NCBI GenBank assembly: GCA_013151035.1
Contig: JAADJB010000042.1
Span: forward strand, 1-64,000
Direction: 5' to 3'
From: Gammaproteobacteria bacterium
GTDB lineage: Bacteria; Pseudomonadota; Gammaproteobacteria; JAADJB01
DNA length: 64,000 nt
The notes beneath the pieces were generated by a model. The model saw nothing but the letters and a program-made list of their open reading frames with translations. It was not told where the DNA came from and did no database searches. Position 1 is the first letter of the stretch; every line of letters begins with the position of its first letter. Position numbers and translations under genes: made by a program. This document shows positions 1 through 64,000 of the stretch, in pieces.

Positions 1-110
1 TTTATTGGTGCGTGGTACGCACCCTACCCTGATAAATACCCACTGGTAGGGTGTGCATTGCGCACCAGCGTTTATTCCAACATTTATTGGTCCGTGGTAC
101 GCACCCTACC
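1..110. repeat. Cluster of three GGTGCG...CGCACC hairpin repeats
   Basis: Three copies of a roughly 22-bp palindromic unit with core GGTGCGTGGTACGCACC followed by CTACC: 7-28 and 89-110 in the same orientation and 45-66 inverted. Copies one and three sit in a 28-bp near-perfect direct repeat beginning TTTATTGG (1-28 and 83-110). Each unit can fold into a hairpin. They lie just downstream of the thyA stop codon and may act as a terminator. Further copies occur at 1913, 3023, 35031, 39403 and 51404. No open gene is seen here. Confidence 0.85.
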
Positions 111-113
111 TTT

Positions 114-1013
114 TTATACTGCCACTGGAGCCGAGATCGCAGGATGAGGATCATAACCTTCAAGATCCAGGTCATCAATATTGTAATCAAACAGAGAGTC
201 CGGCTTACGTTTAATAATCAAGCGCGGAAACGCCTTAGGTTCACGCAATAACTGTTCTTTAGCCTGTTCCATATGATTCAGATAAAGATGAACATCGAAA
301 CCAAACCACACAATCTCACCGACATCATAACCGGTCTGTTCTGCCAATAAAGAGGTCACCAGTGCCAGGTTGGCAATATTAAATGCTAACCCCAGAAAGC
401 TATCCACACTACGTTGAATCATGCCACCACTAAGACGATGGGTATTGGGATCAACAAAGAATTGATAATGTTTGTGACAAGGCGGCAGCGCCATCTCATC
501 CAACTCACCCACGTTCCAACCCTCAAAGATAATCCGCCGTGAACCGGGGTTATTACGCAAGGCATCTATGACCTGCTCGATCTGATCAATCTCACGCCCA
601 TCCGAGGTCTTCCAGCGTCGCCATTGCTTGCCATAGACCGGGCCTAACTCACCCCAGCGCGCAGCAAAGGCATCATCCTCCAGGATACGTTGCTCAAATA
701 CTTTTAACTCAATCGCCTCTCCGGTCTCATCACAATAGGCCTTATGTGGCCATTCGCTCCAGATATGAACATTCTGTTCCAGCAGCTGCCGGATATTAGT
801 CCCACCCGAGAGCATCCACAACATTTCCTTAAAGGCTGTTTTCCAATACACCCGCTTAGTGGTGAAGGCCGGAAAACCCTGCGCCAGATCAAAACGCATC
901 TGTTGACCAAATAGGGCACGCGTACCTACACCGGTACGGTCAACCCGTTCACTCCCTTCATCCAGCAATCGTTGTAACAGATCCAGGTATTGTTGTTCCG
1001 GGTGCTGATTCAT
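114..1013 (-). CDS. thyA: Thymidylate synthase
   Basis: Converts dUMP to dTMP using methylene-tetrahydrofolate, in the cytoplasm. The 299-residue product carries the family hallmarks: YGKQWRRW near 127-134, the catalytic cysteine in LPPCHKHY (C179), [13 protein letters not shown] and the nucleotide-contacting FDVHLYLNH. The length lies between the short E. coli form (264 aa) and longer forms; the extra residues lie around 90-120, a known variable insertion region. Its ATG overlaps the end of lgt by 4 bp, the common lgt-thyA arrangement, so the two are probably co-transcribed. Hairpin repeats follow the stop codon. Confidence 0.97.
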
Positions 1014-1804
1014 ACTGAGGCACGACCTCTTTTTGAATAGGCGAGAGCCAATAAAAAGAGACCAAACAAAATCATTGGTGCCGACAGGATATGCCCCATG
1101 GTTACCCAGTCAAACCAGATAAAGCCCATGTGTGCATCCGGCTCACGCACCAGCTCGACCATAAAACGGAACAAGCCATAAAACAACATAAACATCCCGG
1201 ACACCGCCATCCTCGGACGTGGCTTCATTGAGAATATCCACAGGATCAAGAACAACACAAACCCCTCCAGCAACATCTCATACAACATGGAAGGATGTCG
1301 TGGCTGCGCATCCACATAGGGGAAGACCATACCCCAGGGCAAATCGGTAGGGCGACCCCAAAGCTCACCATTAATAAAATTGCCCATACGACCAGCACCC
1401 AGACCAATCGGCACCCAGGGCGCAATCACATCGGTCACGGTATAAAAACTGCGTCCGGTATGACGACCATACAACCACATGGCAATAAATACCCCCAACA
1501 TACCACCATGAAAAGACATACCACCTTGCCATATCTTCAGTAATATCAGTGGATTATCAAGGAAACTATCAAAGCCATAGAACAAGACATAACCAATACG
1601 GCCACCGAGAATCACACCCAACGCACCATAAAACAGCACATCACCGATCTCCTCTGCCTTCCATCCAGAACCCGGTTTTGCTGCACGCAACCGACCCAGC
1701 CACCATGCGCCCAAAAAACCGGTCAGGTACATCAAGCCATACCAATGGATCTTCAGGGGACCTAGGCTCAGTGCCACTGGATCAATATCAGGATACGTCA
1801 ACAT
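1010..1804 (-). CDS. lgt: Phosphatidylglycerol:prolipoprotein diacylglyceryl transferase
   Basis: Inner-membrane enzyme that adds diacylglycerol to the lipobox cysteine of prolipoproteins, the first step of lipoprotein maturation. The 264-residue product shows about seven hydrophobic segments, the HGGMLG motif and the Lgt signature [17 protein letters not shown]. Length is normal for the family. It is the first gene of an lgt-thyA pair. The roughly 130 bp upstream contain two kinds of repeat hairpin that separate it from the chemotaxis operon. Confidence 0.97.
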
Positions 1805-1867
1805 CGTTTTTACAGCCTATATTAAGGAATATATGGTTTATTATACTATTATCATCACCACAGATGT

Positions 1868-1890
1868 CATTCCCGCGCAGGCGGGAATCC
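1868..1890. repeat. dRS3-like inverted repeat (ATTCCCGC...GCGGGAAT)
   Basis: The sequence ATTCCCGCGCAGGCGGGAAT is an inverted repeat of the type widespread between genes in beta- and gammaproteobacteria (compare neisserial dRS3, established knowledge). A related hairpin occurs at 12458-12489. Here it lies between lgt and cheB, next to a GGTGCG-type hairpin. Confidence 0.75.
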
Positions 1891-1912
1891 AGGGGTACGC
1901 AAAGTCCTGAAT

Positions 1913-1934
1913 GGTGCGCAGTGCGCACCCTACC
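1913..1934. repeat. GGTGCG...CGCACC hairpin abutting the cheB stop codon
   Basis: Palindrome GGTGCGCAGTGCGCACC followed by CTACC. Read on the minus strand it begins directly at the cheB stop codon: the last base of that TAG (1934) is the first base of the repeat. It probably acts as the transcription end of the chemotaxis operon, though no U-tract is obvious. Confidence 0.8.
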
Positions 1935-3001
1935 TATTTATGGGCGACAATCATTTCCGGGATTTTATTTAACGCCAGCTCATAATCAACAGCACCCCGC
2001 TTGACAGCCTCCTGCGGCATACCATAGACCACACAGGTCGCTTCATTCTGCGCAATGGTTTTAGCACCGACATCATGCATTTCCTTAAGTCCTCTTGCCC
2101 CATCATCGCCCATACCTGTCATGATAATACCCAGGGCATTAGCTCCTGCATACTTCGAGACCGAACGAAACAGAACATCAACGGAAGGCTTATGACGACT
2201 GACCAAAGGCCCATCCTTGACCTGTACCGTGGCACCAAACTGGGTGGCTTGTAACATCATATGTTTACCCCCGGGAGCAATCAGTACCCTACCGGGAAGC
2301 AAGGGGTCGTTATCCTCTGCCTCCTTAACCTCAACCTTGCATAATTCATTCAAGCGATTGGCAAAGGTATTGGTGAATTTTTCCGGCATATGTTGCACAA
2401 CAAGAATGGGCAAGGTGTTAGCGGGTAGTGCCGTTAATACCAGTTCAAGCGCCTGGGTTCCACCTGTAGAGGCACCGATAGCAATCATGGGCCCTGTTTT
2501 TTGAGCATTACGGCTAGCTGATTTACTCAGCATGACATCGGCAGTCAATTTTGTAGACACCTTGAGAACCGGTGCAATCTTCTTTGCCTTGATACCCGAC
2601 ATATTGGCCTTTGCTGCAACACGAATAGCAGAGACCAATTCCTGTGATGCCTCAGGGAGTTTTGTTTTCAGGTTTGCTTTGGGCTTTGCCACAACATCAA
2701 TAGCCCCGATACTCAATGCCTGCAAAGAGGTCTTCGATCCTTCTTCAGTCAGTGTTGAACACATAACAACCGGCGTAGGTCGTTCTGCCATAATCTTCTT
2801 GAGGAAGGTAATGCCATCCATGCGCGGCATCTCTACATCAAGAATAATGACATCAGGCCAGTTCTTTTCCATCTTTGGCTGGGCAAAGATGGGGTCCTGA
2901 GCAGATCCTATGACCTCAATGCCCGCAACATTTTCGAGTAACTCCGTAAGCACCTTTCTTACTACCGCAGAGTCATCAACAATAAATACTTGTATACCCA
3001 T
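1934..3001 (-). CDS. cheB: Chemotaxis protein-glutamate methylesterase / deamidase CheB
   Basis: Removes methyl groups from receptor glutamates to reset sensitivity, and is switched on by phosphotransfer from CheA. The 355-residue product has an N-terminal receiver domain (residues 3-120, phosphoacceptor D55 in IILDVEMP) and a C-terminal methylesterase domain with serine in GASTGG (S178), histidine in VQHMP (H204) and aspartate in GMGDDGA (299-300). It is the last gene of the chemotaxis operon, separated from cheD by 56 bp holding a hairpin repeat. Its TAG stop overlaps the edge of another hairpin repeat. Confidence 0.96.
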   Translation of the reverse strand: MGIQVFIVDDSAVVRKVLTELLENVAGIEVIGSAQDPIFAQPKMEKNWPDVIILDVEMPRMDGITFLKKIMAERPTPVVMCSTLTEEGSKTSLQALSIGAIDVVAKPKANLKTKLPEASQELVSAIRVAAKANMSGIKAKKIAPVLKVSTKLTADVMLSKSASRNAQKTGPMIAIGASTGGTQALELVLTALPANTLPILVVQHMPEKFTNTFANRLNELCKVEVKEAEDNDPLLPGRVLIAPGGKHMMLQATQFGATVQVKDGPLVSRHKPSVDVLFRSVSKYAGANALGIIMTGMGDDGARGLKEMHDVGAKTIAQNEATCVVYGMPQEAVKRGAVDYELALNKIPEMIVAHK

Positions 3002-3022
3002 TCATTACCTCTTATCAGTGAT

Positions 3023-3044
3023 AGTGCGTAACACGCACCCTACC
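3023..3044. repeat. GGTGCG-type hairpin between cheD and cheB
   Basis: Unit AGTGCGTAACACGCACC followed by CTACC, a diverged copy of the GGTGCG...CGCACC family, in the 56-bp gap between cheD and cheB. It could modulate read-through or mRNA stability inside the operon. That role is inference. Confidence 0.7.
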
Positions 3045-3057
3045 CGCTGATTTAAAC

Positions 3058-3615
3058 TTACTTATTCGTTTCAATAAATTTCTGCAATGGCTCATGTTTA
3101 ACCCAGACATCGCCAGTTCCCACATCAAAGGCAATGCGCCTATGCCCCGTCTCTCCAACATGAGCAACGAGCAAGGATATGCTTCTTTCAGACAGGTGAT
3201 TCATAGCTGCCTCGGCATTTCTTGTACCAATCAATTCATCATCTTTCAACCTTGAATTCGTCAACATATTGCTACCGCCAAAGATCTTGGCCTGATAGTC
3301 GGTCAGATGGGTGCCACGTCGAATGGCCTCTCGCTCAAACAGTGCCATTGCCGCATCGGAATAACGCCCATTAAGTTTGGAGTCTTCCCTGCTTACCCCG
3401 ACAAGATTTCTTCTTCCCGGCAAAACAAAGTGGCACATCCCACCAATCTGAAGCACGGGATGCCAGAGTGTAATAGCAATACACGAACCGAGTATTGTAT
3501 GTATCTGGCAATCACCATCTCCGAAAAAAAAACCACCGGGATTAATAAATCGGCTAACACCCTCTTTGCTAATTTCTTTTTCCTTGATTGGAGTGATAAA
3601 TCTCACTACAATCAA
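3058..3615 (-). CDS. cheD: Chemoreceptor glutamine deamidase CheD
   Basis: Deamidates receptor glutamines so that CheR can methylate them. The 185-residue product shows the CheD core: LGSCIAITLWHP with the catalytic cysteine, GGMCHFVLPG with the catalytic histidine, AKIFGGSNM and VGETGHRRIAF. The first in-frame start is a TTG overlapping the cheR stop (TTGA); an internal GTG three codons later is an alternative, and neither has a clear ribosome-binding site, so translation is probably coupled to cheR. The order cheR-cheD-cheB is common in accessory chemotaxis clusters. In some bacteria CheD partners a CheC/CheX phosphatase, but none is present here. Confidence 0.93.
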   Translation of the reverse strand: MIVVRFITPIKEKEISKEGVSRFINPGGFFFGDGDCQIHTILGSCIAITLWHPVLQIGGMCHFVLPGRRNLVGVSREDSKLNGRYSDAAMALFEREAIRRGTHLTDYQAKIFGGSNMLTNSRLKDDELIGTRNAEAAMNHLSERSISLLVAHVGETGHRRIAFDVGTGDVWVKHEPLQKFIETNK

Positions 3616-4427
3616 GCACTTCGAATTTTTCGATAGACGGTTGGAATAACAGTCTCCAGACCATCATGAATACCCTTGAGTGATTCTGAATGCCCAATAA
3701 ATAAATAACCATCCGGATGCATTTTTTCTACCAGTTGTTTAATAATCAATCGTTTGGTGTCCATATCAAAATAAATCAGGACATTACGCAGAAAGATAAT
3801 ATCAAAGATACCGACATCCCCCAATGGTCTTTTCAAGTTAACTGCGGAAAAGCTAACCCTTTGCCTTAATTTTTTATCAATAAGTAAGGTACCTTCCTGT
3901 TCACCCATACCTTTAAGACAGTAAGTGCGTAAATATTCCTTAGGAATCCCATCAATACGATTTTGCAGATAGTGCCCTTGCTGTGCCTTTTCCAGCACCC
4001 TACTGCTAATATCCGAGCCAAATATCTCCCATGGACGCCTCCCCAGACGGTCATCCAACAACATCGCGATACTATAAGCCTCTTCCCCTGTCGATGAGGC
4101 CGCACTCCATACCCTGAAGGTCTTCCTCCCCTGCCAGTTAGCCAGCACCTCTTTTTCCAGAAACTCAAAGTGCTTCGGTTCCCTGAAAAAATAGGTCTCA
4201 TTGGTGGTCAGAAGATCTATCGCAGTCTGTCTCTCTCCACCTTCTGGAGAGGCTATGACCAGATCAAAATATTCCTGAAAGGTAGTCAGAGAATGGTGAC
4301 GCAACCTTTTACTTAAACGAGAAGTAACCAGTGTTTTTTTCTCATCACTCAGATTAATCCCGGCATGATCATAGATAAACGTCCTGAATGAATTAAACTC
4401 ACTATCTGTAATTTTAAATTGAAGCAT
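3612..4427 (-). CDS. cheR: Chemotaxis protein methyltransferase CheR
   Basis: SAM-dependent methylation of receptor glutamates. The 271-residue product has an N-terminal helical domain (about 1-75) and a C-terminal SAM-binding domain with LTTNETYFFREPKHF and RVWSAASSTGEEAYSIAM, both typical of CheR. Its ATG overlaps the stop of the ODP-like gene (TAATG). Three receptors in the same operon end in a KF-x-RF pentapeptide that fits the CheR docking pattern, so this CheR is probably tethered to them. Confidence 0.96.
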   Translation of the reverse strand: MLQFKITDSEFNSFRTFIYDHAGINLSDEKKTLVTSRLSKRLRHHSLTTFQEYFDLVIASPEGGERQTAIDLLTTNETYFFREPKHFEFLEKEVLANWQGRKTFRVWSAASSTGEEAYSIAMLLDDRLGRRPWEIFGSDISSRVLEKAQQGHYLQNRIDGIPKEYLRTYCLKGMGEQEGTLLIDKKLRQRVSFSAVNLKRPLGDVGIFDIIFLRNVLIYFDMDTKRLIIKQLVEKMHPDGYLFIGHSESLKGIHDGLETVIPTVYRKIRSA

Positions 4428-4942
4428 TAGTTCCCCAGAACACCCACTTTTAACTCGGCAAACCAGTTAATAAAACGTTCCACATTGGCGCCACGATAAA
4501 TAGCCCCATGCTGTGGACATAACATATCGATGCGCTTATCCGAAACTCTCTGACACCAGTCATTCTTCGCCTTATTTGAACCCATCCAGCGTTTATGGAA
4601 TAACTCCGCATGTTTTATATGTTCATCAAAATCGACCACATATAGATCATCCATGGTGGGCGGCAACAAGGCGGCACCTATATCACCCGAAAACAACATC
4701 TTTGCTCCAGGATCATACAGATGAAAATTACCGGATGAATGAAGATAATGCGCGGGTACAAATTCCAGATGTCCCTTACCAAACGAGATATCCTTACCAC
4801 CAGGGTCGGTCAAGAGCATTTCATCGCCATTCATTACCAGGTATTCATTGGTATCAATAAGATAATTTTGACGTTCCGGATCCCTGGCAATCACAGCCCA
4901 GCGATGATCACCTTCTTCAAAGATATAATGTAATTTTTTCAT
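4427..4942 (-). CDS. ODP-like (oxygen-binding di-iron protein) metallo-beta-lactamase-fold protein, internally shortened
   Basis: The sequence resembles chemotaxis-associated ODP proteins, flavodiiron-protein relatives without the flavodoxin domain. The N-terminus (IFEEGDHRWAVIARDP, DTNEYLVMNGDEMLLTDPGG) and the C-terminal half (VPAHYLHSSGNFHLYDPG, LFSGDIGAALL, CPQHGAIYRGANVERF) are well conserved. The product is only 171 residues, against about 250 for intact relatives, and residues 48-55 pass straight from DPGGKDIS to FGKGHLEF. The segment that should carry the first metal-binding motif (H-x-[HE]-x-D-H type) is missing, with the reading frame kept. Later ligand candidates (H in PAHYLH, D in SGDIG, H in PQHG) remain. 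It may be a non-catalytic signalling remnant or an in-frame deletion. It overlaps cheR by 1 bp. Confidence 0.8.
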   Translation of the reverse strand: MKKLHYIFEEGDHRWAVIARDPERQNYLIDTNEYLVMNGDEMLLTDPGGKDISFGKGHLEFVPAHYLHSSGNFHLYDPGAKMLFSGDIGAALLPPTMDDLYVVDFDEHIKHAELFHKRWMGSNKAKNDWCQRVSDKRIDMLCPQHGAIYRGANVERFINWFAELKVGVLGN

Positions 4943-4965
4943 TATATGACTCCTTTATCCCGGTA

Positions 4966-5532
4966 TTACGCAACTATTTTTTGAACATTAGATATGCGTT
5001 GTTCGACAATAACCATCGCCTGTTCCATCTCACCAATAATAGAATCAAGGGTACCTTTCGCATCACCTCCCACCCGGGACTCAACGCGCGCCAACACCAC
5101 CAGATTCATCCCCAGTCTTGTCATTAAACGCAACTGTCGAGCCGCTGATGCCAGACGTGTACGAGAACGTTCAATGATATCTCGATGCTGCATAAAGCGA
5201 TCAACACCTGAAAATGAATAATCAATACGAGAGAGCCGGCAGGTCTGTTCAATCAATCTGAGGTTGCGTTGCAATTTCAAGTTAAGCGCGACTTCAGAGA
5301 CCGTCGTTGACATCATCCCTTTCATGGACTCCATCATACTGGTGAGTCGTTTACTGAAATCGCGTAACTGTGAACTAACCATCAGGAAACCGGCATCCAT
5401 ACCAGCAACATTTCTGGAGAATAACATCGCATTCATTGATACAACGTAGACCCTGCGAGAATTATCAACAATACCCTTAATCAGTATGTAGATCTCCGTT
5501 ACATCCTGTATGCTCAAATCAGATTTAGACAT
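4966..5532 (-). CDS. Helical chemotaxis-operon protein of unknown function
   Basis: A 188-residue, mostly helical, charge-rich protein without signal peptide or membrane segment. It contains heptad-like stretches (SSQLRDFSKRLTSMMESM near 53-70, ARQLRLMTRLGMNLVVLA near 130-147) reminiscent of a small coiled-coil scaffold, but lacks the receptor hairpin tip motif [19 protein letters not shown] do not recognise a named family. It sits between the haem-type receptor and the ODP-like gene, 23 bp upstream of the latter and on the same strand. A role as adaptor or sensory partner of the ODP-like protein is inference from position only. A start at MSKSDLSI fits the operon spacing. Confidence 0.7.
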   Translation of the reverse strand: MSKSDLSIQDVTEIYILIKGIVDNSRRVYVVSMNAMLFSRNVAGMDAGFLMVSSQLRDFSKRLTSMMESMKGMMSTTVSEVALNLKLQRNLRLIEQTCRLSRIDYSFSGVDRFMQHRDIIERSRTRLASAARQLRLMTRLGMNLVVLARVESRVGGDAKGTLDSIIGEMEQAMVIVEQRISNVQKIVA

Positions 5533-5577
5533 AAACGGCCCTCATTTTCTACCTCACTTTAACACATAAGCAAGCAA

Positions 5578-7254
5578 TCAAAAACGCTCAAACTTCGACT
5601 CATCGACCTCAGCCCCGTCAACAGCCGGTTGGGATGATCCTGATGAAGCAACAGGGCCAGGTGCTCGTCTTGCCTCGTCATCCATTAGCAGATGAAAGAA
5701 TCCCACTACCCTCTGTAGATTGGCGGACTGTGCCTGCATTTCCTCAGCAGTCGCAGCAAGTTCTTCAGAACTGGCAGCATTTTGCTGAGTGACCTTATCC
5801 AGTTGTTGCATGGCGCTAGTGATTTGACCCACACCACAGGACTGCTCTTCAGAGGCCGCCGCTATCTCCTGCACCAATTCCGCAGTGCGGGTAATATCGG
5901 GAACCATCTTCTCGAGTAAGCCACCGGCTTTTTCAGCAATCTTGGTACTGTTATCGGTCAGCGAACTGATTTCAGCGGCGGCAACCTGACTACGTTCAGC
6001 CAGCTTTCTAACCTCAGCAGCAACCACGGCAAAACCCTTGCCCTGTTCACCCGCTCGTGCTGCCTCAATAGCTGCATTAAGGGCTAACATATTGGTCTGA
6101 TAGGCGATATCTTCAATAACACCAATTCTATCCGCAATCAAAGCCATTACGGTAACGGTTTCTTCAACCGCTTCACCACCCTCAACAGCCGCTTTTGCCG
6201 ACTCACTGGCGATCTTGTCCGTAATTTGAGCGTTCTCACTATTCTGGCTAACCGATGCGCCCATTTGTTCTATTGATGCACTGGTCTGTTCAACACTGGC
6301 CGCTTGCTCACTAGCGGCACCACTCAATGAACCCGCGGTATCACTGACCTGGGATGCAGCAGAGGATATTTGACTCGAGTTATCCTGAATCTGCCGGACC
6401 ACTTCAATCAGTTTTTGCTGCATATTCAGCATTGCCCTATCCAGCTTACCAAATTCATCATTAGAACCAACAGTAATCGGAGTTTGTAAATCCCCATTAG
6501 CAATATTAGCTAGCGTCACCTGGGCAGCATCAAGCCGGACATTTACATTTTTACGGAAACTAAAGAATATGGTAATACAAATTAATGACAGCGAGGCAAC
6601 AAAGATAGCAACAATGGTCCAGCTTATATTAGCGCTTTGTGCCACTGCGTCATCAATATCGACCACAATCTCCAACACCCCTCGCACATCGCCCAGTTTC
6701 CAGTCATTCTTTGGCGTATCGGCTCTTGAGTTATGACAATTCACACAACCTTGTGCAACCATGATGTCAGGAATAGCAACACGAACCACCTGTTTGCCAT
6801 TAATCACACCTTCTTCAACAAACTGCTCTTCGGGATTTTTTGTCAAATAATCCCATGCCTTCTTACCAAAGGCATCCAGTTGTCTTTCTTTTCGATTAGG
6901 AAAAGGATAGCCACTATAAAGACGTAGATCGGTGCCATCCTTCTTTAACAAAGTGCTCAGATCGTGAATAAAGGTAGCCGGCAGGGGGATGGTGTTTTTT
7001 TCAGTGGCATGATTAAACGATGGCTTTATGGATGAACCTGCCAATACCTTTTTAACCACATTGCGGGTGTAATACCCCCTGATGACCTTGAACTGTTTAA
7101 CCGTTTGTACAGCAGAGGCAATGGCATTTCCCTGTGCATTATCGGTACCCAGTTTAGGCACCAGAATTGCCAGCAAGACCGATACTACAATCATAAGAAC
7201 AACAACCGGCATGAGCAATCTAAATCGCACACTTCTATTCTTTAAAAAAACCAT
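5578..7254 (-). CDS. Methyl-accepting chemotaxis protein with periplasmic c-haem (Tll0287-like/DUF3365) sensor domain
   Basis: Chemoreceptor with TM1 near residues 12-35, a periplasmic domain (about 36-205) of the Tll0287-like type carrying the haem-attachment motif CVNCH (170-174, numbered from the chosen start), TM2 near 210-232, HAMP and a signalling hairpin with [21 protein letters not shown]-type tip. It ends in ESKFERF, whose last five residues match the CheR-docking pentapeptide pattern x-[FWYH]-x2-[FWYH]. The start is the ATG at 7254, nine bases after GGAGA; an in-frame TTG lies seven codons upstream. The likely role is sensing of redox state, oxygen or a haem ligand. The gene lies next to two further MCPs and upstream of the ODP-like gene. 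Confidence 0.93.
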
Positions 7255-7286
7255 TAAATTGACTCTCCAGAACAAATTACAAAATA

Positions 7287-9200
7287 TTAAAAACGTCCAA
7301 ACTTCGATTCATCAAGCTCGTCCTCATCAGCCGCAACGACTGCCACCATAGAACGGGAAGACTGAGAGGAAGACACCGGTACATGAGCACGTTTTATATC
7401 ACTCTTCGTAGCCAGGCGAAAGAACCCCACCACCTGCTGTAAATTTGCCGACTGCGTCTGCATCTCCTCAGCGGTTGCTGCAAGTTCTTCAGAGCCCGCT
7501 GCATTTTGTTGCGTCACCTTGTCGAGTTGTTGCATGGCACTATTAATCTGCCCGACACCACTGGACTGCTCCTCCGATGCCGCCGTTATCTCCTGTACTA
7601 ACTCGGCTGTACGGGTAATATCAGGCACCATCTTCTCCAGCAACCCACCCGCCTTTTCTGCCACCTTCACGCTATCACTGGTCAGCGCACCAATTTCTGA
7701 AGCGGCGACCTGACTACGTTCTGCCAGTTTCCTCACCTCAGCGGCAACCACAGCAAAGCCCTTGCCATGCTCACCGGCTCGTGCCGCCTCAATGGCTGCA
7801 TTAAGCGCCAGCATATTGGTCTGGTAGGCAATATCCTCAATAATAGATATCTTCTCCGCAATCTGCGTCATTGCCTGAACAGTTCCTGCAACCGCATCAC
7901 CTCCTTCGCTTGCTGCCGTTGCCGAGTCACTAGCAATTTTGTCTGTAGCCTGAGCATTTTCACTATTCTGGCTGATGGATGCCCCCATCTGCTCAACCGA
8001 AGCACTGGTCTGCTCAACACTAGCAGCCTGTTCACTAGCAGCCTCACTTAATGAACTGGCGGTATCACTAACCTGTGCCGCAGCAGAGGAGATTTGATTC
8101 GAGTTACTCTGAATTTGCTCAACGACCCCAATCAATTTCTGCTGCATATCAATCATTGCGGCATAGACACCCACCCGTTTTCCCTCATCAACAGCACTCA
8201 AATCTGTAGAGAGATCACCCGCCGCAATAGTCTCAGCAAGCACTTTCACTTCCAGTGGATCCGCACCAAGCTGACGTAACACACTGCGCACAACAATAAA
8301 CATCAGCAAGCCAACCACTAATAAAATAACTACCAGCGTAATCGTAAACTGCTGGTGTAATTCAATAGACTTTTTGTTGAACAGGGCATTATTAGTCGCC
8401 AGGACAGCCTTGATCCTGGACTTTAAATCTACCAGTGTATCTTCCATAGAATGCACCGCTACAGTGAAGCTTTTCTGGATAGCTTTGGCAGCGTTCATAT
8501 TTTTTGCCAGTTTGTTAAAATCAGAATGATACTTATTCATTAACTCCGTTATGTTATTAGCATCCGCCGATTTCAAGGCATAATTATTTAACATCGTATT
8601 AAATTCCGCTTGACGTGTTGCCATTCTTTTCACGTATTTATCAGAACCACGCATTAGATAATCCTTTTCATGGCGACGCATCATCAACATCGACACCATT
8701 AAATCATCTTTCTTCAACTTCTTAACCAGGTCTTCAACATCGTGTACTGCCTTCCGCAGTGAACCCCGCAAACCGGACTTGGGATTGAGACCGCTCTCTT
8801 TTTTATTATTGACCAGATCAATAAAACCTCTTTGATAGGCCTCTACTTGCTGATACAACTTTTCAATCTCTTCACGCTGTCCATTATCACGAACCAAATC
8901 TTCAAGCTCTTTTAATGATTTTTTAATTCCAGCAATTTCTTTTCTATGTTTAGCGACATATTTTTCATCACTGCGCAATATAAAGTCTTTTTCTCTACGC
9001 CGCGCCTGTAACATCAAGATAGAAATGCGATCCACTATTTCACCATAATGTACGACACGTTCATAATCCGCTTTCGCCTTATTGGATACCTGCGTTGACT
9101 GCCAATAAGTTAAACCGAGAATAATAAAACCAAGAATGACAAACCCTGTTAAACCAGACAGCTTTTGCTTAAGTGTTAAATGATTGAACCAGCCGTTCAT
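7287..9200 (-). CDS. Methyl-accepting chemotaxis protein with helical bimodular (HBM-like) sensor domain
   Basis: A 637-residue receptor: TM1 near 13-32, a large all-helical periplasmic domain (about 33-282), TM2 near 284-307, HAMP with [20 protein letters not shown], then the signalling hairpin. Two related helix motifs, [16 protein letters not shown] near 67 and [18 protein letters not shown] near 172, are the hallmark of HBM sensors such as McpS, which bind organic acids in two stacked bundles (established for that family). The ligand here is unknown. The C-terminus DESKFGRF carries a KFGRF pentapeptide. A strong AGGAAGGGG site precedes the ATG. Its cytoplasmic half is nearly identical to that of the receptor at 9787-11820, so they are recent paralogues in that region. 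Confidence 0.93.
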
Positions 9201-9270
9201 GCTATACCCCTTCCTATGTCCATAAAGTTTTAAATAACTCTCCTCTGATTAATCAAAGGTTCCCTAAATA

Positions 9271-9771
9271 CTATATTTTTGAGATTTCATCAATCGACAA
9301 AATATTCGCGACATCCAGTAGCACCAGCAATTGATCATTGACTTTACCCATGCCACTAATAAAATCCGTGCGAATTTTGGTACCAAAAGAGGGTGCGGGT
9401 TCTATCTCACTTAACAGGATATCGAGCACCTCGTTGACCACATCAACGGTAATACCGACCTCCAGTTTTTGTTCTTCATAGCGAACTTCCAGAATGACAA
9501 TACTGCTACGCTTGGTTCTCTCTGACGGCTGTTCTGCAAAACGTAAGGCAAGATCAATCACTGGCACAACGCTGCCGCGCAGGTTGATTACACCGGCAAT
9601 AAAACCCGGCATCATCGGAACCCGAGTAATTTTCCCATAATCAATAATCTCTTTGATATGAAGTATGTTGATACCATAGACATCTGTATTCAATACAAAG
9701 GTCAGAAACTGAGTAACACTATCACCCGCAATATCATGCCCTACAGAGTGTAGGGCTGTCTGTGTTTGCAT
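9271..9771 (-). CDS. cheW: Chemotaxis coupling protein CheW (copy 1)
   Basis: Adaptor that links receptors to CheA in signalling arrays. About 166 residues forming one CheW domain: FLTFVLNTDVYGINILHIKEI, PMMPGFIAGVINLRGSVVPVIDL and GITVDVVNEVLDI are canonical. The start is taken at the ATG at 9771, seven bases after AGGG; an ATG two codons upstream is too close to that site. It is about half identical to the second CheW at 11864-12385. It lies between two MCP genes, ten or more bases from the upstream receptor's stop. Confidence 0.94.
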   Translation of the reverse strand: MQTQTALHSVGHDIAGDSVTQFLTFVLNTDVYGINILHIKEIIDYGKITRVPMMPGFIAGVINLRGSVVPVIDLALRFAEQPSERTKRSSIVILEVRYEEQKLEVGITVDVVNEVLDILLSEIEPAPSFGTKIRTDFISGMGKVNDQLLVLLDVANILSIDEISKI

Positions 9772-9786
9772 TATCATACCCTGCGC

Positions 9787-11820
9787 CTAAAAACGTTCAA
9801 ATTTCGACTCATCAATAGAACTCCCGTCAGCCATGGCGACTGCCGTCACTGAAGCAGAAGATTCAGATACCTCGGAGGAAGAGACTGCGGCACGAACACC
9901 CTTTGACACGCCATCCATTGCCAGACGGAAAAAGCCAACCACCTGCTGTAGATTCGCTGATTGTGCCTGCATCTCCTCAGCCGTGGCGGCCAGTTGCTCG
10001 GAACCCGCTGCATTCTGCTGGGTAACTTTGTCAAGCTGTTGCATGGCACTATTAATCTGCCCGACACCACTGGACTGCTCCTCCGATGCCGCCGTTATCT
10101 CCTGCACTAACTCGGCTGTGCGAGTAATATCAGGCACCATCTTGTCCAGCAAGGTACCCGCCTTTTCTGCCACCTTCACGCTATCACCGGTCAGTGTACT
10201 GATCTCTGAAGCGGCAACCTGACTACGTTCCGCCAGTTTCCTCACCTCAGCGGCAACCACGGCAAAGCCCTTGCCATGTTCACCGGCTCGTGCCGCCTCA
10301 ATCGCTGCATTAAGCGCCAGCATATTGGTCTGGTAGGCAATATCCTCGATAATAGATATCTTCTCAGCGATCTGTGTCATTGCCCGAACAGTCCCGGCAA
10401 CCGCCTCACCTCCTTCAGTTGCTGCCGTTGCCGAGTCACTGGCAATCTTGTCTGTGGTCTGAGCATTTTCACTATTTTGACTAATGGATGCCCCCATCTG
10501 CTCAACCGAGGCACTGGTCTGTTCAACACTGGCGGCTTGCTCACTGGCGGCCTCACTCAATGAACTAGCGGTATCACTGACCTGTGCCGCAGCAGAGGAG
10601 ATCTGATTCGAGTTACCCTGAATCTGCTCAACCACCTCGATCAATTTCTGCTGCATATTAATCATCGATGCATAGACACCCACCCGTTTTTTATCCTCGA
10701 CATTACTCAAATCTGTAGAGAGATCACCCGCCGCAATAGCCTCGGCAAGCTCCCGAACCTCTACCGGATCTGCGCCCAACTGCTTCATTAAATTACGCAC
10801 CAGATAAATTGAAATACCCACACTCAACAAGGCCGCAATAAGAGTAAATAAAACCTGCGAAAACTTAACGGAGTCACTGGTTTCAAGCAATTGATCACTA
10901 TCACCCTGCATCAGTGCTTCCTGCGATGTCTTCATTGTCTTTAAATACGACAGAATGTTACTGGCCCTGGGAGCCGCCTTGGTACCCAGCCAGTAATTTG
11001 CCTTATTCCAATCTTTGCCCTCTCTTAAGCGAAACATATCCGCTGGCAGACTAGAAAAAGCCTCTCTTGATACCAGTAGTGTCTGCCATTGCTTAAGCTG
11101 ACTAGCAGTTAACAGATTCTGTTCCTTACTAATCTTGGCAACACTGTTGGTATTCACTTCCCATTTAGCTAAAAATTTATCACGAAACCCACTATCCCCG
11201 GAGAGCAGAAAGGCTCGGATATTGGCCAGACCCAAGGCAAATGAACCGCGTGTATCCGCCAGATCCTTGAGCAGTTTTTTACGCGCCGGGGTCGCTGCAA
11301 GCGTTGCCTCCTCATTAATAATGGCAGTAATACTCTTCAATATTTTCCCAGCCACTGGTGCTGCCTGGGTAAGCAACATGTGAATGGAGGGGATATTCTC
11401 AGAGCGCTGAGCAATACCTTCTATCTCTGACTGCGCCTTACGGAATGCCGATAACTCCTGCTTTATTCCCTGCAACGCCTCAACATTCGATGGATCTGTC
11501 CAGTTTTTTGAATAGGTGGTGAAGGTGGCAAGTGATGTATCTATCTCCTGCCATGCCTGTTTTCTTTTTGAGGCAAATAAATCAGCCTTTTTGGGATCAC
11601 TGCCTAATATCATATAGCCACGCAATGCCGCTAAAGAGGAATTAATACCATTAAGCATATCCCGTCCTGCCAGCAGGGTAGGATAGCGTATATCGGTCAG
11701 TCGACTTTGAACGTCACCCAACTCATTAATTTTTAAACGCCCGGCAAAGGTATTAATAACCATCAAAACAATAATGATTGCGAAACCCGAACCTATTTTC
11801 ATGCCTACCGTTAATTTCAT
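9787..11820 (-). CDS. Methyl-accepting chemotaxis protein with long all-helical periplasmic sensor
   Basis: A receptor of 677 residues: TM1 near 8-25, a roughly 300-residue helical periplasmic domain without clear sequence match (probably HBM/4HB-like, with [18 protein letters not shown] as a typical first-helix pattern), TM2 near 320-340, HAMP ([20 protein letters not shown]) and a signalling hairpin with the classical tip. It ends in ESKFERF with a KFERF pentapeptide. The start is the ATG at 11820, six bases after GAGGG; the ATG two codons upstream abuts the site. The ligand cannot be inferred from sequence. Its cytoplasmic module is almost the same as in the 7287-9200 receptor. Confidence 0.92.
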
Positions 11821-11863
11821 GCCCATCCCTCACTATAACAACTTAAATTGACGTTAATATCGA

Positions 11864-12385
11864 TCACCCTTCTTCTCTTTGCATACTGCCCACCATTGAA
11901 AGCTCATCAATCGATAGAATATTTTCAATATCCAGTAAGATAAGAAAATGCCCATCGACCTTTGCCATACCACTAATAAAATTTGTTTGAATCTGGTTCC
12001 CGAGTGCTGGTGGTGGCTCAATCTCACTAGGATGAATATCCAGCACCTCATTAACCATATCAACGGTGACACCAATCTCAATCATCAGGTCATCATTCTT
12101 CACCTCAAGTATGATGATACTGGTACGCTTGGTATGTTCTGTCACCGCACCTGAAAAACGCTGACTCAGGTCAATAACCGGCACCACACTACCCCGCAGA
12201 TTAATAACCCCAGAGATAAAATCAGGGGTCATTGGCACCTCGGTGAGATCACCGTACTCGATAATCTCCTTGATATTGAGTATATCCAGACCATAGGCCT
12301 TACTACTGAGCATAAAGGTAAGATATTGCTCAGCCTCATCCGATTGCGTATCAACACTATTGACGCTATTGACTGCCTGTTGCAT
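11864..12385 (-). CDS. cheW: Chemotaxis coupling protein CheW (copy 2)
   Basis: 173-residue CheW-domain protein with YLTFMLSSKAYGLDILNIKEI, PDFISGVINLRGSVVPVIDLS and GVTVDMVNEVLDIHPSEI. GAGGGAGA precedes the ATG. It is paralogous to the CheW at 9271-9771, and two coupling proteins in one operon are common where several receptors share one CheA. It is separated from cheA by 114 bp containing a hairpin, so it may be expressed at a different level. Confidence 0.94.
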   Translation of the reverse strand: MQQAVNSVNSVDTQSDEAEQYLTFMLSSKAYGLDILNIKEIIEYGDLTEVPMTPDFISGVINLRGSVVPVIDLSQRFSGAVTEHTKRTSIIILEVKNDDLMIEIGVTVDMVNEVLDIHPSEIEPPPALGNQIQTNFISGMAKVDGHFLILLDIENILSIDELSMVGSMQREEG

Positions 12386-12457
12386 CGTACTCTCCCTCTG
12401 TTACCTGCACAGCCAGCAAAAAAACCGACTGACCTTATAAAAAACATTCATCATTGC

Positions 12458-12489
12458 TTCATCATTCCCGCGCAAGCGGGAATGATGAA
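12458..12489. repeat. ATCATTCCCGC...GCGGGAATGAT hairpin between cheA and cheW
   Basis: Inverted repeat with 14-bp arms around GCAA. On the minus strand it is followed after a short gap by a T-run (TTTTTT near 12438), so it could attenuate transcription between cheA and cheW. It shares its core with the dRS3-like repeat at 1868-1890. Confidence 0.7.
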
Positions 12490-12499
12490 TATTTTTGGC

Positions 12500-14695
12500 T
12501 CAATGTATCGCCTTGGCAACACCTGATTGCTTCTGCCCAGAGCTAACAACTCGATTGACCATCTCCGGGATATCAATAATCATTGCCACCTCGCCACTAC
12601 CAAGAATAGTCGCGCCGCTGATTCCTTTTAGATGCTGAAAGACCTTACCCAGGGGTTTAATAACCGTTTGATGTTCACCCAACAACTCATCCACAACAAA
12701 GCCCGCCTTTTTGCCCGCAAACTGCACCACGACAATATTGTCACGATGTTTCTCATCAATCACACGATTCGAACCAAACAGTTCACTCAGGTGCATAAAG
12801 GGCAGGATCTCGCCACGTAAATTGACATAGTTGGCTTGTTCATCCCCGCCGCGTAACGACTCATTGAGTTCAATACACTCATCAACCATATCCAATGGCA
12901 CAATATACTGGGCATCACCCACGCGAACCTGAAAGCCATCAATAATAGCCAGCGTCAGAGGCAATCGAATAGAGATCGTTGTGCCTTTACCCTCTTCACT
13001 CTCAATCTCAATATGTCCCCGCAGAGACTCAATATTTCTGCGCACCACATCCATGCCAACACCACGCCCGGAAAGGTTACTCACCTGATCAGCGGTTGAA
13101 AATCCTGCTTCAAAGATCAGTCGAAAAACTTCCTGATCACTGAGTTGCTGATTTTCTTGAATCAGGCCTTTTTCCAACGCCTTACTGATAATTTTGTCTT
13201 TAGCCAGACCACCGCCATCATCCTTGATCTGTATGACAATACTGCCCGAATCATGGAAGGCATCCAGACTCACTGTCCCTTTAACCGGTTTCCCTGTCCC
13301 AACCCTCTGTTCAGGGGATTCGATACCATGATCAATCGCATTTCGCACCAGGTGCATCAGGGGATCACCAATCTTCTCAATCAATGTCTTGTCGAGTTCG
13401 GTCTCAGCCCCATTGATCTTGAGATCAATATCCTTGCCGGTATCACGACTAACCTCACGCACGACGCGTTTATAACGATTAAAGGTCTCACCAATCTGCA
13501 CCATACGTAACCCGAGAGCAGTATCACGCACCTCTTCGACCAGACGTAATAGATTCTCCATTGCCTCATTGAGATCAGCATCACCCAGCCTGCGTGCATT
13601 AAGCTCGGAGTTAGCAGAACCGATAACCAGCTCACCCACCAGATCAACCAGATTCTCTAGTTTCAGCGCATTAACCCGAATAGTCTGCTGCGTGTTAACC
13701 CGTTGCTGTTTAAGTTCACCTTGTTTCTTGAGTGCGGCATCAACCACCTCCTGTTCCACGACATGCTGTTCAACAGCAACCTTGCCTAGTGGCGGTACCT
13801 TTTGATTACTATCAGCGGTAACCTTATCCGCAAGATGATCCTGATAATTAAGCACATCATCCTTCTCATTTGAGGTGATGGCACCACAGGCAACAAGGAT
13901 ATCACCGATACGCATATCCTCTTCATCCAGCTCCTCAATCATCCTGATGTAAGAATCAATCTGACTATGGGGCGGCAGAATACTAATCTTGCAATCATCC
14001 TGAACGAACTCAAAGACCTCTTCTATGGTGTCTTTATCGGTATCAGGGGCAATCAGTTCAATTTCAAAACCGAGATAACAGTTCTCTGGATCAAAATCAC
14101 GCCATCGAGGCAAGGCATCATCAATAAGACGGATATTATTAATATCACCAATATTGCTGAGATAACCGATAAACGAGGCGGGATCCATACCGTTACGCAG
14201 GGCATTAGGGCCAAAGCGAAGAGAGATGAACCAGTTTTCATTATCAACACATTCAACGCTATTCTTACTCTCTGCTGCTGTCTGAGTAGTCGCTGGAACG
14301 CCTAGATAGGCATTCAATTTATCGACCAGTTCTGCGTCGACCAGCTTTAACTCATCACTCATCCCGTCAGCATCACTCAATCCATTTTCAACCAGATTAT
14401 TAAGATGATCACGACTTAACAAAAAGAGTGAGACCATATCGTCATCAACACTGAGCACACCTTCTCGAACCTTGCCCAGAACGCTCTCAACAATATGAGT
14501 AAAATCGACAATACTGTCTAGCCCAAAGAGACCGGCAGCTCCTTTGATGGTATGAAAGGTACGAAAAAGATCATTAATGCCTTCCAGCGTATCGGCCTCA
14601 TTATCCAGGTCATCCAGATTAAGTAGTGCCTGTTCAGCAACACCGAGAAGATCCTCTGCCTCATCGGCAAAGATTTGCAAACTATCATCACTCAT
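12500..14695 (-). CDS. cheA: Chemotaxis histidine kinase CheA
   Basis: Central kinase of the array; it autophosphorylates and passes phosphate to CheY and CheB. The 731-residue product begins with an HPt domain (H48 in FRTFHTIKGAAG), followed by a less conserved linker/response-regulator-binding region (about 150-320), the dimerisation domain (about 335-400), the HATPase domain with HLVRNAIDHGIE, DDGGGL and GRGVGMDVVR, and a C-terminal CheW-like domain. Its ATG overlaps the STAS gene stop (ATGA). The order cheY-STAS-cheA is compact and translationally coupled. Confidence 0.96.
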   Translation of the reverse strand: MSDDSLQIFADEAEDLLGVAEQALLNLDDLDNEADTLEGINDLFRTFHTIKGAAGLFGLDSIVDFTHIVESVLGKVREGVLSVDDDMVSLFLLSRDHLNNLVENGLSDADGMSDELKLVDAELVDKLNAYLGVPATTQTAAESKNSVECVDNENWFISLRFGPNALRNGMDPASFIGYLSNIGDINNIRLIDDALPRWRDFDPENCYLGFEIELIAPDTDKDTIEEVFEFVQDDCKISILPPHSQIDSYIRMIEELDEEDMRIGDILVACGAITSNEKDDVLNYQDHLADKVTADSNQKVPPLGKVAVEQHVVEQEVVDAALKKQGELKQQRVNTQQTIRVNALKLENLVDLVGELVIGSANSELNARRLGDADLNEAMENLLRLVEEVRDTALGLRMVQIGETFNRYKRVVREVSRDTGKDIDLKINGAETELDKTLIEKIGDPLMHLVRNAIDHGIESPEQRVGTGKPVKGTVSLDAFHDSGSIVIQIKDDGGGLAKDKIISKALEKGLIQENQQLSDQEVFRLIFEAGFSTADQVSNLSGRGVGMDVVRRNIESLRGHIEIESEEGKGTTISIRLPLTLAIIDGFQVRVGDAQYIVPLDMVDECIELNESLRGGDEQANYVNLRGEILPFMHLSELFGSNRVIDEKHRDNIVVVQFAGKKAGFVVDELLGEHQTVIKPLGKVFQHLKGISGATILGSGEVAMIIDIPEMVNRVVSSGQKQSGVAKAIH

Positions 14696-15012
14696 GCCGC
14701 ATCCCCTATGTTGAAGCGATCACTAACCCCGTAGTCATTCATCAGCTTGCTAACCACCGCACTCATGCCCGTTAGTTTCAGCTCCTTCTTCTTACGCATC
14801 AATTCATCTCTAAGTGCCAGCAATAACTGAATACCTGCTGAATCAATCTCCTCGACATCACCCAGATGGAGTTCAAAGCGGTCACAACCAGCAATCTCTT
14901 CGGTAAGTGCCTGCTTAAGGGAATCAATAACATAGATCGTCAATTCTTCATTAATAGCTAACTTACATAAACCTTTGACTTCATTGTCACCATGCTCTCG
15001 TTTAAGTGCCAT
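14692..15012 (-). CDS. STAS-domain protein (anti-sigma-factor-antagonist-like)
   Basis: A 106-residue single STAS domain. The conserved loop EIDSAGIQLLLALRDEL contains the serine that partner-switching kinases phosphorylate in SpoIIAA-like proteins. AAGGAG precedes the ATG. It is encoded between cheY and cheA, a position in which STAS proteins occur in some accessory chemotaxis clusters. No anti-sigma kinase or PP2C phosphatase is nearby, so its partner may be CheA or an off-locus kinase. The function is not established here. Confidence 0.88.
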   Translation of the reverse strand: MALKREHGDNEVKGLCKLAINEELTIYVIDSLKQALTEEIAGCDRFELHLGDVEEIDSAGIQLLLALRDELMRKKKELKLTGMSAVVSKLMNDYGVSDRFNIGDAA

Positions 15013-15052
15013 GACGATCTCCTTGAATTTTTAATGATTTTTACTACGACGA

Positions 15053-15421
15053 TTACTGACCAATCAGTTTTGCTACCACATCAAGCAACTTAGGCGGCTG
15101 AAAGGGCTTTATGATCCATGCCTTGGCTCCTGCTGCCTTGCCTTCCTGCATCTTCGATTCCTCTGCCTCAGTGGTCAACATGCAGACTGGAGTAAATTTA
15201 TAGGCGGGTAGTTTTTTCAATTCCTTAACAAAGGTAATCCCGTCCATATTGGGCATATTGACATCACTAATGATCAAGTGAATCTTCTGACCTGTCATTT
15301 TTGACAACGCATCCTTTCCATCACAGGCATCCATCACCGTGTAACCTGCGCCCTTGAGTGCGATACCGACCACACTGCGAACAGAGCTTGAATCATCAAC
15401 AATTAATATGGTTTTTGACAT
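15053..15421 (-). CDS. cheY: Chemotaxis response regulator CheY
   Basis: Stand-alone 122-residue receiver domain. The acidic pocket is DD (9-10), the phosphoacceptor D53 in LIISDVNMPNMDG, the switch residue T in MLTTEAEE and the lysine in AWIIKPFQPP. It is the output of the operon's CheA and presumably acts on the flagellar motor or another effector. No CheZ, CheC or CheX phosphatase is encoded in the operon, so dephosphorylation must be intrinsic or supplied from elsewhere. Confidence 0.95.
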   Translation of the reverse strand: MSKTILIVDDSSSVRSVVGIALKGAGYTVMDACDGKDALSKMTGQKIHLIISDVNMPNMDGITFVKELKKLPAYKFTPVCMLTTEAEESKMQEGKAAGAKAWIIKPFQPPKLLDVVAKLIGQ

Positions 15422-15435
15422 ACTTCTAATATCCT

Positions 15436-16563
15436 CTAAAAAAAGACAACATCCCCTTCATCAGATGCTTGGGAATCCATGCCAACATCGGTACCGGTTA
15501 ATTTCCTATGCGCCTCACGCTCACTGGTAGTGGTATATTCCCCTGCTATTTTGCTCAGGAAAACATCAATATCAAGGTTCTCATGATCTTCAATCAACCC
15601 CGAGAGCTCGGTCATATTATTCTGAACATGACCAAGAATTTGTGAGACCCGATCCTGAAATTGCATAGACACCAGGGCATTTTCAATCTCCAGGGTAATA
15701 TTCGACGAGAATTGTGCAAGATGCTCAGCACCTTCATCACGTTCTTTGCGGGTATCTTCATGCTGGCTGATCACTGTCTGAATACTTTCATCGGCCGCCC
15801 TAATGAGTCCGCCCTCAAGCTCACTATCCGCTGTAAACTTGTGTGACATACGGTTAAACTGATTGTTAACCTCAGTGACACTGGTAATAATATTGCTCGC
15901 AATATCTCCAGAGCGATTAGCAAGATTTCGCACCTCATCGGCAACCACGGCAAAACCACGCCCCGATTCCCCGGCACGCGCAGCCTCTATCGCGGCATTG
16001 AGTGCCAACAGGTTAGTCTGCTCAGCAATAGAACCCACATCACGAGCCATAGTCTCCAGCTTGTCTGTAAATGTAGTGAGCTCAGTAATCTCCTGTTGTG
16101 ATGCCTTCCTCATATCGACCAGTTTGATTAAGGTGGTGGAGACACTATCCAGCTTGTTTTTTATCTCGGCAAGCGAGAGCTCATCATGCCCGGCACCCCC
16201 ACCCACGATGGATTGCAGATCGCCGACAATGCCCGAAAAGCGTTGTGCCAGTTCATTAATTTCTGAGGTGGAAATCTGGATACAGTCATCAATTTGATGA
16301 GCCCAGATAGGCATATTACTATCGCCAATTGTTTTTAAAGAATGGATTGAGCATTGATGCCCTTGTCGTTCGAGATCCAGCTCGGAAAGCTGATTTTTGA
16401 TTTGAATATTTTCTTGATTGAGGTCTGTATAAGCTCTATTTTTGGCATAACCGAGTGCAACCTCAGCAACAATTAACACAAAGGCAACGACGATAGCCAT
16501 TAGTGCGTCATTAACAAACACCACCAACACGAGTGCAGCCAACCCCGCGACCCCTGCGGGCAC
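15436..16563 (-). CDS. Methyl-accepting chemotaxis protein lacking a periplasmic domain
   Basis: First gene of the chemotaxis operon. Two hydrophobic stretches close together (about 3-37) form a membrane anchor without a sensor loop; the rest is cytoplasmic, with the tip [21 protein letters not shown] and [12 protein letters not shown]. The C-terminal half after the tip is unusually short and includes [15 protein letters not shown], as seen in non-canonical MCPs. It lacks the KFERF tail of its operon partners and ends in EGDVVFF. The listed GTG start has no good ribosome-binding site; coding potential runs upstream (LDNIAWYKK) to a CTG at 16590, which is seven bases after AGGAG, so the true start may be non-ATG. 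Confidence 0.85.
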
Positions 16564-16624
16564 CTTCTTATACCAGGCAATATTATCCAGATCTATTCTC
16601 CTAAACCCTGTTAAAACACAGTTC

Positions 16625-16662
16625 CCTTACGACAAGGAATAATTCCTTAGTAGTCAAGTAAG
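16625..16662. promoter_or_regulatory. Inverted-repeat structure upstream of the chemotaxis operon
   Basis: A perfect 15-bp palindrome AAGGAATAATTCCTT (16634-16648) is nested between CTTAC (16625-16629) and GTAAG (16658-16662), with outer CTAAACC (16601) and GGTTTAG (16662-16668). It lies between the first chemotaxis gene and the MITE, in the only place where the operon's promoter or leader can be. It could be an operator or a leader hairpin; I see no clear sigma-28 or sigma-54 consensus. Confidence 0.45.
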
Positions 16663-16722
16663 GTTTAGAGAATAAAATGACTTATGTCAAAAGTCCAGCG
16701 AAATAATCGCTTTGTCTGCTTT

Positions 16723-16880
16723 GAGACCTTTGCATGATACAGACGCAAAAGAAAAATGAGCTGAAATTTTACTGATTGAGGCAGGAAACGCAGTTAATAG
16801 CGAGCTATTGACAAGTTTTCTAACGAAAAGCAGTGAGATTTCAGTCATTTTTACTCGTGATTGTATCGTGCAAAGGTCTC
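16723..16880. mobile_element. MITE with 18-bp terminal inverted repeats (GAGACCTTTGCAYGATAC)
   Basis: The left end GAGACCTTTGCATGATAC (16723-16740) and the reverse complement of the right end (16863-16880) match at 17 of 18 bases, and homology between the arms continues inward for about 50 bp (AAAAATGA, CTGAAAT.TYACTG). The element is 158 bp with no ORF of its own. TTT flanks both ends and may be a 3-bp target duplication. The terminal sequence resembles ends of IS5-family elements (inference), so it is probably a non-autonomous derivative. Its right end forms the 3' end of the adjacent gene. Confidence 0.85.
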
Positions 16881-17657
16881 TTTATATTTGTTTTTTCTTC
16901 CTGCCACGCTAACAAGCCCCACCAGCCCCGAGGCAAATAACCACACAGCGGCAGGGACGGGGACAGGGGTAGCCGTTAATGAAAGCTCGAAATCACCTTC
17001 AGCCCAACTATAATCAATAGCAAAGGCATCGGCATCGGTGATTGCCTTAATCAGGAGATTGTAATTACCCGCAGAAAGAGAGCCTGTTATCCAGGGTGCC
17101 TCCGAGTCATCAATCAACTCACCACTAAAAATAGTATTCCCACTATCCCAGCTGTACAAATCATAATAAAAGCTGGCATCGCCTGATGCTTCCATCCACT
17201 CAGCACTAAACTCATAGGCATAAACACTATCAATACTAAAATCCAGATCAACCACGGCATCACTATAGGCATAGGCATCCTGATCAAGGGTTGCCGCATA
17301 AGCTGAGGCATAGGCATCAACATAACCGGAAATAGAGCTTGTGTTACCCACGGTAGTCACATCACCAATATCAACCCAGGCATCTGATTCGGCAAAGGCC
17401 GTCTCAACGCCGGCACCATCAACCATCGATGAGCCCTGATTATCTGTTGCCATTGACGGAAAATCGAAAAGATCCGCATTAGAGGCATAATCACTATAGG
17501 CAGCAGAGCCCAGCAGATTGTAGTCATCCGCGTAACCCGCCATATCAATATAGGAGTAGTTACTAAAAACAACAGCAGCCTGTAACTGCACGCTCGACAA
17601 GACAAGTATGGCACCCGCCAATACTACAGAAAGTTTTTCTACATTCAACATTCGCAC
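16851..17657 (-). CDS. VPxP-CTERM (PEP-CTERM-like) exported protein with MITE-derived tail
   Basis: Predicted exported, exosortase-sorted protein. It has a signal peptide (LSVVLAGAILVLSSVQLQA), an acidic Tyr/Asp/Ala-rich body with repeated DAYA/YADD patches, and a C-terminal sorting signal VPVPAAVWLFASGLVGLVSV followed by basic residues. The GTG at 17657 is chosen because it lies seven bases after AGGAG; the reading frame upstream is not signal-like. The final nine codons (ETFARYNHE) and the stop come from the MITE at 16723-16880, replacing the original basic tail end. A sigma-54-type promoter lies at 17698-17713. The molecular role is unknown; such proteins are often matrix or surface components. 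Confidence 0.85.
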   Translation of the reverse strand: MRMLNVEKLSVVLAGAILVLSSVQLQAAVVFSNYSYIDMAGYADDYNLLGSAAYSDYASNADLFDFPSMATDNQGSSMVDGAGVETAFAESDAWVDIGDVTTVGNTSSISGYVDAYASAYAATLDQDAYAYSDAVVDLDFSIDSVYAYEFSAEWMEASGDASFYYDLYSWDSGNTIFSGELIDDSEAPWITGSLSAGNYNLLIKAITDADAFAIDYSWAEGDFELSLTATPVPVPAAVWLFASGLVGLVSVAGRKNKYKETFARYNHE

Positions 17658-17697
17658 AACAAGACTCCTGATACATAAATATATAATTTCAAGTAAA

Positions 17698-17713
17698 TGC
17701 AATAACCCCGCCA
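17698..17713 (-). promoter_or_regulatory. Putative sigma-54 promoter of the VPxP-CTERM gene
   Basis: The minus strand reads TGGCGGGGTTATTGCA: TGGC at -24 and TTGCA at -12 with the exact GG/GC spacing of sigma-54 promoters. The predicted transcription start is about 12 bases further on, giving a leader of about 30 bases to the GTG at 17657. A similar element precedes the VPxP-CTERM gene at 59405. Sigma-54 control of PEP-CTERM genes through PrsK/PrsR is known in other bacteria; those regulators are not in this window. Confidence 0.65.
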
Positions 17714-17893
17714 ACTTATATAAGCGATTGAAACACAATAAAATTAGCCATAAAAAATTTATACAATGACAACAAGAGTGTAATAAAAACCAACAAAATA
17801 AGCGGCTTATACAATATATTTTACACTTTGCAATCCTGACCACATAGATCGACCCCTACTGATAAATATGTAGTTTTTAACTCAACTCATTTT

Positions 17894-17918
17894 AATGAGA
17901 ATGAGAATGATTTTCATT
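17894..17918 (+). promoter_or_regulatory. Fur box upstream of the TonB receptor operon
   Basis: Three tandem AATGA[GT] hexamers followed by an inverted ATTTTCATT: the best 19-mer, AATGAGAATGATTTTCATT (17900-17918), matches the Fur consensus GATAATGATAATCATTATC at most positions. It lies about 85 bp before the receptor ATG, where iron-loaded Fur would block transcription. The rest of the 343-bp gap (17658-18000) holds the divergent sigma-54 promoter and AT-rich sequence. Confidence 0.85.
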
Positions 17919-18000
17919 TACAAACTGTGTTGCTTCAGGCATAATGTCCCTCAATTAAAAACTAACCCTGTCTAAAAATCAGTTAATTGAGGTTATAACC

Positions 18001-20256
18001 ATGAAAATACAGATCCATCTACTACCTGGCATCTACGCTGCTATGTCGCTGGGAATAGTCTTGCCCGCGACCGCTACAGAGAATCATTCAAGTGCTAACG
18101 TGCTCGATAAGATCATGGTTATCGGTAACCCAGCCAATATCGAGACCTTACCCGGTTCTGCCCACATCATCAGCAAAGCGGATATCCGTGAACAAAACTA
18201 CGATGATGTCAATCAGGTACTACGCAAGATACCTGGGGTCTATGTACGACAGGAGGACGGCTTTGGTCTGTTTCCCAATATCAGTCTGCGCGGTGTTGAC
18301 ACCACGCGGAGTGCCAAGGTAGCGATTATGGAGGATGGCGTGCTAACGGCACCGGCACCCTATTCTGCACCTGCTGCCTATTATTCACCCACCGTTGGTC
18401 GTATGAGTGGCATGGAGATCCTCAAGGGTTCCAGCCAGGTCAAGTATGGCCCACAAACAACCGGTGGTGTAATCAACTATCTGTCCACACCGATTCCACT
18501 GAAAGAAACGGCTTATCTAAAATCTTCTTATGGCAGCTTTGGTGATTTACGCACTCATATCTATGGCGGTAATACAGTCGATACCCCTGTAGGACCGGTT
18601 GGCTTTCTGGTTGAAGGTTATTTTCGTAAAAACGAGGGTTACAAGACGATTGACAAAACCCCTGATTTTCGTAATTCAGGCAACACCGGGTTCACCAAAT
18701 CCGACCCTATGATCAAACTCTCCTGGGAACCCAACAGTGATATCTATCAACGTCTCGAATTCAAATACGGCACTTCTACACTGGATGCCAACGAGACCTA
18801 TCTCGGCCTGAGCGAGGCAGACTTTGCCAAAGACCCCTTCCGTCGCTATTCAGCAAGCCGGTTTGATAACATCCAGAGCAAACAAAAACGTAGTTATCTG
18901 CGCTATGCCGTGGCTCCAACGGACAATCTGGATATCATTGCCACATTGTACAATAACGATTTCTCGCGTAACTGGTACAAGCTCAAGGATCTACGCAATG
19001 TCAGTGGCAACACCATCAAACTCTCCCCTGCTCTTGCCGGGGCACAGAATGGCGAGGGGCTTGCCTGTTTAAAGGGTGATCTTGCCTGTACCCTACGGGT
19101 TCGCGCCAATAACCGCAGCTACAACTCAAAGGGCATTGATACCATCGCCTATTACCGTTTTGGTAACGACGCGGTACAACACGAAATTGCCGCTGGTATT
19201 CGCTTTAACAAGGATCGCGTACGTCGCTATCAGCGTGATGATGACTACAACCAACTGGCAAATGGAACCATTGATGGCATGACAGCAGGCACACCGGGTG
19301 GTGCAGGTAACCGCCTGCAAAGCACTAAAGCACTTGCCATGTTCCTGCAAGACACCATCAATGCCGGTGACTGGACCTTCACACCGGGTATTCGTTATGA
19401 AACGCTGGATCAACGTTATACCGATTACAGCAGCCCGAATAAGTCAGGTACTAACACTATGAATATGGCAGCGGGTAGTCTCGGCGTTAGCTACAAATTC
19501 AATGATTCATGGATCGGCTTTGGTAGTGTTAATCGTGGCTTCTCTCCACCGAGCCCCAAAAGTGCTGTTGGTGGTATCAGAGAAGAAACCAGTAACGCCC
19601 TTGAAATCGGTGCCCGTTATACCAACCCCCAACAGGCACTAGCGGTTGAGGCTATTGCCTTCTATACCCAATTTAACGACCTGATTGTAATTGATAATAT
19701 TGGTGGCACGGGTACGGGTGATACAGAAAACTTTGGCCGGGTGAATAGTATCGGGCTTGAATTCTCTGCTCAATATGATGCCGGCATTGCTAATGGATGG
19801 AAATACCGTAACCCCTGGTATCTCACCGCAACCTATACCAATGCAACACAGAAAAACAGCGCGACTTCCACCGATGCAGAATCTATCTTCAGTTATGGCA
19901 AGGCAGGAAACAAGGTACCTTACATCCCTGAGTGGGCACTTAGTCTGGGAACAGGGATCGAATCAGGCAATTGGGGTAGCTATATCAATGCCAATTATAT
20001 CAGCGAGACCTTTACCAGTGCTAATAATGTCAGCACACAACGCAATGGTGCCGGCAACCCCGATTCCCGTTTCGGAAAAACGGATGCCTATTTCCTCCTC
20101 GATGCAACCACCTTTTACCGGATCAATAAAGAGGTAAAGTTGTTTGCTGGCATACAGAATCTTCTTGATAAGCGTTACAATGTGTCACGTCAGCCTGAAG
20201 GACCACGCCCAGGCATGCCAAGATTTGCCTATGCCGGTATCGAGATGGAGCTGTAA
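18001..20256 (+). CDS. TonB-dependent outer-membrane iron-chelate receptor (FecA-like)
   Basis: A 751-residue TonB-dependent receptor. It has a signal peptide ending near ATA-TEN (residues 22-27), a TonB-box-like segment (DKIMVIGN near 36), a plug domain with LPGSAHIIS, VLRKIPGVYVRQEDG, ISLRGVD and EILKGSSQVKYGPQTTGG, and a 22-strand barrel with C-terminal FAGIQNLLDKRYNVSRQPEG. DGFGLFPNISLRGVD is closest to the FecA/ferric-citrate group, but there is no N-terminal FecR-signalling extension, so direct transcriptional signalling is unlikely. A Fur box and exbB-exbD-tonB directly downstream (2-bp gap) indicate a self-contained ferric-chelate uptake operon. The substrate is inference. Confidence 0.93.
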   Translation: MKIQIHLLPGIYAAMSLGIVLPATATENHSSANVLDKIMVIGNPANIETLPGSAHIISKADIREQNYDDVNQVLRKIPGVYVRQEDGFGLFPNISLRGVDTTRSAKVAIMEDGVLTAPAPYSAPAAYYSPTVGRMSGMEILKGSSQVKYGPQTTGGVINYLSTPIPLKETAYLKSSYGSFGDLRTHIYGGNTVDTPVGPVGFLVEGYFRKNEGYKTIDKTPDFRNSGNTGFTKSDPMIKLSWEPNSDIYQRLEFKYGTSTLDANETYLGLSEADFAKDPFRRYSASRFDNIQSKQKRSYLRYAVAPTDNLDIIATLYNNDFSRNWYKLKDLRNVSGNTIKLSPALAGAQNGEGLACLKGDLACTLRVRANNRSYNSKGIDTIAYYRFGNDAVQHEIAAGIRFNKDRVRRYQRDDDYNQLANGTIDGMTAGTPGGAGNRLQSTKALAMFLQDTINAGDWTFTPGIRYETLDQRYTDYSSPNKSGTNTMNMAAGSLGVSYKFNDSWIGFGSVNRGFSPPSPKSAVGGIREETSNALEIGARYTNPQQALAVEAIAFYTQFNDLIVIDNIGGTGTGDTENFGRVNSIGLEFSAQYDAGIANGWKYRNPWYLTATYTNATQKNSATSTDAESIFSYGKAGNKVPYIPEWALSLGTGIESGNWGSYINANYISETFTSANNVSTQRNGAGNPDSRFGKTDAYFLLDATTFYRINKEVKLFAGIQNLLDKRYNVSRQPEGPRPGMPRFAYAGIEMEL

Positions 20257-20258
20257 TC

Positions 20259-20927
20259 ATGTTAGATTTATTTCAGCAGGGCGGTAGCGTTATGTATGTG
20301 CTACTACTCATGTCCATATTAGCCACTGCCATCATCCTGCTGAAATTGTATCAGTTCTATCGTAGCGGTCTGCGACAGACCGCTTTCGTTGAAGATACCG
20401 TATCAGCGCTGGCGCGTGGTGAACATGAATTAGCGTTAAAAAATCTGCAACAGCAATCCAGCCCCGTCGCACGGGTGCTGGAGAGCGCAGTACAGTTTGG
20501 AGCCAACCCGGCAATGTCGAGCAATGATGTTGAGGCTGAGGTGAGCCGAGTGGGCAGTGCCCAGATACGCAACCTGGAATCCTGGCTGCGTGGTCTCTCC
20601 TCCATCGCTCATCTAAGCCCGCTACTGGGGTTGTTAGGAACGGTAACCGGTATGATTGTCGCCTTTATGAATCTTCAGCAAGCCGGCAGTCAGGTTGATC
20701 CGTCTATTCTTTCTGGTGGCATCTGGGAGGCATTACTCACAACAGCTTTCGGTCTCACCGTTGCCATTCCTGCCATGGCCGCCTTTTATTATCTGGAAGG
20801 TGAGGTCGACCGTGTACGCGCAACCATGAAGGATGCCAGCATCCAGGTATTACGTCACTTTGGCAAGAGCCCGCATGTTAACAGCCGTGATGATGATCGT
20901 GTTGAGGATGAAACCCATGGACTTTGA
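20259..20927 (+). CDS. exbB: ExbB/TolQ-family proton channel subunit
   Basis: Inner-membrane part of the ExbB-ExbD motor that energises TonB. The 222-residue product has TM segments near 12-30, 125-147 and 158-180, with the family signature SIAHLSPLLGLLGTVTGMI and ALLTTAFGLTVAIPAMAAF. It starts 2 bp after the receptor stop and overlaps exbD by 11 bp. Dedicated TonB systems next to their receptor often serve that receptor. Confidence 0.94.
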   Translation: MLDLFQQGGSVMYVLLLMSILATAIILLKLYQFYRSGLRQTAFVEDTVSALARGEHELALKNLQQQSSPVARVLESAVQFGANPAMSSNDVEAEVSRVGSAQIRNLESWLRGLSSIAHLSPLLGLLGTVTGMIVAFMNLQQAGSQVDPSILSGGIWEALLTTAFGLTVAIPAMAAFYYLEGEVDRVRATMKDASIQVLRHFGKSPHVNSRDDDRVEDETHGL

Positions 20928-21324
20928 GGGCCGTGCACGTATCCATTCCCATTTGGATATCGCACCATTAATTGATATTGTGTTTCTACTACTGGTATTT
21001 TTTATGTTAACCAGTACCTTCATGGTGCCCGAGGCGATTGAGCTGGAATTGCCTGAATCAAAAAGTGCCACTGTCACAGATAGTACACCTGTTATTGTCC
21101 TGCTGGATAAAACCGGTCAGATAGCACTCAATGATGAAGTCATTAAACTGGAACAACTGCAACAGGCAATAAAACCCTTAATAAGCCAGGATAGTGCATC
21201 AGCCATCACACTAAAAAGTGATGCCCATACCGAGGTTCAGTTATTACTCAAGGTTATGGATGAGATACGCGCTGCCGGGGGCACGAATGTGGGTCTGGCA
21301 ACACTGGGAAGCAAACAAAAATAA
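20917..21324 (+). CDS. exbD: ExbD/TolR-family energy-transduction subunit
   Basis: About 135 residues. One N-terminal TM segment with the essential aspartate in LIDIVFLLLVFFMLTST, and a periplasmic domain with VILLDKTGQIALND. The ATG at 20917 is chosen because GAGG ends nine bases upstream and the cytoplasmic N-tail is then of normal length; in-frame ATGs further upstream lie deep within exbB. The 11-bp overlap with exbB suggests coupled synthesis. Confidence 0.93.
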   Translation: MDFEGRARIHSHLDIAPLIDIVFLLLVFFMLTSTFMVPEAIELELPESKSATVTDSTPVIVLLDKTGQIALNDEVIKLEQLQQAIKPLISQDSASAITLKSDAHTEVQLLLKVMDEIRAAGGTNVGLATLGSKQK

Positions 21325-21337
21325 ACCCGAGATTGCC

Positions 21338-21985
21338 ATGATCCTGTCCCGCCTACAGATAACTGTAACGCTACTCATTGCGATACTGCTACATGCTGGT
21401 ATTACCGTGTGGTTTTCGCTACCCGATAGCCAGGCAATGCCAAAGCTGAAAGAAAAACCACCTCTACAGATTAATCTGCTGGCAACCATTGCCGAGACCA
21501 ACGTGAATGCAACACCCGATGTTGTCAAACCACCCACACCCCTAGTCAAAAAGCCCCAACCAGCACCAGTTAAACCCGTATTAAATAAACCCAAACCACC
21601 TTTACCTGAAGCAGAATCTGAACAGGTGGTCGAGTCGATTCAAGTCGTTGAACCGACTCCCCTGGTAAAGCCTCACCAGAAACCCCTGAATGCTATTGCC
21701 ACTGCACGTTATGAACAATTATTGCTTTCCTGGCTGGAAAAACACAAACAATATCCACGCCGAGCCAAACGTCTACGTATCGAGGGTGAAGGTATGCTGC
21801 GTATCCTGATCGACCGCAGGGGACAAACCCAACAGGTCACACTGGAACAACGCACGGGTAACCGCTTACTCGACAAGGCTGCACTTGAGATGGCTCAACG
21901 AGCAAATCCATTCCCTGCCATGCCTGCCAATGACCCGCGCCAACAACTGGAATTTATCGTGCCGGTGGCCTTCATGCTTCGTTAA
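21338..21985 (+). CDS. tonB: TonB energy-transducing protein
   Basis: About 215 residues: an N-terminal TM anchor (VTLLIAILLHAGITVWFSL), a Pro/Lys-rich periplasmic spacer (KPPTPLVKKPQPAPVKPV region) and a C-terminal TonB domain (YPRRAKRLRIEGEGMLRILID, RTGNRLLDKAALEM). The ATG at 21338 follows the exbD stop by 13 bp; upstream in-frame starts would overlap exbD and place charged residues before the anchor. Its 3' end overlaps the convergent peroxiredoxin gene by 4 bp, leaving no room for a separate terminator. Confidence 0.93.
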   Translation: MILSRLQITVTLLIAILLHAGITVWFSLPDSQAMPKLKEKPPLQINLLATIAETNVNATPDVVKPPTPLVKKPQPAPVKPVLNKPKPPLPEAESEQVVESIQVVEPTPLVKPHQKPLNAIATARYEQLLLSWLEKHKQYPRRAKRLRIEGEGMLRILIDRRGQTQQVTLEQRTGNRLLDKAALEMAQRANPFPAMPANDPRQQLEFIVPVAFMLR

Positions 21986-22710
21986 TCCAGATACAATGCC
22001 AGTTCCTCCGATCCACCGATAAGCTGTCCAGCGATAAAAACCTGGGGAACCGTTTCACGACCGGTCATAGCACGCAGTGAACGTAGCGAGGCATCTCTTC
22101 CCAGACGAATCTCTTCATAGTTGATACCGTGTTCTTCCAGCAGTTCTTTTGCACCTGCGCAGAAAGAACACCCTGGTTTGGTGATAATACTAACGGCCTC
22201 AGGCTTTTTCGCCTGTGGGTTAATGTAAGTCAACATAGTATCGGCATCAGAGACCTCGAATGGATCACCAGGCACATCGGGTTCGATAAACTGCTTCTCA
22301 ATAACACCATTTTTCACCAACATGGAATAACGCCATGAGCGCTTGCCGAAACCCAGATCAAACTTGTCTACCAACATCCCCATAGCCTCACTGAATTCAC
22401 CATTACCATCAGGTATCAAAGTGATATTTTCCGCCTCCTGGTTTTCCATCCAGGCATCCATTACAAAAGCATCATTAACCGATAAACAAATAATGTCATC
22501 GACACCATTTTTCCTGAATACATTGGCCAATTCGTTGTAGCGTGGCAGATGAGTGGAAGAACAGGTTGGCGTGAATGCACCCGGCAGAGCAAATACAATA
22601 ACCGTTTTATCCTTAAACAGCTCATCACTACTGACATCAACAAATTCATCATTTTCACGGGTCTTGAAAATAACGGATGGAACGCTTTTACCTTCTCTGT
22701 TTTCTAACAT
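21982..22710 (-). CDS. Peroxiredoxin-glutaredoxin fusion (Prx5-Grx hybrid)
   Basis: A 242-residue hybrid peroxidase that reduces H2O2 and organic peroxides with glutathione. The N-terminal Prx5 domain (1-165) has the peroxidatic cysteine C50 in PGAFTPTCSSTHLPRY; the C-terminal glutaredoxin domain (172-242) has C181-x2-C184 in KPGCSFCAGA and TVPQVFIAG. The architecture matches the known PGdx enzymes of Haemophilus and relatives. GGAGAAAG precedes the ATG. It is divergent from oxyR, as in many genomes, consistent with OxyR-controlled induction. Confidence 0.95.
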   Translation of the reverse strand: MLENREGKSVPSVIFKTRENDEFVDVSSDELFKDKTVIVFALPGAFTPTCSSTHLPRYNELANVFRKNGVDDIICLSVNDAFVMDAWMENQEAENITLIPDGNGEFSEAMGMLVDKFDLGFGKRSWRYSMLVKNGVIEKQFIEPDVPGDPFEVSDADTMLTYINPQAKKPEAVSIITKPGCSFCAGAKELLEEHGINYEEIRLGRDASLRSLRAMTGRETVPQVFIAGQLIGGSEELALYLD

Positions 22711-22807
22711 GGTCTTTCTCCTGACTGCGATTAAGTTTGTCTAAGTACATTACTACTGCTCCATTAAGGATTTATTTAATTGCTGTAATAATATACCCGG
22801 TAAGTTC

Positions 22808-22921
22808 GAGACAGGGGTCACGCTTCTCTACCAGAAACACGCCGTGAATACATCCATGTAGGCTCCACGCCCGCGTCCATGCGGGCAAGGGTCTCTGATA
22901 GAGAAGCGCAACCCCTGTCTC
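22808..22921. repeat. Composite inverted-repeat element, copy A
   Basis: A 114-bp element bounded by GAGACAGGGGT and ACCCCTGTCTC. A nested pair (CTTCTCTACCAGA / TCTGATAGAGAAG) lies inside, and an inner hairpin GCCCGCGTCCATGCGGGC near the centre. The flanks also match copy B (TAAGTTC before, TTGAGTTAACGG.ACAGCAG after). Copies B (23932-24030) and C (43031-43152, inverted) share most of this sequence. It has no ORF. It occupies much of the 331-bp peroxiredoxin-oxyR divergent gap; the rest is promoter DNA. Confidence 0.85.
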
Positions 22922-22977
22922 TTGAGTTAACGGAACAGCAGTATAAGCACATGATCATTATTAGCTATTTATAATAA

Positions 22978-23022
22978 TTGGTAAAGTCGTTTGTTTTTAT
23001 TATAATGATAGGTATTAACTAT
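22978..23022 (+). promoter_or_regulatory. oxyR promoter with overlapping OxyR-type site
   Basis: A good sigma-70 promoter: TTGGTA (22978-22983), 17-bp spacer, TATAAT (23001-23006). Directly after the -10, at 23008-23022, ATAG-N7-CTAT matches one half of the OxyR tetra-motif and sits over the expected transcription start, suiting negative autoregulation. The second half of the motif is not obvious. Confidence 0.7.
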
Positions 23023-23041
23023 CATTAATCGAGCAATAAGA

Positions 23042-23971
23042 ATGAATCTTCGCAATCTTGAATACCTGCTGGCAATCGATAAGGAACGACATTTCCACCG
23101 TGCAGCCGAGCGCTGTTGTGTCAGCCAGCCAACCCTGAGCGGTCAGTTGAAAAAACTGGAACAGGAATTGGGGGTGCAATTAGTTGAGCGTAATAACAGA
23201 CAGGTGCGCATGACTGATGCCGGAAGGGCTGTAGCCGATCAGGCACGCCGCGTGATCAACGAAGCACGCGCAATAAAATCCATAGCACAGACTTTTCACA
23301 ACCCCATGCAGGGAGAATTACAACTAGGCCTGATCCCGACGGTCGCACCTTACCTGTTACCACTCATCATGCCTCTATTAAAAAAACAGTACCCCGATCT
23401 AAAACTCTGGCTACACGAACAACAGACAGCCGTTTTACTGGATAAATTACGCTCAGCAGAGATGGATTTACTTATTCTGGCACTACCAGTAGAAACCGAT
23501 GAATTTGAAGAACAGGATCTATTCAGTGAGGCATTTTGGCTGGCAGCTCCCAAGAATGAACCGCTAACAAAAAAGAAACATCTTCGTCTTTCTGACTTAC
23601 AGGATCGAGAAATATTATTACTGGAAGAAGGTCATTGTTTACGAGGACAGGCACTGGATGTTTGTTTCTCAGCCGGTGCGCATGAAAACGCTGGTTTTCG
23701 TGCCACCAGCCTGGAAACACTACGATATATAGTTGGTGAAGGTATGGGTATAACGCTGATCCCTGATCTGGCAGTGCCAAAACGCTGTCTCAAGACCGAT
23801 CCGGTTACTTATATTCCTTTCCGCAACCCAAAACCCGCACGCCGCATCGGCATACTCTACCGCAAGAATAGTTACCGTGAAGCCGTTTTCAAAAACATAG
23901 CCGTTTTAATTCAAAATTCATTGCTAAGTTCGAGACATGAATCACACTTCTCTACCAGAGACACGCCGTGA
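23042..23971 (+). CDS. oxyR: Hydrogen-peroxide-responsive regulator OxyR (LysR family)
   Basis: LysR-type activator. The N-terminal HTH (MNLRNLEYLLAIDKERHFHRAAERCCVSQPTLS) gives DNA binding; the regulatory domain carries both redox cysteines at exactly the E. coli positions, C199 and C208, in LEEGHCLRGQALDVCF. It is divergent from the peroxiredoxin-glutaredoxin gene, its likely target. The coding region runs into repeat copy B: the last fourteen or so residues (SSRHESHFSTRDTP) are encoded by the repeat, so the original C-terminus was extended or replaced. The functional domains are unaffected. Confidence 0.95.
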   Translation: MNLRNLEYLLAIDKERHFHRAAERCCVSQPTLSGQLKKLEQELGVQLVERNNRQVRMTDAGRAVADQARRVINEARAIKSIAQTFHNPMQGELQLGLIPTVAPYLLPLIMPLLKKQYPDLKLWLHEQQTAVLLDKLRSAEMDLLILALPVETDEFEEQDLFSEAFWLAAPKNEPLTKKKHLRLSDLQDREILLLEEGHCLRGQALDVCFSAGAHENAGFRATSLETLRYIVGEGMGITLIPDLAVPKRCLKTDPVTYIPFRNPKPARRIGILYRKNSYREAVFKNIAVLIQNSLLSSRHESHFSTRDTP

Positions 23972-24030
23972 ATACATCCATGCAGTCGTGCGGGCAAGGG
24001 TCTCTGATAGAGAAGCGCAATCCCTGTCTC
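23932..24030. repeat. Composite inverted-repeat element, copy B
   Basis: A 99-bp shortened copy of the element at 22808-22921, lacking about 15 bp of the centre. It begins inside the oxyR coding region, supplies its final codons and TGA stop (23969-23971), and fills the gap to the convergent histidine kinase gene. As a long hairpin between convergent genes it could terminate both transcripts. Confidence 0.85.
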
Positions 24031-24054
24031 TTGAGTTAACGGGACAGCAGGGAC

Positions 24055-26274
24055 CTATGACGTATATAACAGGTCTCTTATTCTTTTTAATAAGGTCTGT
24101 GAGTCATAGGGTTTTTGCAGTAAATTATGAGATAACTTTTCATCGACCTGATCAAGATGCTCATCACCGGAAAAACCACTGGCTAATTGTATCTTTATAT
24201 CCGGATACAGCTCACGCACTCTGGATGCCAGGGCATAACCATCCATATCAGGCATAATAATATCAGAAATCAGTAAATCAATGTGTTCTGATGCCATTAT
24301 TTCCAGTGCCTCTTTTGCACACTCTGCTCGAAAAACCTGATAACCCTGTTGTTCCAGTATCTCACTGGTTAAATTAAGCAATGCAATCTCATCATCAACA
24401 ACAAGTATCGTTTCCTTGCCTTTTAAAGTGGCATCATCTGCAAGCTCAGAAGAACCCTGGTGATAACCCTCTCCCTGATACCTTGGGAAATACAAAGTAA
24501 ACCGACTCCCCTTCCCCATCTCTGAATCAACACTAATAGTACCACCACAGCGTTTTACGAAGCCGTATACCTGACTTAAACCCAGACCCGTTCCCTTCTC
24601 TCCCTTGGTCGAATAAAAAGGATCAAAAATTTTCTCTTTGGTTGCCCCATCCATTCCACAACCATTATCGACAACACTAATCCGTACATAATCCCCTGCA
24701 TCCAGATTCAATCGTTCTCCGTCAGCTGAATTAATGACCTCGTTGCTGGTCTCAATACCCAAACAACCATTACCTTCAATGGCATGCATGGCATTAATAC
24801 TCATATTCAAAAGAGCATTTTCAAATTCACTTTCATCCAGACAAACTACCCATAAATCTTTTTCAAGATCAAGCTCAAGATTAATACGTGAAGTTAGTGT
24901 TTTCTCCAACATATGCTGTTCATCTTGCAACAGCACATTGATATCCAGTTCTTTAATATCCGATGATTTATTTCTGGAAAACGTGAGTAGTTTCTTTGTT
25001 AATTTTGCACCACGCTCACCCGCATGCGTTATCTGTTTAACATACTCCTGTAGCCCAGGCTGTTCACCCAATTTCTCTTTCAACAACTCTGCATAACCCA
25101 GTACCACCCCAAGCATATTATTATAATCATGCGCAATACCACCAGTAAGCTTGCCCAAGGCATCCATTTTCTGAGTACGACGTATAACCTCATCTGCATG
25201 CACGCGTTCGGTAATATCAATAAATATACCGTTCCAGAGAGTACTACCATCTTCCATCCGTTCTGGTGTTGATGTTCCACGCAACCAGACCAACTCTCCA
25301 TCTTGGAGTATAAAGCGACCTTCCCACTTCCACACGCTCAGATCATTCATTGACTTAACAATGGACTCTTCCAGTCCAGGGTAGTCATCCGGATGGGTTA
25401 ATACGAACCATTTGTCAGCATCAGCCATAACCTCTTCTGCGGTTAAGCCAATATAACCCTCAACTGCTGGGCTCACATAAGGCAGGGACTTATTACCGTG
25501 TATATCAACCCTGAACTGATACACAATACCGGGCACCTGCGAGTAAATAAAACGCAACTTCTCTTCACTTTCACGCAATGCCTTATGTGCATTATTGATT
25601 CGTTCCTGCATATCATTCGCTGAAGAGACCAGAACATCCAACTCATCAGGTGTACGCGATGGTCTTCGATCAAGTACCAAAGGCACATATTCATCCAGCG
25701 CAAGATTCTGAAAGTGTTGCGATATCCGGCTGATATGACGACTAATAAGACGGTGAAAAATAAAATAAATAAAGATCACCACCAACAGGGTTCGCAGCGC
25801 ATTATTTATCAATATAGTAATAGCATTTCTGCGTAATTCAGCATAGACATTATCCAGCGTGGTAATAACCGTCAGATGACCTATCACGTAAGACTCACCT
25901 AAAAACTTGTATTGCATAGAGTAATGGCGTTCAATAACATCTTGTGAATTAATATCACCCGCTTCTGCAATCAACTCATTTCCGTTATAAACCGATGCAT
26001 AAATAATATTAGGCAATGTCACCAGACCATCCATCTGAACGCGTAATTCCTGATAGTTAGTCACCCATAAAGACTGGGTAAATGAGCGCAGATGTATATT
26101 TTTAATTTGACTATATTGCGCTTCAATACCATTCATATCTCGTTGATATTCATTGTAGAGCTGGATAACGGTGGTTATTAATGTGATTGACGCACTAAAT
26201 AAAATCAAATAGATAATAAAACGTTGCGCTAATGGAGAACGTTTTATGGCAGGATATTGCTGCTTAGTATTCAT
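24055..26274 (-). CDS. Membrane hybrid sensor histidine kinase with C-terminal receiver
   Basis: 739 residues: TM1 (about 18-40), a periplasmic sensor domain of about 110 residues (41-152), TM2 (153-175), a HAMP-like linker, a PAS domain (235-357, ending FIDITERVHA), HisKA with the phosphorylated histidine H382 in LTGGIAHDYNNMLG, HATPase_c (NGCGMD, GTGLGLSQVYG) and a receiver domain with D671 in LLISDIIMPDMDG. No HPt or DNA-binding partner is encoded nearby. It lies 2 bp after the periplasmic binding-protein gene, so that protein may present the ligand. The periplasmic domain matches no family I can name. Confidence 0.9.
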   Translation of the reverse strand: MNTKQQYPAIKRSPLAQRFIIYLILFSASITLITTVIQLYNEYQRDMNGIEAQYSQIKNIHLRSFTQSLWVTNYQELRVQMDGLVTLPNIIYASVYNGNELIAEAGDINSQDVIERHYSMQYKFLGESYVIGHLTVITTLDNVYAELRRNAITILINNALRTLLVVIFIYFIFHRLISRHISRISQHFQNLALDEYVPLVLDRRPSRTPDELDVLVSSANDMQERINNAHKALRESEEKLRFIYSQVPGIVYQFRVDIHGNKSLPYVSPAVEGYIGLTAEEVMADADKWFVLTHPDDYPGLEESIVKSMNDLSVWKWEGRFILQDGELVWLRGTSTPERMEDGSTLWNGIFIDITERVHADEVIRRTQKMDALGKLTGGIAHDYNNMLGVVLGYAELLKEKLGEQPGLQEYVKQITHAGERGAKLTKKLLTFSRNKSSDIKELDINVLLQDEQHMLEKTLTSRINLELDLEKDLWVVCLDESEFENALLNMSINAMHAIEGNGCLGIETSNEVINSADGERLNLDAGDYVRISVVDNGCGMDGATKEKIFDPFYSTKGEKGTGLGLSQVYGFVKRCGGTISVDSEMGKGSRFTLYFPRYQGEGYHQGSSELADDATLKGKETILVVDDEIALLNLTSEILEQQGYQVFRAECAKEALEIMASEHIDLLISDIIMPDMDGYALASRVRELYPDIKIQLASGFSGDEHLDQVDEKLSHNLLQKPYDSQTLLKRIRDLLYTS

Positions 26275-26276
26275 TA

Positions 26277-27038
26277 TTAATATGGTTTTTTCCTGTTTTT
26301 ATAATAAGGCAATATCTTTTCACGATACAGATTATCGTAAAGCCCTTCTTCCTTGATATCACGTAATGCTTTGCTCAACTTCGACACCAGACCCACATAG
26401 CGCTTATTAAGATAAAGAAATAGTTCAGTTTGATCAAATTCAGGTTCCAATATATACAGCTCATTGATATTAAATCGTTTTGCAATATCGAGCCCTTCTA
26501 CACAATCATATAAGGCAACATCAATACGATTTATTTTTAATAACCGAAACAACTGCTCCGGACTGTGTGCGGTAATAACCCTTTTTGACCCCACCATCAT
26601 TTTTTCATAAATTTTCCAGCCTTTTATATGACCAACAACCTGCTTGTTCAATTCATCAGGCGTGTTAACGATAGCAGGATTTTTGGACAACGCACAGAAC
26701 TCTGAATCGCGTACCTTTTCCGGCACCCGACGCAGATTCTTATAAATATTATCCAGACCAATAATCCGGTTTACCTCACCATCGACAATGCCTTCATTCG
26801 CACTAAGCAAACCACGTTCAGGTGGTAAGTGTACGGTATTCAGGCGAAAACCAATACGATGAAAGGCTTCCGTTAGAACAATATCCAGAAAGCCATCCTT
26901 ATCTTTTGTAGTAAAGGGTTCTTTATTACTATCATTAAGGGTAATAACCGGCATTTCTTCGAGCGCTTGTGCCGATGATAGCGACGAAACAACCAATGAC
27001 ATCATGCCGATTATGACTAAAAAAAAACGTTTACTCAT
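26277..27038 (-). CDS. Periplasmic solute-binding protein (SBP_bac_3-like)
   Basis: 253 residues with a signal peptide (FFLVIIGMMSLVVSSLSSAQA) and a two-lobed family-3 type fold suggested by EPFTTKDKDGFLDIVLTEAFHRIGF, VVGHIKGWKIYEKM and SPEQLFRLLKINRIDVALYDC. No ABC permease or ATPase genes are adjacent. It is followed 2 bp later by a hybrid histidine kinase, so a ligand-sensing role beside the kinase is more likely than transport. It starts 24 bp after the cfa stop. Confidence 0.85.
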   Translation of the reverse strand: MSKRFFLVIIGMMSLVVSSLSSAQALEEMPVITLNDSNKEPFTTKDKDGFLDIVLTEAFHRIGFRLNTVHLPPERGLLSANEGIVDGEVNRIIGLDNIYKNLRRVPEKVRDSEFCALSKNPAIVNTPDELNKQVVGHIKGWKIYEKMMVGSKRVITAHSPEQLFRLLKINRIDVALYDCVEGLDIAKRFNINELYILEPEFDQTELFLYLNKRYVGLVSKLSKALRDIKEEGLYDNLYREKILPYYKNRKKPY

Positions 27039-27062
27039 ACAAGAAAGCAGCCATCAAATACC

Positions 27063-28352
27063 TCAACACTCACACCCCTTGGCGTACAACTCATCCCGCC
27101 GTAGCGCAATAGCCAGAGGCTCTCGATCATGCCCCGCCAGCACCTGGAATACATTGATACTGCCTTCATCGAAATAATAGGCAGAACCCGCCATATAGAT
27201 ACGCCAGACACGATAACTAGCCTCCCCCACCTCGGCAATAGCACGTTCCTTATTGGCCTCCAGCCCCTGCACCCAACCGCGCAGGGTCAAGGCATAGTGG
27301 CGCCGCAGACCTTCTACATCCACAACCTCAAAGCCCGCCTGCTCCATAGCATCAATCACCGTACTGATACGCGCCAGTTCACCATCGGGAAAGACATAGC
27401 CGTTGATAAAGCGAGTTATCGGGGTATCGCGCCAACCGGTATCATTGGTAATGCCATGATTAAGGAACAGCCCGCCCGATTTGAGTGCGCGTTTAATAAT
27501 CTCAAAATAAAGCGGAAAATTAGCAACCCCGATGTGTTCAAACATGCCAACACTGACGATACGATCATAGCGAGCATCTTCGGGCAAGTCTCGATAATCA
27601 CGCAACTCAACGGTAACCTGTCCTTCCAGCCCCTCCTTCTTGATCCGTTCACAGGCATACTGATACTGTTGCTCACTCAGGGTAATACCGTGTGCCTTGA
27701 CACCATAGTGTCGTGCCGCCCAACATACCAGAGCACCCCAACCACAACCAATATCCAGCAGGGTCTGTCCCGGTGTCAGACGTAATTTTTTGCAGATATA
27801 ATCCAGCTTTTCCTGTTGCGCATTATCCAGAGAACGATCAACCTCTGGATAATAGGCACAGGAATAGACCATCTCGCGATCCAGCCACATCTGATAAAAG
27901 TCATTACTCACATCATAGTGGTGGGCAATACTCTTTTGGGTGTTTTTATGGGTATCCGGTTTAGCTCGTACTGCCTCAGCCTCTTCTACACCACCATGCA
28001 AAGTAGCGGGTAAACTCAGCGCCTGCCGCAAGACACGCCATTTAACCGACCAGGGCAAGATCAGGTCACGCATGTGACTCACCAAATTGAAAAGAACCTC
28101 TGCATCACCTTCAATATCGGCTTCCCCTGCCAGGTAGGCCTCCGCCAGTTGCATCACATTCTTGTGCAACACCAGACCACGCAACATTGACGGCTGATTC
28201 AAGACTACCGTACAGGGCGCATCATCCTTACCCATCGCCAACTCACCATCCCATAAACGTATGGCTACAGGCCCATGATAATCCGCCAGAACCAATGACA
28301 GAATACGTTGTCCTGTCTCAATACTCTGCTGCATTTTTTTCTCTGTGAACAT
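27063..28352 (-). CDS. cfa: Cyclopropane-fatty-acyl-phospholipid synthase
   Basis: Adds a methylene bridge from SAM to unsaturated acyl chains of membrane phospholipids. The 429-residue product has an N-terminal lipid-binding region (1-100) and a C-terminal methyltransferase domain with LLDIGCGWGAL, SVGMFEHIG, MVYSCAYYPE and GGLFLNHGITN, all characteristic of Cfa. It is upstream of the binding protein and histidine kinase in the same direction, with a short gap, so the three may share a transcript. Confidence 0.94.
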   Translation of the reverse strand: MFTEKKMQQSIETGQRILSLVLADYHGPVAIRLWDGELAMGKDDAPCTVVLNQPSMLRGLVLHKNVMQLAEAYLAGEADIEGDAEVLFNLVSHMRDLILPWSVKWRVLRQALSLPATLHGGVEEAEAVRAKPDTHKNTQKSIAHHYDVSNDFYQMWLDREMVYSCAYYPEVDRSLDNAQQEKLDYICKKLRLTPGQTLLDIGCGWGALVCWAARHYGVKAHGITLSEQQYQYACERIKKEGLEGQVTVELRDYRDLPEDARYDRIVSVGMFEHIGVANFPLYFEIIKRALKSGGLFLNHGITNDTGWRDTPITRFINGYVFPDGELARISTVIDAMEQAGFEVVDVEGLRRHYALTLRGWVQGLEANKERAIAEVGEASYRVWRIYMAGSAYYFDEGSINVFQVLAGHDREPLAIALRRDELYAKGCEC

Positions 28353-28434
28353 ATCTTTCCCCCATCTTCAAAATGTAAAAAGATTACGATAAGCACAGAA
28401 TAGGAGCCACTATTACAAAAGTCCAGCAGAAAGC

Positions 28435-29640
28435 TTACACCGGCAATACCCGGCAGTAGATCGCTTTCAGATACTCAGTCTCAATAATTGCAGGATGAAC
28501 CGGATGATCAGCACCCTGCCGACCGCGTTCCAGTAATTGCAGGTTACGATCCACATGACGCGATGCCTGTAATACAGCACGTTGCAGTGCAGGTATCTCC
28601 ATATGATAAGAACAAGAGGCTGAGACCAGGATAGCATCACGACTCATCACCTGCATCGCCATCTGGTTGATGCGTTGATAAGCGGCGGCTCCGGCCTTGT
28701 AGTCCTTACGTCGTTTGATAAAGGCGGGTGGATCAACAATGACAATATCAAAGTGCTCGCGTTCCTCACGCAATACCTTAAGCACGTCAAACACATCACC
28801 CTGTATCGTCTGCACCCGATCATCGACCTTGTTGATACGGGCATTTTCCTCCAGTTGATCCAGTGCTGCGCTTGAGCTATCAACCGCCACCACTTGACTG
28901 GCACCACGCGTTGCTGACTGTATCCCCCAGCCGCCAACATAACTACATAGATCGAGTACCCGACAATCCTTTACATAAGGAAACAGACGTTTACGATTCT
29001 CTCGTTGATCATAAAACCAACCAGTCTTCTGCCCTGCCATCACCGAGACCCGGAATGGATTATCGTTTTCCCATAGATCAACATATTCAGGCACTTCACC
29101 ATGCGACTCGGTATATTGTTGCAGCCCCTCTTGCTGACGGATAGCAGAATCATTGCGAATATGTATCGCCTGTGGTTTTAACACCTTCTCCAGTGCCTCG
29201 ATAATCTGTAACTTGACCTGTTCCATACCGGCTGTGGTTATCTGCATCACCAGGATATCATCAAAGCGATCCACCACCAGACCGGGCAATAAATCTCCTT
29301 CACCATAGACCAGACGATAATAGGGTTTTTCATAGATTCGTTCACGCAGCGACAAGGCAATCTTGATACGATGCACCAACAGCGAGGTATTCAACGGATG
29401 ACTAATATCCCGATTGACCAGACGCGCACAGATCAATGAGGCTGAATTAACATAGGCAATCCCCATCGCTTTACCGCTACTGGTTTGTAACTCAACCTGC
29501 TCACCCGCAGCAAAGCCGGATAGCGGTGTCTTTTGCGTATCAATCTCATTACTATAGACCCAGAGATGCCCCGCACGCAGACGTTTATCCTCACGTTTCT
29601 TTAATACCAATGGTGCTAACCCACTACTTTTCTTCATCAT
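28435..29640 (-). CDS. rlmI: 23S rRNA (cytosine-C5) methyltransferase, RlmI family
   Basis: 401 residues: an N-terminal PUA-like RNA-binding domain (about 8-80, RLRAGHLWVYSNEI), a linker domain and a SAM-binding Rossmann domain with VLDLCSYVGGWGIQSA, IVDPPAFIKRRKDY and the cysteine motif VSASCSYHM. It fits RlmI (m5C1962 in E. coli) better than RlmK/L. The start is at MMKKSSGL. It stands alone, with a degenerate repeat in the gap upstream (29677-29709). Confidence 0.9.
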   Translation of the reverse strand: MMKKSSGLAPLVLKKREDKRLRAGHLWVYSNEIDTQKTPLSGFAAGEQVELQTSSGKAMGIAYVNSASLICARLVNRDISHPLNTSLLVHRIKIALSLRERIYEKPYYRLVYGEGDLLPGLVVDRFDDILVMQITTAGMEQVKLQIIEALEKVLKPQAIHIRNDSAIRQQEGLQQYTESHGEVPEYVDLWENDNPFRVSVMAGQKTGWFYDQRENRKRLFPYVKDCRVLDLCSYVGGWGIQSATRGASQVVAVDSSSAALDQLEENARINKVDDRVQTIQGDVFDVLKVLREEREHFDIVIVDPPAFIKRRKDYKAGAAAYQRINQMAMQVMSRDAILVSASCSYHMEIPALQRAVLQASRHVDRNLQLLERGRQGADHPVHPAIIETEYLKAIYCRVLPV

Positions 29641-29676
29641 AAAACCTCAATCATCGCGATATACCATAGCTATTTT

Positions 29677-29709
29677 ATTCACTCAAGAGACAGTGAGTGC
29701 CTCGAACCT
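29677..29709. repeat. Degenerate, centre-deleted remnant of the composite repeat
   Basis: CACTCAAGAGACAG followed closely by CCTCGAAC keeps the two outer edges of the composite repeat (compare 43031 onward and 22804 onward) with the internal 100 bp missing. It lies between the ArnT-like gene and rlmI. The assignment is tentative because only short stretches match. Confidence 0.4.
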
Positions 29710-29713
29710 TATA

Positions 29714-31318
29714 TTATTCACCCAATGTCCGATCCAGTCGTTGTGGTTGTTCCAACACAGCCTGTGCAGACCAGATTGCCAGCGCACCACTACGATAAAC
29801 CTGGGCATAGCGTGCCGCTTCTAACTGATCAGACCATTGCCGATAATACACCACCACATAACCACTCGGGTTGGCCTTAATCCAGGATAAACCTTCTCCC
29901 TTGGCAATCACCGCAAGCGGTTGTTGCAAGCGACCCAGAAAATGGAACTGGCCATGATACTTGCCTGAATTGGCAACCGGATGACCTTGTATTTGTAATA
30001 GGGAGATGATCTCAGCAGGTTTTTTTAATGAATAGGCCATTGCACCAGCATTAATCACTGACAGATGCAAAACGATTGCCAACAGGATACTACTCAGCGC
30101 AGTAAACAATACTGATCGCTGCCAATTCTGAGCGGGAAGAACCATCTGTAGTGCAGCTAGAGCTAATAACAAGCCACCCCATAATGGCGAGACCTGTTGT
30201 AGCCAGTCCGCCCACTCAGGACGTACAACAAAAGGCAATACCAATAGTAACAAACCGGATAAACCCAAACCTATCCCTGGTAACCACAGGCGTACACGTT
30301 TTGTTACTTCATCCTGTGCCAGCACACGAACAGCCAATAATGCAATCGCTGGAAACAAGGGCAACAGATATTTAACCTGCTTACCACTAATCAGACTAAA
30401 AGCGATAAACACCGGCACCAACCAGTACAACAGGAAACGAACGCCTTGATCCTGCCACAAACGGCTGCGTAAACGTAACGCCAGTTGCCACAAGCGTGGC
30501 CACAGTGACCACGGTAACAGGATCAGCGGTAACATCGGCAGATACCACCACCAGGGCTGCCTATGGGCAAAGGAATTCACCATTCGATCCGCAGTCTGAC
30601 CCCAGAATATCGCCTTTTTATAGACCTCACCACCCGCCTCAGCAGCCGGTATTGCCCACAATAAAACCATCGCAGCCCCCATCAAAATGGCAAGTCCTAC
30701 CCCTTTGTACCAACGTGCCCGATCCACTGATTCATCCAGCCATAAGGGCGCCAATAATGCCACTGGCAAGGTATGCAACAAGATTACCGGCCCCTTGGAT
30801 AATAGACCTAAGCCCAGCGCCAGACCCAATAACCACCAGGCGCGTTTATGCTCCCGCATGGCTAACAATGCCCGCATCGCCAGCAAGGTAGCAAAGACAA
30901 TCAACAGATCAAATTGGGTCAGAGTGAGAAACAGGGTCCACAGACCGGTACCCAACAAAAACCAGGCGGCTAATGGTGATAACGGACGATATTGCGGCCA
31001 CAATACAGAAAAGATACGCATGGTCAGGAACAGACAACCGAGTGCTAATAACGGTGCGACCAGACGTGGCCACCACTCATTCACCCCGAAGATAGTCCAG
31101 CCCAACTGAAACAACCAGAACAGTAGTGGTGGCTTATGACTATAGGCCTCACCATTGAGATAGGGCACCAGAAAATCACCCCGCGACCACATCTCCCAGG
31201 CCACCGTCAGATAACGTGTCTCATCGACTGGTAATAACGGACGTACCAGCAACGCTGTCAACACCAGTAAAAACCAGGCGAACAGCAATAAGAATATAGA
31301 ACGGCTATAACTCATCAT
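29714..31318 (-). CDS. ArnT-like (GT83/PMT-superfamily) membrane glycosyltransferase
   Basis: A 534-residue protein with about eleven TM segments. The first periplasmic loop contains PVDETRYLTVAWEMW (the D-E-x-R-Y catalytic signature) and YSHKPPLLFW, both characteristic of ArnT and related enzymes that move a sugar from a polyprenyl-phosphate donor to lipid A or another periplasmic acceptor. The start ATG overlaps the stop of the VTT-domain gene (TAATG). No arnA/B/D genes are near, so the sugar is probably not L-Ara4N. The upstream GT2 gene could make the lipid-linked donor. Confidence 0.88.
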   Translation of the reverse strand: MMSYSRSIFLLLFAWFLLVLTALLVRPLLPVDETRYLTVAWEMWSRGDFLVPYLNGEAYSHKPPLLFWLFQLGWTIFGVNEWWPRLVAPLLALGCLFLTMRIFSVLWPQYRPLSPLAAWFLLGTGLWTLFLTLTQFDLLIVFATLLAMRALLAMREHKRAWWLLGLALGLGLLSKGPVILLHTLPVALLAPLWLDESVDRARWYKGVGLAILMGAAMVLLWAIPAAEAGGEVYKKAIFWGQTADRMVNSFAHRQPWWWYLPMLPLILLPWSLWPRLWQLALRLRSRLWQDQGVRFLLYWLVPVFIAFSLISGKQVKYLLPLFPAIALLAVRVLAQDEVTKRVRLWLPGIGLGLSGLLLLVLPFVVRPEWADWLQQVSPLWGGLLLALAALQMVLPAQNWQRSVLFTALSSILLAIVLHLSVINAGAMAYSLKKPAEIISLLQIQGHPVANSGKYHGQFHFLGRLQQPLAVIAKGEGLSWIKANPSGYVVVYYRQWSDQLEAARYAQVYRSGALAIWSAQAVLEQPQRLDRTLGE

Positions 31319-32028
31319 TATGATCGAGAGTCCGCATCATCCAGCACGTCGCCTAATTCTTCCTCGATATGTTCATCCGGTGATTGCCCATGACGGAAAT
31401 GGCGATACAGGGATACCCCCAATGCTGCTGAGATCAGGAACAATGCCACGCCGATACCAATGCGTAATACCGGGTCAAGATTAATACCACTGCCAATCAA
31501 GGCAAAGATCAGCATCTGGGGGATATAACCAATGCCTGAACCCAAAAAGAAATAGCGTCCACGGACACTGGAAACACCGGCCGCCAGATTCGTAATCAGA
31601 TTACTCCCCAACGGTAATAAACGAATTAACAGGGTCATACGGATCGGATGATCGTGAATAAAATGATCCAGACGCTGAATACGATGTGAAAATCGTTGCT
31701 TGACATATTGTCGCCCCAGCAGACGAGCATAGGTGAAACTTAAAACACACCCCAGCACAGCAGCCAGCAAACTCCACAGACTACCCGCGACAAAACCAAA
31801 GGCATAACCGGCCAAAAATCCTACCAGTTGCCTGGGCATGCCGACTGCGGTAACCAGCGCACCCACGGCAACAAATAATAATTCACCCTGTAGCCCCTGT
31901 CCCCGTATCTGCTCATCCACCCAGCTCTTGTCAAAAATGGAACCCAAATCCATGGTCTTCATAATGAAACCAAGAACAACCAGACTGATAATAACCACCA
32001 GTCCACGCAAGATAACTGCCATTTTCAC
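31318..32028 (-). CDS. TVP38/TMEM64 (VTT/DedA-superfamily) membrane protein
   Basis: 236 residues with five to six hydrophobic segments. The VTT domain is recognised by GALVTAVGMPRQLVGFLAGYAFG, LLIRLLPLGSNLITNLAAGVSSV and FFLGSGIGYIPQMLIFALIGSG. DedA-superfamily proteins include undecaprenyl-phosphate flippases (established for some members). It is translationally coupled on both sides, by a GTG start overlapping the GT2 stop and a stop overlapping the ArnT-like start, so it probably acts with them in moving a lipid-linked sugar or recycling its carrier. Confidence 0.87.
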   Translation of the reverse strand: MKMAVILRGLVVIISLVVLGFIMKTMDLGSIFDKSWVDEQIRGQGLQGELLFVAVGALVTAVGMPRQLVGFLAGYAFGFVAGSLWSLLAAVLGCVLSFTYARLLGRQYVKQRFSHRIQRLDHFIHDHPIRMTLLIRLLPLGSNLITNLAAGVSSVRGRYFFLGSGIGYIPQMLIFALIGSGINLDPVLRIGIGVALFLISAALGVSLYRHFRHGQSPDEHIEEELGDVLDDADSRS

Positions 32029-32759
32029 TACGAATCCGAAGGCTCTTCAGTCACCACTGGAACATGGCTCCGACGCTGCAACCAACGTACTCCGATCATA
32101 TCGACAATCCCCACCCAAAGACGATTACCAATACCGTATTTTGATATGCCTTGTAGACGTGGTCGATGATTAACCTCAACCGATTGCACTGTTCCCCCAT
32201 CACGCAAGACCAGCGCAGGTAGATAACGGTGCATGTGATCAAAATAAGGCAGGCGTAAAAAAACAGTGCGGGAAAAAACTTTCAGACCACAACCCGTATC
32301 CGGTGTCGCATCACTCAACAGACGACTACGCACAGCATTGGCAACACGCGATGAAAAAAGTTTGATCCAGCTATCCTGCCGTCGCTTTCGATACCCGGCA
32401 ACCAGTGCCAGCTTTTGTTCCTTCGCGGCCTGTTGAAATACCGCCAAAAGATTCGGGATATCAGCAGGATCATTTTGACCATCACCATCCAGAGTGGCAA
32501 TAATATCAGCTCGCGCTGCTGTAACACCGGTGTGAATAGCGGTACTCTGACCACAGCTTTGCGCATGATGCAGCACTCTCAACACTGGATACTCCTGCTG
32601 CAAGGTCAACAACCCCTCACGCGTACCATCGGTGCTGCCATCATTAACATAAACAATCTCAAACAGGGCCTTGCCACCCAGCGCAACCACAATCTCTTCC
32701 ACCAGAGGCCGAATATTGTCCTGTTCATTAAAGACGGGAATAACTACTGATAAATCCAT
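32028..32759 (-). CDS. Family-2 glycosyltransferase (DPM1/ArnC-like)
   Basis: 243 residues of soluble GT-A fold: VVIPVFNEQDNI at the N-terminus, VYVNDGSTDGT, ATLDGDGQNDPADI (metal-binding D-x-D) and DTGCGLKVFSRTVFLRLPYFD. These are typical of polyprenyl-phosphate sugar transferases. It lacks the C-terminal TM pair found in ArnC, so it resembles short DPM1-like enzymes. It is the first gene of a three-gene coupled unit with the VTT-domain and ArnT-like genes. The sugar donor is not predictable. Confidence 0.88.
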   Translation of the reverse strand: MDLSVVIPVFNEQDNIRPLVEEIVVALGGKALFEIVYVNDGSTDGTREGLLTLQQEYPVLRVLHHAQSCGQSTAIHTGVTAARADIIATLDGDGQNDPADIPNLLAVFQQAAKEQKLALVAGYRKRRQDSWIKLFSSRVANAVRSRLLSDATPDTGCGLKVFSRTVFLRLPYFDHMHRYLPALVLRDGGTVQSVEVNHRPRLQGISKYGIGNRLWVGIVDMIGVRWLQRRSHVPVVTEEPSDS

Positions 32760-32813
32760 AAAAAACTCTTAAAAAACGCCAGCCTCAATTATATAGCGTT
32801 CATTATACGTCAT

Positions 32814-34580
32814 CTAACGCGGGTTCACACGACGATCCTTATCATTCCTGGTTCGTTGAATCCAGCGCCAGATATAACCATCGGGCATCTCATCCTCACG
32901 CATCAAATGATTAAGTGAGAAAATATCCTGGCAACTACGTTCCATGATCGCCTCAATCCGTTTTGAACCACAAAACAGGATACGATCCCCAGACTCAATC
33001 AGCATGGAATCATCCGGCATATAAAATTTTAGCTCACCGCGCACCAACATCAGAGGGACACAGGACAGACTAGTTGCCATCTTGATCGGATCCTGAAACA
33101 AATCACGCAGATGGACATCACGCCCCATACTCAAGGCCTCATGCACCCCCGGCATCTTCTCTTGAGTTACTCGCATCGACCACAAATGAGGCAGATGGGG
33201 CGGATCACCCTCCATCACCGCACATAAGCGACTAATCAATATATTGGCCCACTCACTATCCTGACGTTGGGCATGCTGAACAAATTCGTATAACAGATTG
33301 GTTGACAGCAACATACGAATTCTACGCGCGATAATATCACTGGTCTCCATCAATAAATCAATCGCCTCATTGGCAAACAGACGGGAACTATCCTTGTTAT
33401 TCTGCCGTACAATCACAAAAATACCTGGATTTAAGAGATAGGCGGCGCGAATAATAGTCAGATTCATTTCATCATTATTGGTACCAATAACAATACCATC
33501 AGCGTCCTGGATTCTGGCATCATTTAATGCTGCTAGATCCGTGGCGGCACCACAGATCAGAGAAACATTATCGGGCACATCCTGCGGCTCCATCTCAACC
33601 ACCGTAACCTCCTGCTCCCCCTTCAGCAAACGCTCATGAACCTCTCGACCAAAACGTCCGTAACCACACAGTATCCAGCGCCCGTTGGGGGGATACATCG
33701 GATCGGTTAAATCACTACCCGGATCACCCGTAAGCCAGTCTCGCAATAGATGTAAAGGCGGAGCATACAAAACCAGCGCCAGTAAATTGGCAAAGGTATC
33801 GACTGGATCCATAATATGATCCACACCAAACAGTTCCATGGATTGTTCAACCACGACATCCTCTGCTCGACTGATGACAGGCAGATCCGGGCGCAAGATC
33901 TTGCTGGCAATAGACACTTTGAGATTGACCTCATCGGATGAGGTCAAGGCAATCACTCCGGCACAACCCCCTTGTTGTTTTCTGCCCTTACCACTATGCA
34001 ACAATCCCGCATCAATCAATACCTCGGTGTCACAGGCATTGGCACAGAGCGCAGGCACATCCAGTTCATATTCCTCCATATCCAGGGCATCAATACATTC
34101 CTGGCTATCATCAATAACGACCACTGGAATATGCTGCTCCGTTAACATCTCTACCAGCGAAGACCCCACACTGCCGTAACCACAAACGATATAGAATGGC
34201 TTATCCATTTGCTCACTCATTGTCACCACCGTTTCCTTGAAACGGCTACGCACCAGTGCCCGGCGAAATTTTGGATCCTGCAACAGGGAAAGGATAAAGC
34301 CAATGGCATAAAGCCAGGCAATGACACTGATATAAATAGAAACAATCACCCACAGGCGTTGGGCATCACTCAGGGGATGGGGTATCTCACCCAAACCAAT
34401 GGTTGTTGCCAGGAAACTGACAAAGTAAATAGCATGAAAGAAACCCATGCGCCAGGTCTCACCATCGACCTCAACTCCGGGTATTAGCACCATCCCGGTA
34501 ATAGAGATGGTATAGGCCATCAACAATACCATTAACGGTAGTCGCATCCGCCGGATAAAGAAGATGGTAATATGCTTCAT
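32814..34580 (-). CDS. Potassium-channel-like protein with two RCK/TrkA-N domains
   Basis: 588 residues: two N-terminal TM segments flank a pore-like loop (ATTIGLGEIPHP), then two tandem NAD-binding RCK domains (GYGSVGSSLVEML near 134 and GYGRFGREVHERL near 308), followed by TrkA-C-like regions (DVHLRDLFQDP..., ESGDRILFCGSK). The filter reads TIGLGE instead of the canonical TVGYGD, so K+ selectivity is uncertain. A regulatory role in ion homeostasis is inference. A small membrane-protein gene lies 12 bp upstream on the same strand. Confidence 0.88.
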   Translation of the reverse strand: MKHITIFFIRRMRLPLMVLLMAYTISITGMVLIPGVEVDGETWRMGFFHAIYFVSFLATTIGLGEIPHPLSDAQRLWVIVSIYISVIAWLYAIGFILSLLQDPKFRRALVRSRFKETVVTMSEQMDKPFYIVCGYGSVGSSLVEMLTEQHIPVVVIDDSQECIDALDMEEYELDVPALCANACDTEVLIDAGLLHSGKGRKQQGGCAGVIALTSSDEVNLKVSIASKILRPDLPVISRAEDVVVEQSMELFGVDHIMDPVDTFANLLALVLYAPPLHLLRDWLTGDPGSDLTDPMYPPNGRWILCGYGRFGREVHERLLKGEQEVTVVEMEPQDVPDNVSLICGAATDLAALNDARIQDADGIVIGTNNDEMNLTIIRAAYLLNPGIFVIVRQNNKDSSRLFANEAIDLLMETSDIIARRIRMLLSTNLLYEFVQHAQRQDSEWANILISRLCAVMEGDPPHLPHLWSMRVTQEKMPGVHEALSMGRDVHLRDLFQDPIKMATSLSCVPLMLVRGELKFYMPDDSMLIESGDRILFCGSKRIEAIMERSCQDIFSLNHLMREDEMPDGYIWRWIQRTRNDKDRRVNPR

Positions 34581-34592
34581 AGCACTTCTGCC

Positions 34593-34976
34593 TTAATGAT
34601 CAATCACAAAATTTTCCGTAATCAATAAAATCACCGATACCACATTGGCAAGAAATGCACCCCCTGCCAGCGAAACGATACCCACCATTACAGCCGGTGT
34701 CATACCCACGCCACTTATATACAATGCCCAGGTCCATACCAGTGCCGCCGCAATCAACTGTAGATTAGCCACCAGACTGGTTGCCAACAAGATCGCCCCT
34801 GTTTGCTTACGCGCACCCAGCTTCATCAACATTGCCATCAGATTAACGACAATAGCAGCAAATAACTCATAGACATTATGATGTGCAGGATTATCAATCT
34901 CGCCGATAAAAAAACCAAAGTTCAATGTCAGGGCTAAAATGATAAAAAAACCAAATATTGTGTTCTCAGTATTCAT
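34593..34976 (-). CDS. Small four-helix membrane protein of unknown function
   Basis: 127 residues with four hydrophobic segments (IFGFFIILALTLNFGFFIG, NVYELFAAIVVNLMAMLM, ILLATSLVANLQLIAAALV, VGIVSLAGGAFLANVVSVILL). I do not recognise a characterised family. It is 12 bp upstream of the channel-like gene, suggesting co-expression and possibly a partner role. The promoter region upstream contains hairpin repeats at 35000-35052. Confidence 0.8.
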   Translation of the reverse strand: MNTENTIFGFFIILALTLNFGFFIGEIDNPAHHNVYELFAAIVVNLMAMLMKLGARKQTGAILLATSLVANLQLIAAALVWTWALYISGVGMTPAVMVGIVSLAGGAFLANVVSVILLITENFVIDH

Positions 34977-34999
34977 TGATCATGTTCTCCATCTGCTTT

Positions 35000-35052
35000 G
35001 GTGCGTGGTGCTGTTGGTGCATAGTGTTGTGGTGCGTGGTACGCACCCTACC
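35000..35052. repeat. GGTGCG...CGCACC hairpin with partial neighbouring copy
   Basis: A full copy of the hairpin unit at 35031-35052 and a decayed half copy (GGTGCGTGGTGC) at 35000, 30 bp downstream of the PfkB kinase stop codon. A likely terminator for the kinase gene, and the upstream boundary of the small membrane-protein gene. Confidence 0.8.
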
Positions 35053-35081
35053 GTGTAGCGGGAACAAACAAGGATCTGCAT

Positions 35082-36014
35082 TTAAAGTGAATAACCAAAG
35101 CTTTCCTTAAAACGTTCATTAAACTCTTGTGCGGTAAAGGTATGATTCTGGGTGCCATGATGAGCCACCTTTATCGACCCCATCAAAGCCGCAATTCTGC
35201 CCATAGTCTCCCAGTCCATCTGCTTGGACAAACCATACAACAAACCGGCACGATAAGCATCACCACAACCGGTTGGATCAAGCACCGCATCGGCCTTCGC
35301 GGCTGGAATATCAATACGCTTACCCCCGGTATAGATCTCGGAACCCTTGGCACCACGGGTAATAATCAGTGCCTCCAGGTTCTCTGCCATCTCGTGCGGT
35401 GACAAACCGGTGCGATCCTGTAACAAGGCAGATTCATAGTCATTGACGCAAACCCAGGTTGCCTGATCAATAAAGGTCTTCAATTCTTCGCCACCAAACA
35501 AGGGCAGACCCTGACCCGGATCAAAGATAAACGGAATATTCGCCTCAGAGAATTGTTGTGCATGTTCAATCATGCCATCACGCCCATCCGGAGAGACCAT
35601 ACCCACCGTCACACCCGATGCGTCACCGACCTTGTTGCTATGCGCCAAATCCATCGCCCCTGGATGAAAGGCAATAATCTGGTTATCATCCAGATCCGTG
35701 GTAATAAAGGCCTGTGCTGTATAGTGATCGGGTAATTCGACCACATATTTACGAGATATCCCGCACTTATCCATCCATTCAGCATAGGCACTAAAATCCT
35801 TGCCCACCGTCCCCATTGGCAGAGGGTCACCGCCCAACAATTTCAGGTTATAGGCAATATTGGCTGCGCAACCGCCAAACTCTCGGCGTAATTCCGGCAC
35901 ATGAAAGGCCACGTTCAATATGTGTACCTGATCCGGCAGGATATGATTTTTGAATCGATCCTTAAAAACCATAATGGTGTCGTAGGCAAAGGAACCGCAG
36001 ATGAGTGCTGACAT
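35082..36014 (-). CDS. PfkB-family carbohydrate/nucleoside kinase (adenosine-kinase-like)
   Basis: 310 residues of ribokinase fold: N-terminal GSFAYDTIMVFKDRF, FGGCAANIAYNLKLLG, and the C-terminal signature DPTGCGDAYRAGLLYGL with the catalytic aspartate (DxxGxGD). The composition of the lid region and the ALICGSFAYDTI start resemble bacterial adenosine-kinase-like PfkB proteins, but the substrate cannot be fixed from sequence. It stands between gcvPB and the channel locus as a separate unit bounded by hairpins on both sides. Confidence 0.87.
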   Translation of the reverse strand: MSALICGSFAYDTIMVFKDRFKNHILPDQVHILNVAFHVPELRREFGGCAANIAYNLKLLGGDPLPMGTVGKDFSAYAEWMDKCGISRKYVVELPDHYTAQAFITTDLDDNQIIAFHPGAMDLAHSNKVGDASGVTVGMVSPDGRDGMIEHAQQFSEANIPFIFDPGQGLPLFGGEELKTFIDQATWVCVNDYESALLQDRTGLSPHEMAENLEALIITRGAKGSEIYTGGKRIDIPAAKADAVLDPTGCGDAYRAGLLYGLSKQMDWETMGRIAALMGSIKVAHHGTQNHTFTAQEFNERFKESFGYSL

Positions 36015-36054
36015 AGAGCTTGACCCTGTAATATTGAAAATAGCAGTATAGCGT

Positions 36055-36084
36055 GTTGGGTTACGCTGCGCTAACCCAACCTAC
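36055..36084. repeat. GTTGGGTTACGC...GCTAACCCAAC hairpin
   Basis: Inverted repeat GTTGGGTTACGC/GCGCTAACCCAAC followed by CTAC, a type found between genes in many proteobacteria. It lies 20 bp downstream of the gcvPB stop and upstream of the PfkB kinase gene, where it may terminate the gcv transcript. Confidence 0.75.
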
Positions 36085-36103
36085 ATGCTTAAGAAACTTG
36101 TAA

Positions 36104-37567
36104 TCAATGATCTGTGAGCTGCTTTCCATCCCAGACCAGATTCAATTCACGCGCGGCTTTGACTTCGTCCAGACGGCGTACCGGTTGAGTAATCGGTGCA
36201 TCCTTCAGTATCTGTGCATCTTCCTCGGCCTCTGCCTGTATCTGCACCATCGCCATCACAAAGGCATCAATCTCTGCCTTGGTCTCGGTCTCGGTAGGCT
36301 CAATCAATAAACACTCCGGTACCAGTTGCGGAAAATACGTGGTGGGTGCATGAAAACCATAGTCCAGCAGACGCTTGGCAAAGTCCATCGCGGTGACACC
36401 CAGTTCCTGCTGTTGTCGTTTCAGACTGATAATAAATTCATGGCTGGCACGGCGCTGTGGGAACGCCAGATCAAAGCCCTTCTTCTGTAGTTCTACCATT
36501 AGATAATTGGCATTCAAGGCAGCAAACTCAGAGACCCGCTGCATGCCCTCACGACCTAGCATACGTGCATAAATGTAGGCGCGTAACAGGATACCAGCAT
36601 TACCCATAAAGGCCGACAGACGACCAATGGACTGGGGGTAGTCCTTTTCTGTCAGCCAGTGATAACGATCACCCTCCTGTGCCACCATTGGTACCGGTAA
36701 AAAGGGTTGCAGACGTTCGGACACACCCACTGGCCCGGCACCAGGACCACCACCACCATGCGGTGTCGAAAAGGTCTTGTGCAAATTAACATGCACTACA
36801 TCAAAACCCATATCACCCGGACGCACACGACCAAGGATTGCATTCAAATTGGCACCATCATAATAAAGCAGACCACCCGCTTCATGAACCAACTGGGCAA
36901 TCTCATCAATACTGCGTTCAAACACACCCAGAGTGGATGGATTAGTCAACATCAGACCGGCTGTTTTAGGCCCCACCACATCACGCAAAGCTTCAAAATC
37001 CACATCACCATCGGCATTGGTCGGGATCTCCCTGACCTTGTAACCACACATTGTCGCCGTTGCCGGATTAGTCCCATGTGCCGCATCGGGCACCAGAATC
37101 TCATCACGTTGCCGATCATTATTAGCCTCATGATAGGCGCGAATCATAGCGATCCCGGTAAACTCACCCTGCGCCCCTGCCGCCGGAGTCAGCGATACCG
37201 CATGCATGCCGGTAAACTCGCGCATCATCTCTTGTAACTCAAACATACAGGCCATAAAGCCCTGACTCTGTGCCTCGGGTGCAAACGGATGACGCGACAA
37301 TAAACCCGGCAACATCGCCAGCGTATTACAAACCCGAGGGTTGTATTTCATGGTGCAAGAACCCAAGGGATAGAAATGCGTATCGATAGAGAAATTCTTT
37401 TGTGAAAGGCGTGTGTAATGACGCACCACCTGTAGCTCGGACACCTCAGGTAAACCCGCCTTTGTCTTGCGCATCATGGACAAGGGGATATCCGTAACAT
37501 TCCCTTCATCTAATGGTGCCTGTGCGGTTGCCCGTCGACCGCGACATGAATGTTCAAAAATAATCAA
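36104..37567 (-). CDS. gcvPB: Glycine dehydrogenase (decarboxylating) subunit 2
   Basis: C-terminal half of the split P-protein, which decarboxylates glycine with PLP and loads the aminomethyl group onto GcvH. 487 residues from a TTG at 37567, chosen because AGGAG ends eight bases upstream and alignment begins [12 protein letters not shown]; a longer frame starting within gcvPA lacks support. The PLP lysine is in [19 protein letters not shown]. Other hallmarks are [12 protein letters not shown] and [10 protein letters not shown]. It follows gcvPA by 5 bp. Confidence 0.95.
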
Positions 37568-37572
37568 TGCCT

Positions 37573-38976
37573 CTACTCCTGCATCTTCGGTGGAACAGGA
37601 CAACCGCCACCACTCTGACGTTTGATAATGCGGGCAAGGTGATCGACATAGAGGTCAATGTCGTCATCCGTCTTAACCTCGGTTGCACAACTCAACAAGG
37701 TGTTTTTTAATTCCGGATAATCCTGTTCCAGCTCATAACCGGGCAACAGATTATGTGCATGCAAAGGACGTAACAAACCCTTGAGTGGCAAGGAAAGACG
37801 CAACGCAACCTCATGGAAAAAAGGACGATCAAAGATAGGTTCCACACCATCCAGCGCTGTTAATCGTTCCATCAGCTTACGGGTATTTTCGTGACTCGCC
37901 AACGCCACTCGACGCAGGCCTTCATCACCTAACAGTGCCATATGAATCGTCGATGCTGTTACCATCAAGCCCTGATTGGTACAGATATTTGAGGTCGCTT
38001 TGGAACGACGAATATGTTGTTCACGCGCCTGCAAGGTCAGGGTGAAACCATCACGTCCATCCACATCAACAGTACGTCCGACAATACGCCCCGGCATCTG
38101 CCGCACCAGCTTTTTACTGCAACACATAAAGCCATAATAAGGGCCACCACTCGACAGCGGAATACCCAGAGGCTGACCTTCACCACAAACAATATCAGCC
38201 CCTTGTTCACCCCACTCACCCGGCGGCGTGAGTAACGCCATTGCCAGTGGATTCACCACTGCAATCACTAGCGCACCTTGTTGATGCGCCCAATCGGTTA
38301 ATGCATCAACATCTTCCAGGATGCCAAAGAAATTGGGTTGTGCAATGACCAGTGCGGTCACATCCTCATCTTCGTAAGCGCTCAAATCTTCAATTCGGGT
38401 ATGACCGCCTGTTGCCGAGAAGGCAATCTCTTGCAGATCAATCCCCTGATTACCCACCAGTGTAGTCGTTGCACGACGATAATGAGGATGTAAATTCCTC
38501 GGCATCAAAACCCTTTTGGATTTAGATTTTCGATGCCCACGCACTGCCATCAATACCGCTTCTGCCAGCGCCGAGGCACCGTCATATAAAGAGGCATTGG
38601 AGACATCCATTGCCATTAACCGCGCCATCATGGTTTGATATTCATAGATCAGTTGCAAGGTGCCCTGGCTGGCCTCAGCTTGATATGGGGTATAGGCACT
38701 ATAAAACTCACCACGTGTTGCAATCTCCCACACCGCTGCCGGGATATGATGCTCATAGGCACCCGCACCAAGAAAACTCAGTGGCTGTCCATCGGCTGCT
38801 GCACGCGCACTCATCAGCCGACTGATCGCCTGCTCATTCAGCATCGACGGTATACCCGGAAGGCCATCACAACGGATGTTAGCGGGTATCTCATCAAACA
38901 GGTCCTCGGTACTGTCTACCTGTAAGGTCGACAACATCGCCTGTATCTCATCTTCTGTATGGGGAATAAAAGGCAT
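37573..38976 (-). CDS. gcvPA: Glycine dehydrogenase (decarboxylating) subunit 1
   Basis: N-terminal half of the split P-protein; 467 residues, normal length. Characteristic motifs are [48 protein letters not shown] and GLPLS-type [12 protein letters not shown]. It forms an alpha2beta2 enzyme with GcvPB. Its ATG overlaps the gcvH stop. Many gammaproteobacteria with one-piece GcvP differ here, so the split form is a useful lineage marker. Confidence 0.96.
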
Positions 38977-39368
38977 TAGGCTTCCGTGGTAAGAAAACTC
39001 TCGTAGGCATCAGCATCCATCAAGGCATTCAGCACTTCTTCATCCTCAATCTTCATCTTCATAATCCAGCCCTCACCGAAAGCATCCTGATTCACTAACT
39101 CAGGGGAATCCTCCAACGCCTCATTAACTGCTGTCACCTCACCACTTAATGGGGCATAGATATCAGAGGCCGCCTTAACCGACTCAACCACCGCACAGGC
39201 CTCTTCAGCCTCCAGCACACGCCCACACTCAGGCACCTCAATAAAGACCATATCACCCAATAGATCCTGAGCATGATCGGTAATACCGACTGTTACCGTA
39301 CCATTGCCATTATCCAATACCCACTCATGGGATTTTGTATACTTTAGTTCACTGGGTGTCTGACTCAT
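38976..39368 (-). CDS. gcvH: Glycine cleavage system H protein
   Basis: Lipoyl carrier that shuttles the aminomethyl group between P, T and L proteins. 130 residues; the lipoylated lysine is K65 in [16 protein letters not shown]. The start has a clear site within GAGGATAAATT. It is followed by gcvPA with 1-bp overlap and preceded by gcvT with a 51-bp gap holding a hairpin repeat. Confidence 0.96.
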
Positions 39369-39402
39369 AATTTATCCTCTGTATAACATCAATAACATTC
39401 TT

Positions 39403-39424
39403 GGTGCGTGGTACGCACCCTACG
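39403..39424. repeat. GGTGCG...CGCACC hairpin supplying the gcvT stop codon
   Basis: A copy of the GGTGCGTGGTACGCACC hairpin unit between gcvT and gcvH. The TAG stop of gcvT (39420-39422) lies inside the repeat, so the element insertion set the 3' end of the gene. It may regulate read-through from gcvT to gcvH. Confidence 0.8.
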
Positions 39425-40505
39425 CAATGCAGCTTTTTCCGTTACGCACGAAGGGTAATTTTACCACCCGCGCTGATAATAAACGACCGCGGATATCCAC
39501 CTGACACTGTTCAGCAACTGGAGTGGGTAGTCGCGCAAAGGCTATCGACTGTTGCAAAGTAGGTGAAAAACCACCGCTAGTAATCTCACCCTCACCACTT
39601 GCGGTAATCACCTTCTGATGATTACGCAACACACCCCTATCCTGCAATAACAAACCCTGCAACTGATGCGACACACCAGACTTTTTCTGTTGCTCCAACG
39701 CACTACGACCGATAAAGTCCCGCGTCTCCGGTTGCCAAGCCACAGTCCATTCCAGACCCGCCTCCAATGGCGAGATAGTTTCATCCATATCGGCACCATA
39801 GAGACGCATACCGGCCTCTAGACGCAGGGTATCGCGCGCACCCAAACCACAGGGATGCACACCCACTGCCAACAGCGCCTGCCAAAAAGCCACCACTTCC
39901 GTTGCTGGCATCACCACTTCAAAACCATCCTCACCGGTATAGCCAGTACGGGCAATAAACCAGTCATCGACTAAAACGGCATGAAAGGGCTGTAACTCAG
40001 TTGCGGCTGTGCGTAAGCCTTCCGCTAATAACGGGATCACACGCGCCCTGGCATCAGGCCCCTGTATCGCTAACATAGCAAAATTATCACACTCTGTCAG
40101 TTGTGCGTCGAAACCCTCAATCTGTTGCCTCATCCAGGCAAGATCCTTTTCACGGGTCGAGGCATTCACCACCACACGAAAAAAATCATCCTGCAAATGA
40201 TAGACAATCAGGTCATCAATCACCCCACCCTGCTCATTTAACATACAACTATAGAGCGCCTTACCCGAGGTCTTGAGACGCGCCACATCATTTGCCAACA
40301 GATATTGCAAAAAGGTACGGGCACCCCTACCCGTGATATCAACCACTGTCATATGCGAGACATCAAATAAGGCGGCATCATTACGCGTCCAGTGATGCTC
40401 CTCAATCTGTGAGCCATAATTAATCGGCATAGCCCAGCCGCCAAAATCAACCATTTTGGCTCTCGCATCAATATGCGCCTGATATAAAGGGGTTTTTTGA
40501 GTCAT
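39420..40505 (-). CDS. gcvT: Aminomethyltransferase (glycine cleavage T protein)
   Basis: Transfers the methylene group from GcvH to tetrahydrofolate. About 361 residues, with [29 protein letters not shown], and [14 protein letters not shown] all typical. The ATG at 40505 fits the usual MTQKTPLY start; one three codons upstream is possible, and neither has a strong ribosome site. It lies 35 bp after ubiI-like, the last step of the ygfB-pepP-ubiH-ubiI-gcvT order seen in E. coli. No glycine riboswitch precedes it. Confidence 0.95.
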
Positions 40506-40540
40506 ACTAAACATACTACCGATAAGGAAACTGCGCCCGA

Positions 40541-41776
40541 TTATACGTCAGATCGTGCACTGATTGGAATAGCTAAGGCAGGCAGGTCATCCCCCGCATC
40601 CATCGCATACCCGGCAAACAGATTCTTCAATGGCCCCAGCGAATCGATCAGATTCAGCCCCGTATTACGCGCCCACTTTACTGCCGGCTGCTCACTACCA
40701 AACACCTCTTTAAAACCATCCATTGCCATCATCATGGTAAAGTTACTGCCGCGCCGCCAGCGTTGATAACGCCGTAGCACCCGTTCGCTACCGATATCAC
40801 GACCCGCCTCACAGGCATCAATAACCACCTCAGCCAGAGCAGCGGCATCCAGCAGACCGAGATTAAGACCCTGACCCGCCAATGGATGAATAGCATGAGC
40901 CGCATCACCCACCAGGGTCATACGCGGGGCAATATAACTATCGGCATGCATCCTGCGCAGAGCAAATGATGCCCTCGACCCGGTGTGCTGGATAGTACCC
41001 AGACGATAATCAAAGGCAAGCGCCAGCTCCTCTCTAAAAACATCATCGGACATATCAATTAGTGCAGCCGCCTGCTCGGGTGAGGTTGACCATACAATAG
41101 AGCACTGACCATCACGCAGGGGTAAAAAGGCGAGTGGCCCCGCAGGTAAAAAACGCTGCCAGGCTGCCTCCTGATGAGATAACTCCGTCTGTACCACGGC
41201 AACGACTGCATGTTGCTGATAATCTTTTACCTCGACTTCAATACCAGCTAGTTGTCGCAGCAGGGAATCCCGACCATCCGCAGCCACCAGCAAGCGTCCA
41301 CTAATTTGACTATTATTATCCAGCGATACCTGTATCTGATCAGTATCCTGCTCAATCGACTCAACTTGAGTGGCATCAAATAATTCAACCGACGCAAGTT
41401 GCTCAATATGTTGATACAGAGCACGCTGAATCACACCCTGTTCGATAATATAGCCCAGATTATCAGCAGCCAGTTCTGCACTATCAAAATGAATCGAGCC
41501 TGAACCCAACCCATCCCAGGCGAACATTTCACGATAAGGGCTGACACCCCCCGCAATAATAGCCGACCACACACCGAGGGATTCAAAGATGCGTTGTGAG
41601 ACACGGGTAATGGCATAGACGCGTGGATCAATCCCCTCCGACCGCTGTTGCAAGGTCTCCCGTGAACGCGATTCAATCAACGCTACCTGCAAACCCGCCT
41701 CACCTAAAGCACAGGCGAGAGTCGCACCCACACAACCGCCACCGGCTATAATGACATCATAGTGAGGACTATTCAT
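40541..41776 (-). CDS. ubiI: UbiI/VisC-type FAD-dependent ubiquinone-biosynthesis hydroxylase
   Basis: A flavin monooxygenase of 411 residues: N-terminal FAD-binding [21 protein letters not shown], a middle DG motif ([15 protein letters not shown]) and C-terminal [20 protein letters not shown]. In E. coli VisC/UbiI performs the C5 hydroxylation, and this gene occupies the same place after ubiH. Assignment among UbiI/UbiF/UbiM is by position, so it is less certain than the family. Its ATG overlaps the ubiH stop. Confidence 0.87.
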
Positions 41777-43008
41777 TTCTCACCCAAACCCAGACCACGG
41801 GCAAGGCGACTCATGCGACCCGACTGTCCCATCGTTAGCCGTGTCAACAAACGTTTGAGTGGTGGCAGCATATCCATACCCACCATGCCCACATTGCGCA
41901 CCAATGCAACCGAGGCCAGCGGATTGGTAAACAGACGCAACAGACCATCAGTAAAGGCGATCACTTGTTTATGATCCTGCGCCCGCCAGGCCTCATAGTC
42001 TTGCAGATGCATTAAATCGCCCACATCACCACCCGAGCGAATAACATCGACCAACACCTCAGCCAATGCCGCAACATCACGCAGACCCAAATTAAAACCC
42101 TGCCCGGCTAATGGATGCAAGGTATGCACCGCATTGCCAATCAATGCCAGACGTGGCCGCACCGACTCCTGTGCATGGCGCATTGAGAGCGGGTAGGCAT
42201 GGCGGGCACCGACCTGCTGAAACTCACCCAGGCGATAACCAAAGCGATCCTGTAGACGTTGTAAAAAAGGCTCATCTGATAATGCCATTACCTCATCCAG
42301 TTGATCATCCTTTACCGTCCAGACCAGGGCACAACGCTGATCCTCCATCGGCAATAAGGCCAATGGCCCGGTATCGGTAAAACGCTCATAGGCAATATTG
42401 TTATGCGCTAATTGCGGGGTCACATTGGTAATAATAGCCGTTTGCCCATACGCCCACTCAGTCACCTCGATATCTGCCTGCTGACGCACCAGCGAATCAG
42501 ATCCATCAGCAGCCACCACTAAGCGTGTACTAAATACCCGAATATCATCATCACAGCGAACACGCACCTCAGCATAGTCATCATATATATCGAAAGAATC
42601 CAGTTCCGCCGGGGTAATAAAATCAATCCCCGCCTGTGCCTGTAGATACTGATTCAACGCCTGACCCAAAACTCTCGCCGGTGCCACATAACCCAGCGCA
42701 TCAACACCTTCTTGCTGCCGATCCAGGTGTGTAAAACCAAAGCGACCACGATCCGAAACATGAATATGATGAATCGGCGTTACCCCGGCAGCCATATAGT
42801 GCCACACACCCATACTGGCAAGGATACGCTGAGTACCCTGTGCCAAAGCAATCACCCGATCATCATAACTAGGCTGAGCCTCCTGACCAAACGGCACCGC
42901 CTCAATGATACCCATGCGCAAACCCTGCCCGGACAAAGCACAAGCAAGGCTGGCACCAACCAGACCACCGCCAATAATCAATACATCATAATCAGTTGTT
43001 TTCATCAC
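41773..43008 (-). CDS. ubiH: 2-octaprenyl-6-methoxyphenol hydroxylase UbiH
   Basis: FAD-dependent hydroxylase of aerobic ubiquinone biosynthesis. 411 residues: VLIIGGGLVGASLACALSGQG (FAD), VVAADGSDSLVRQQ and the UbiH-type C-terminal signature LIGNAVHTLHPLAGQGFNLGLRD, which distinguishes it from UbiI. It is downstream of pepP in the same direction as in E. coli. The 164-bp gap to pepP contains composite repeat copy C. Confidence 0.93.
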   Translation of the reverse strand: MMKTTDYDVLIIGGGLVGASLACALSGQGLRMGIIEAVPFGQEAQPSYDDRVIALAQGTQRILASMGVWHYMAAGVTPIHHIHVSDRGRFGFTHLDRQQEGVDALGYVAPARVLGQALNQYLQAQAGIDFITPAELDSFDIYDDYAEVRVRCDDDIRVFSTRLVVAADGSDSLVRQQADIEVTEWAYGQTAIITNVTPQLAHNNIAYERFTDTGPLALLPMEDQRCALVWTVKDDQLDEVMALSDEPFLQRLQDRFGYRLGEFQQVGARHAYPLSMRHAQESVRPRLALIGNAVHTLHPLAGQGFNLGLRDVAALAEVLVDVIRSGGDVGDLMHLQDYEAWRAQDHKQVIAFTDGLLRLFTNPLASVALVRNVGMVGMDMLPPLKRLLTRLTMGQSGRMSRLARGLGLGEK

Positions 43009-43030
43009 TACCGTCCATTACTACCCCGTT

Positions 43031-43152
43031 CACTCAAGAGACAGGGGTTACTCCGCTTGATCAGAGACCCTTGCCCGCATGGACGCGGGCATGGAGCCTA
43101 CATGGATGTATTTACGGCGCGTCTCTGATCAAGAGGAGTAACCCCTGTCTCG
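43031..43152. repeat. Composite inverted-repeat element, copy C (inverted)
   Basis: A 122-bp copy of the composite element in opposite orientation to A and B, bounded by ACTCAAGAGACAGGGGTTA and the inverse ACCCCTGTCTCG. It keeps the inner hairpin GCCCGCATGGACGCGGGC and the conserved CATGGATGTATT. It lies between pepP and ubiH inside the operon, where it may affect read-through. Confidence 0.85.
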
Positions 43153-43172
43153 ATCTCACATAAAAACACCAC

Positions 43173-44486
43173 TTAACCCCCACACCCCATCAAGGCCTCA
43201 ATCTCATCCGCATCCGTAGGCACATCCTTACTCAACACCTCGCAACCCTCACGCGTCACCAACACATCATCCTCAATACGAATACCAATCCCCCACCATT
43301 TACGCGCCACACCCTTACTACCGGCAGGGATATACAGCCCCGGCTCCACTGTCAGCACCATACCCACCTCAAGTTCACGCCATTTCCCACCCAGCTTGTA
43401 ATCACCCACATCATGCACATCCATCCCCAACCAATGACCGGTACGATGCATATAAAAACGCTTATAACTCTCTTTTTTAATCACGTTCTGTAATGAGCCC
43501 CTTAACAGACCCAGCGCAATCAAACCCTTGCTAATCACACGCACCGCCGCCTGATGCGGCGCATTCCAGTGATTACCCGGTTTAACCTTACCAATAGCTG
43601 CATGCTGTGCCGCCAGCACCAGATCATATAAGGCACGTTGTGGCTTACTAAATGAACCATTAACCGGAAAAGTACGTGTGATATCCGAGGCATAACATTG
43701 ATACTCAGCACCCGCGTCAATCAACACCAGATCACCGTCATTGAGCTTATCCTTATTCTCGGTATAGTGCAGAATACAGGCATTATCACCGCCACCAACA
43801 ATCGGTGAATAGGCATGCTCCATACCATGACGACGAAACTCATAAATAAATTCAGCCTCCAGCTCATACTCCATCATACCAGGCTGACAGACCTTCATCG
43901 CACGCCGGTGCGCAGTAGCAGCCACCTTTGCCGCCTTACGCATAATCCTGATCTCAGCCGCACTCTTGTACAGGCGCATATCATGTAACAGATGATCCAT
44001 ACTAACGAACTCAGCCGGTGCCCGGTGCCCGGTACGGGAATGAGCACGAATATCATTGATCCAACCCAGGATACGTTGATCAAAATCAGGCGATAACCCC
44101 ATGGTATAAAAAGCCCGTTCACGACTTTCCAACAAACCCGGCAGGATGTCATCAATATCGGCAATTGGGAAGGCATCATCCGCTGCTAGTTGTTCACAGA
44201 CCCCCTCAGGCCCCATGCGACGACCATGCCAGGTCTCCTTATCAAGATCACGATCACGACAAAACAGAATAAACTCACCATGTTTACGCCCCGGCAATAG
44301 AACCAGCACCGCATCCGGCTCATGAAAACCCGTTAGATAATAGAAGTCACTATCCGGACGAAACGGGTATTCCACATCACGATTACGAATATGCTCAAGC
44401 GCTGTGGGAAGGATAGCAATAGCATCCCCACCCATCATACGCATTAACTGCTTTCTTCTACGGGCAAATTCTTTTTTAGTGCTCAT
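43173..44486 (-). CDS. pepP: Xaa-Pro aminopeptidase
   Basis: Metalloprotease of the M24B family releasing N-terminal residues before proline. 437 residues: an N-terminal creatinase-like domain (1-175) and a C-terminal pita-bread domain with the two-metal ligands in LVLIDAGAEYQCYASDITRTFP (two aspartates), HRTGHWLGMDVHD (histidine), TVEPGLYI and GIRIEDDVLVT (glutamates). It is in the conserved position between ygfB and ubiH. Confidence 0.96.
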   Translation of the reverse strand: MSTKKEFARRRKQLMRMMGGDAIAILPTALEHIRNRDVEYPFRPDSDFYYLTGFHEPDAVLVLLPGRKHGEFILFCRDRDLDKETWHGRRMGPEGVCEQLAADDAFPIADIDDILPGLLESRERAFYTMGLSPDFDQRILGWINDIRAHSRTGHRAPAEFVSMDHLLHDMRLYKSAAEIRIMRKAAKVAATAHRRAMKVCQPGMMEYELEAEFIYEFRRHGMEHAYSPIVGGGDNACILHYTENKDKLNDGDLVLIDAGAEYQCYASDITRTFPVNGSFSKPQRALYDLVLAAQHAAIGKVKPGNHWNAPHQAAVRVISKGLIALGLLRGSLQNVIKKESYKRFYMHRTGHWLGMDVHDVGDYKLGGKWRELEVGMVLTVEPGLYIPAGSKGVARKWWGIGIRIEDDVLVTREGCEVLSKDVPTDADEIEALMGCGG

Positions 44487-44495
44487 ACAAAGGAC

Positions 44496-45068
44496 TCACT
44501 GTATTCGTGTACTGGTCAAGGTTGATGAATCAACAGGGTTTAATTCCTCATGGATCAATAACACGCCCACACGCACATATTCCACCACCTCAAAGAAATT
44601 ATTTTCCAACTCATCCTCAATGTCATCTTCAATACTGATACGCGCAATCTCGATCAAGTCAGTAATCATCTCGGATACCGTTTCAGGCAAATCCGTATCA
44701 TCCTTAAGCCCACCCATGCCCACACCCAGCAAAAAACCCTGGCACCACTCAGACAAGGCATCCACCCTGAGATCCATCGATTCATCGTCATCAGGCAGCA
44801 ACAACTGAAAATCAAGCTCCACATCATTAAATTGAGTCGTAATCTGCCGCAACAACGATTGTAATAGTTTAGCCGCCTCACTATGCGCCAGATTGTGCGC
44901 ATCAAAGTCCTCAACAACATGCTTAACCAGAGGATCAGGGTCAACCGACCCCAATACTGCCAACATACCACAGGCAATACCATGCACCTCCTCCGCACTC
45001 AACTCGGATTGCGAACGCTGCAAGACCTCATCCAGGTGATCGATATCAATAAGGGATATTTGTGCCAT
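44496..45068 (-). CDS. ygfB: UPF0149 (YgfB/YecA) family protein
   Basis: 190 residues, acidic, with EVHGIACGMLAVLG near 23-36 and LSEWCQGFLLGVG near 105-117, both typical of the YgfB family. There is no membrane segment. The biochemical role in general is not established; in Pseudomonas YgfB affects gene expression linked to AmpDh3. It is the first gene of the pepP-ubi-gcvT operon and divergent from the zapA locus, as in many gammaproteobacteria. Confidence 0.92.
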   Translation of the reverse strand: MAQISLIDIDHLDEVLQRSQSELSAEEVHGIACGMLAVLGSVDPDPLVKHVVEDFDAHNLAHSEAAKLLQSLLRQITTQFNDVELDFQLLLPDDDESMDLRVDALSEWCQGFLLGVGMGGLKDDTDLPETVSEMITDLIEIARISIEDDIEDELENNFFEVVEYVRVGVLLIHEELNPVDSSTLTSTRIQ

Positions 45069-45178
45069 AACTCTTTCAAACCCACTATTCAGAACATTTA
45101 TTGGTTAATTATGCCATATTCTCATCATTTCACCTCGTAAACATTGACCCTGATAAAACTCCGCACTATATTGGCACA

Positions 45179-45412
45179 ATGCCAAAAGATCCCGCCAAGG
45201 CCTCAGCCGACAAAGAACTCAAGAGTCTGGAATTCCGTCTCGATGAACTCATTGAAATCATGAATCATCTACAGGAAGAAAACCGGATATTACGCGACCA
45301 CCAGGAAAACCTGGTCACCGAACGCGCCCAACTGATCGAAAAGAATGAACTGGCCCGCACGCGCGTAGAATCAATGATTAATCGCTTAAAGGCAATGGAG
45401 ACTAGCCAATGA
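45179..45412 (+). CDS. TIGR02449-family coiled-coil protein
   Basis: A 77-residue protein that is almost entirely one coiled coil (LEFRLDELIEIMNHLQEENRILRDHQENL, in heptads). The family is found just upstream of zapA in many gammaproteobacteria. The ATG at 45179 (MPKDPAKAS) is chosen because residues upstream do not look like protein and the family has this length. Its stop overlaps zapA (ATGA). A role in cell division with ZapA/ZapB is plausible but not shown. Confidence 0.85.
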   Translation: MPKDPAKASADKELKSLEFRLDELIEIMNHLQEENRILRDHQENLVTERAQLIEKNELARTRVESMINRLKAMETSQ

Positions 45413-45726
45413 GCAAACAACCCGCTCATCCCGTCAATATCAAGATCCTGGATCGCGAATACAAAATCGCCTGCCCTGCCGATGAAGAGGACGGCCTGCT
45501 CGCCTCAGCAGAATACCTTAATAGCAAGATGAATGAGATTCGCGACAGCGGAAAAGTCGTCGGCATGGATCGCATCGCCATCATGGCCGCCCTCAACATC
45601 GCCAATGAGCTACTACAGTACAATACCCATCGCACCGATTACCACCAATCAATGGGCACACGCATCCGCTCCCTGCAGGAAAAAATCGAGCTCGCACTCA
45701 ACCAGAGCAAGCAGCTAGAACTTTAG
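45409..45726 (+). CDS. zapA: Cell-division protein ZapA
   Basis: Promotes bundling of FtsZ protofilaments at mid-cell. 105 residues: an N-terminal ZapA globular domain (VNIKILDREYKIACPADEE, LNSKMNEIRDSG, MDRIAIMAALNIANELL) and a C-terminal coiled coil. In many relatives zapA is directly followed by the 6S RNA gene. Here the order is broken by accessory DNA of about 4.8 kb. Confidence 0.94.
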   Translation: MSKQPAHPVNIKILDREYKIACPADEEDGLLASAEYLNSKMNEIRDSGKVVGMDRIAIMAALNIANELLQYNTHRTDYHQSMGTRIRSLQEKIELALNQSKQLEL

Positions 45727-45795
45727 CAAACTGCACCCCCTTCCCTAAAAAACTTTTGCTTCGCAACGTTATGGAAAAAAACATGAGGAAGAAAC

Positions 45796-46044
45796 ATGCC
45801 TGAAATAGCAAGATTTTACGGAATTGTCATAAAACTATTTTTTGGAGATCATCCACCACCACATTTTCATGCGGTTTATGGTGAGTATGTCGGCCTGTTT
45901 GATATTAATACCCTTGAAATGATAGAAGGAGATTTACCAAAAAGCCAAGAAACTGGTTATTGAGTGGGCTACTGTCGTGAACGTGGTCTGTATGCTGAAC
46001 AGATTAGTGAGTGGCGAGCAGCCTGTGAACAAGCGAATGACTAG
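45796..46044 (+). pseudogene. DUF4160-domain gene, frameshifted and fused to an IS3 OrfA fragment
   Basis: The ATG at 45796 (GAGGA upstream) opens MPEIARFYGIVIKLFFGDHP and HFHAVYGEYVGLFDINTLEMIEGDLPK, a canonical DUF4160 start. Intact family members continue LPKxxxxLVxEWA; here LPKAKKLVIEWA appears only if one A is removed from the A-run at about 45938, so frame 1 stops at TGA 45961-45963. From 45967 to the TAG at 46042-46044 the sequence encodes YCRERGLYAEQISEWRAACE, a stretch typical of IS3-family OrfA. So the gene carries a frameshift and its 3' end was replaced by transposase DNA. DUF4160 genes often pair with a DUF2442 partner, absent here. Confidence 0.75.
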
Positions 46045-46218
46045 AACCTGGTTATTTACTTCAGGTCTTTTAGGTTTAATTGGAATAGCTAGATCTAAAG
46101 TTTAAAGCTGCCCCACAAAGATAATACAATCGCATCAATATTGACCGTAAATACGCTGTTTCGTTGTGCAGGCGTTATGTGCTGTAAACACTGAGGGTAA
46201 TAGTGGAGTATTTAGAGT

Positions 46219-46464
46219 ATGAGTAATGAGCAACCAAATGATCCATTGCATGGCGTTACACTTGAGAAGGTTGTAACGAGGCTGGAGGAGCACTTCGGCT
46301 GGGATGGATTGGCTCAAAGAATCAATATCAATTGTTTTAAGAGCGATCCATCAATCAAGTCATCGCTGAAGTTTTTACGTAAGACCCAATGGGCCAGAGA
46401 TAAGGTTGAGAATTTGTATATCTCAACATTTAAAAAACAATCTCCGTGGGGTAATTCTAAATAG
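46219..46464 (+). CDS. VF530-family (DUF2132) DNA-binding-like protein
   Basis: 81 residues; [51 protein letters not shown] match the VF530 family closely. VF530 was structurally solved from Vibrio fischeri and is small, helical and of unknown function; family genes are frequent in gene cassettes and accessory regions. No clear attC site is found. The preceding 174 bp (46045-46218) has no gene I can support. Confidence 0.85.
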
Positions 46465-46584
46465 ACTAACATGCGGCGCCAGCTCCTATCCTCCAACGCT
46501 TTCATCCGCTTTATCATCGAGGTATCCATATCATCAAATTTGTCTCGGCATCAACTTTATAAGTCGTGAGAAGACAGTGTTACA

Positions 46585-47298
46585 ATGACTTACCGTGATT
46601 TCATTGTTAAAAAAAAAGATAAAACCATACTGGATTATGGGAGTTTCGAGTCATTTACACAATGCCCTGCCGGGTTAAGTCAAGCAACGTCAAACCAACT
46701 ATTCGCTACAGGATAGTCGCAGCCTACCGATGCAACAACAGATTACGCGGGTACACAAACACCAAAAACTGGAGAGGCTTATGTGGGTGTACGTTTATAT
46801 GATGGCAATGATGCTTCATTAGAGTGGCGTGAATATATTGAGGCACCTTTAACAACTGCATTAGTTGCAGGTGAAATATACCAAGCATCTATGTGGGTTT
46901 CCCTTGCGGACACTTCCTATTTTGCCACTGACTCAATAGGCATGTATTTTTCTAATGGTCAAATTGGTCCATTAAACGTCACTAATGCACTTCCTTATTC
47001 ACCACAAGTAACTAACCCTACTAACAATTATCTGGTAGATAAAGATAACTGGGTACTTATTTCTGGCACATTCACTGCACTGGGCGGTGAGAATTCCGTC
47101 GTAATTGGGAACTTCCTGGATACTGCAAACACATCTTCTATAATACAAGGCACGGGGTCGCTTGGCTTTGCATATGTTTTTATAGATGACATAGAGCTTG
47201 TACTAACGAGTACCGTTCCCGTTCCAGCGGCAGTGTGGTTATTTGGCAGCGGTTTATTTTCCTTGTTACTTTTTGTAAAAGTGAAACGCAACAATTAG
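46585..47298 (+). pseudogene. VPxP-CTERM secreted-protein gene interrupted by an amber codon
   Basis: One reading frame of 238 codons from the ATG at 46585 shows a conserved pattern: DYGSFESFTQCPAGLSQA, then ATG-stop-SQPTDATTDY, then EWREYIEAPLTTALVAGEIYQASMWVSLAD..., ending in VPVPAAVWLFGSGLFSLLLF and KVKRNN. The stop at 46714-46716 is TAG where relatives have tryptophan (GW-x-QPTDAT), so a single G-to-A change (TGG to TAG) broke the gene. A downstream GTG at 46783 could give 171 residues but lacks a signal peptide. No signal peptide is found upstream either, so the 5' end has also been lost. Confidence 0.75.
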
Positions 47299-47340
47299 TT
47301 TCTCATGCGCTAGGAAACAGGGCGATTTAACACATGTCCT

Positions 47341-47955
47341 TTACTTACGTCTTGCCACACCCATCAATCCAATTAAACCGGAACCAAATAACCACACCGC
47401 AGCAGGAATGGGAACAATAGATGTCGCTCGATACAATGCAGATCCATATACAGAATTAGAACCGCCCGGAGCAATCGTTGTCTCGGTTAGTGAAATAAAA
47501 TCACTTGTAGTACTAATACTCTGATTGGGATCATCAGAAAGGATAGATACAAATATATTGCCATTAACCGTATAGACACCTCCGGTTATAATGCGAGATT
47601 CCAGAAATGTTTGTGTCTGCCCCCATGTATTTAATAAGGATGAAACCACACCATTATTTATGGTGGTCCATCCGGTAAATGGACTGGTTCCTCCCGCATG
47701 CTGAATCAATGTCTCAATCCGCATTACTCCTGCATAACTCCAGCCATCAAATAGCCCACCGGATCCAAGCTGTGAAGAAACATAATTGTAAGACAAGCCT
47801 GTTGTTGCGGTAAGATCCAGCCAGTCCAGGCCTGATACAGTATCTGAAGTATAAGTACCCTTATCAATCAACGATGCACTTACATTAATGGATAACGCAA
47901 GGGTAATCATCATCATCATTATTTTGAAAAACTTCATGGAATGCATTATTGCCAT
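47341..47955 (-). CDS. VPxP-CTERM exported protein (LDWLDLTAT family)
   Basis: 204 residues: a signal peptide (FFKIMMMMITLALSINVSA), then SLIDKGTYTSDTVSGLDWLDLTATTGLSY, and a C-terminal sorting signal VPIPAAVWLFGSGLIGLMGVARRK. GAGGAGGA precedes the ATG by six bases. The N-terminal LDWLDLTAT segment is shared with the protein at 59405-60133, so they are paralogues. It faces the broken VPxP-CTERM gene convergently. Likely anchored or released at the surface after processing by an exosortase encoded elsewhere. No sigma-54 site is seen upstream. Confidence 0.87.
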   Translation of the reverse strand: MAIMHSMKFFKIMMMMITLALSINVSASLIDKGTYTSDTVSGLDWLDLTATTGLSYNYVSSQLGSGGLFDGWSYAGVMRIETLIQHAGGTSPFTGWTTINNGVVSSLLNTWGQTQTFLESRIITGGVYTVNGNIFVSILSDDPNQSISTTSDFISLTETTIAPGGSNSVYGSALYRATSIVPIPAAVWLFGSGLIGLMGVARRK

Positions 47956-48042
47956 TTCAGATCCTCCTCAATATTCTTATTCAATGTATACTAATACTAG
48001 TTTAAATAAATTAATTGGCAACTGCTGATTGTAATCCCCCTA

Positions 48043-48147
48043 TTAATAATCAAAATCAATGGTGCTGTCACTCATTCCTTGTAGCTTCAAGGTGCGAAGG
48101 TATTTTTGATACAGGTCGTCAAATCGTTTTTGTTCCACAGATTTCAT
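48043..48147 (-). pseudogene. N-terminal fragment of a tyrosine recombinase/integrase
   Basis: A 34-codon frame starting at ATG 48147 with AGGAGT upstream reads MKSVEQKRFDDLYQKYLRTL and then KLQGMSDSTIDFDY-stop. This is the N-terminal SAM-like segment of phage-type integrases of the kind that accompany IS91-like elements (YLRxLKLQGxxxxTIDxY). Everything after the TID motif is missing. It marks loss of a mobile element within the zapA-6S insertion. Confidence 0.7.
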
Positions 48148-48177
48148 GCTAGACTCCTATGTAATAATTAAACCCGA

Positions 48178-48333
48178 ATGGGTAACAGGAGCTTAATCGG
48201 AACGTGGGACCTTGAGGTCGATAAGCTTCCAGCAGCAGTTCAACCCTTTGTAGACCTTGGAACACGTCCTTTGTCATTGGAGTCAGCCGATCTCAATGGA
48301 AATGAGTTTCAAGATAATGTCGAAACCAAATAA
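48178..48333 (+). CDS. Small hypothetical ORF
   Basis: 51 codons from ATG 48178, reading MGNRSLIGTWDLEVDKLPAA and then VQPFVDLGTRPLSLESADLNG... to TAA at 48333, 11 bp before the CDGSH-GltS gene. There is a weak purine-rich site and no recognised domain or signal peptide. It could be the truncated end of a larger gene destroyed by rearrangement. The 389-bp stretch 47956-48344 otherwise holds only the integrase remnant and AT-rich DNA. Confidence 0.3.
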   Translation: MGNRSLIGTWDLEVDKLPAAVQPFVDLGTRPLSLESADLNGNEFQDNVETK

Positions 48334-48344
48334 AAGAGGGTAAT

Positions 48345-49886
48345 ATGAGCAACCCAATAATTGCAGATAACAAACCTGTTAAGGTTAATCTTTCTAAAGG
48401 TCAGGAATATCATTTCTGCACATGTGGTAGGTCTAAAAGCCAGCCATTCTGTGATGGTTCACATGTAGGCACATCTTTTACCCCCAGAGTGATTGTTTCT
48501 GATGAAGATGGGGATGCCTATTTGTGCACATGCAAACATACGGGTAATGAACCTTATTGCGATGGCACTCATAAGCAATTCAACGCCGATGAAGTGGGTA
48601 AAGAAGGGCCGGGGGTAATCTCAAAACCTTCTGATCTGCCAAAAGCCATATCAACAGCCGAAGAACCTACGGTAGAATTTATACACCAGCTTGCCCAGGA
48701 AGGGCTATCCAAACTAGGCCATCATGGCCCAATGACCTCTATGGGTGTTCCACGACATCTGTTACCCCATTGGGATGATTTGCAAATAATGGCCGCACAA
48801 ATGGCCACAAAACCATTATTAGAAGACGTCACTGTAGGCACAGAGTTGGTGATTGGAGCAGAAGCTAAAAAACCATTGATTTTAAAAATTCCTTTATTTG
48901 TTTCTGATATGAGCTTTGGTGCGCTGTCTGAAGAAGCCAAAATAGCTTTAGCCAAAGGTGCCGATCTCGCAGGGACTGGCATCTGTTCGGGTGAAGGAGG
49001 AATGTTACCTGAAGAACAAGAAGCCAATACCCGCTATTTTTATGAATATGCCAGCGCAGGATTCGGCTATAAAGAAGAACTACTGGCTAAAGTACAGGCC
49101 TTCCATTTTAAAGGCGGGCAAGGTGCAAAAACAGGCACCGGAGGTCACCTTCCAGGTAACAAAAACATAGGCAAGATATCTCAGGTAAGAGGCATAACTG
49201 AGGGTGAGCCGGCTATATCACCACCTACATTTAAAAACCTTTCTTCAGCAAAAGAATTTAAACAGTTTGCAGACCGCGTTAGAGAAATTACTGGCGGCAT
49301 TCCTGTTGGCTTTAAGCTCAGCGCAAACCATATCGAAAAGGATATTCAGTTTGCACTAGATGCCAGTGCCGATTACATAATACTAGATGGTCGCGGTGGC
49401 GGCACAGGTGCAGCACCGGAGATGTTTCGAAACCATATCAGTGTGCCGACCATACCGGCTCTTGCACGGGCTCGGCGCTATCTGGACAAGCAAGGTGCCA
49501 GTGGTCGTGTGACGTTGATCATTACCGGTGGCTTACGTGTCCCCATGGATTTTGTTAAGGCTATGGCGCTTGGTGCAGATGGCATTGCCATTTCAAATAG
49601 TGCTATGCAGGCAATTGGTTGTGTTGCAGCCAGAATGTGTAATACAAATAACTGCCCGGTAGGTATTGCCACACAAAAAGAGGACTTACGCCAAAAGTTA
49701 AATATTGAAAAATCTTCGACTCAGTTACATAATTACTTTGTCGCTTCTGTGGAACTGATGCAAGTAATGGCACGAGCGTGTGGCCATAATGATTTAAGAA
49801 AATTTAATAGCAATGATTTAGCAACATGGCATCGTGAGATGGCTTTACTATCAGGTGTAGCATACTCAGGATTAATGAATTTATGA
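48345..49886 (+). CDS. Fusion of two CDGSH iron-sulfur domains with an FMN-binding glutamate synthase domain
   Basis: 513 residues. Residues 1-80 hold two CDGSH-type 2Fe-2S motifs: C25, C27, C36, H40 (CTCGRSKSQPFCDGSH) and C61, C63, C72, H76 (CTCKHTGNEPYCDGTH). Residues 100-510 resemble the FMN-binding part of glutamate synthase: SDMSFGALSEEAKIALAKGA, GGQGAKTGTGGHLPG, SPPTF, LDGRGGGTGAAPEM, and the 3Fe-4S motif GCVAARMCNTNNCPVG. There is no glutaminase domain, so it cannot use glutamine as GltB does. The reaction is unknown, perhaps an oxidoreductase fed by the CDGSH domains. GAGGG precedes the ATG. Confidence 0.87.
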   Translation: MSNPIIADNKPVKVNLSKGQEYHFCTCGRSKSQPFCDGSHVGTSFTPRVIVSDEDGDAYLCTCKHTGNEPYCDGTHKQFNADEVGKEGPGVISKPSDLPKAISTAEEPTVEFIHQLAQEGLSKLGHHGPMTSMGVPRHLLPHWDDLQIMAAQMATKPLLEDVTVGTELVIGAEAKKPLILKIPLFVSDMSFGALSEEAKIALAKGADLAGTGICSGEGGMLPEEQEANTRYFYEYASAGFGYKEELLAKVQAFHFKGGQGAKTGTGGHLPGNKNIGKISQVRGITEGEPAISPPTFKNLSSAKEFKQFADRVREITGGIPVGFKLSANHIEKDIQFALDASADYIILDGRGGGTGAAPEMFRNHISVPTIPALARARRYLDKQGASGRVTLIITGGLRVPMDFVKAMALGADGIAISNSAMQAIGCVAARMCNTNNCPVGIATQKEDLRQKLNIEKSSTQLHNYFVASVELMQVMARACGHNDLRKFNSNDLATWHREMALLSGVAYSGLMNL

Positions 49887-49894
49887 GGAAAAGC

Positions 49895-49966
49895 ATGAAA
49901 CAAACACCATTATTTATATTTGCAGCATTATTGGTAGCCATTAGACAAGAGAGTCTTATCACTTGA
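49895..49966 (+). CDS. Short hydrophobic ORF before the carbonic anhydrase
   Basis: 23 codons: MKQTPLFIFAALLVAIRQES then LIT and TGA. The N-terminus looks like a signal or membrane segment cut short. Its stop overlaps the TTG start of the carbonic anhydrase gene (TTGA), which could couple translation. Alternatively it is the 5' remnant of a deleted exported-protein gene. I cannot tell which. Confidence 0.35.
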   Translation: MKQTPLFIFAALLVAIRQESLIT

Positions 49967-50550
49967 AAACACTTAAACACCTATTCCAAAATAACCGTTC
50001 ATGGGCAACTGCAATAAAAGAAAAAGACCCTGATTTTTTTACTCGGTTATCAAAACAACAATCCCCTGAGTATCTATGGATAGGTTGTTCAGATAGCAGA
50101 GTGCCCGCCAACCAAATCACTAAATTACAACCAGGCGAAGTATTTGTGCATCGCAATATTGCAAATATTGTAGTCCATACCGATCTGAATTGTCTTTCTG
50201 TTATACAGTTCGCCGTTGAGGTTTTAAAAGTAAAACATATTATAATCTGTGGCCATTATGGCTGTGGCGGTATCAAGGCAGCACTAGAAAACCATGAACA
50301 CGGGCTTATCGATAACTGGTTGCGTCATGTAAAAGATGTTATTCGCTTTCACAAATCAAAATTCTCCGGACTTTCTCATAAAGAAGAATTGGATTTACTC
50401 TGTGAACTCAATGTAAAAGAACAAGTCATAAATATACGGAATACAACTATTGTACAAAACGCCTGGAAGCAAGGAAGAGACTTATCTATCCATGGTTGGA
50501 TATACAGCATAGAAAACGGAATTTTAAAAGATTTGGATAGCGGTGTTTAG
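49963..50550 (+). CDS. can: Beta-class carbonic anhydrase
   Basis: 195 residues catalysing CO2/HCO3- interconversion. The zinc ligands are C42 (WIGCSDSRVPAN), H98 and C101 (GHYGCGG), and the D44-R46 dyad is intact. The frame opens with TTG at 49963, overlapping the stop of the short upstream ORF; no ATG is available near. It lies next to the CDGSH-GltS gene in the accessory stretch between zapA and the 6S RNA gene. Length and motifs suggest an active enzyme. Confidence 0.93.
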   Translation: MKTLKHLFQNNRSWATAIKEKDPDFFTRLSKQQSPEYLWIGCSDSRVPANQITKLQPGEVFVHRNIANIVVHTDLNCLSVIQFAVEVLKVKHIIICGHYGCGGIKAALENHEHGLIDNWLRHVKDVIRFHKSKFSGLSHKEELDLLCELNVKEQVINIRNTTIVQNAWKQGRDLSIHGWIYSIENGILKDLDSGV

Positions 50551-50570
50551 CGAAAGATAGAAAATTAGTT

Positions 50571-50576
50571 TATAAT
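50571..50576 (+). promoter_or_regulatory. Putative -10 element upstream of the 6S RNA gene
   Basis: A perfect TATAAT 30 bp before the predicted 6S 5' end. The -35 is weak (TTTAGC at 50546-50551 gives a long spacer). It could be the upstream promoter of the ssrS-ygfA transcript. Confidence 0.45.
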
Positions 50577-50606
50577 GTGGTTATAGACCATTAAAAGTTT
50601 GAAATA

Positions 50607-50793
50607 GGTGCCCTCTGCAGTGTTTGTTAGTGGTATACATTCTTGAGCCGATAATAATCGACTTCGGGGATACCCGTACTGATGTTGGTGTGCAAGCCTG
50701 CTATAGGCAGGAAGCCTTAAACATCGTCAGTGTCCCCACCTGAACCCTTTGGTTTCAAGGTCGAACACCACGACGGCACAGGCGGAGAGCACC
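50607..50793 (+). ncRNA. ssrS: 6S RNA
   Basis: Inhibitor of sigma-70 RNA polymerase. The 5' GGTGCCCTCTGC (50607-50618) and 3' GGCGGAGAGCACC (50781-50793) form the closing stem. Conserved gamma-proteobacterial 6S segments are seen in order: TTGAGCCGATA (about 50643), GAAGCCTTAAA (about 50710), and the CACCTGAACC...GGTTTCAAGG pair (about 50738-50760). Length about 187 nt. It is followed at 50802 by the 5-formyltetrahydrofolate cyclo-ligase gene, exactly as in E. coli ssrS-ygfA. The exact ends are inferred from pairing. Confidence 0.92.
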
Positions 50794-50801
50794 TTCCTAA
50801 T

Positions 50802-51392
50802 ATGTCATCCATAAATACGATTCGTCAGAGCATACGCCAACAACGCGCTAAGCTGAATCGGCGACAACGACAACGGGCTGCCCGCCAACTGGCGAGGCAT
50901 GTCATCACCCACCCATTGTTTCTTCGCAGCCAACATATCGCTGCCTACCTGCCGATTAATGGCGAGATGGATCTACAATGGATACTGCAACGAGCATGGG
51001 CTATGGGAAAAACCATCTATCTTCCGTTGCTAACAAACATTCAGGATAAACAGCTCTGGTTTGCACCCTACTACCCTGGTGATCGGCTGGAGATGAATCA
51101 ATATGGCATTATGGAGCCTCGGCATCGGATCAAACAACATATCCACCTACAACGCCTGGATCTAGTGTTAACGCCACTGGTGGCTTGTGACCTACAGGGT
51201 ACTCGTGTCGGTATGGGCGGTGGCTACTATGATCGCAGCTTTTCCTTTCTTGCCCGCAATAATCACTGGCAACACCCTAAGTTACTCGGCATGGCCTATA
51301 GCTTCCAGGTGGTAAAAAAGCTCAAACGGCGGGAATGGGATATACCGTTACATGGGATCGCTACCGAACAGGAGATACGTTACCCTTTGTGA
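50802..51392 (+). CDS. fau: 5-formyltetrahydrofolate cyclo-ligase
   Basis: ATP-dependent conversion of 5-formyl-THF to methenyl-THF. About 196 residues: IRQSIRQQRAKLNRRQRQRAA, IAAYLPINGEMD, and the signature VACDLQGTRVGMGGGYYDRSF. The ATG at 50802 starts 9 bp after the 6S RNA; an in-frame start at 50730 would lie inside the RNA gene and is rejected. Co-transcription with the 6S RNA is conserved among relatives. Confidence 0.93.
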   Translation: MSSINTIRQSIRQQRAKLNRRQRQRAARQLARHVITHPLFLRSQHIAAYLPINGEMDLQWILQRAWAMGKTIYLPLLTNIQDKQLWFAPYYPGDRLEMNQYGIMEPRHRIKQHIHLQRLDLVLTPLVACDLQGTRVGMGGGYYDRSFSFLARNNHWQHPKLLGMAYSFQVVKKLKRREWDIPLHGIATEQEIRYPL

Positions 51393-51403
51393 TAAAGAGC
51401 CAT

Positions 51404-51425
51404 GGTGCGTAGTACGCACCCTACC
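51404..51425. repeat. GGTGCG...CGCACC hairpin supplying the ilvA stop codon
   Basis: Unit GGTGCGTAGTACGCACC followed by CTACC, between the convergent fau and ilvA genes. The TAG stop of ilvA (51421-51423) lies inside the repeat. As a hairpin between convergent genes it may terminate transcription from both sides. Confidence 0.8.
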
Positions 51426-52938
51426 CAAGGAATAGGTGGTAGGCTGGATTATCTTTCTCTGACCAATAGCTATAACCGAGCCCTGACAAAAATTCGCGCA
51501 ATGGCTTCTCATCACCACCGGGCACCTGTATGCCGACCAACACACGACCATAGGCTGAACCCTGATTACGATAATGAAACAGGCTGATATTCCAGCGCTT
51601 GCCAATCCGTGTTAAAAACCGGAGTAATGCCCCTGGACGTTCCGGAAATTCAAAACGGTACAATACCTCGTCTTGTAATGACTCGGGTGACTTGCCACCC
51701 ACCATGTAACGCACATGCATCTTGGCCATTTCATTATCGGTCATATCCACTACGGAATAACCCTGATCTTGCAGTGATGTCATAATCTCACTACGTTCCT
51801 CATCCCCATTCTGTAATTGCACACCGGCAAAGACATAAGCCTCACTCACCCCGGAATAGCGATAATTAAACTCGGTAATCCCCCGTTGGCCGATGGTCTG
51901 ACAGAATTTACGAAAACTACCGGGGCGTTCCGGTATCGTCACCGCAAGCAATGCCTCGCGACGCTCGCCCAATTCCGCACGTTCAGCGACATGACGCAAG
52001 CGATCAAAATTAACATTAGCACCACTATTAATGGCAACCAGTGCGGCATCCTCCAACGCGTTATCCTGTACATAGCGCTTCAAGCCGGCGAGTGCCAGCG
52101 CACCGGCTGGTTCAACAATCGCACGACTATCATCAAATATATCTTTAATAGCCGCACAGATCTCATCGGTGCTCACCAGGATCATCTCATCCACACACTC
52201 ACGCGCCAGCTTATAAGTTTCCTTCCCTGCCTGACGTACCGCCACACCATCGGCAAAGATCCCCACCTGTTTGAGCTTGATCCGGCGCTTGCGCTTCAGT
52301 GCCTCATACATACAAGGCGCATCTTCAGGTTCGACACCAATCACCTTGACCCCGGGACGCACCTTCTTGATATAGGCACCCACACCGGCAATTAAACCGC
52401 CCCCACCCACGGGGACAAATACGGCATCCAGATGACCTTCATGCTGGCGCAGGATCTCCATACCGATAGTTCCCTGACCGGCGATCACGGCAGGATCATC
52501 ATAGGGGTGGATAAAGGTCATCTTACGCTCATCAGCAATCTGCAGCGCATGGGTACAAGCCTCATCATAGGTATCCCCATGCAGGATCGTACGGGCACCA
52601 TAGGCGCGCACTGAACTCACCTTGATATCCGGTGTTGTGCGTGGCATCACGATCAACGCCTTAACCTTACGTTTACGAGCCGCCAGAGCAACGCCTTGCG
52701 CATGATTACCCGCGGAGGCAGCAATAATGCCGTTTTTACAATCCTGTTCTGAAAGTTGGGCAATCTTGTTATAAGCCCCGCGCAATTTGAATGAGTGCAC
52801 GGGTTGTAGATCTTCCCGCTTCAACCAGACCTTATTATTCAAGCGTGCAGACAACATGCCCGCGTATTCCAACGGGGTTTCCTTTGCCACATCATAAACC
52901 CGTGCATTGAGGATCATTTTCAAATATTTATCTAACAT
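51421..52938 (-). CDS. ilvA: Threonine ammonia-lyase, biosynthetic
   Basis: PLP enzyme converting threonine to 2-oxobutanoate, first step of isoleucine synthesis. 505 residues: a catalytic domain (1-320) with K51 in VHSFKLRGAYNKI, ASAGNHAQGVAL and VGGGGLIAGVG; two ACT-like regulatory domains follow (about 330-400 and 425-500), the basis for isoleucine inhibition in the family. Length is that of the long biosynthetic form. Its stop codon comes from a hairpin repeat. Confidence 0.95.
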   Translation of the reverse strand: MLDKYLKMILNARVYDVAKETPLEYAGMLSARLNNKVWLKREDLQPVHSFKLRGAYNKIAQLSEQDCKNGIIAASAGNHAQGVALAARKRKVKALIVMPRTTPDIKVSSVRAYGARTILHGDTYDEACTHALQIADERKMTFIHPYDDPAVIAGQGTIGMEILRQHEGHLDAVFVPVGGGGLIAGVGAYIKKVRPGVKVIGVEPEDAPCMYEALKRKRRIKLKQVGIFADGVAVRQAGKETYKLARECVDEMILVSTDEICAAIKDIFDDSRAIVEPAGALALAGLKRYVQDNALEDAALVAINSGANVNFDRLRHVAERAELGERREALLAVTIPERPGSFRKFCQTIGQRGITEFNYRYSGVSEAYVFAGVQLQNGDEERSEIMTSLQDQGYSVVDMTDNEMAKMHVRYMVGGKSPESLQDEVLYRFEFPERPGALLRFLTRIGKRWNISLFHYRNQGSAYGRVLVGIQVPGGDEKPLREFLSGLGYSYWSEKDNPAYHLFLG

Positions 52939-52989
52939 AGCGTTACATTACCAATAAGATTGATAAATGCAATCAATTCATGACTTCGG

Positions 52990-53030
52990 TATAATAAATA
53001 CATCAGTTAACGGGGTCAGAGCACTTGAAA
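52990..53030 (+). promoter_or_regulatory. rpiA promoter -10 and half REP-like unit in the leader
   Basis: TATAAT at 52990-52995 lies 61 bp before the rpiA ATG. Downstream, GGGGTCAGAGCACTTGAAA (53012-53030) is one arm of the same REP-like palindrome found complete at 58348-58418. It falls in the predicted rpiA leader. Confidence 0.6.
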
Positions 53031-53055
53031 TGGTCATCCCAACAGGAGAAACAAA

Positions 53056-53712
53056 ATGGATCAAGATGCACTTAAAAAAATGGTGGCAGAGGCTGCCCTT
53101 GAATATGTAGAAGCAGGCACTATCATCGGTGTTGGTACTGGTTCTACTGCCAATTGCTTTATTGATGCCTTAGCGGGTATAAAAAACAAGATCGACGGCA
53201 CCGTTGCAAGCTCCGTCGCCAGTGCAGAGCGACTACAGGCACATGGCATCCGGGTATTGGATCTGAATGAAGCAGGCGAGCTATCCGTCTATGTCGATGG
53301 CGCGGATGAGTCTAATAAATATCTGCATCTGATAAAGGGTGGCGGTGGTGCCTTAACGCGTGAAAAGATTGTTGCCGGCGCATCCAGAAAATTTATCTGT
53401 ATTGCCGATGAATCCAAGTTAGTTGATGTTATGGGCACCTTCCCACTCCCTGTTGAGGTTATCCCGATGGCGCGTAGTTATATTGCCAGAGAACTGGCAA
53501 AACGCGGTGGTCGGCCGGTATTACGTGAGGGTTTTACGACGGATAATGGCAATATTATTCTGGACGTGCATGATCTGGAGATCATGGAGCCGGTTAAGCT
53601 AGAGACCGAACTCAACCAGTTAGCCGGTATTGTCACCGTTGGCCTGTTTGCTGCACGCCCTGCCGATGTGTTACTGCTGGGCACCCCGGATGGTGTGCGC
53701 AAGATCGATTAA
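53056..53712 (+). CDS. rpiA: Ribose-5-phosphate isomerase A
   Basis: Pentose-phosphate pathway isomerase. 218 residues: [46 protein letters not shown] and VTVGLFA-type active-site segments are all present. AGGAGAAAC precedes the ATG. It is divergent from ilvA. A tandem REP hairpin follows its stop codon. Confidence 0.96.
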
Positions 53713-53734
53713 TGCTCGAAGCCAGTGGTGCTGA

Positions 53735-53828
53735 AGGGGACAGACCCAAAAACCGGGTCTGTCCCCAGGCTGTGCCTACCTGCATCACTCCGAACCGGGG
53801 ACAGACCCGGTTTTTGGGTCTGTCCCCT
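53735..53828. repeat. Head-to-head REP-like doublet (BIME-type)
   Basis: Two exactly inverted 32-bp arms (53735-53766 and 53797-53828) with a 30-bp spacer. Each arm is itself a hairpin, GGGGACAGACCC-AAAAACC-GGGTCTGTCCCC. The right edge abuts the RND gene stop codon. Such units are linked in other genomes to REP-associated tyrosine transposases (RAYT), none of which is present here. Located between convergent rpiA and the RND gene, it is a likely bidirectional terminator. Confidence 0.85.
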
Positions 53829-56800
53829 CAAGCACGCCTTGTAAACCAGCACTTCACATCATGCCCCGCAGCCAGTGCTGCGGGAATAACAATCAGTGTC
53901 ACCAGGGTTGAAAAGGTCAGCCCCCAGGAAAGTGCCAGTGCCATCGGTGACACAAATCCATCCAGTCCACCCCAGCCATAGGCGGTCGGTAACAAACCAA
54001 CAACCGTTGTCATGGCTGTGAGTAAAACTGCACGCAGCCTTCTTCTACCTGCCTGCATGATGGCATCTATCATCTCCAGACCCGACTGTCTGGCACGTTG
54101 GATAAACACCAGCAACACCAGTGAACTATTCACCACCACACCGGTTAGTGCCACCATACCCAGACTGGAGAAAAAAGATAACGGCATCGGCTTCCAGTAA
54201 ATATTATGCAGATAAAAACTGAATATAATCCCGATTGCCCCAAAGGGAATCGCTAACATCACCAGAAAGGGGTAACTCATATTGTTAAACTGTATCGCCA
54301 GGATAAAAAAGATCGCAACCAGGGCAAAGGCAAAGGCGATAATCAGGCTAACAAAGGACTCCTGATTCTTTTCTTCTTCACCGCCATAATGCACATTCAC
54401 CTTGTCATAAAGATCGCCCAACCATTCTGCCTGATGCTCCAGAACCAGCGTGTTCAATGCTAAACTCGATAATTTGATAACATCAACATCGGCGACAACA
54501 TTAACAATTCGCACACCTTCACTATGACGAATCGTGGTATAGCCCGGATGTGACTCAAAATATGATATCTTGCTTAACGGCACCCTATCATTTCGATTAT
54601 TGGATACATACAGGGATGCCAACTGATCAACATCCTTTCCTGCGGTATCCGGGAAACGAATCGTCACATCAAGCTCTTCGGTTCCTCTGCGCACCGTTGA
54701 TACCACCAAACCACCGGTAGCCGCGCGTATGGTCTGAGCCACATTAGCCAGATCAACCCCGACATAGGTAGCACGCTCACGATCAAGGATAAGATGCAAT
54801 TCATCATCGCCTCGTCTTAAACCACTATCAATCATAGTCACCCCATCAATCGTTTGCAGATATTGCATGAGTTGCCGCGCCGCCTGCTGCGTCTGAACAT
54901 CCTTATGCGCGGAGATACTCACCTCCAGCGCCCGACCCACCGGAGGACCGGGTCGTAGCGCCGTAGTTGCAATATCAAAGGCAGGAAATTTCTCCTTTAG
55001 TATATGATCCAGACGATACATATCATCCATCGCATTATGTCCCGCTCGGCTAACAGCAGGGGTATAGATGGCACGAATCTGTCCATAACGGCTGCCACGC
55101 TGGGTTAGTGGATCACCCTGATCGACCGAAATGTCACCACTCCTTGCCAGGGTAGCCTGTAGGTAATCCGGGTTAATATAGGCACGCATCTCGGTATCCA
55201 CATCCTTGAGGTTTTGCCTCATACTACGCAGGTCTGTACCCGGTTTCGCGATTACACGCACAATAAATTCATCCACACCCTCTGGTGGAAACAACTGAAA
55301 CGACATAGTTCGAGCCAACATCATGGCTGCCACCAGAACCAGGATGGCGACCATCACCGTCAACCAGCGAAAACGAAGAGCCCAGGCTAATACCCGGACA
55401 TAAAAATCCTCCAACGCAATCAGCCATTTCCGCTCCGGTGGATGTTTGTCAGCATGAGTAACATGGGCAACATGACTGGGCAGAATAAGAAAGGATTCCA
55501 GCCAGGAAAAGATCAGCAAGGAGATCACCACCATTGGGATGGCAATAATAAATTTACCAATAATCCCACTCATAAACATCATCGGTAGAAAGGCCGCGAC
55601 GGTCGTCATAATCGTTGTTGTCACCGGGCCTAACAATTCCATTGCACCCTGCACTGCCGCCTGCATGGGTCGAACCCCCTGCTCCATGTGCCAGGTAATA
55701 TTCTCACCAATAATAATGGCATCATCCACCAGCATACCCAATACCATGATAAACCCCATCATGGAGATCAGATTCAGTGTCATCCCCGCCAGATATAAAG
55801 AAAATATCCCACTCATAAAGATAATAGGTAGCCCCCAGGTGGTAGTCATTGCCACCGAAAAGCGCAAGAACAATAACAAGGTAATAAAGACCAGACCCAG
55901 ACCCAGGATGCCATTATTAGTTAACACGCCTAAACGCACACGGGCAAAACGTGAAAAATCCTGAAAAGTCTTTACTGTGAGATCATTACCATAGATTGCT
56001 GGAATCGTTTCAATATAGGCTTTGATACGATCGACCGTCTTGATGATGTCCGCGTCGGATTTTTTTAGTATCAAAAAAGATAATGCCGGCTCACCAGCAA
56101 TATCCTCCAGGGTTTGAGGCTCAACTAGAGCCTCCTCTATATCAGCCACATCCATCAGGCGTACAATATCACCGCGATCATTGGCGCGTAACACCAGATC
56201 CTGCGCATCATGGATATCAGAGAACTCACCCACAATGCGCACTGTCTTCTGCCCCGCTGCGGTCAGGATATCGCCACCCGGCGCATTCAGATTCCAGCCC
56301 TTCACCTTGTTGACCAGATCTCGCACGGTAATATGATGCTGCCGCATACGCTCAGGATCGACAACAATACGAATCTCCGCCTTTCTCTCACCCAGGATCT
56401 GCGCCTTGGCGATACCCTCAATATTCAACAGATCATCCTGTAGCTTGTCACCCAGACGCTTTAATGCCAACTCATCCAGGGGTGCGGATACCGACATCCG
56501 TATAATAGGAAAAACACCCCCATCGACCTCCAGCACACTGGGATCATAAGGTAGATCTGCGGGTAATTTTGCACGATCAACCGCCAGTGATATCTCGCTG
56601 CTGATACGTGCACGATTATTAGCATCCGGATCAAGCTCCATCACAATACGCCCTGAACCTGGAAACGCAGTTGACTTCATGCTATCAATCCCGTTCAGAG
56701 AACGTAGCTCTTGCTCAATAGGTGTAATCACCAACTGCTCCAGCTCTTCGGGGGATGCGCCGGGATAGACAACATTAATATGCACCTGATCGAGATTAAC

Positions 56801-56923
56801 ATTGGGAAATGCCTCGATACGCAACAACATCACCGAGGTCACCAGACCCAGCGCCAACAGAAATACCGAGATCAAATTGACCACCAGACTACGTTCCACC
56901 AGGAAGCGGATAATAAGCTGCAC
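53828..56923 (-). CDS. RND-family efflux transporter permease subunit
   Basis: 1031 residues, an AcrB-type inner-membrane pump with 12 TM segments and two large periplasmic loops. The proton-relay aspartates are in GMLVDDAIIIGENI (TM4); the TM10 position reads GVVVNSSLVLLVF without the lysine of AcrB, as in some RND subgroups. N-terminus MQLIIRFLVERSLVVNLI. The start is a GTG overlapping the TolC-like stop (TAGTG). There is no membrane-fusion-protein gene in the unit. Substrate unknown. Its stop codon abuts a REP doublet. Confidence 0.92.
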   Translation of the reverse strand: MQLIIRFLVERSLVVNLISVFLLALGLVTSVMLLRIEAFPNVNLDQVHINVVYPGASPEELEQLVITPIEQELRSLNGIDSMKSTAFPGSGRIVMELDPDANNRARISSEISLAVDRAKLPADLPYDPSVLEVDGGVFPIIRMSVSAPLDELALKRLGDKLQDDLLNIEGIAKAQILGERKAEIRIVVDPERMRQHHITVRDLVNKVKGWNLNAPGGDILTAAGQKTVRIVGEFSDIHDAQDLVLRANDRGDIVRLMDVADIEEALVEPQTLEDIAGEPALSFLILKKSDADIIKTVDRIKAYIETIPAIYGNDLTVKTFQDFSRFARVRLGVLTNNGILGLGLVFITLLLFLRFSVAMTTTWGLPIIFMSGIFSLYLAGMTLNLISMMGFIMVLGMLVDDAIIIGENITWHMEQGVRPMQAAVQGAMELLGPVTTTIMTTVAAFLPMMFMSGIIGKFIIAIPMVVISLLIFSWLESFLILPSHVAHVTHADKHPPERKWLIALEDFYVRVLAWALRFRWLTVMVAILVLVAAMMLARTMSFQLFPPEGVDEFIVRVIAKPGTDLRSMRQNLKDVDTEMRAYINPDYLQATLARSGDISVDQGDPLTQRGSRYGQIRAIYTPAVSRAGHNAMDDMYRLDHILKEKFPAFDIATTALRPGPPVGRALEVSISAHKDVQTQQAARQLMQYLQTIDGVTMIDSGLRRGDDELHLILDRERATYVGVDLANVAQTIRAATGGLVVSTVRRGTEELDVTIRFPDTAGKDVDQLASLYVSNNRNDRVPLSKISYFESHPGYTTIRHSEGVRIVNVVADVDVIKLSSLALNTLVLEHQAEWLGDLYDKVNVHYGGEEEKNQESFVSLIIAFAFALVAIFFILAIQFNNMSYPFLVMLAIPFGAIGIIFSFYLHNIYWKPMPLSFFSSLGMVALTGVVVNSSLVLLVFIQRARQSGLEMIDAIMQAGRRRLRAVLLTAMTTVVGLLPTAYGWGGLDGFVSPMALALSWGLTFSTLVTLIVIPAALAAGHDVKCWFTRRA

Positions 56924-58422
56924 TACAACGCACCCTCTTTAATAAAGCTCAAATAGGCGGGTAGTTCAACCTCATCCCATAAACCACCCTGAATAATACT
57001 AATCCGTTTTAACAGCCTGAGTATATCCAGCTCTTGCGAGGCAAGAGCCAACTCAACGTTTGATAATTGGTTCTCAAAGGCAATGACTTGATCCATATCC
57101 ATACGCCCATCCCGATAGCGCCATTCTGCATCACTTAATTTATCTTGTTCAACAGACAGACTAGCCCGCTGTGCCCGCAAGGTATAAACACTGTCCGTCA
57201 GCTCCGTTAGTAATGATGCAACATCGTATTTCAGTCCATCCAGATATTGCGTCTTTTGCTGTAACATCAACCCCCGTTGTAATTGTGCCTGATAGAGTTC
57301 AGCATCAACCCCATCACGGTTCATGCTTTGCTTAAACTCAAATCGGAAACCGCCGATTATTTCGTTATCCATATAGGATGACACCAGTAGATCACCACGC
57401 AGATCACGATCACCGGCAAATAAAACCAGGTCCAGTTGATTCTTGCGTGCATCTCGGCGCACAGCAATCTGACCCTCAATCTGTGTTAATTGTATTTCAA
57501 ACTGTCTAAGCTGTGGGCTATACTGCTGTGCCTGCGCCAACACCGTGTCATGCTCAAAGTGATTGACAGTCTTATTCTGAATCACCAGAGAAAACACCTC
57601 ATCCCAACGATTCCCCATTAAACGATTAAGGGCAATCTGTTGCTGACGCACTTGTGATTTTAATATTTGCTGTTGCGCATACAGTGATTTTAGCTGCGCC
57701 TGTACCTGCAACTGATCCTTTCCTTCAGCAACACCTAATTGACTCCGTTCGTTAATATAGTCCATTAATCGTTGTGCGCGTTTAATCGACTGCCGTCCAT
57801 TACTCAAACGCATCTCATTACTTGCCAGGGCATAATAAAGATCCACCAACTGCCACGCCAGGCGATCCGCCTGCATCATTAAGTTGGTTTGTTGAACATC
57901 GACACCGCGCCCGCTATCGGCAACTGCCTGCTGATAAGGTAGATTACCTTTGCCCTTTTGTAGCGGGATACGGTAGCTCAGATCGAGACGAGTATCAGTG
58001 TAGGGATTAGGAAATCCAGGAATCAGACTGACATCCGCCCGGTTATAGGCCAGACTCGCAGATAACGATACCGTCTCCCCCGTAGCCAGTTGCCGTGTCA
58101 GTTGTGTATTGAGATCAAGCACATCATTCGGTGAACCAAAGAAGGATACATCATGCCGCACACCTGCGGCTGCACCCAGTTGCCAACCCAGACGACTACG
58201 CACCCTCTTGCCTTCATGTTGTGCAGACTGCAGTTCAAGCATGGCTATCTTTAATGAGGGGTGATAATTCAGCACGCGCGCCAATACCTGGTGCACGTCC
58301 AGGGTTCCTGCCTGTAATGGTGAAGCAAGAAAAATCAGCGCAACAAATGGGGTCAGAGCACTTGAAAAGGAAAGAGGAACTAAAGGCTCCTCTTTCCTTT
58401 TCAAGTGCTCTGACCCCACCAT
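56923..58422 (-). CDS. TolC-like outer-membrane efflux protein
   Basis: About 500 residues. A hydrophobic signal region (FVALIFLASPLQA) is followed by GTLDVHQVLARVLNYHPSLKIA and two long helical repeats with coiled-coil character (e.g. QSIKRAQRLMDYINERSQLGVAEGKDQLQ). The OMF family is clear though divergent from E. coli TolC. The first usable ATG is at 58422, immediately after the ssb stop, and the first 30 or so codons lie in the REP palindrome at 58348-58418; thus the signal-peptide n-region is repeat-derived. A longer frame runs upstream antisense-like through ssb and is rejected. The gene is coupled to the RND gene downstream. Confidence 0.85.
   Translation of the reverse strand: MVGSEHLKRKEEPLVPLSFSSALTPFVALIFLASPLQAGTLDVHQVLARVLNYHPSLKIAMLELQSAQHEGKRVRSRLGWQLGAAAGVRHDVSFFGSPNDVLDLNTQLTRQLATGETVSLSASLAYNRADVSLIPGFPNPYTDTRLDLSYRIPLQKGKGNLPYQQAVADSGRGVDVQQTNLMMQADRLAWQLVDLYYALASNEMRLSNGRQSIKRAQRLMDYINERSQLGVAEGKDQLQVQAQLKSLYAQQQILKSQVRQQQIALNRLMGNRWDEVFSLVIQNKTVNHFEHDTVLAQAQQYSPQLRQFEIQLTQIEGQIAVRRDARKNQLDLVLFAGDRDLRGDLLVSSYMDNEIIGGFRFEFKQSMNRDGVDAELYQAQLQRGLMLQQKTQYLDGLKYDVASLLTELTDSVYTLRAQRASLSVEQDKLSDAEWRYRDGRMDMDQVIAFENQLSNVELALASQELDILRLLKRISIIQGGLWDEVELPAYLSFIKEGAL
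58348..58418. repeat. Perfect 31-bp inverted repeat of REP type at the TolC-like gene start
   Basis: Arms 58348-58378 and 58388-58418 are perfect inverted repeats (outer edge TGGGGTCAGAGCACTTGAAA) around a 9-bp loop. One arm's outer 19 bp recurs at 53012-53030. It covers the end of the ssb region and the first codons of the TolC-like gene. Folding would put the ribosome-binding site and start in or beside a hairpin. Confidence 0.9.
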
Positions 58423-58423
58423 G

Positions 58424-58912
58424 CTAGAACGGAATATCATCATCCAGATCATCCATCGCTGCTGCGGGTGCAGATGCAGGTGATGCGGCTGGTTGTGACT
58501 GTGGTTGTGACTGTGGTGGTGATTGCGATCGTGACTGCTGATTATCAAAAGCAGCTGAGCCTGAACCGGCACGACCACCTAACATCTGCATCTCGCTAGC
58601 AACAATCTCCGTGGTGTAACGATCATTACCACTCTTGTCCTGCCACTTGCGAGTACGCAAGGAACCTTCAACATAAACCTGTGAACCCTTTTTCAGGTAT
58701 TCACCCACAATCTCTGCCAGACGATTGAAGAACACCACATTGTGCCACTCGGTACGTTCTTGTTTATCTCCGGTTTGTTTATCTTTCCATGAATCCGTTG
58801 TTGCAATCGTTACATTAGCCGCCGCACCACCACTCGGCATATAACGTACATCCGGATCTTTACCCAGATTACCCACCAGAATCACCTTATTAACACCTCT
58901 TGCCATATCCAT
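58424..58912 (-). CDS. ssb: Single-stranded DNA-binding protein
   Basis: 162 residues: an N-terminal OB-fold ([48 protein letters not shown]) and a flexible Ser/Pro/Gln-rich linker ending in the acidic tip [10 protein letters not shown], which recruits repair and replication partners. Position near uvrA is conserved in many proteobacteria. A hairpin repeat follows 6 bp after the stop. Confidence 0.96.
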
Positions 58913-59306
58913 CTCCTATTATCAACAGCCACCCATCCCTGGATGGGGTCATTATCAATTAAGTGTCTATCATACTATGTGCCTGAGCAAAACCAAACAA
59001 CAAATATTTAACTATCCCGACAAACTCTTTAAAAACACATAAGCAAATGTTTTTAAAGGATTAATAAAAAATAAACACCTCCACAAAAAAACCACTGTTA
59101 AAATAATTTACACTATTTTTAAAAATAAGGGGTGTTTTTTTACAGAAAATAACAACTATAAAAACAATAACATCACTTATTAATCAATAAGTTATAAAAA
59201 TAAAACCGATCACAAGCACAAGATAATCGTCGAAAAAACTTACACTACACCTATTTTTTATTATAAACGTAAGAATTATCCTTTTATTTTCAAACACTTG
59301 AAAAAC
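58913..59306. other. AT-rich intergenic stretch without a supported gene
   Basis: About 390 bp between ssb and the sigma-54 promoter. It is strongly AT-rich, with long A and T runs and a short CCATCCCTGGATGGGG inverted repeat at about 58932-58948. It must contain the ssb promoter, which I cannot place firmly, and may hold enhancer sites for the sigma-54 promoter. I see no ORF, tRNA or known RNA. Confidence 0.6.
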
Positions 59307-59322
59307 TGGCACGGTTGATGCT
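59307..59322 (+). promoter_or_regulatory. Putative sigma-54 promoter of the VPxP-CTERM gene at 59405
   Basis: TGGCACGGTTGATGCT matches the TGGCACRNNNNTTGCW consensus at all fixed positions except one (A for T before TGC). GG (-24) and GC (-12) spacing is exact. The leader to the ATG would be about 70 bases with AGGAG near its end. Sigma-54 control would need an activator, not encoded in this window. Confidence 0.72.
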
Positions 59323-59404
59323 TAGTGTTAATACCAAGGACACGACGAAAACACTTGGTAATGAAAAAAGGATTTTCATTAAACATATTTTAGGAGTTTT
59401 AATA

Positions 59405-60133
59405 ATGAACAACACGACGATCAAAAAAAGCGTAAAGGCATTAGTTGCCGCATCATTAATCACATTGAGCATGAACAGCAGTGCCGCACTGATTGATTAT
59501 GGCAGCTTCACCTTTGACAATGTTAACAATCTTGATTGGCTCGACCTGACAGCCACACAGGGCATGTCTTATGATGATGTTGAGATAGCCATTCACGGTA
59601 ACGGTTATATAACGACGGCCAGCGTACCGCTCGGTAGTCTGTCCGCATGGGAACATGCCACACTGGCTCAGGTCAATGATCTGTTTACACAGTTTGGGGT
59701 TCCTCTCGTTACTCAGAATATCAATTCCAATATCATAGACCCTGGAATCGCTACCATGGTTAGCTATCTAGGTGACACTCTAGCAAACACCCCTAAAGGT
59801 CTATTAGGCTATACCGGCAGCTTCGGTATTACAGAGGAATCCATCAACGTAGATAAGCATGTCTCTATGGGCGCATTATTTACAGGACCTGATGTCCCAG
59901 CACCTCAAAATGCTTACCGTGCCAGCGGGACATTAGAGAGATGGGACAGTACTGAATGGTCTTTTGCTGGTCACTTCCTGGTTCGTAGCAATAATCAATG
60001 CATAGGCGATTCTAATTTAGAAGCCTGCATCACCATTGATGGCCCAAACCCTGTTCCTGTTCCAGCAGCGGTATGGTTATTCGGTTCAGGTTTGCTTGGT
60101 ATGGTCGGAGTGTTTCGTCGTAAGAAAAAATAA
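59405..60133 (+). CDS. VPxP-CTERM exported protein (LDWLDLTAT family)
   Basis: 242 residues from ATG 59405 (AGGAG nine bases upstream). A signal peptide (SVKALVAASLITLSMNSSA), then ALIDYGSFTFDNVNNLDWLDLTATQGMSY, shared with the paralogue at 47341-47955, and a C-terminal VPVPAAVWLFGSGLLGMVGVFRRKKK sorting signal. Two cysteines (CIGDSNLEAC) lie before the tail and might form a disulfide. Surface or matrix localisation is inference. A strong terminator follows. Confidence 0.9.
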   Translation: MNNTTIKKSVKALVAASLITLSMNSSAALIDYGSFTFDNVNNLDWLDLTATQGMSYDDVEIAIHGNGYITTASVPLGSLSAWEHATLAQVNDLFTQFGVPLVTQNINSNIIDPGIATMVSYLGDTLANTPKGLLGYTGSFGITEESINVDKHVSMGALFTGPDVPAPQNAYRASGTLERWDSTEWSFAGHFLVRSNNQCIGDSNLEACITIDGPNPVPVPAAVWLFGSGLLGMVGVFRRKKK

Positions 60134-60156
60134 CTATAAAAGTAGTGCTTATTTAG

Positions 60157-60182
60157 AGGAAGCCTTTGGCTTCCTTTTTTTT
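60157..60182 (+). terminator. Rho-independent terminator
   Basis: GGAAGCC-TTT-GGCTTCC followed by eight T residues, 24 bp after the VPxP-CTERM stop. The T-run is read only on the plus strand; the convergent MFS gene ends at 60181 and lacks its own. Confidence 0.93.
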
Positions 60183-61581
60183 ATTTCAAATTCCGGGAAG
60201 AAGACACCTGATACTGAAACAACTGCTCCTCATCCAGCGCATGAGGATCAACCTTGAGATAAGCCACCTTATCTTCAGCAATAACGACAGCCTCGGCTAC
60301 ACCACTCACCTGAGTGAGACGCAATGCCAACTGCCTTGCCTGTTGCTCATCGAGAGAACCAACCGATAACAGATAACTGGTCAAATAACGTGGATTCTTC
60401 ATTGACCATGCCACCAATGCCCATAATAACGCCACGGCAACACACAACAAAAAAACACTTGCCAGACCATAGATCCCCTGCAACCAACCCGCACTAGCCC
60501 CGCCTAAAAAGGCGCCCAAAAACTGTGAACTGGAATAAAAACCCATCGCTGTTCCCTTATTGGAAGCGGGCGCCATCTTGGAGATCAGAGAAGGTAAAAT
60601 GGCCTCCAGGGTATTAAATGCGGTATAAAATACCGCTAATGCAATAAAAATACCCCATGCGTTGGCATGTTCAAACCAGAGCATAAGTTCGGCTATCGCC
60701 AACACCAACACTGAACCAATAAAGACCGACTTCATACGACGATGTTTTTCCGCCTGCAAGATCAACGGGATCATCGCCACAACAGAAAGCAATAATGCTG
60801 GCAAATAGATCTTCCAGTGACTATTCACATCCAGCCCTGCCACATCTCGAATAATCACCGGCAATACCACAAAGCTCGCCATCAGGATAAAATGCAAACA
60901 AAGAATACCCAGATCCAGACGCAATAGCTGTCGATCCTTTAACACCGATTGAAATTGTTCCGGCACCGCCTGCGCATCCCGGTGCAGGTGACTATGAACA
61001 GGATCAGGGACGATCAGGTACAAGATACCAATACCGATAATCGCCAGTACTGCCGTAAACCAAAAGATACCCGGAACACCGATCCAGGTATTAAGCAGCG
61101 GCCCTGCGATCAAGGCAACGGCAAAAGACATCCCGATACTAATACCAATGGTCGCCATCGCCCGAATACGGTTTTCTTCCCGCGTAAGGTCCGCAACCAG
61201 TGCCATCACAGCAGCAGCAATAGCACCCGCACCTTGCAAGGCGCGGCCAAAGATAACCATATAGATCGAATCAGCCATAGCAGCCACGACACTGCCCAGC
61301 GCAAAGATCACCAGCCCCATCGCAATGACCGGTTTACGCCCAATACGATCGGATAATAGGCCATAAGGAATTTGTAACAAGGCCTGCGTCAAACCGTAGG
61401 CACCGAGGGCGATACCGATCAACAGTGGGGTTGCACCTTCCAGCTCATCGGCATAGAGAGAAAATACCGGCAGGATCATAAATAAACCCAGCATACGAAA
61501 GACAAATATGCCGGCAAGCGATTGCACGGCACGACGCTCCATTGAGCTCATCGCCTGTCGTACTGTATTTGATTTATTCAA
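60181..61581 (-). CDS. YajR-like MFS transporter with C-terminal YAM domain
   Basis: 466 residues: 12 TM segments of the major facilitator superfamily (GLTQALLQIPYGLLSDRIGRKPVI is the loop 2-3 motif A) and a soluble C-terminal domain of about 70 residues (LDEQQARQLALRLTQVSGVAEAVVIAED), as in E. coli YajR. The substrate of this group is not firmly known; drug or efflux roles are assumed. It lies between ssb and uvrA, an order seen in other proteobacteria. Confidence 0.88.
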   Translation of the reverse strand: MNKSNTVRQAMSSMERRAVQSLAGIFVFRMLGLFMILPVFSLYADELEGATPLLIGIALGAYGLTQALLQIPYGLLSDRIGRKPVIAMGLVIFALGSVVAAMADSIYMVIFGRALQGAGAIAAAVMALVADLTREENRIRAMATIGISIGMSFAVALIAGPLLNTWIGVPGIFWFTAVLAIIGIGILYLIVPDPVHSHLHRDAQAVPEQFQSVLKDRQLLRLDLGILCLHFILMASFVVLPVIIRDVAGLDVNSHWKIYLPALLLSVVAMIPLILQAEKHRRMKSVFIGSVLVLAIAELMLWFEHANAWGIFIALAVFYTAFNTLEAILPSLISKMAPASNKGTAMGFYSSSQFLGAFLGGASAGWLQGIYGLASVFLLCVAVALLWALVAWSMKNPRYLTSYLLSVGSLDEQQARQLALRLTQVSGVAEAVVIAEDKVAYLKVDPHALDEEQLFQYQVSSSRNLK

Positions 61582-61645
61582 GATTAACTGCCCAAAGGTA
61601 GCAAAGAGCAGTATAGTAGCAGGTTAGCTGATTAACTGGAACGCC

Positions 61646-64000
61646 ATGAATACCATCCGCATTCAGGGGGCACGCACCCACAACCTGAAAAACATCGATA
61701 TTGATCTACCCAGAGACCAACTGATTGTCATTACTGGCTTGTCTGGTTCGGGCAAATCATCACTCGCCTTTGATACCATTTATGCCGAAGGGCAACGACG
61801 CTATGTCGAATCGCTATCGGCTTATGCCCGCCAATTTCTGTCGATGATGGAAAAACCGGATATTGACCATATCGAAGGTCTGTCACCCGCTATCTCTATC
61901 GAACAAAAAGCCACCTCACATAACCCACGTTCAACGGTAGGTACCATTACCGAGATCCACGATTATCTGCGTCTGCTCTTTGCCCGTACCGGTAGTCCAC
62001 AATGCCCGCAACATGGAACCACTCTGGAGGCGCAAACCGTCAGCCAGATGGTCGACCATACCCTGGGGATGGGCGAAGGTAACAAGCTAATGTTATTAGC
62101 ACCCATCGTGCAAGCGCGTAAGGGTGAACATATCCATGTGCTGGATGAACTACGCGCCCAGGGCTTTGTACGTGCCCGTATTGATGGCAAGATCATTGAA
62201 CTGGAGCAGACACCCACGCTTGACCTAAAGCTCAAACACAGCATTGATGTCGTGGTTGACCGCTTTCGTGTCCGCGATGACATACAAATCAGATTAGCTG
62301 AATCCTTTGAGACCGCCCTGCGTTTGTCTGATGGGCTGGCATGTATTGCCTTTATGGATGAGCCTGAGCGGGAAGATACTGTCTTCTCCGCTAAATTTGC
62401 CTGCCCTGAATGCGGTTACTCCCTCTCCGAACTGGAACCCCGTCTGTTTTCCTTCAATAACCCGGTGGGTGCCTGTCCCGAGTGCGATGGCCTGGGAATA
62501 AAATCGGTATTTAACCCGGAACGCGTGGTCACCCATCCACATCTCAGTCTGGCAGGTGGTGCCATACGCGGCTGGGATCAAAGAAACACCTATTACTTTC
62601 AACTGATCAGTTCATTGGCAGATCACTATGAATTTGAGATCGACACCCCATTTGATGAGCTACCGCTCAATATACAGGCGGTCATTCTACAAGGCAGTGG
62701 TGATGAAATTATTGAATTCCAGTATCTCAATGAACGCAGTGGCTTCACCACTCGACAACATAGCTTTGAGGGCATCATCCCCAATATGGAGCGCCGTTAT
62801 CGTGAGACTGAATCCAATGCGGTACGCGATGAGCTGGCAAAATATCTGATCAGTCAGGCTTGTCCCGACTGTCAGGGCACACGCCTCAACCAACAGGCAC
62901 GACATGTCTTCATCAATGGTCATAATCTACCCGATCTCAGTGCCTTACCCGTCGGTCAGGCACAGGCCTTTTTTACCCAACTTGAGCTACCGGGCAAACG
63001 TGGGGCCATTGCCAAAAAAATAACCCATGAAATCAGCCAACGTCTCGACTTCCTGGTTAATGTTGGACTCGATTATTTATCACTGGAACGGAGTGCCGAT
63101 ACGCTATCCGGTGGTGAGGCGCAGCGTATTCGTCTTGCCAGCCAGATTGGTGCTGGCCTGGTCGGTGTTATGTATGTATTGGATGAACCTTCTATCGGTC
63201 TGCACCAGCGCGATAACGAACGACTGTTGCATACATTGAATTACCTGCGTGATCTAGGCAATACCGTGATTGTTGTCGAACATGATGAAGAGGCTATTCG
63301 CAGTGCCGATCATGTCGTTGATATGGGACCGGGTGCCGGGGTGCATGGCGGAGAGATTATTGCTCAGGGCACACCTGATGATATTCTCAAAAACAAGAAC
63401 TCTATTACTGGTCAGTATCTGTCAGGGGAAAGAGGCATTAGCATCCCCCAACGCCGTTGCCAACCTGATGCTGAACGTCAATTAGTCATTCGTGGCGCGA
63501 GCGGCAATAACCTGAAAAATATTGATGCACACATCCCCGTAGGCATCATGACCTGCATCACCGGGGTATCGGGTTCCGGGAAATCCACCCTGATTAATGA
63601 CACGCTACATCTGCATGCGGCACAGACTCTGAACAAGGCCAGCACCAATCCAGCGCCCTGTGACAGCATTGATGGGCTAGACCTGTTTGATAAAGTTGTT
63701 GATATCAATCAAAGCCCTATTGGGCGCACCCCACGTTCTAATCCAGCGACCTATACCGGGTTATTCACGCCTATGCGTGAACTCTTTGCCGGAACCCAGG
63801 AGGCTCGTTCCCGTGGTTACAAACCGGGTCGATTCAGTTTTAATGTTAAAGGTGGACGCTGTGAGTCCTGTCAAGGGGATGGTGTCATAAAGGTAGAGAT
63901 GCACTTTCTACCCGACATCTATGTGCCCTGTGATGTCTGCCATAGCAAACGCTATAATCGTGAAACTCTGGAGATTCGCTACAAGGGCAAGAATATCTTT
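61646..64000 (+). CDS. uvrA: Excinuclease ABC subunit A (partial, cut by window end)
   Basis: Damage-recognition ATPase of nucleotide excision repair. The frame is open from ATG 61646 to the window end: 785 codons of about 940. It shows the first Walker [20 protein letters not shown], zinc-finger cysteines (CPECGY..., CPECDGLG), the ABC signature [16 protein letters not shown], and the second Walker [12 protein letters not shown] near residue 637. [20 protein letters not shown] is the usual start. The C-terminal part is outside the window. It is divergent from the YajR-like gene. Confidence 0.97.

Follow-up and report, generated by a model that had tools for sequence, protein, structure and literature searches.

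A unique in-frame deletion in the ODP gene of a gammaproteobacterial chemotaxis operon

ODPs and their neighbours in chemotaxis operons

The ODPs (oxygen-binding di-iron proteins) are known from the Treponema denticola protein TDE2498 and from the structures 6qrq, 6qwo, 6qnm and 6r9n in the PDB. The T. denticola ODP is coupled with the soluble protein TDE2496, which is homologous to receptors but has neither membrane nor sensing modules (PMC7666581). The last (fourth) histidine of flavodiiron proteins is absent from ODPs, as our alignment and an earlier report agree (PMC7785958), and the class C flavodiiron proteins of Synechocystis keep the metallo-beta-lactamase fold and have lost metal binding. 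The closest relative found for the gene described here is the uninterrupted, full-length ODP (246 aa) of a SZUA-229 gammaproteobacterial MAG, referred to below as L002.

In the window, by which we mean the whole stretch of 64,000 nucleotides that was analysed, the gene at 4427-4942 of the reverse strand encodes a protein of 171 aa that matches the ODP family PF19583 with an E-value of 3.7e-41 and 141.6 bits, against a cut-off of 27.2, and no second ODP was found in the genome. The initial annotation had described an ODP-like gene in a chemotaxis operon, a description with which the reading frame, strand, length, family match and neighbouring che genes all agree. The che operon is complete and, all of it on the reverse strand, consists in order of cheA (12500-14695, NCBIfam CheA), cheW (11864-12385), an MCP with a 4HB domain (9787-11826), a second cheW (9271-9777), an MCP with a CHASE3 domain (7287-9200), an MCP with a Tll0287-like sensor domain and a CVNCH haem-c motif (5578-7275; Pfam PF11845 and MCPsignal), a gene of 188 aa (4966-5532), the ODP gene, cheR (3612-4427, Pfam CheR), cheD (3058-3615, Pfam CheD) and cheB (1934-3001, full length in NCBIfam CheB). 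The ODP gene is thus flanked by a receptor-tip gene and by cheR, cheD and cheB, and it resembles known ODPs in its place in a chemotaxis operon with a sensor-less chemoreceptor-like gene adjoining. Its stop codon and the ATG of cheR overlap as TAATG (4425-4429), so translation of cheR is probably coupled to that of the ODP gene.

L002 has the same order of tip protein, ODP, cheR, cheD and cheB, but its intergenic gaps are wider: 279 bp between tip gene and ODP (5721-6001), 61 bp between ODP and cheR (6741-6803) and 275 bp between cheD and cheB (8163-8439), the counterparts in the window being 23 bp, a 1-bp overlap and 56 bp. The genome also holds flagellin genes, and CheW-domain genes on three further contigs. 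The Tll0287-like domain of the MCP at 5578-7275, next to the damaged ODP, is the sole one in the genome, and no MCP with this domain was seen in the L002 stretch; with its CVNCH motif, this MCP might sense redox state or a gas in place of the ODP. Hemerythrin-domain proteins elsewhere in the genome, with two domains at G000:C19:83861-84679 and one at G000:C34:10611-10970, are possible other O2-binding proteins.

The intact 188-aa gene upstream of the ODP belongs to a family of soluble chemoreceptor-tip proteins, or stripped MCPs. The window protein by itself has no Pfam match, while 16 of the 19 members of its family match PF00015, the family matches the window MCPs with an hhalign probability of 97%, and a profile search with it matches solved chemoreceptors in the PDB with an E-value of 2e-10. 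The family has homology to the MCP signalling tip with no membrane or sensor module; for the 188-aa protein, the lack of membrane parts is read solely from its sequence and length. Genes of this family directly precede ODP in more than 50 loci, most of them proteobacterial; the 188-aa protein is the probable cognate partner of the ODP, and the family a probable general one. It is like TDE2496 in being sensor-less, membrane-free and genetically coupled to an ODP, a correspondence drawn from the description of TDE2496 and not from a sequence comparison.

Extent of the gap and the elements that it removes

The 171-aa protein covers only positions 97-194 of the 194 positions of the Pfam ODP profile, and the structures 6qrq and 6qnm align to it in two pieces, at about residues 6-52 and 44-168, which in those proteins are separated by about 70 residues. 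Its N-terminal 52 residues match the ODP N-terminus, and the remainder picks up 73-75 residues later, both against the PDB ODPs and against L002; the parts that align with TDE2498 and the PDB ODPs are its N-terminal 49 and C-terminal 122 residues. At the DNA level, alignment with L002, to whose ODP the protein is 82% identical in the shared part, leaves a single clean in-frame gap of 225 bp, or 75 codons, at about base 4795, after Gly49. The junction (4793-4801, reverse strand), located by this alignment and by the spacing of a G-x-[ED]-I motif, lies at Gly48-Gly49, where GGTGGT is followed by AAG GAT ATC, and there the gene lacks 225 bp that L002 and 78 of 81 relatives possess. That both ends of the protein are conserved and the region between them is skipped with no break of frame had been noticed in the initial annotation, and the alignments with the PDB ODPs and L002 bear this out; the segment put at about 80 codons is indeed missing, but measures 75.

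Gone with this segment is the first metal motif, HQDPD, and the helix-strand block around it. In the L002 model the missing part comprises a helix (53-63), a strand (69-73), the HQDPD loop (76-80), a second helix (79-91), a strand (96-100), a short helix (107-110) and a further strand (117-120), and it takes in 15-16 of the 49 columns that do not vary in full-length ODPs. The lost ligands had been written as H-x-[HE]-x-D-H, which is the flavodiiron form; the first motif is lost as claimed, but the form proper to ODPs is H-Q-D-P-D-[IV], and in our alignment HQDPD is followed by I, V or T.

The second half of the protein keeps its His, Asp and His, namely H68 (LHSSGN), D87 (SGD) and H145 (PQHGA), encoded within 4508-4741 of the reverse strand and all located in invariant columns; we take them to be ligands from their alignment with the flavodiiron pattern, as generally known for that family. 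These candidates are shared with known ODPs, from which the window protein differs in the absence of the 75 residues that include HQDPD. Six elements of the L002 model are absent from the 171-aa protein, which does not have a complete metallo-beta-lactamase fold. Since the metal set is reduced to His68, Asp87 and His145, the product is, to judge from its sequence, very probably unable to build a di-iron site, and the sensing of O2/Fe through ODP to the chemoreceptor-tip partner has probably been lost in this strain.

An AlphaFold2 model of the 171-aa protein has a mean pLDDT of 85.8, falling below 50 at the junction (47-51), and no comparable low-pLDDT segment occurs in the model of the full-length L002 ODP. 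The remaining elements are placed as in ODP (TM 0.84 by query, against 6qrq). The prediction is steered by an alignment of full-length relatives, and its good overall score is therefore no proof that the protein folds.

Uniqueness and age of the deletion

Among the loci compared, HQDPD is present in 108 of 111 distinct ODP-family ORFs, and the three that lack it are the window's own and those of L060 and L076, which start at the end of a contig or close to it and were rejected as sharers of the deletion. When 369 genomes were surveyed in the class, the profile matches of about 100 true ODPs began at position 1-5 and extended to 194. Apart from the window ODP, which alone starts at 97, the exceptions are one ODP at a contig edge, with a start at 20, and one locus whose match is divided over two frames. 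The phylum sample of 399 genomes, overlapping in part with the class survey, agrees with this, and its few partial matches are of other kinds. These partial matches and the split locus (G068) were likewise set aside as sharers, their pattern being different; at G068:C44:68601-69051 one frame carries profile positions 1-51 of the ODP match and another carries 43-152, possibly a frameshifted copy. Close homologues sharing the deletion, as a signalling adaptor would predict, were thus found neither among the 108 ODPs of the compared loci nor in the two genome surveys. The gap in the window ODP is far beyond chance, since 108 other ODP-family ORFs keep the motif and no other surveyed ODP is without the block.

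What remains of the protein is highly conserved. In a 38-sequence alignment, of which the window protein is itself one row, all 32 of the invariant columns that remain are intact in it, and in a separate count over 97 outgroups none of 35 near-invariant columns is violated. The dN/dS of the window ODP against L002 is 0.056, and cheR, cheD, cheB and cheW range from 0.025 to 0.112; the ratio of the window branch to the L002 branch is 0.82 for ODP and 0.68-1.24 for the neighbouring genes, the latter computed with few outgroups (one for cheD). An old decay under relaxed selection was rejected, as neither dN/dS nor the branch ratio shows any. With 77 non-synonymous sites unchanged, the neutral time comes out at no more than about 3-6% of the branch, a bound which assumes that the deletion ended constraint and is rough because synonymous distances are near saturation; if the deletion did end function, the event would fall within roughly the last 3-6% of the lineage's branch. 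The intact remainder and the low dN/dS fit equally an artefact or a continued function of the truncated protein. The gene is a genuine ODP gene, and its in-frame deletion is unique, clean and probably very recent.

Origin of the deletion and competing explanations

Two G-x-[ED]-I motifs, one after DPGG and the other after PDxG, are separated in 78 of 81 distinct relatives by exactly 75 codons, a spacing equal to the size of the deletion. In L002, one exact direct repeat of at least 8 bp occurs between the two ends, the 8-bp GGAAATTT at an offset of 225, and in 76 of the 81 relatives the exact in-register runs are of just 2-6 bases, the repeats being short and imperfect. A long direct repeat is absent from the deletion ends, where there is short microhomology only. 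Slippage between the G-x-[ED]-I motifs would explain both the size of the deletion and the preserved frame; it is a fitting rather than a proven mechanism, because the run is of 2-6 bases in most relatives.

The reading that we favour, with moderate confidence, is that replication slippage between two short quasi-repeats has very recently deleted 225 bp, in frame, from the genome's only ODP gene. Replication would have slipped between the codons of the two conserved motifs, removing 225 bp and automatically keeping the frame. Helix 1, the strand and loop that bear the HQDPD ligands, helix 2, the short helix and two further strands would have gone at once, the di-iron site would no longer be buildable, O2/Fe sensing through ODP to the tip partner would be lost, and the remaining che operon, including cheR, would still be translatable because the frame is kept.

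The main rival to a recent deletion is that the assembly is in error or that the contig represents a minority strain; the gene of the population would then be full length and the contig would join across the 225 bp. This is a possibility to be taken seriously, if a clearly less probable one: the assembly consists of 54 contigs and the intact state of all else is what an artefact predicts, whereas the sequence common to the two ends in L002 is 8 bp, under usual assembly word sizes, and the lost piece is left over on no other contig, a query with the L002 protein matching only the two flanking pieces in the assembly. The ten other window proteins checked have no unexplained internal gaps, a result by which general gene breakage across the window was also rejected.

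It is improbable that the gene encodes a metal-free adaptor, in which the truncated ODP would keep its partner-binding surface and signal constitutively or structurally with no iron. The retained part is under strong constraint, the gene of the tip partner is intact and adjacent, and deletion of ODP in T. denticola alters the order of CheA within the array (PMC7666581), so the effect of ODP might not need the metal; cyanobacterial flavodiiron relatives with no metal ligands also exist (PMC7785958). However, the class C proteins lost metal binding through substitutions and have a complete fold; here a core structural block is gone and the junction is modelled at very low confidence, and H68, D87 and H145 are kept, though a metal-free protein would have no reason to keep them. 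An adaptor would also predict a conserved truncated lineage, and since the deletion is common to no other genome examined, recent loss is favoured. Likewise improbable is a version in which the 171-aa protein works as an adaptor independent of metal, fixing the state of the tip partner or the CheA array, a sensor turned into a structural part. A null allele, in frame only because a frameshift or stop would cut cheR translation, is very improbable, since, for all the TAATG overlap, it overlaps with recent slippage, does not explain the retention of every invariant residue, and meets a 61-bp ODP-cheR gap in the closest relative.

The initial annotation had left the choice between a new type of adaptor and a recent loss of sensing; the occurrence in one genome, the intact invariant residues and the slippage-compatible ends favour recent loss, and the adaptor finds no comparative support. 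Most likely the gene lost the segment very recently and in frame (or was misassembled), and a new kind of signalling protein is less likely. If real, the deletion would be a natural snapshot of the loss of a sensor from an otherwise intact chemotaxis system, with slippage as its likely molecular route, and would provide a ready test of a metal-free structural role for ODP in the array. Additionally, the upstream partner family makes the pairing of ODP and receptor testable across many bacteria.
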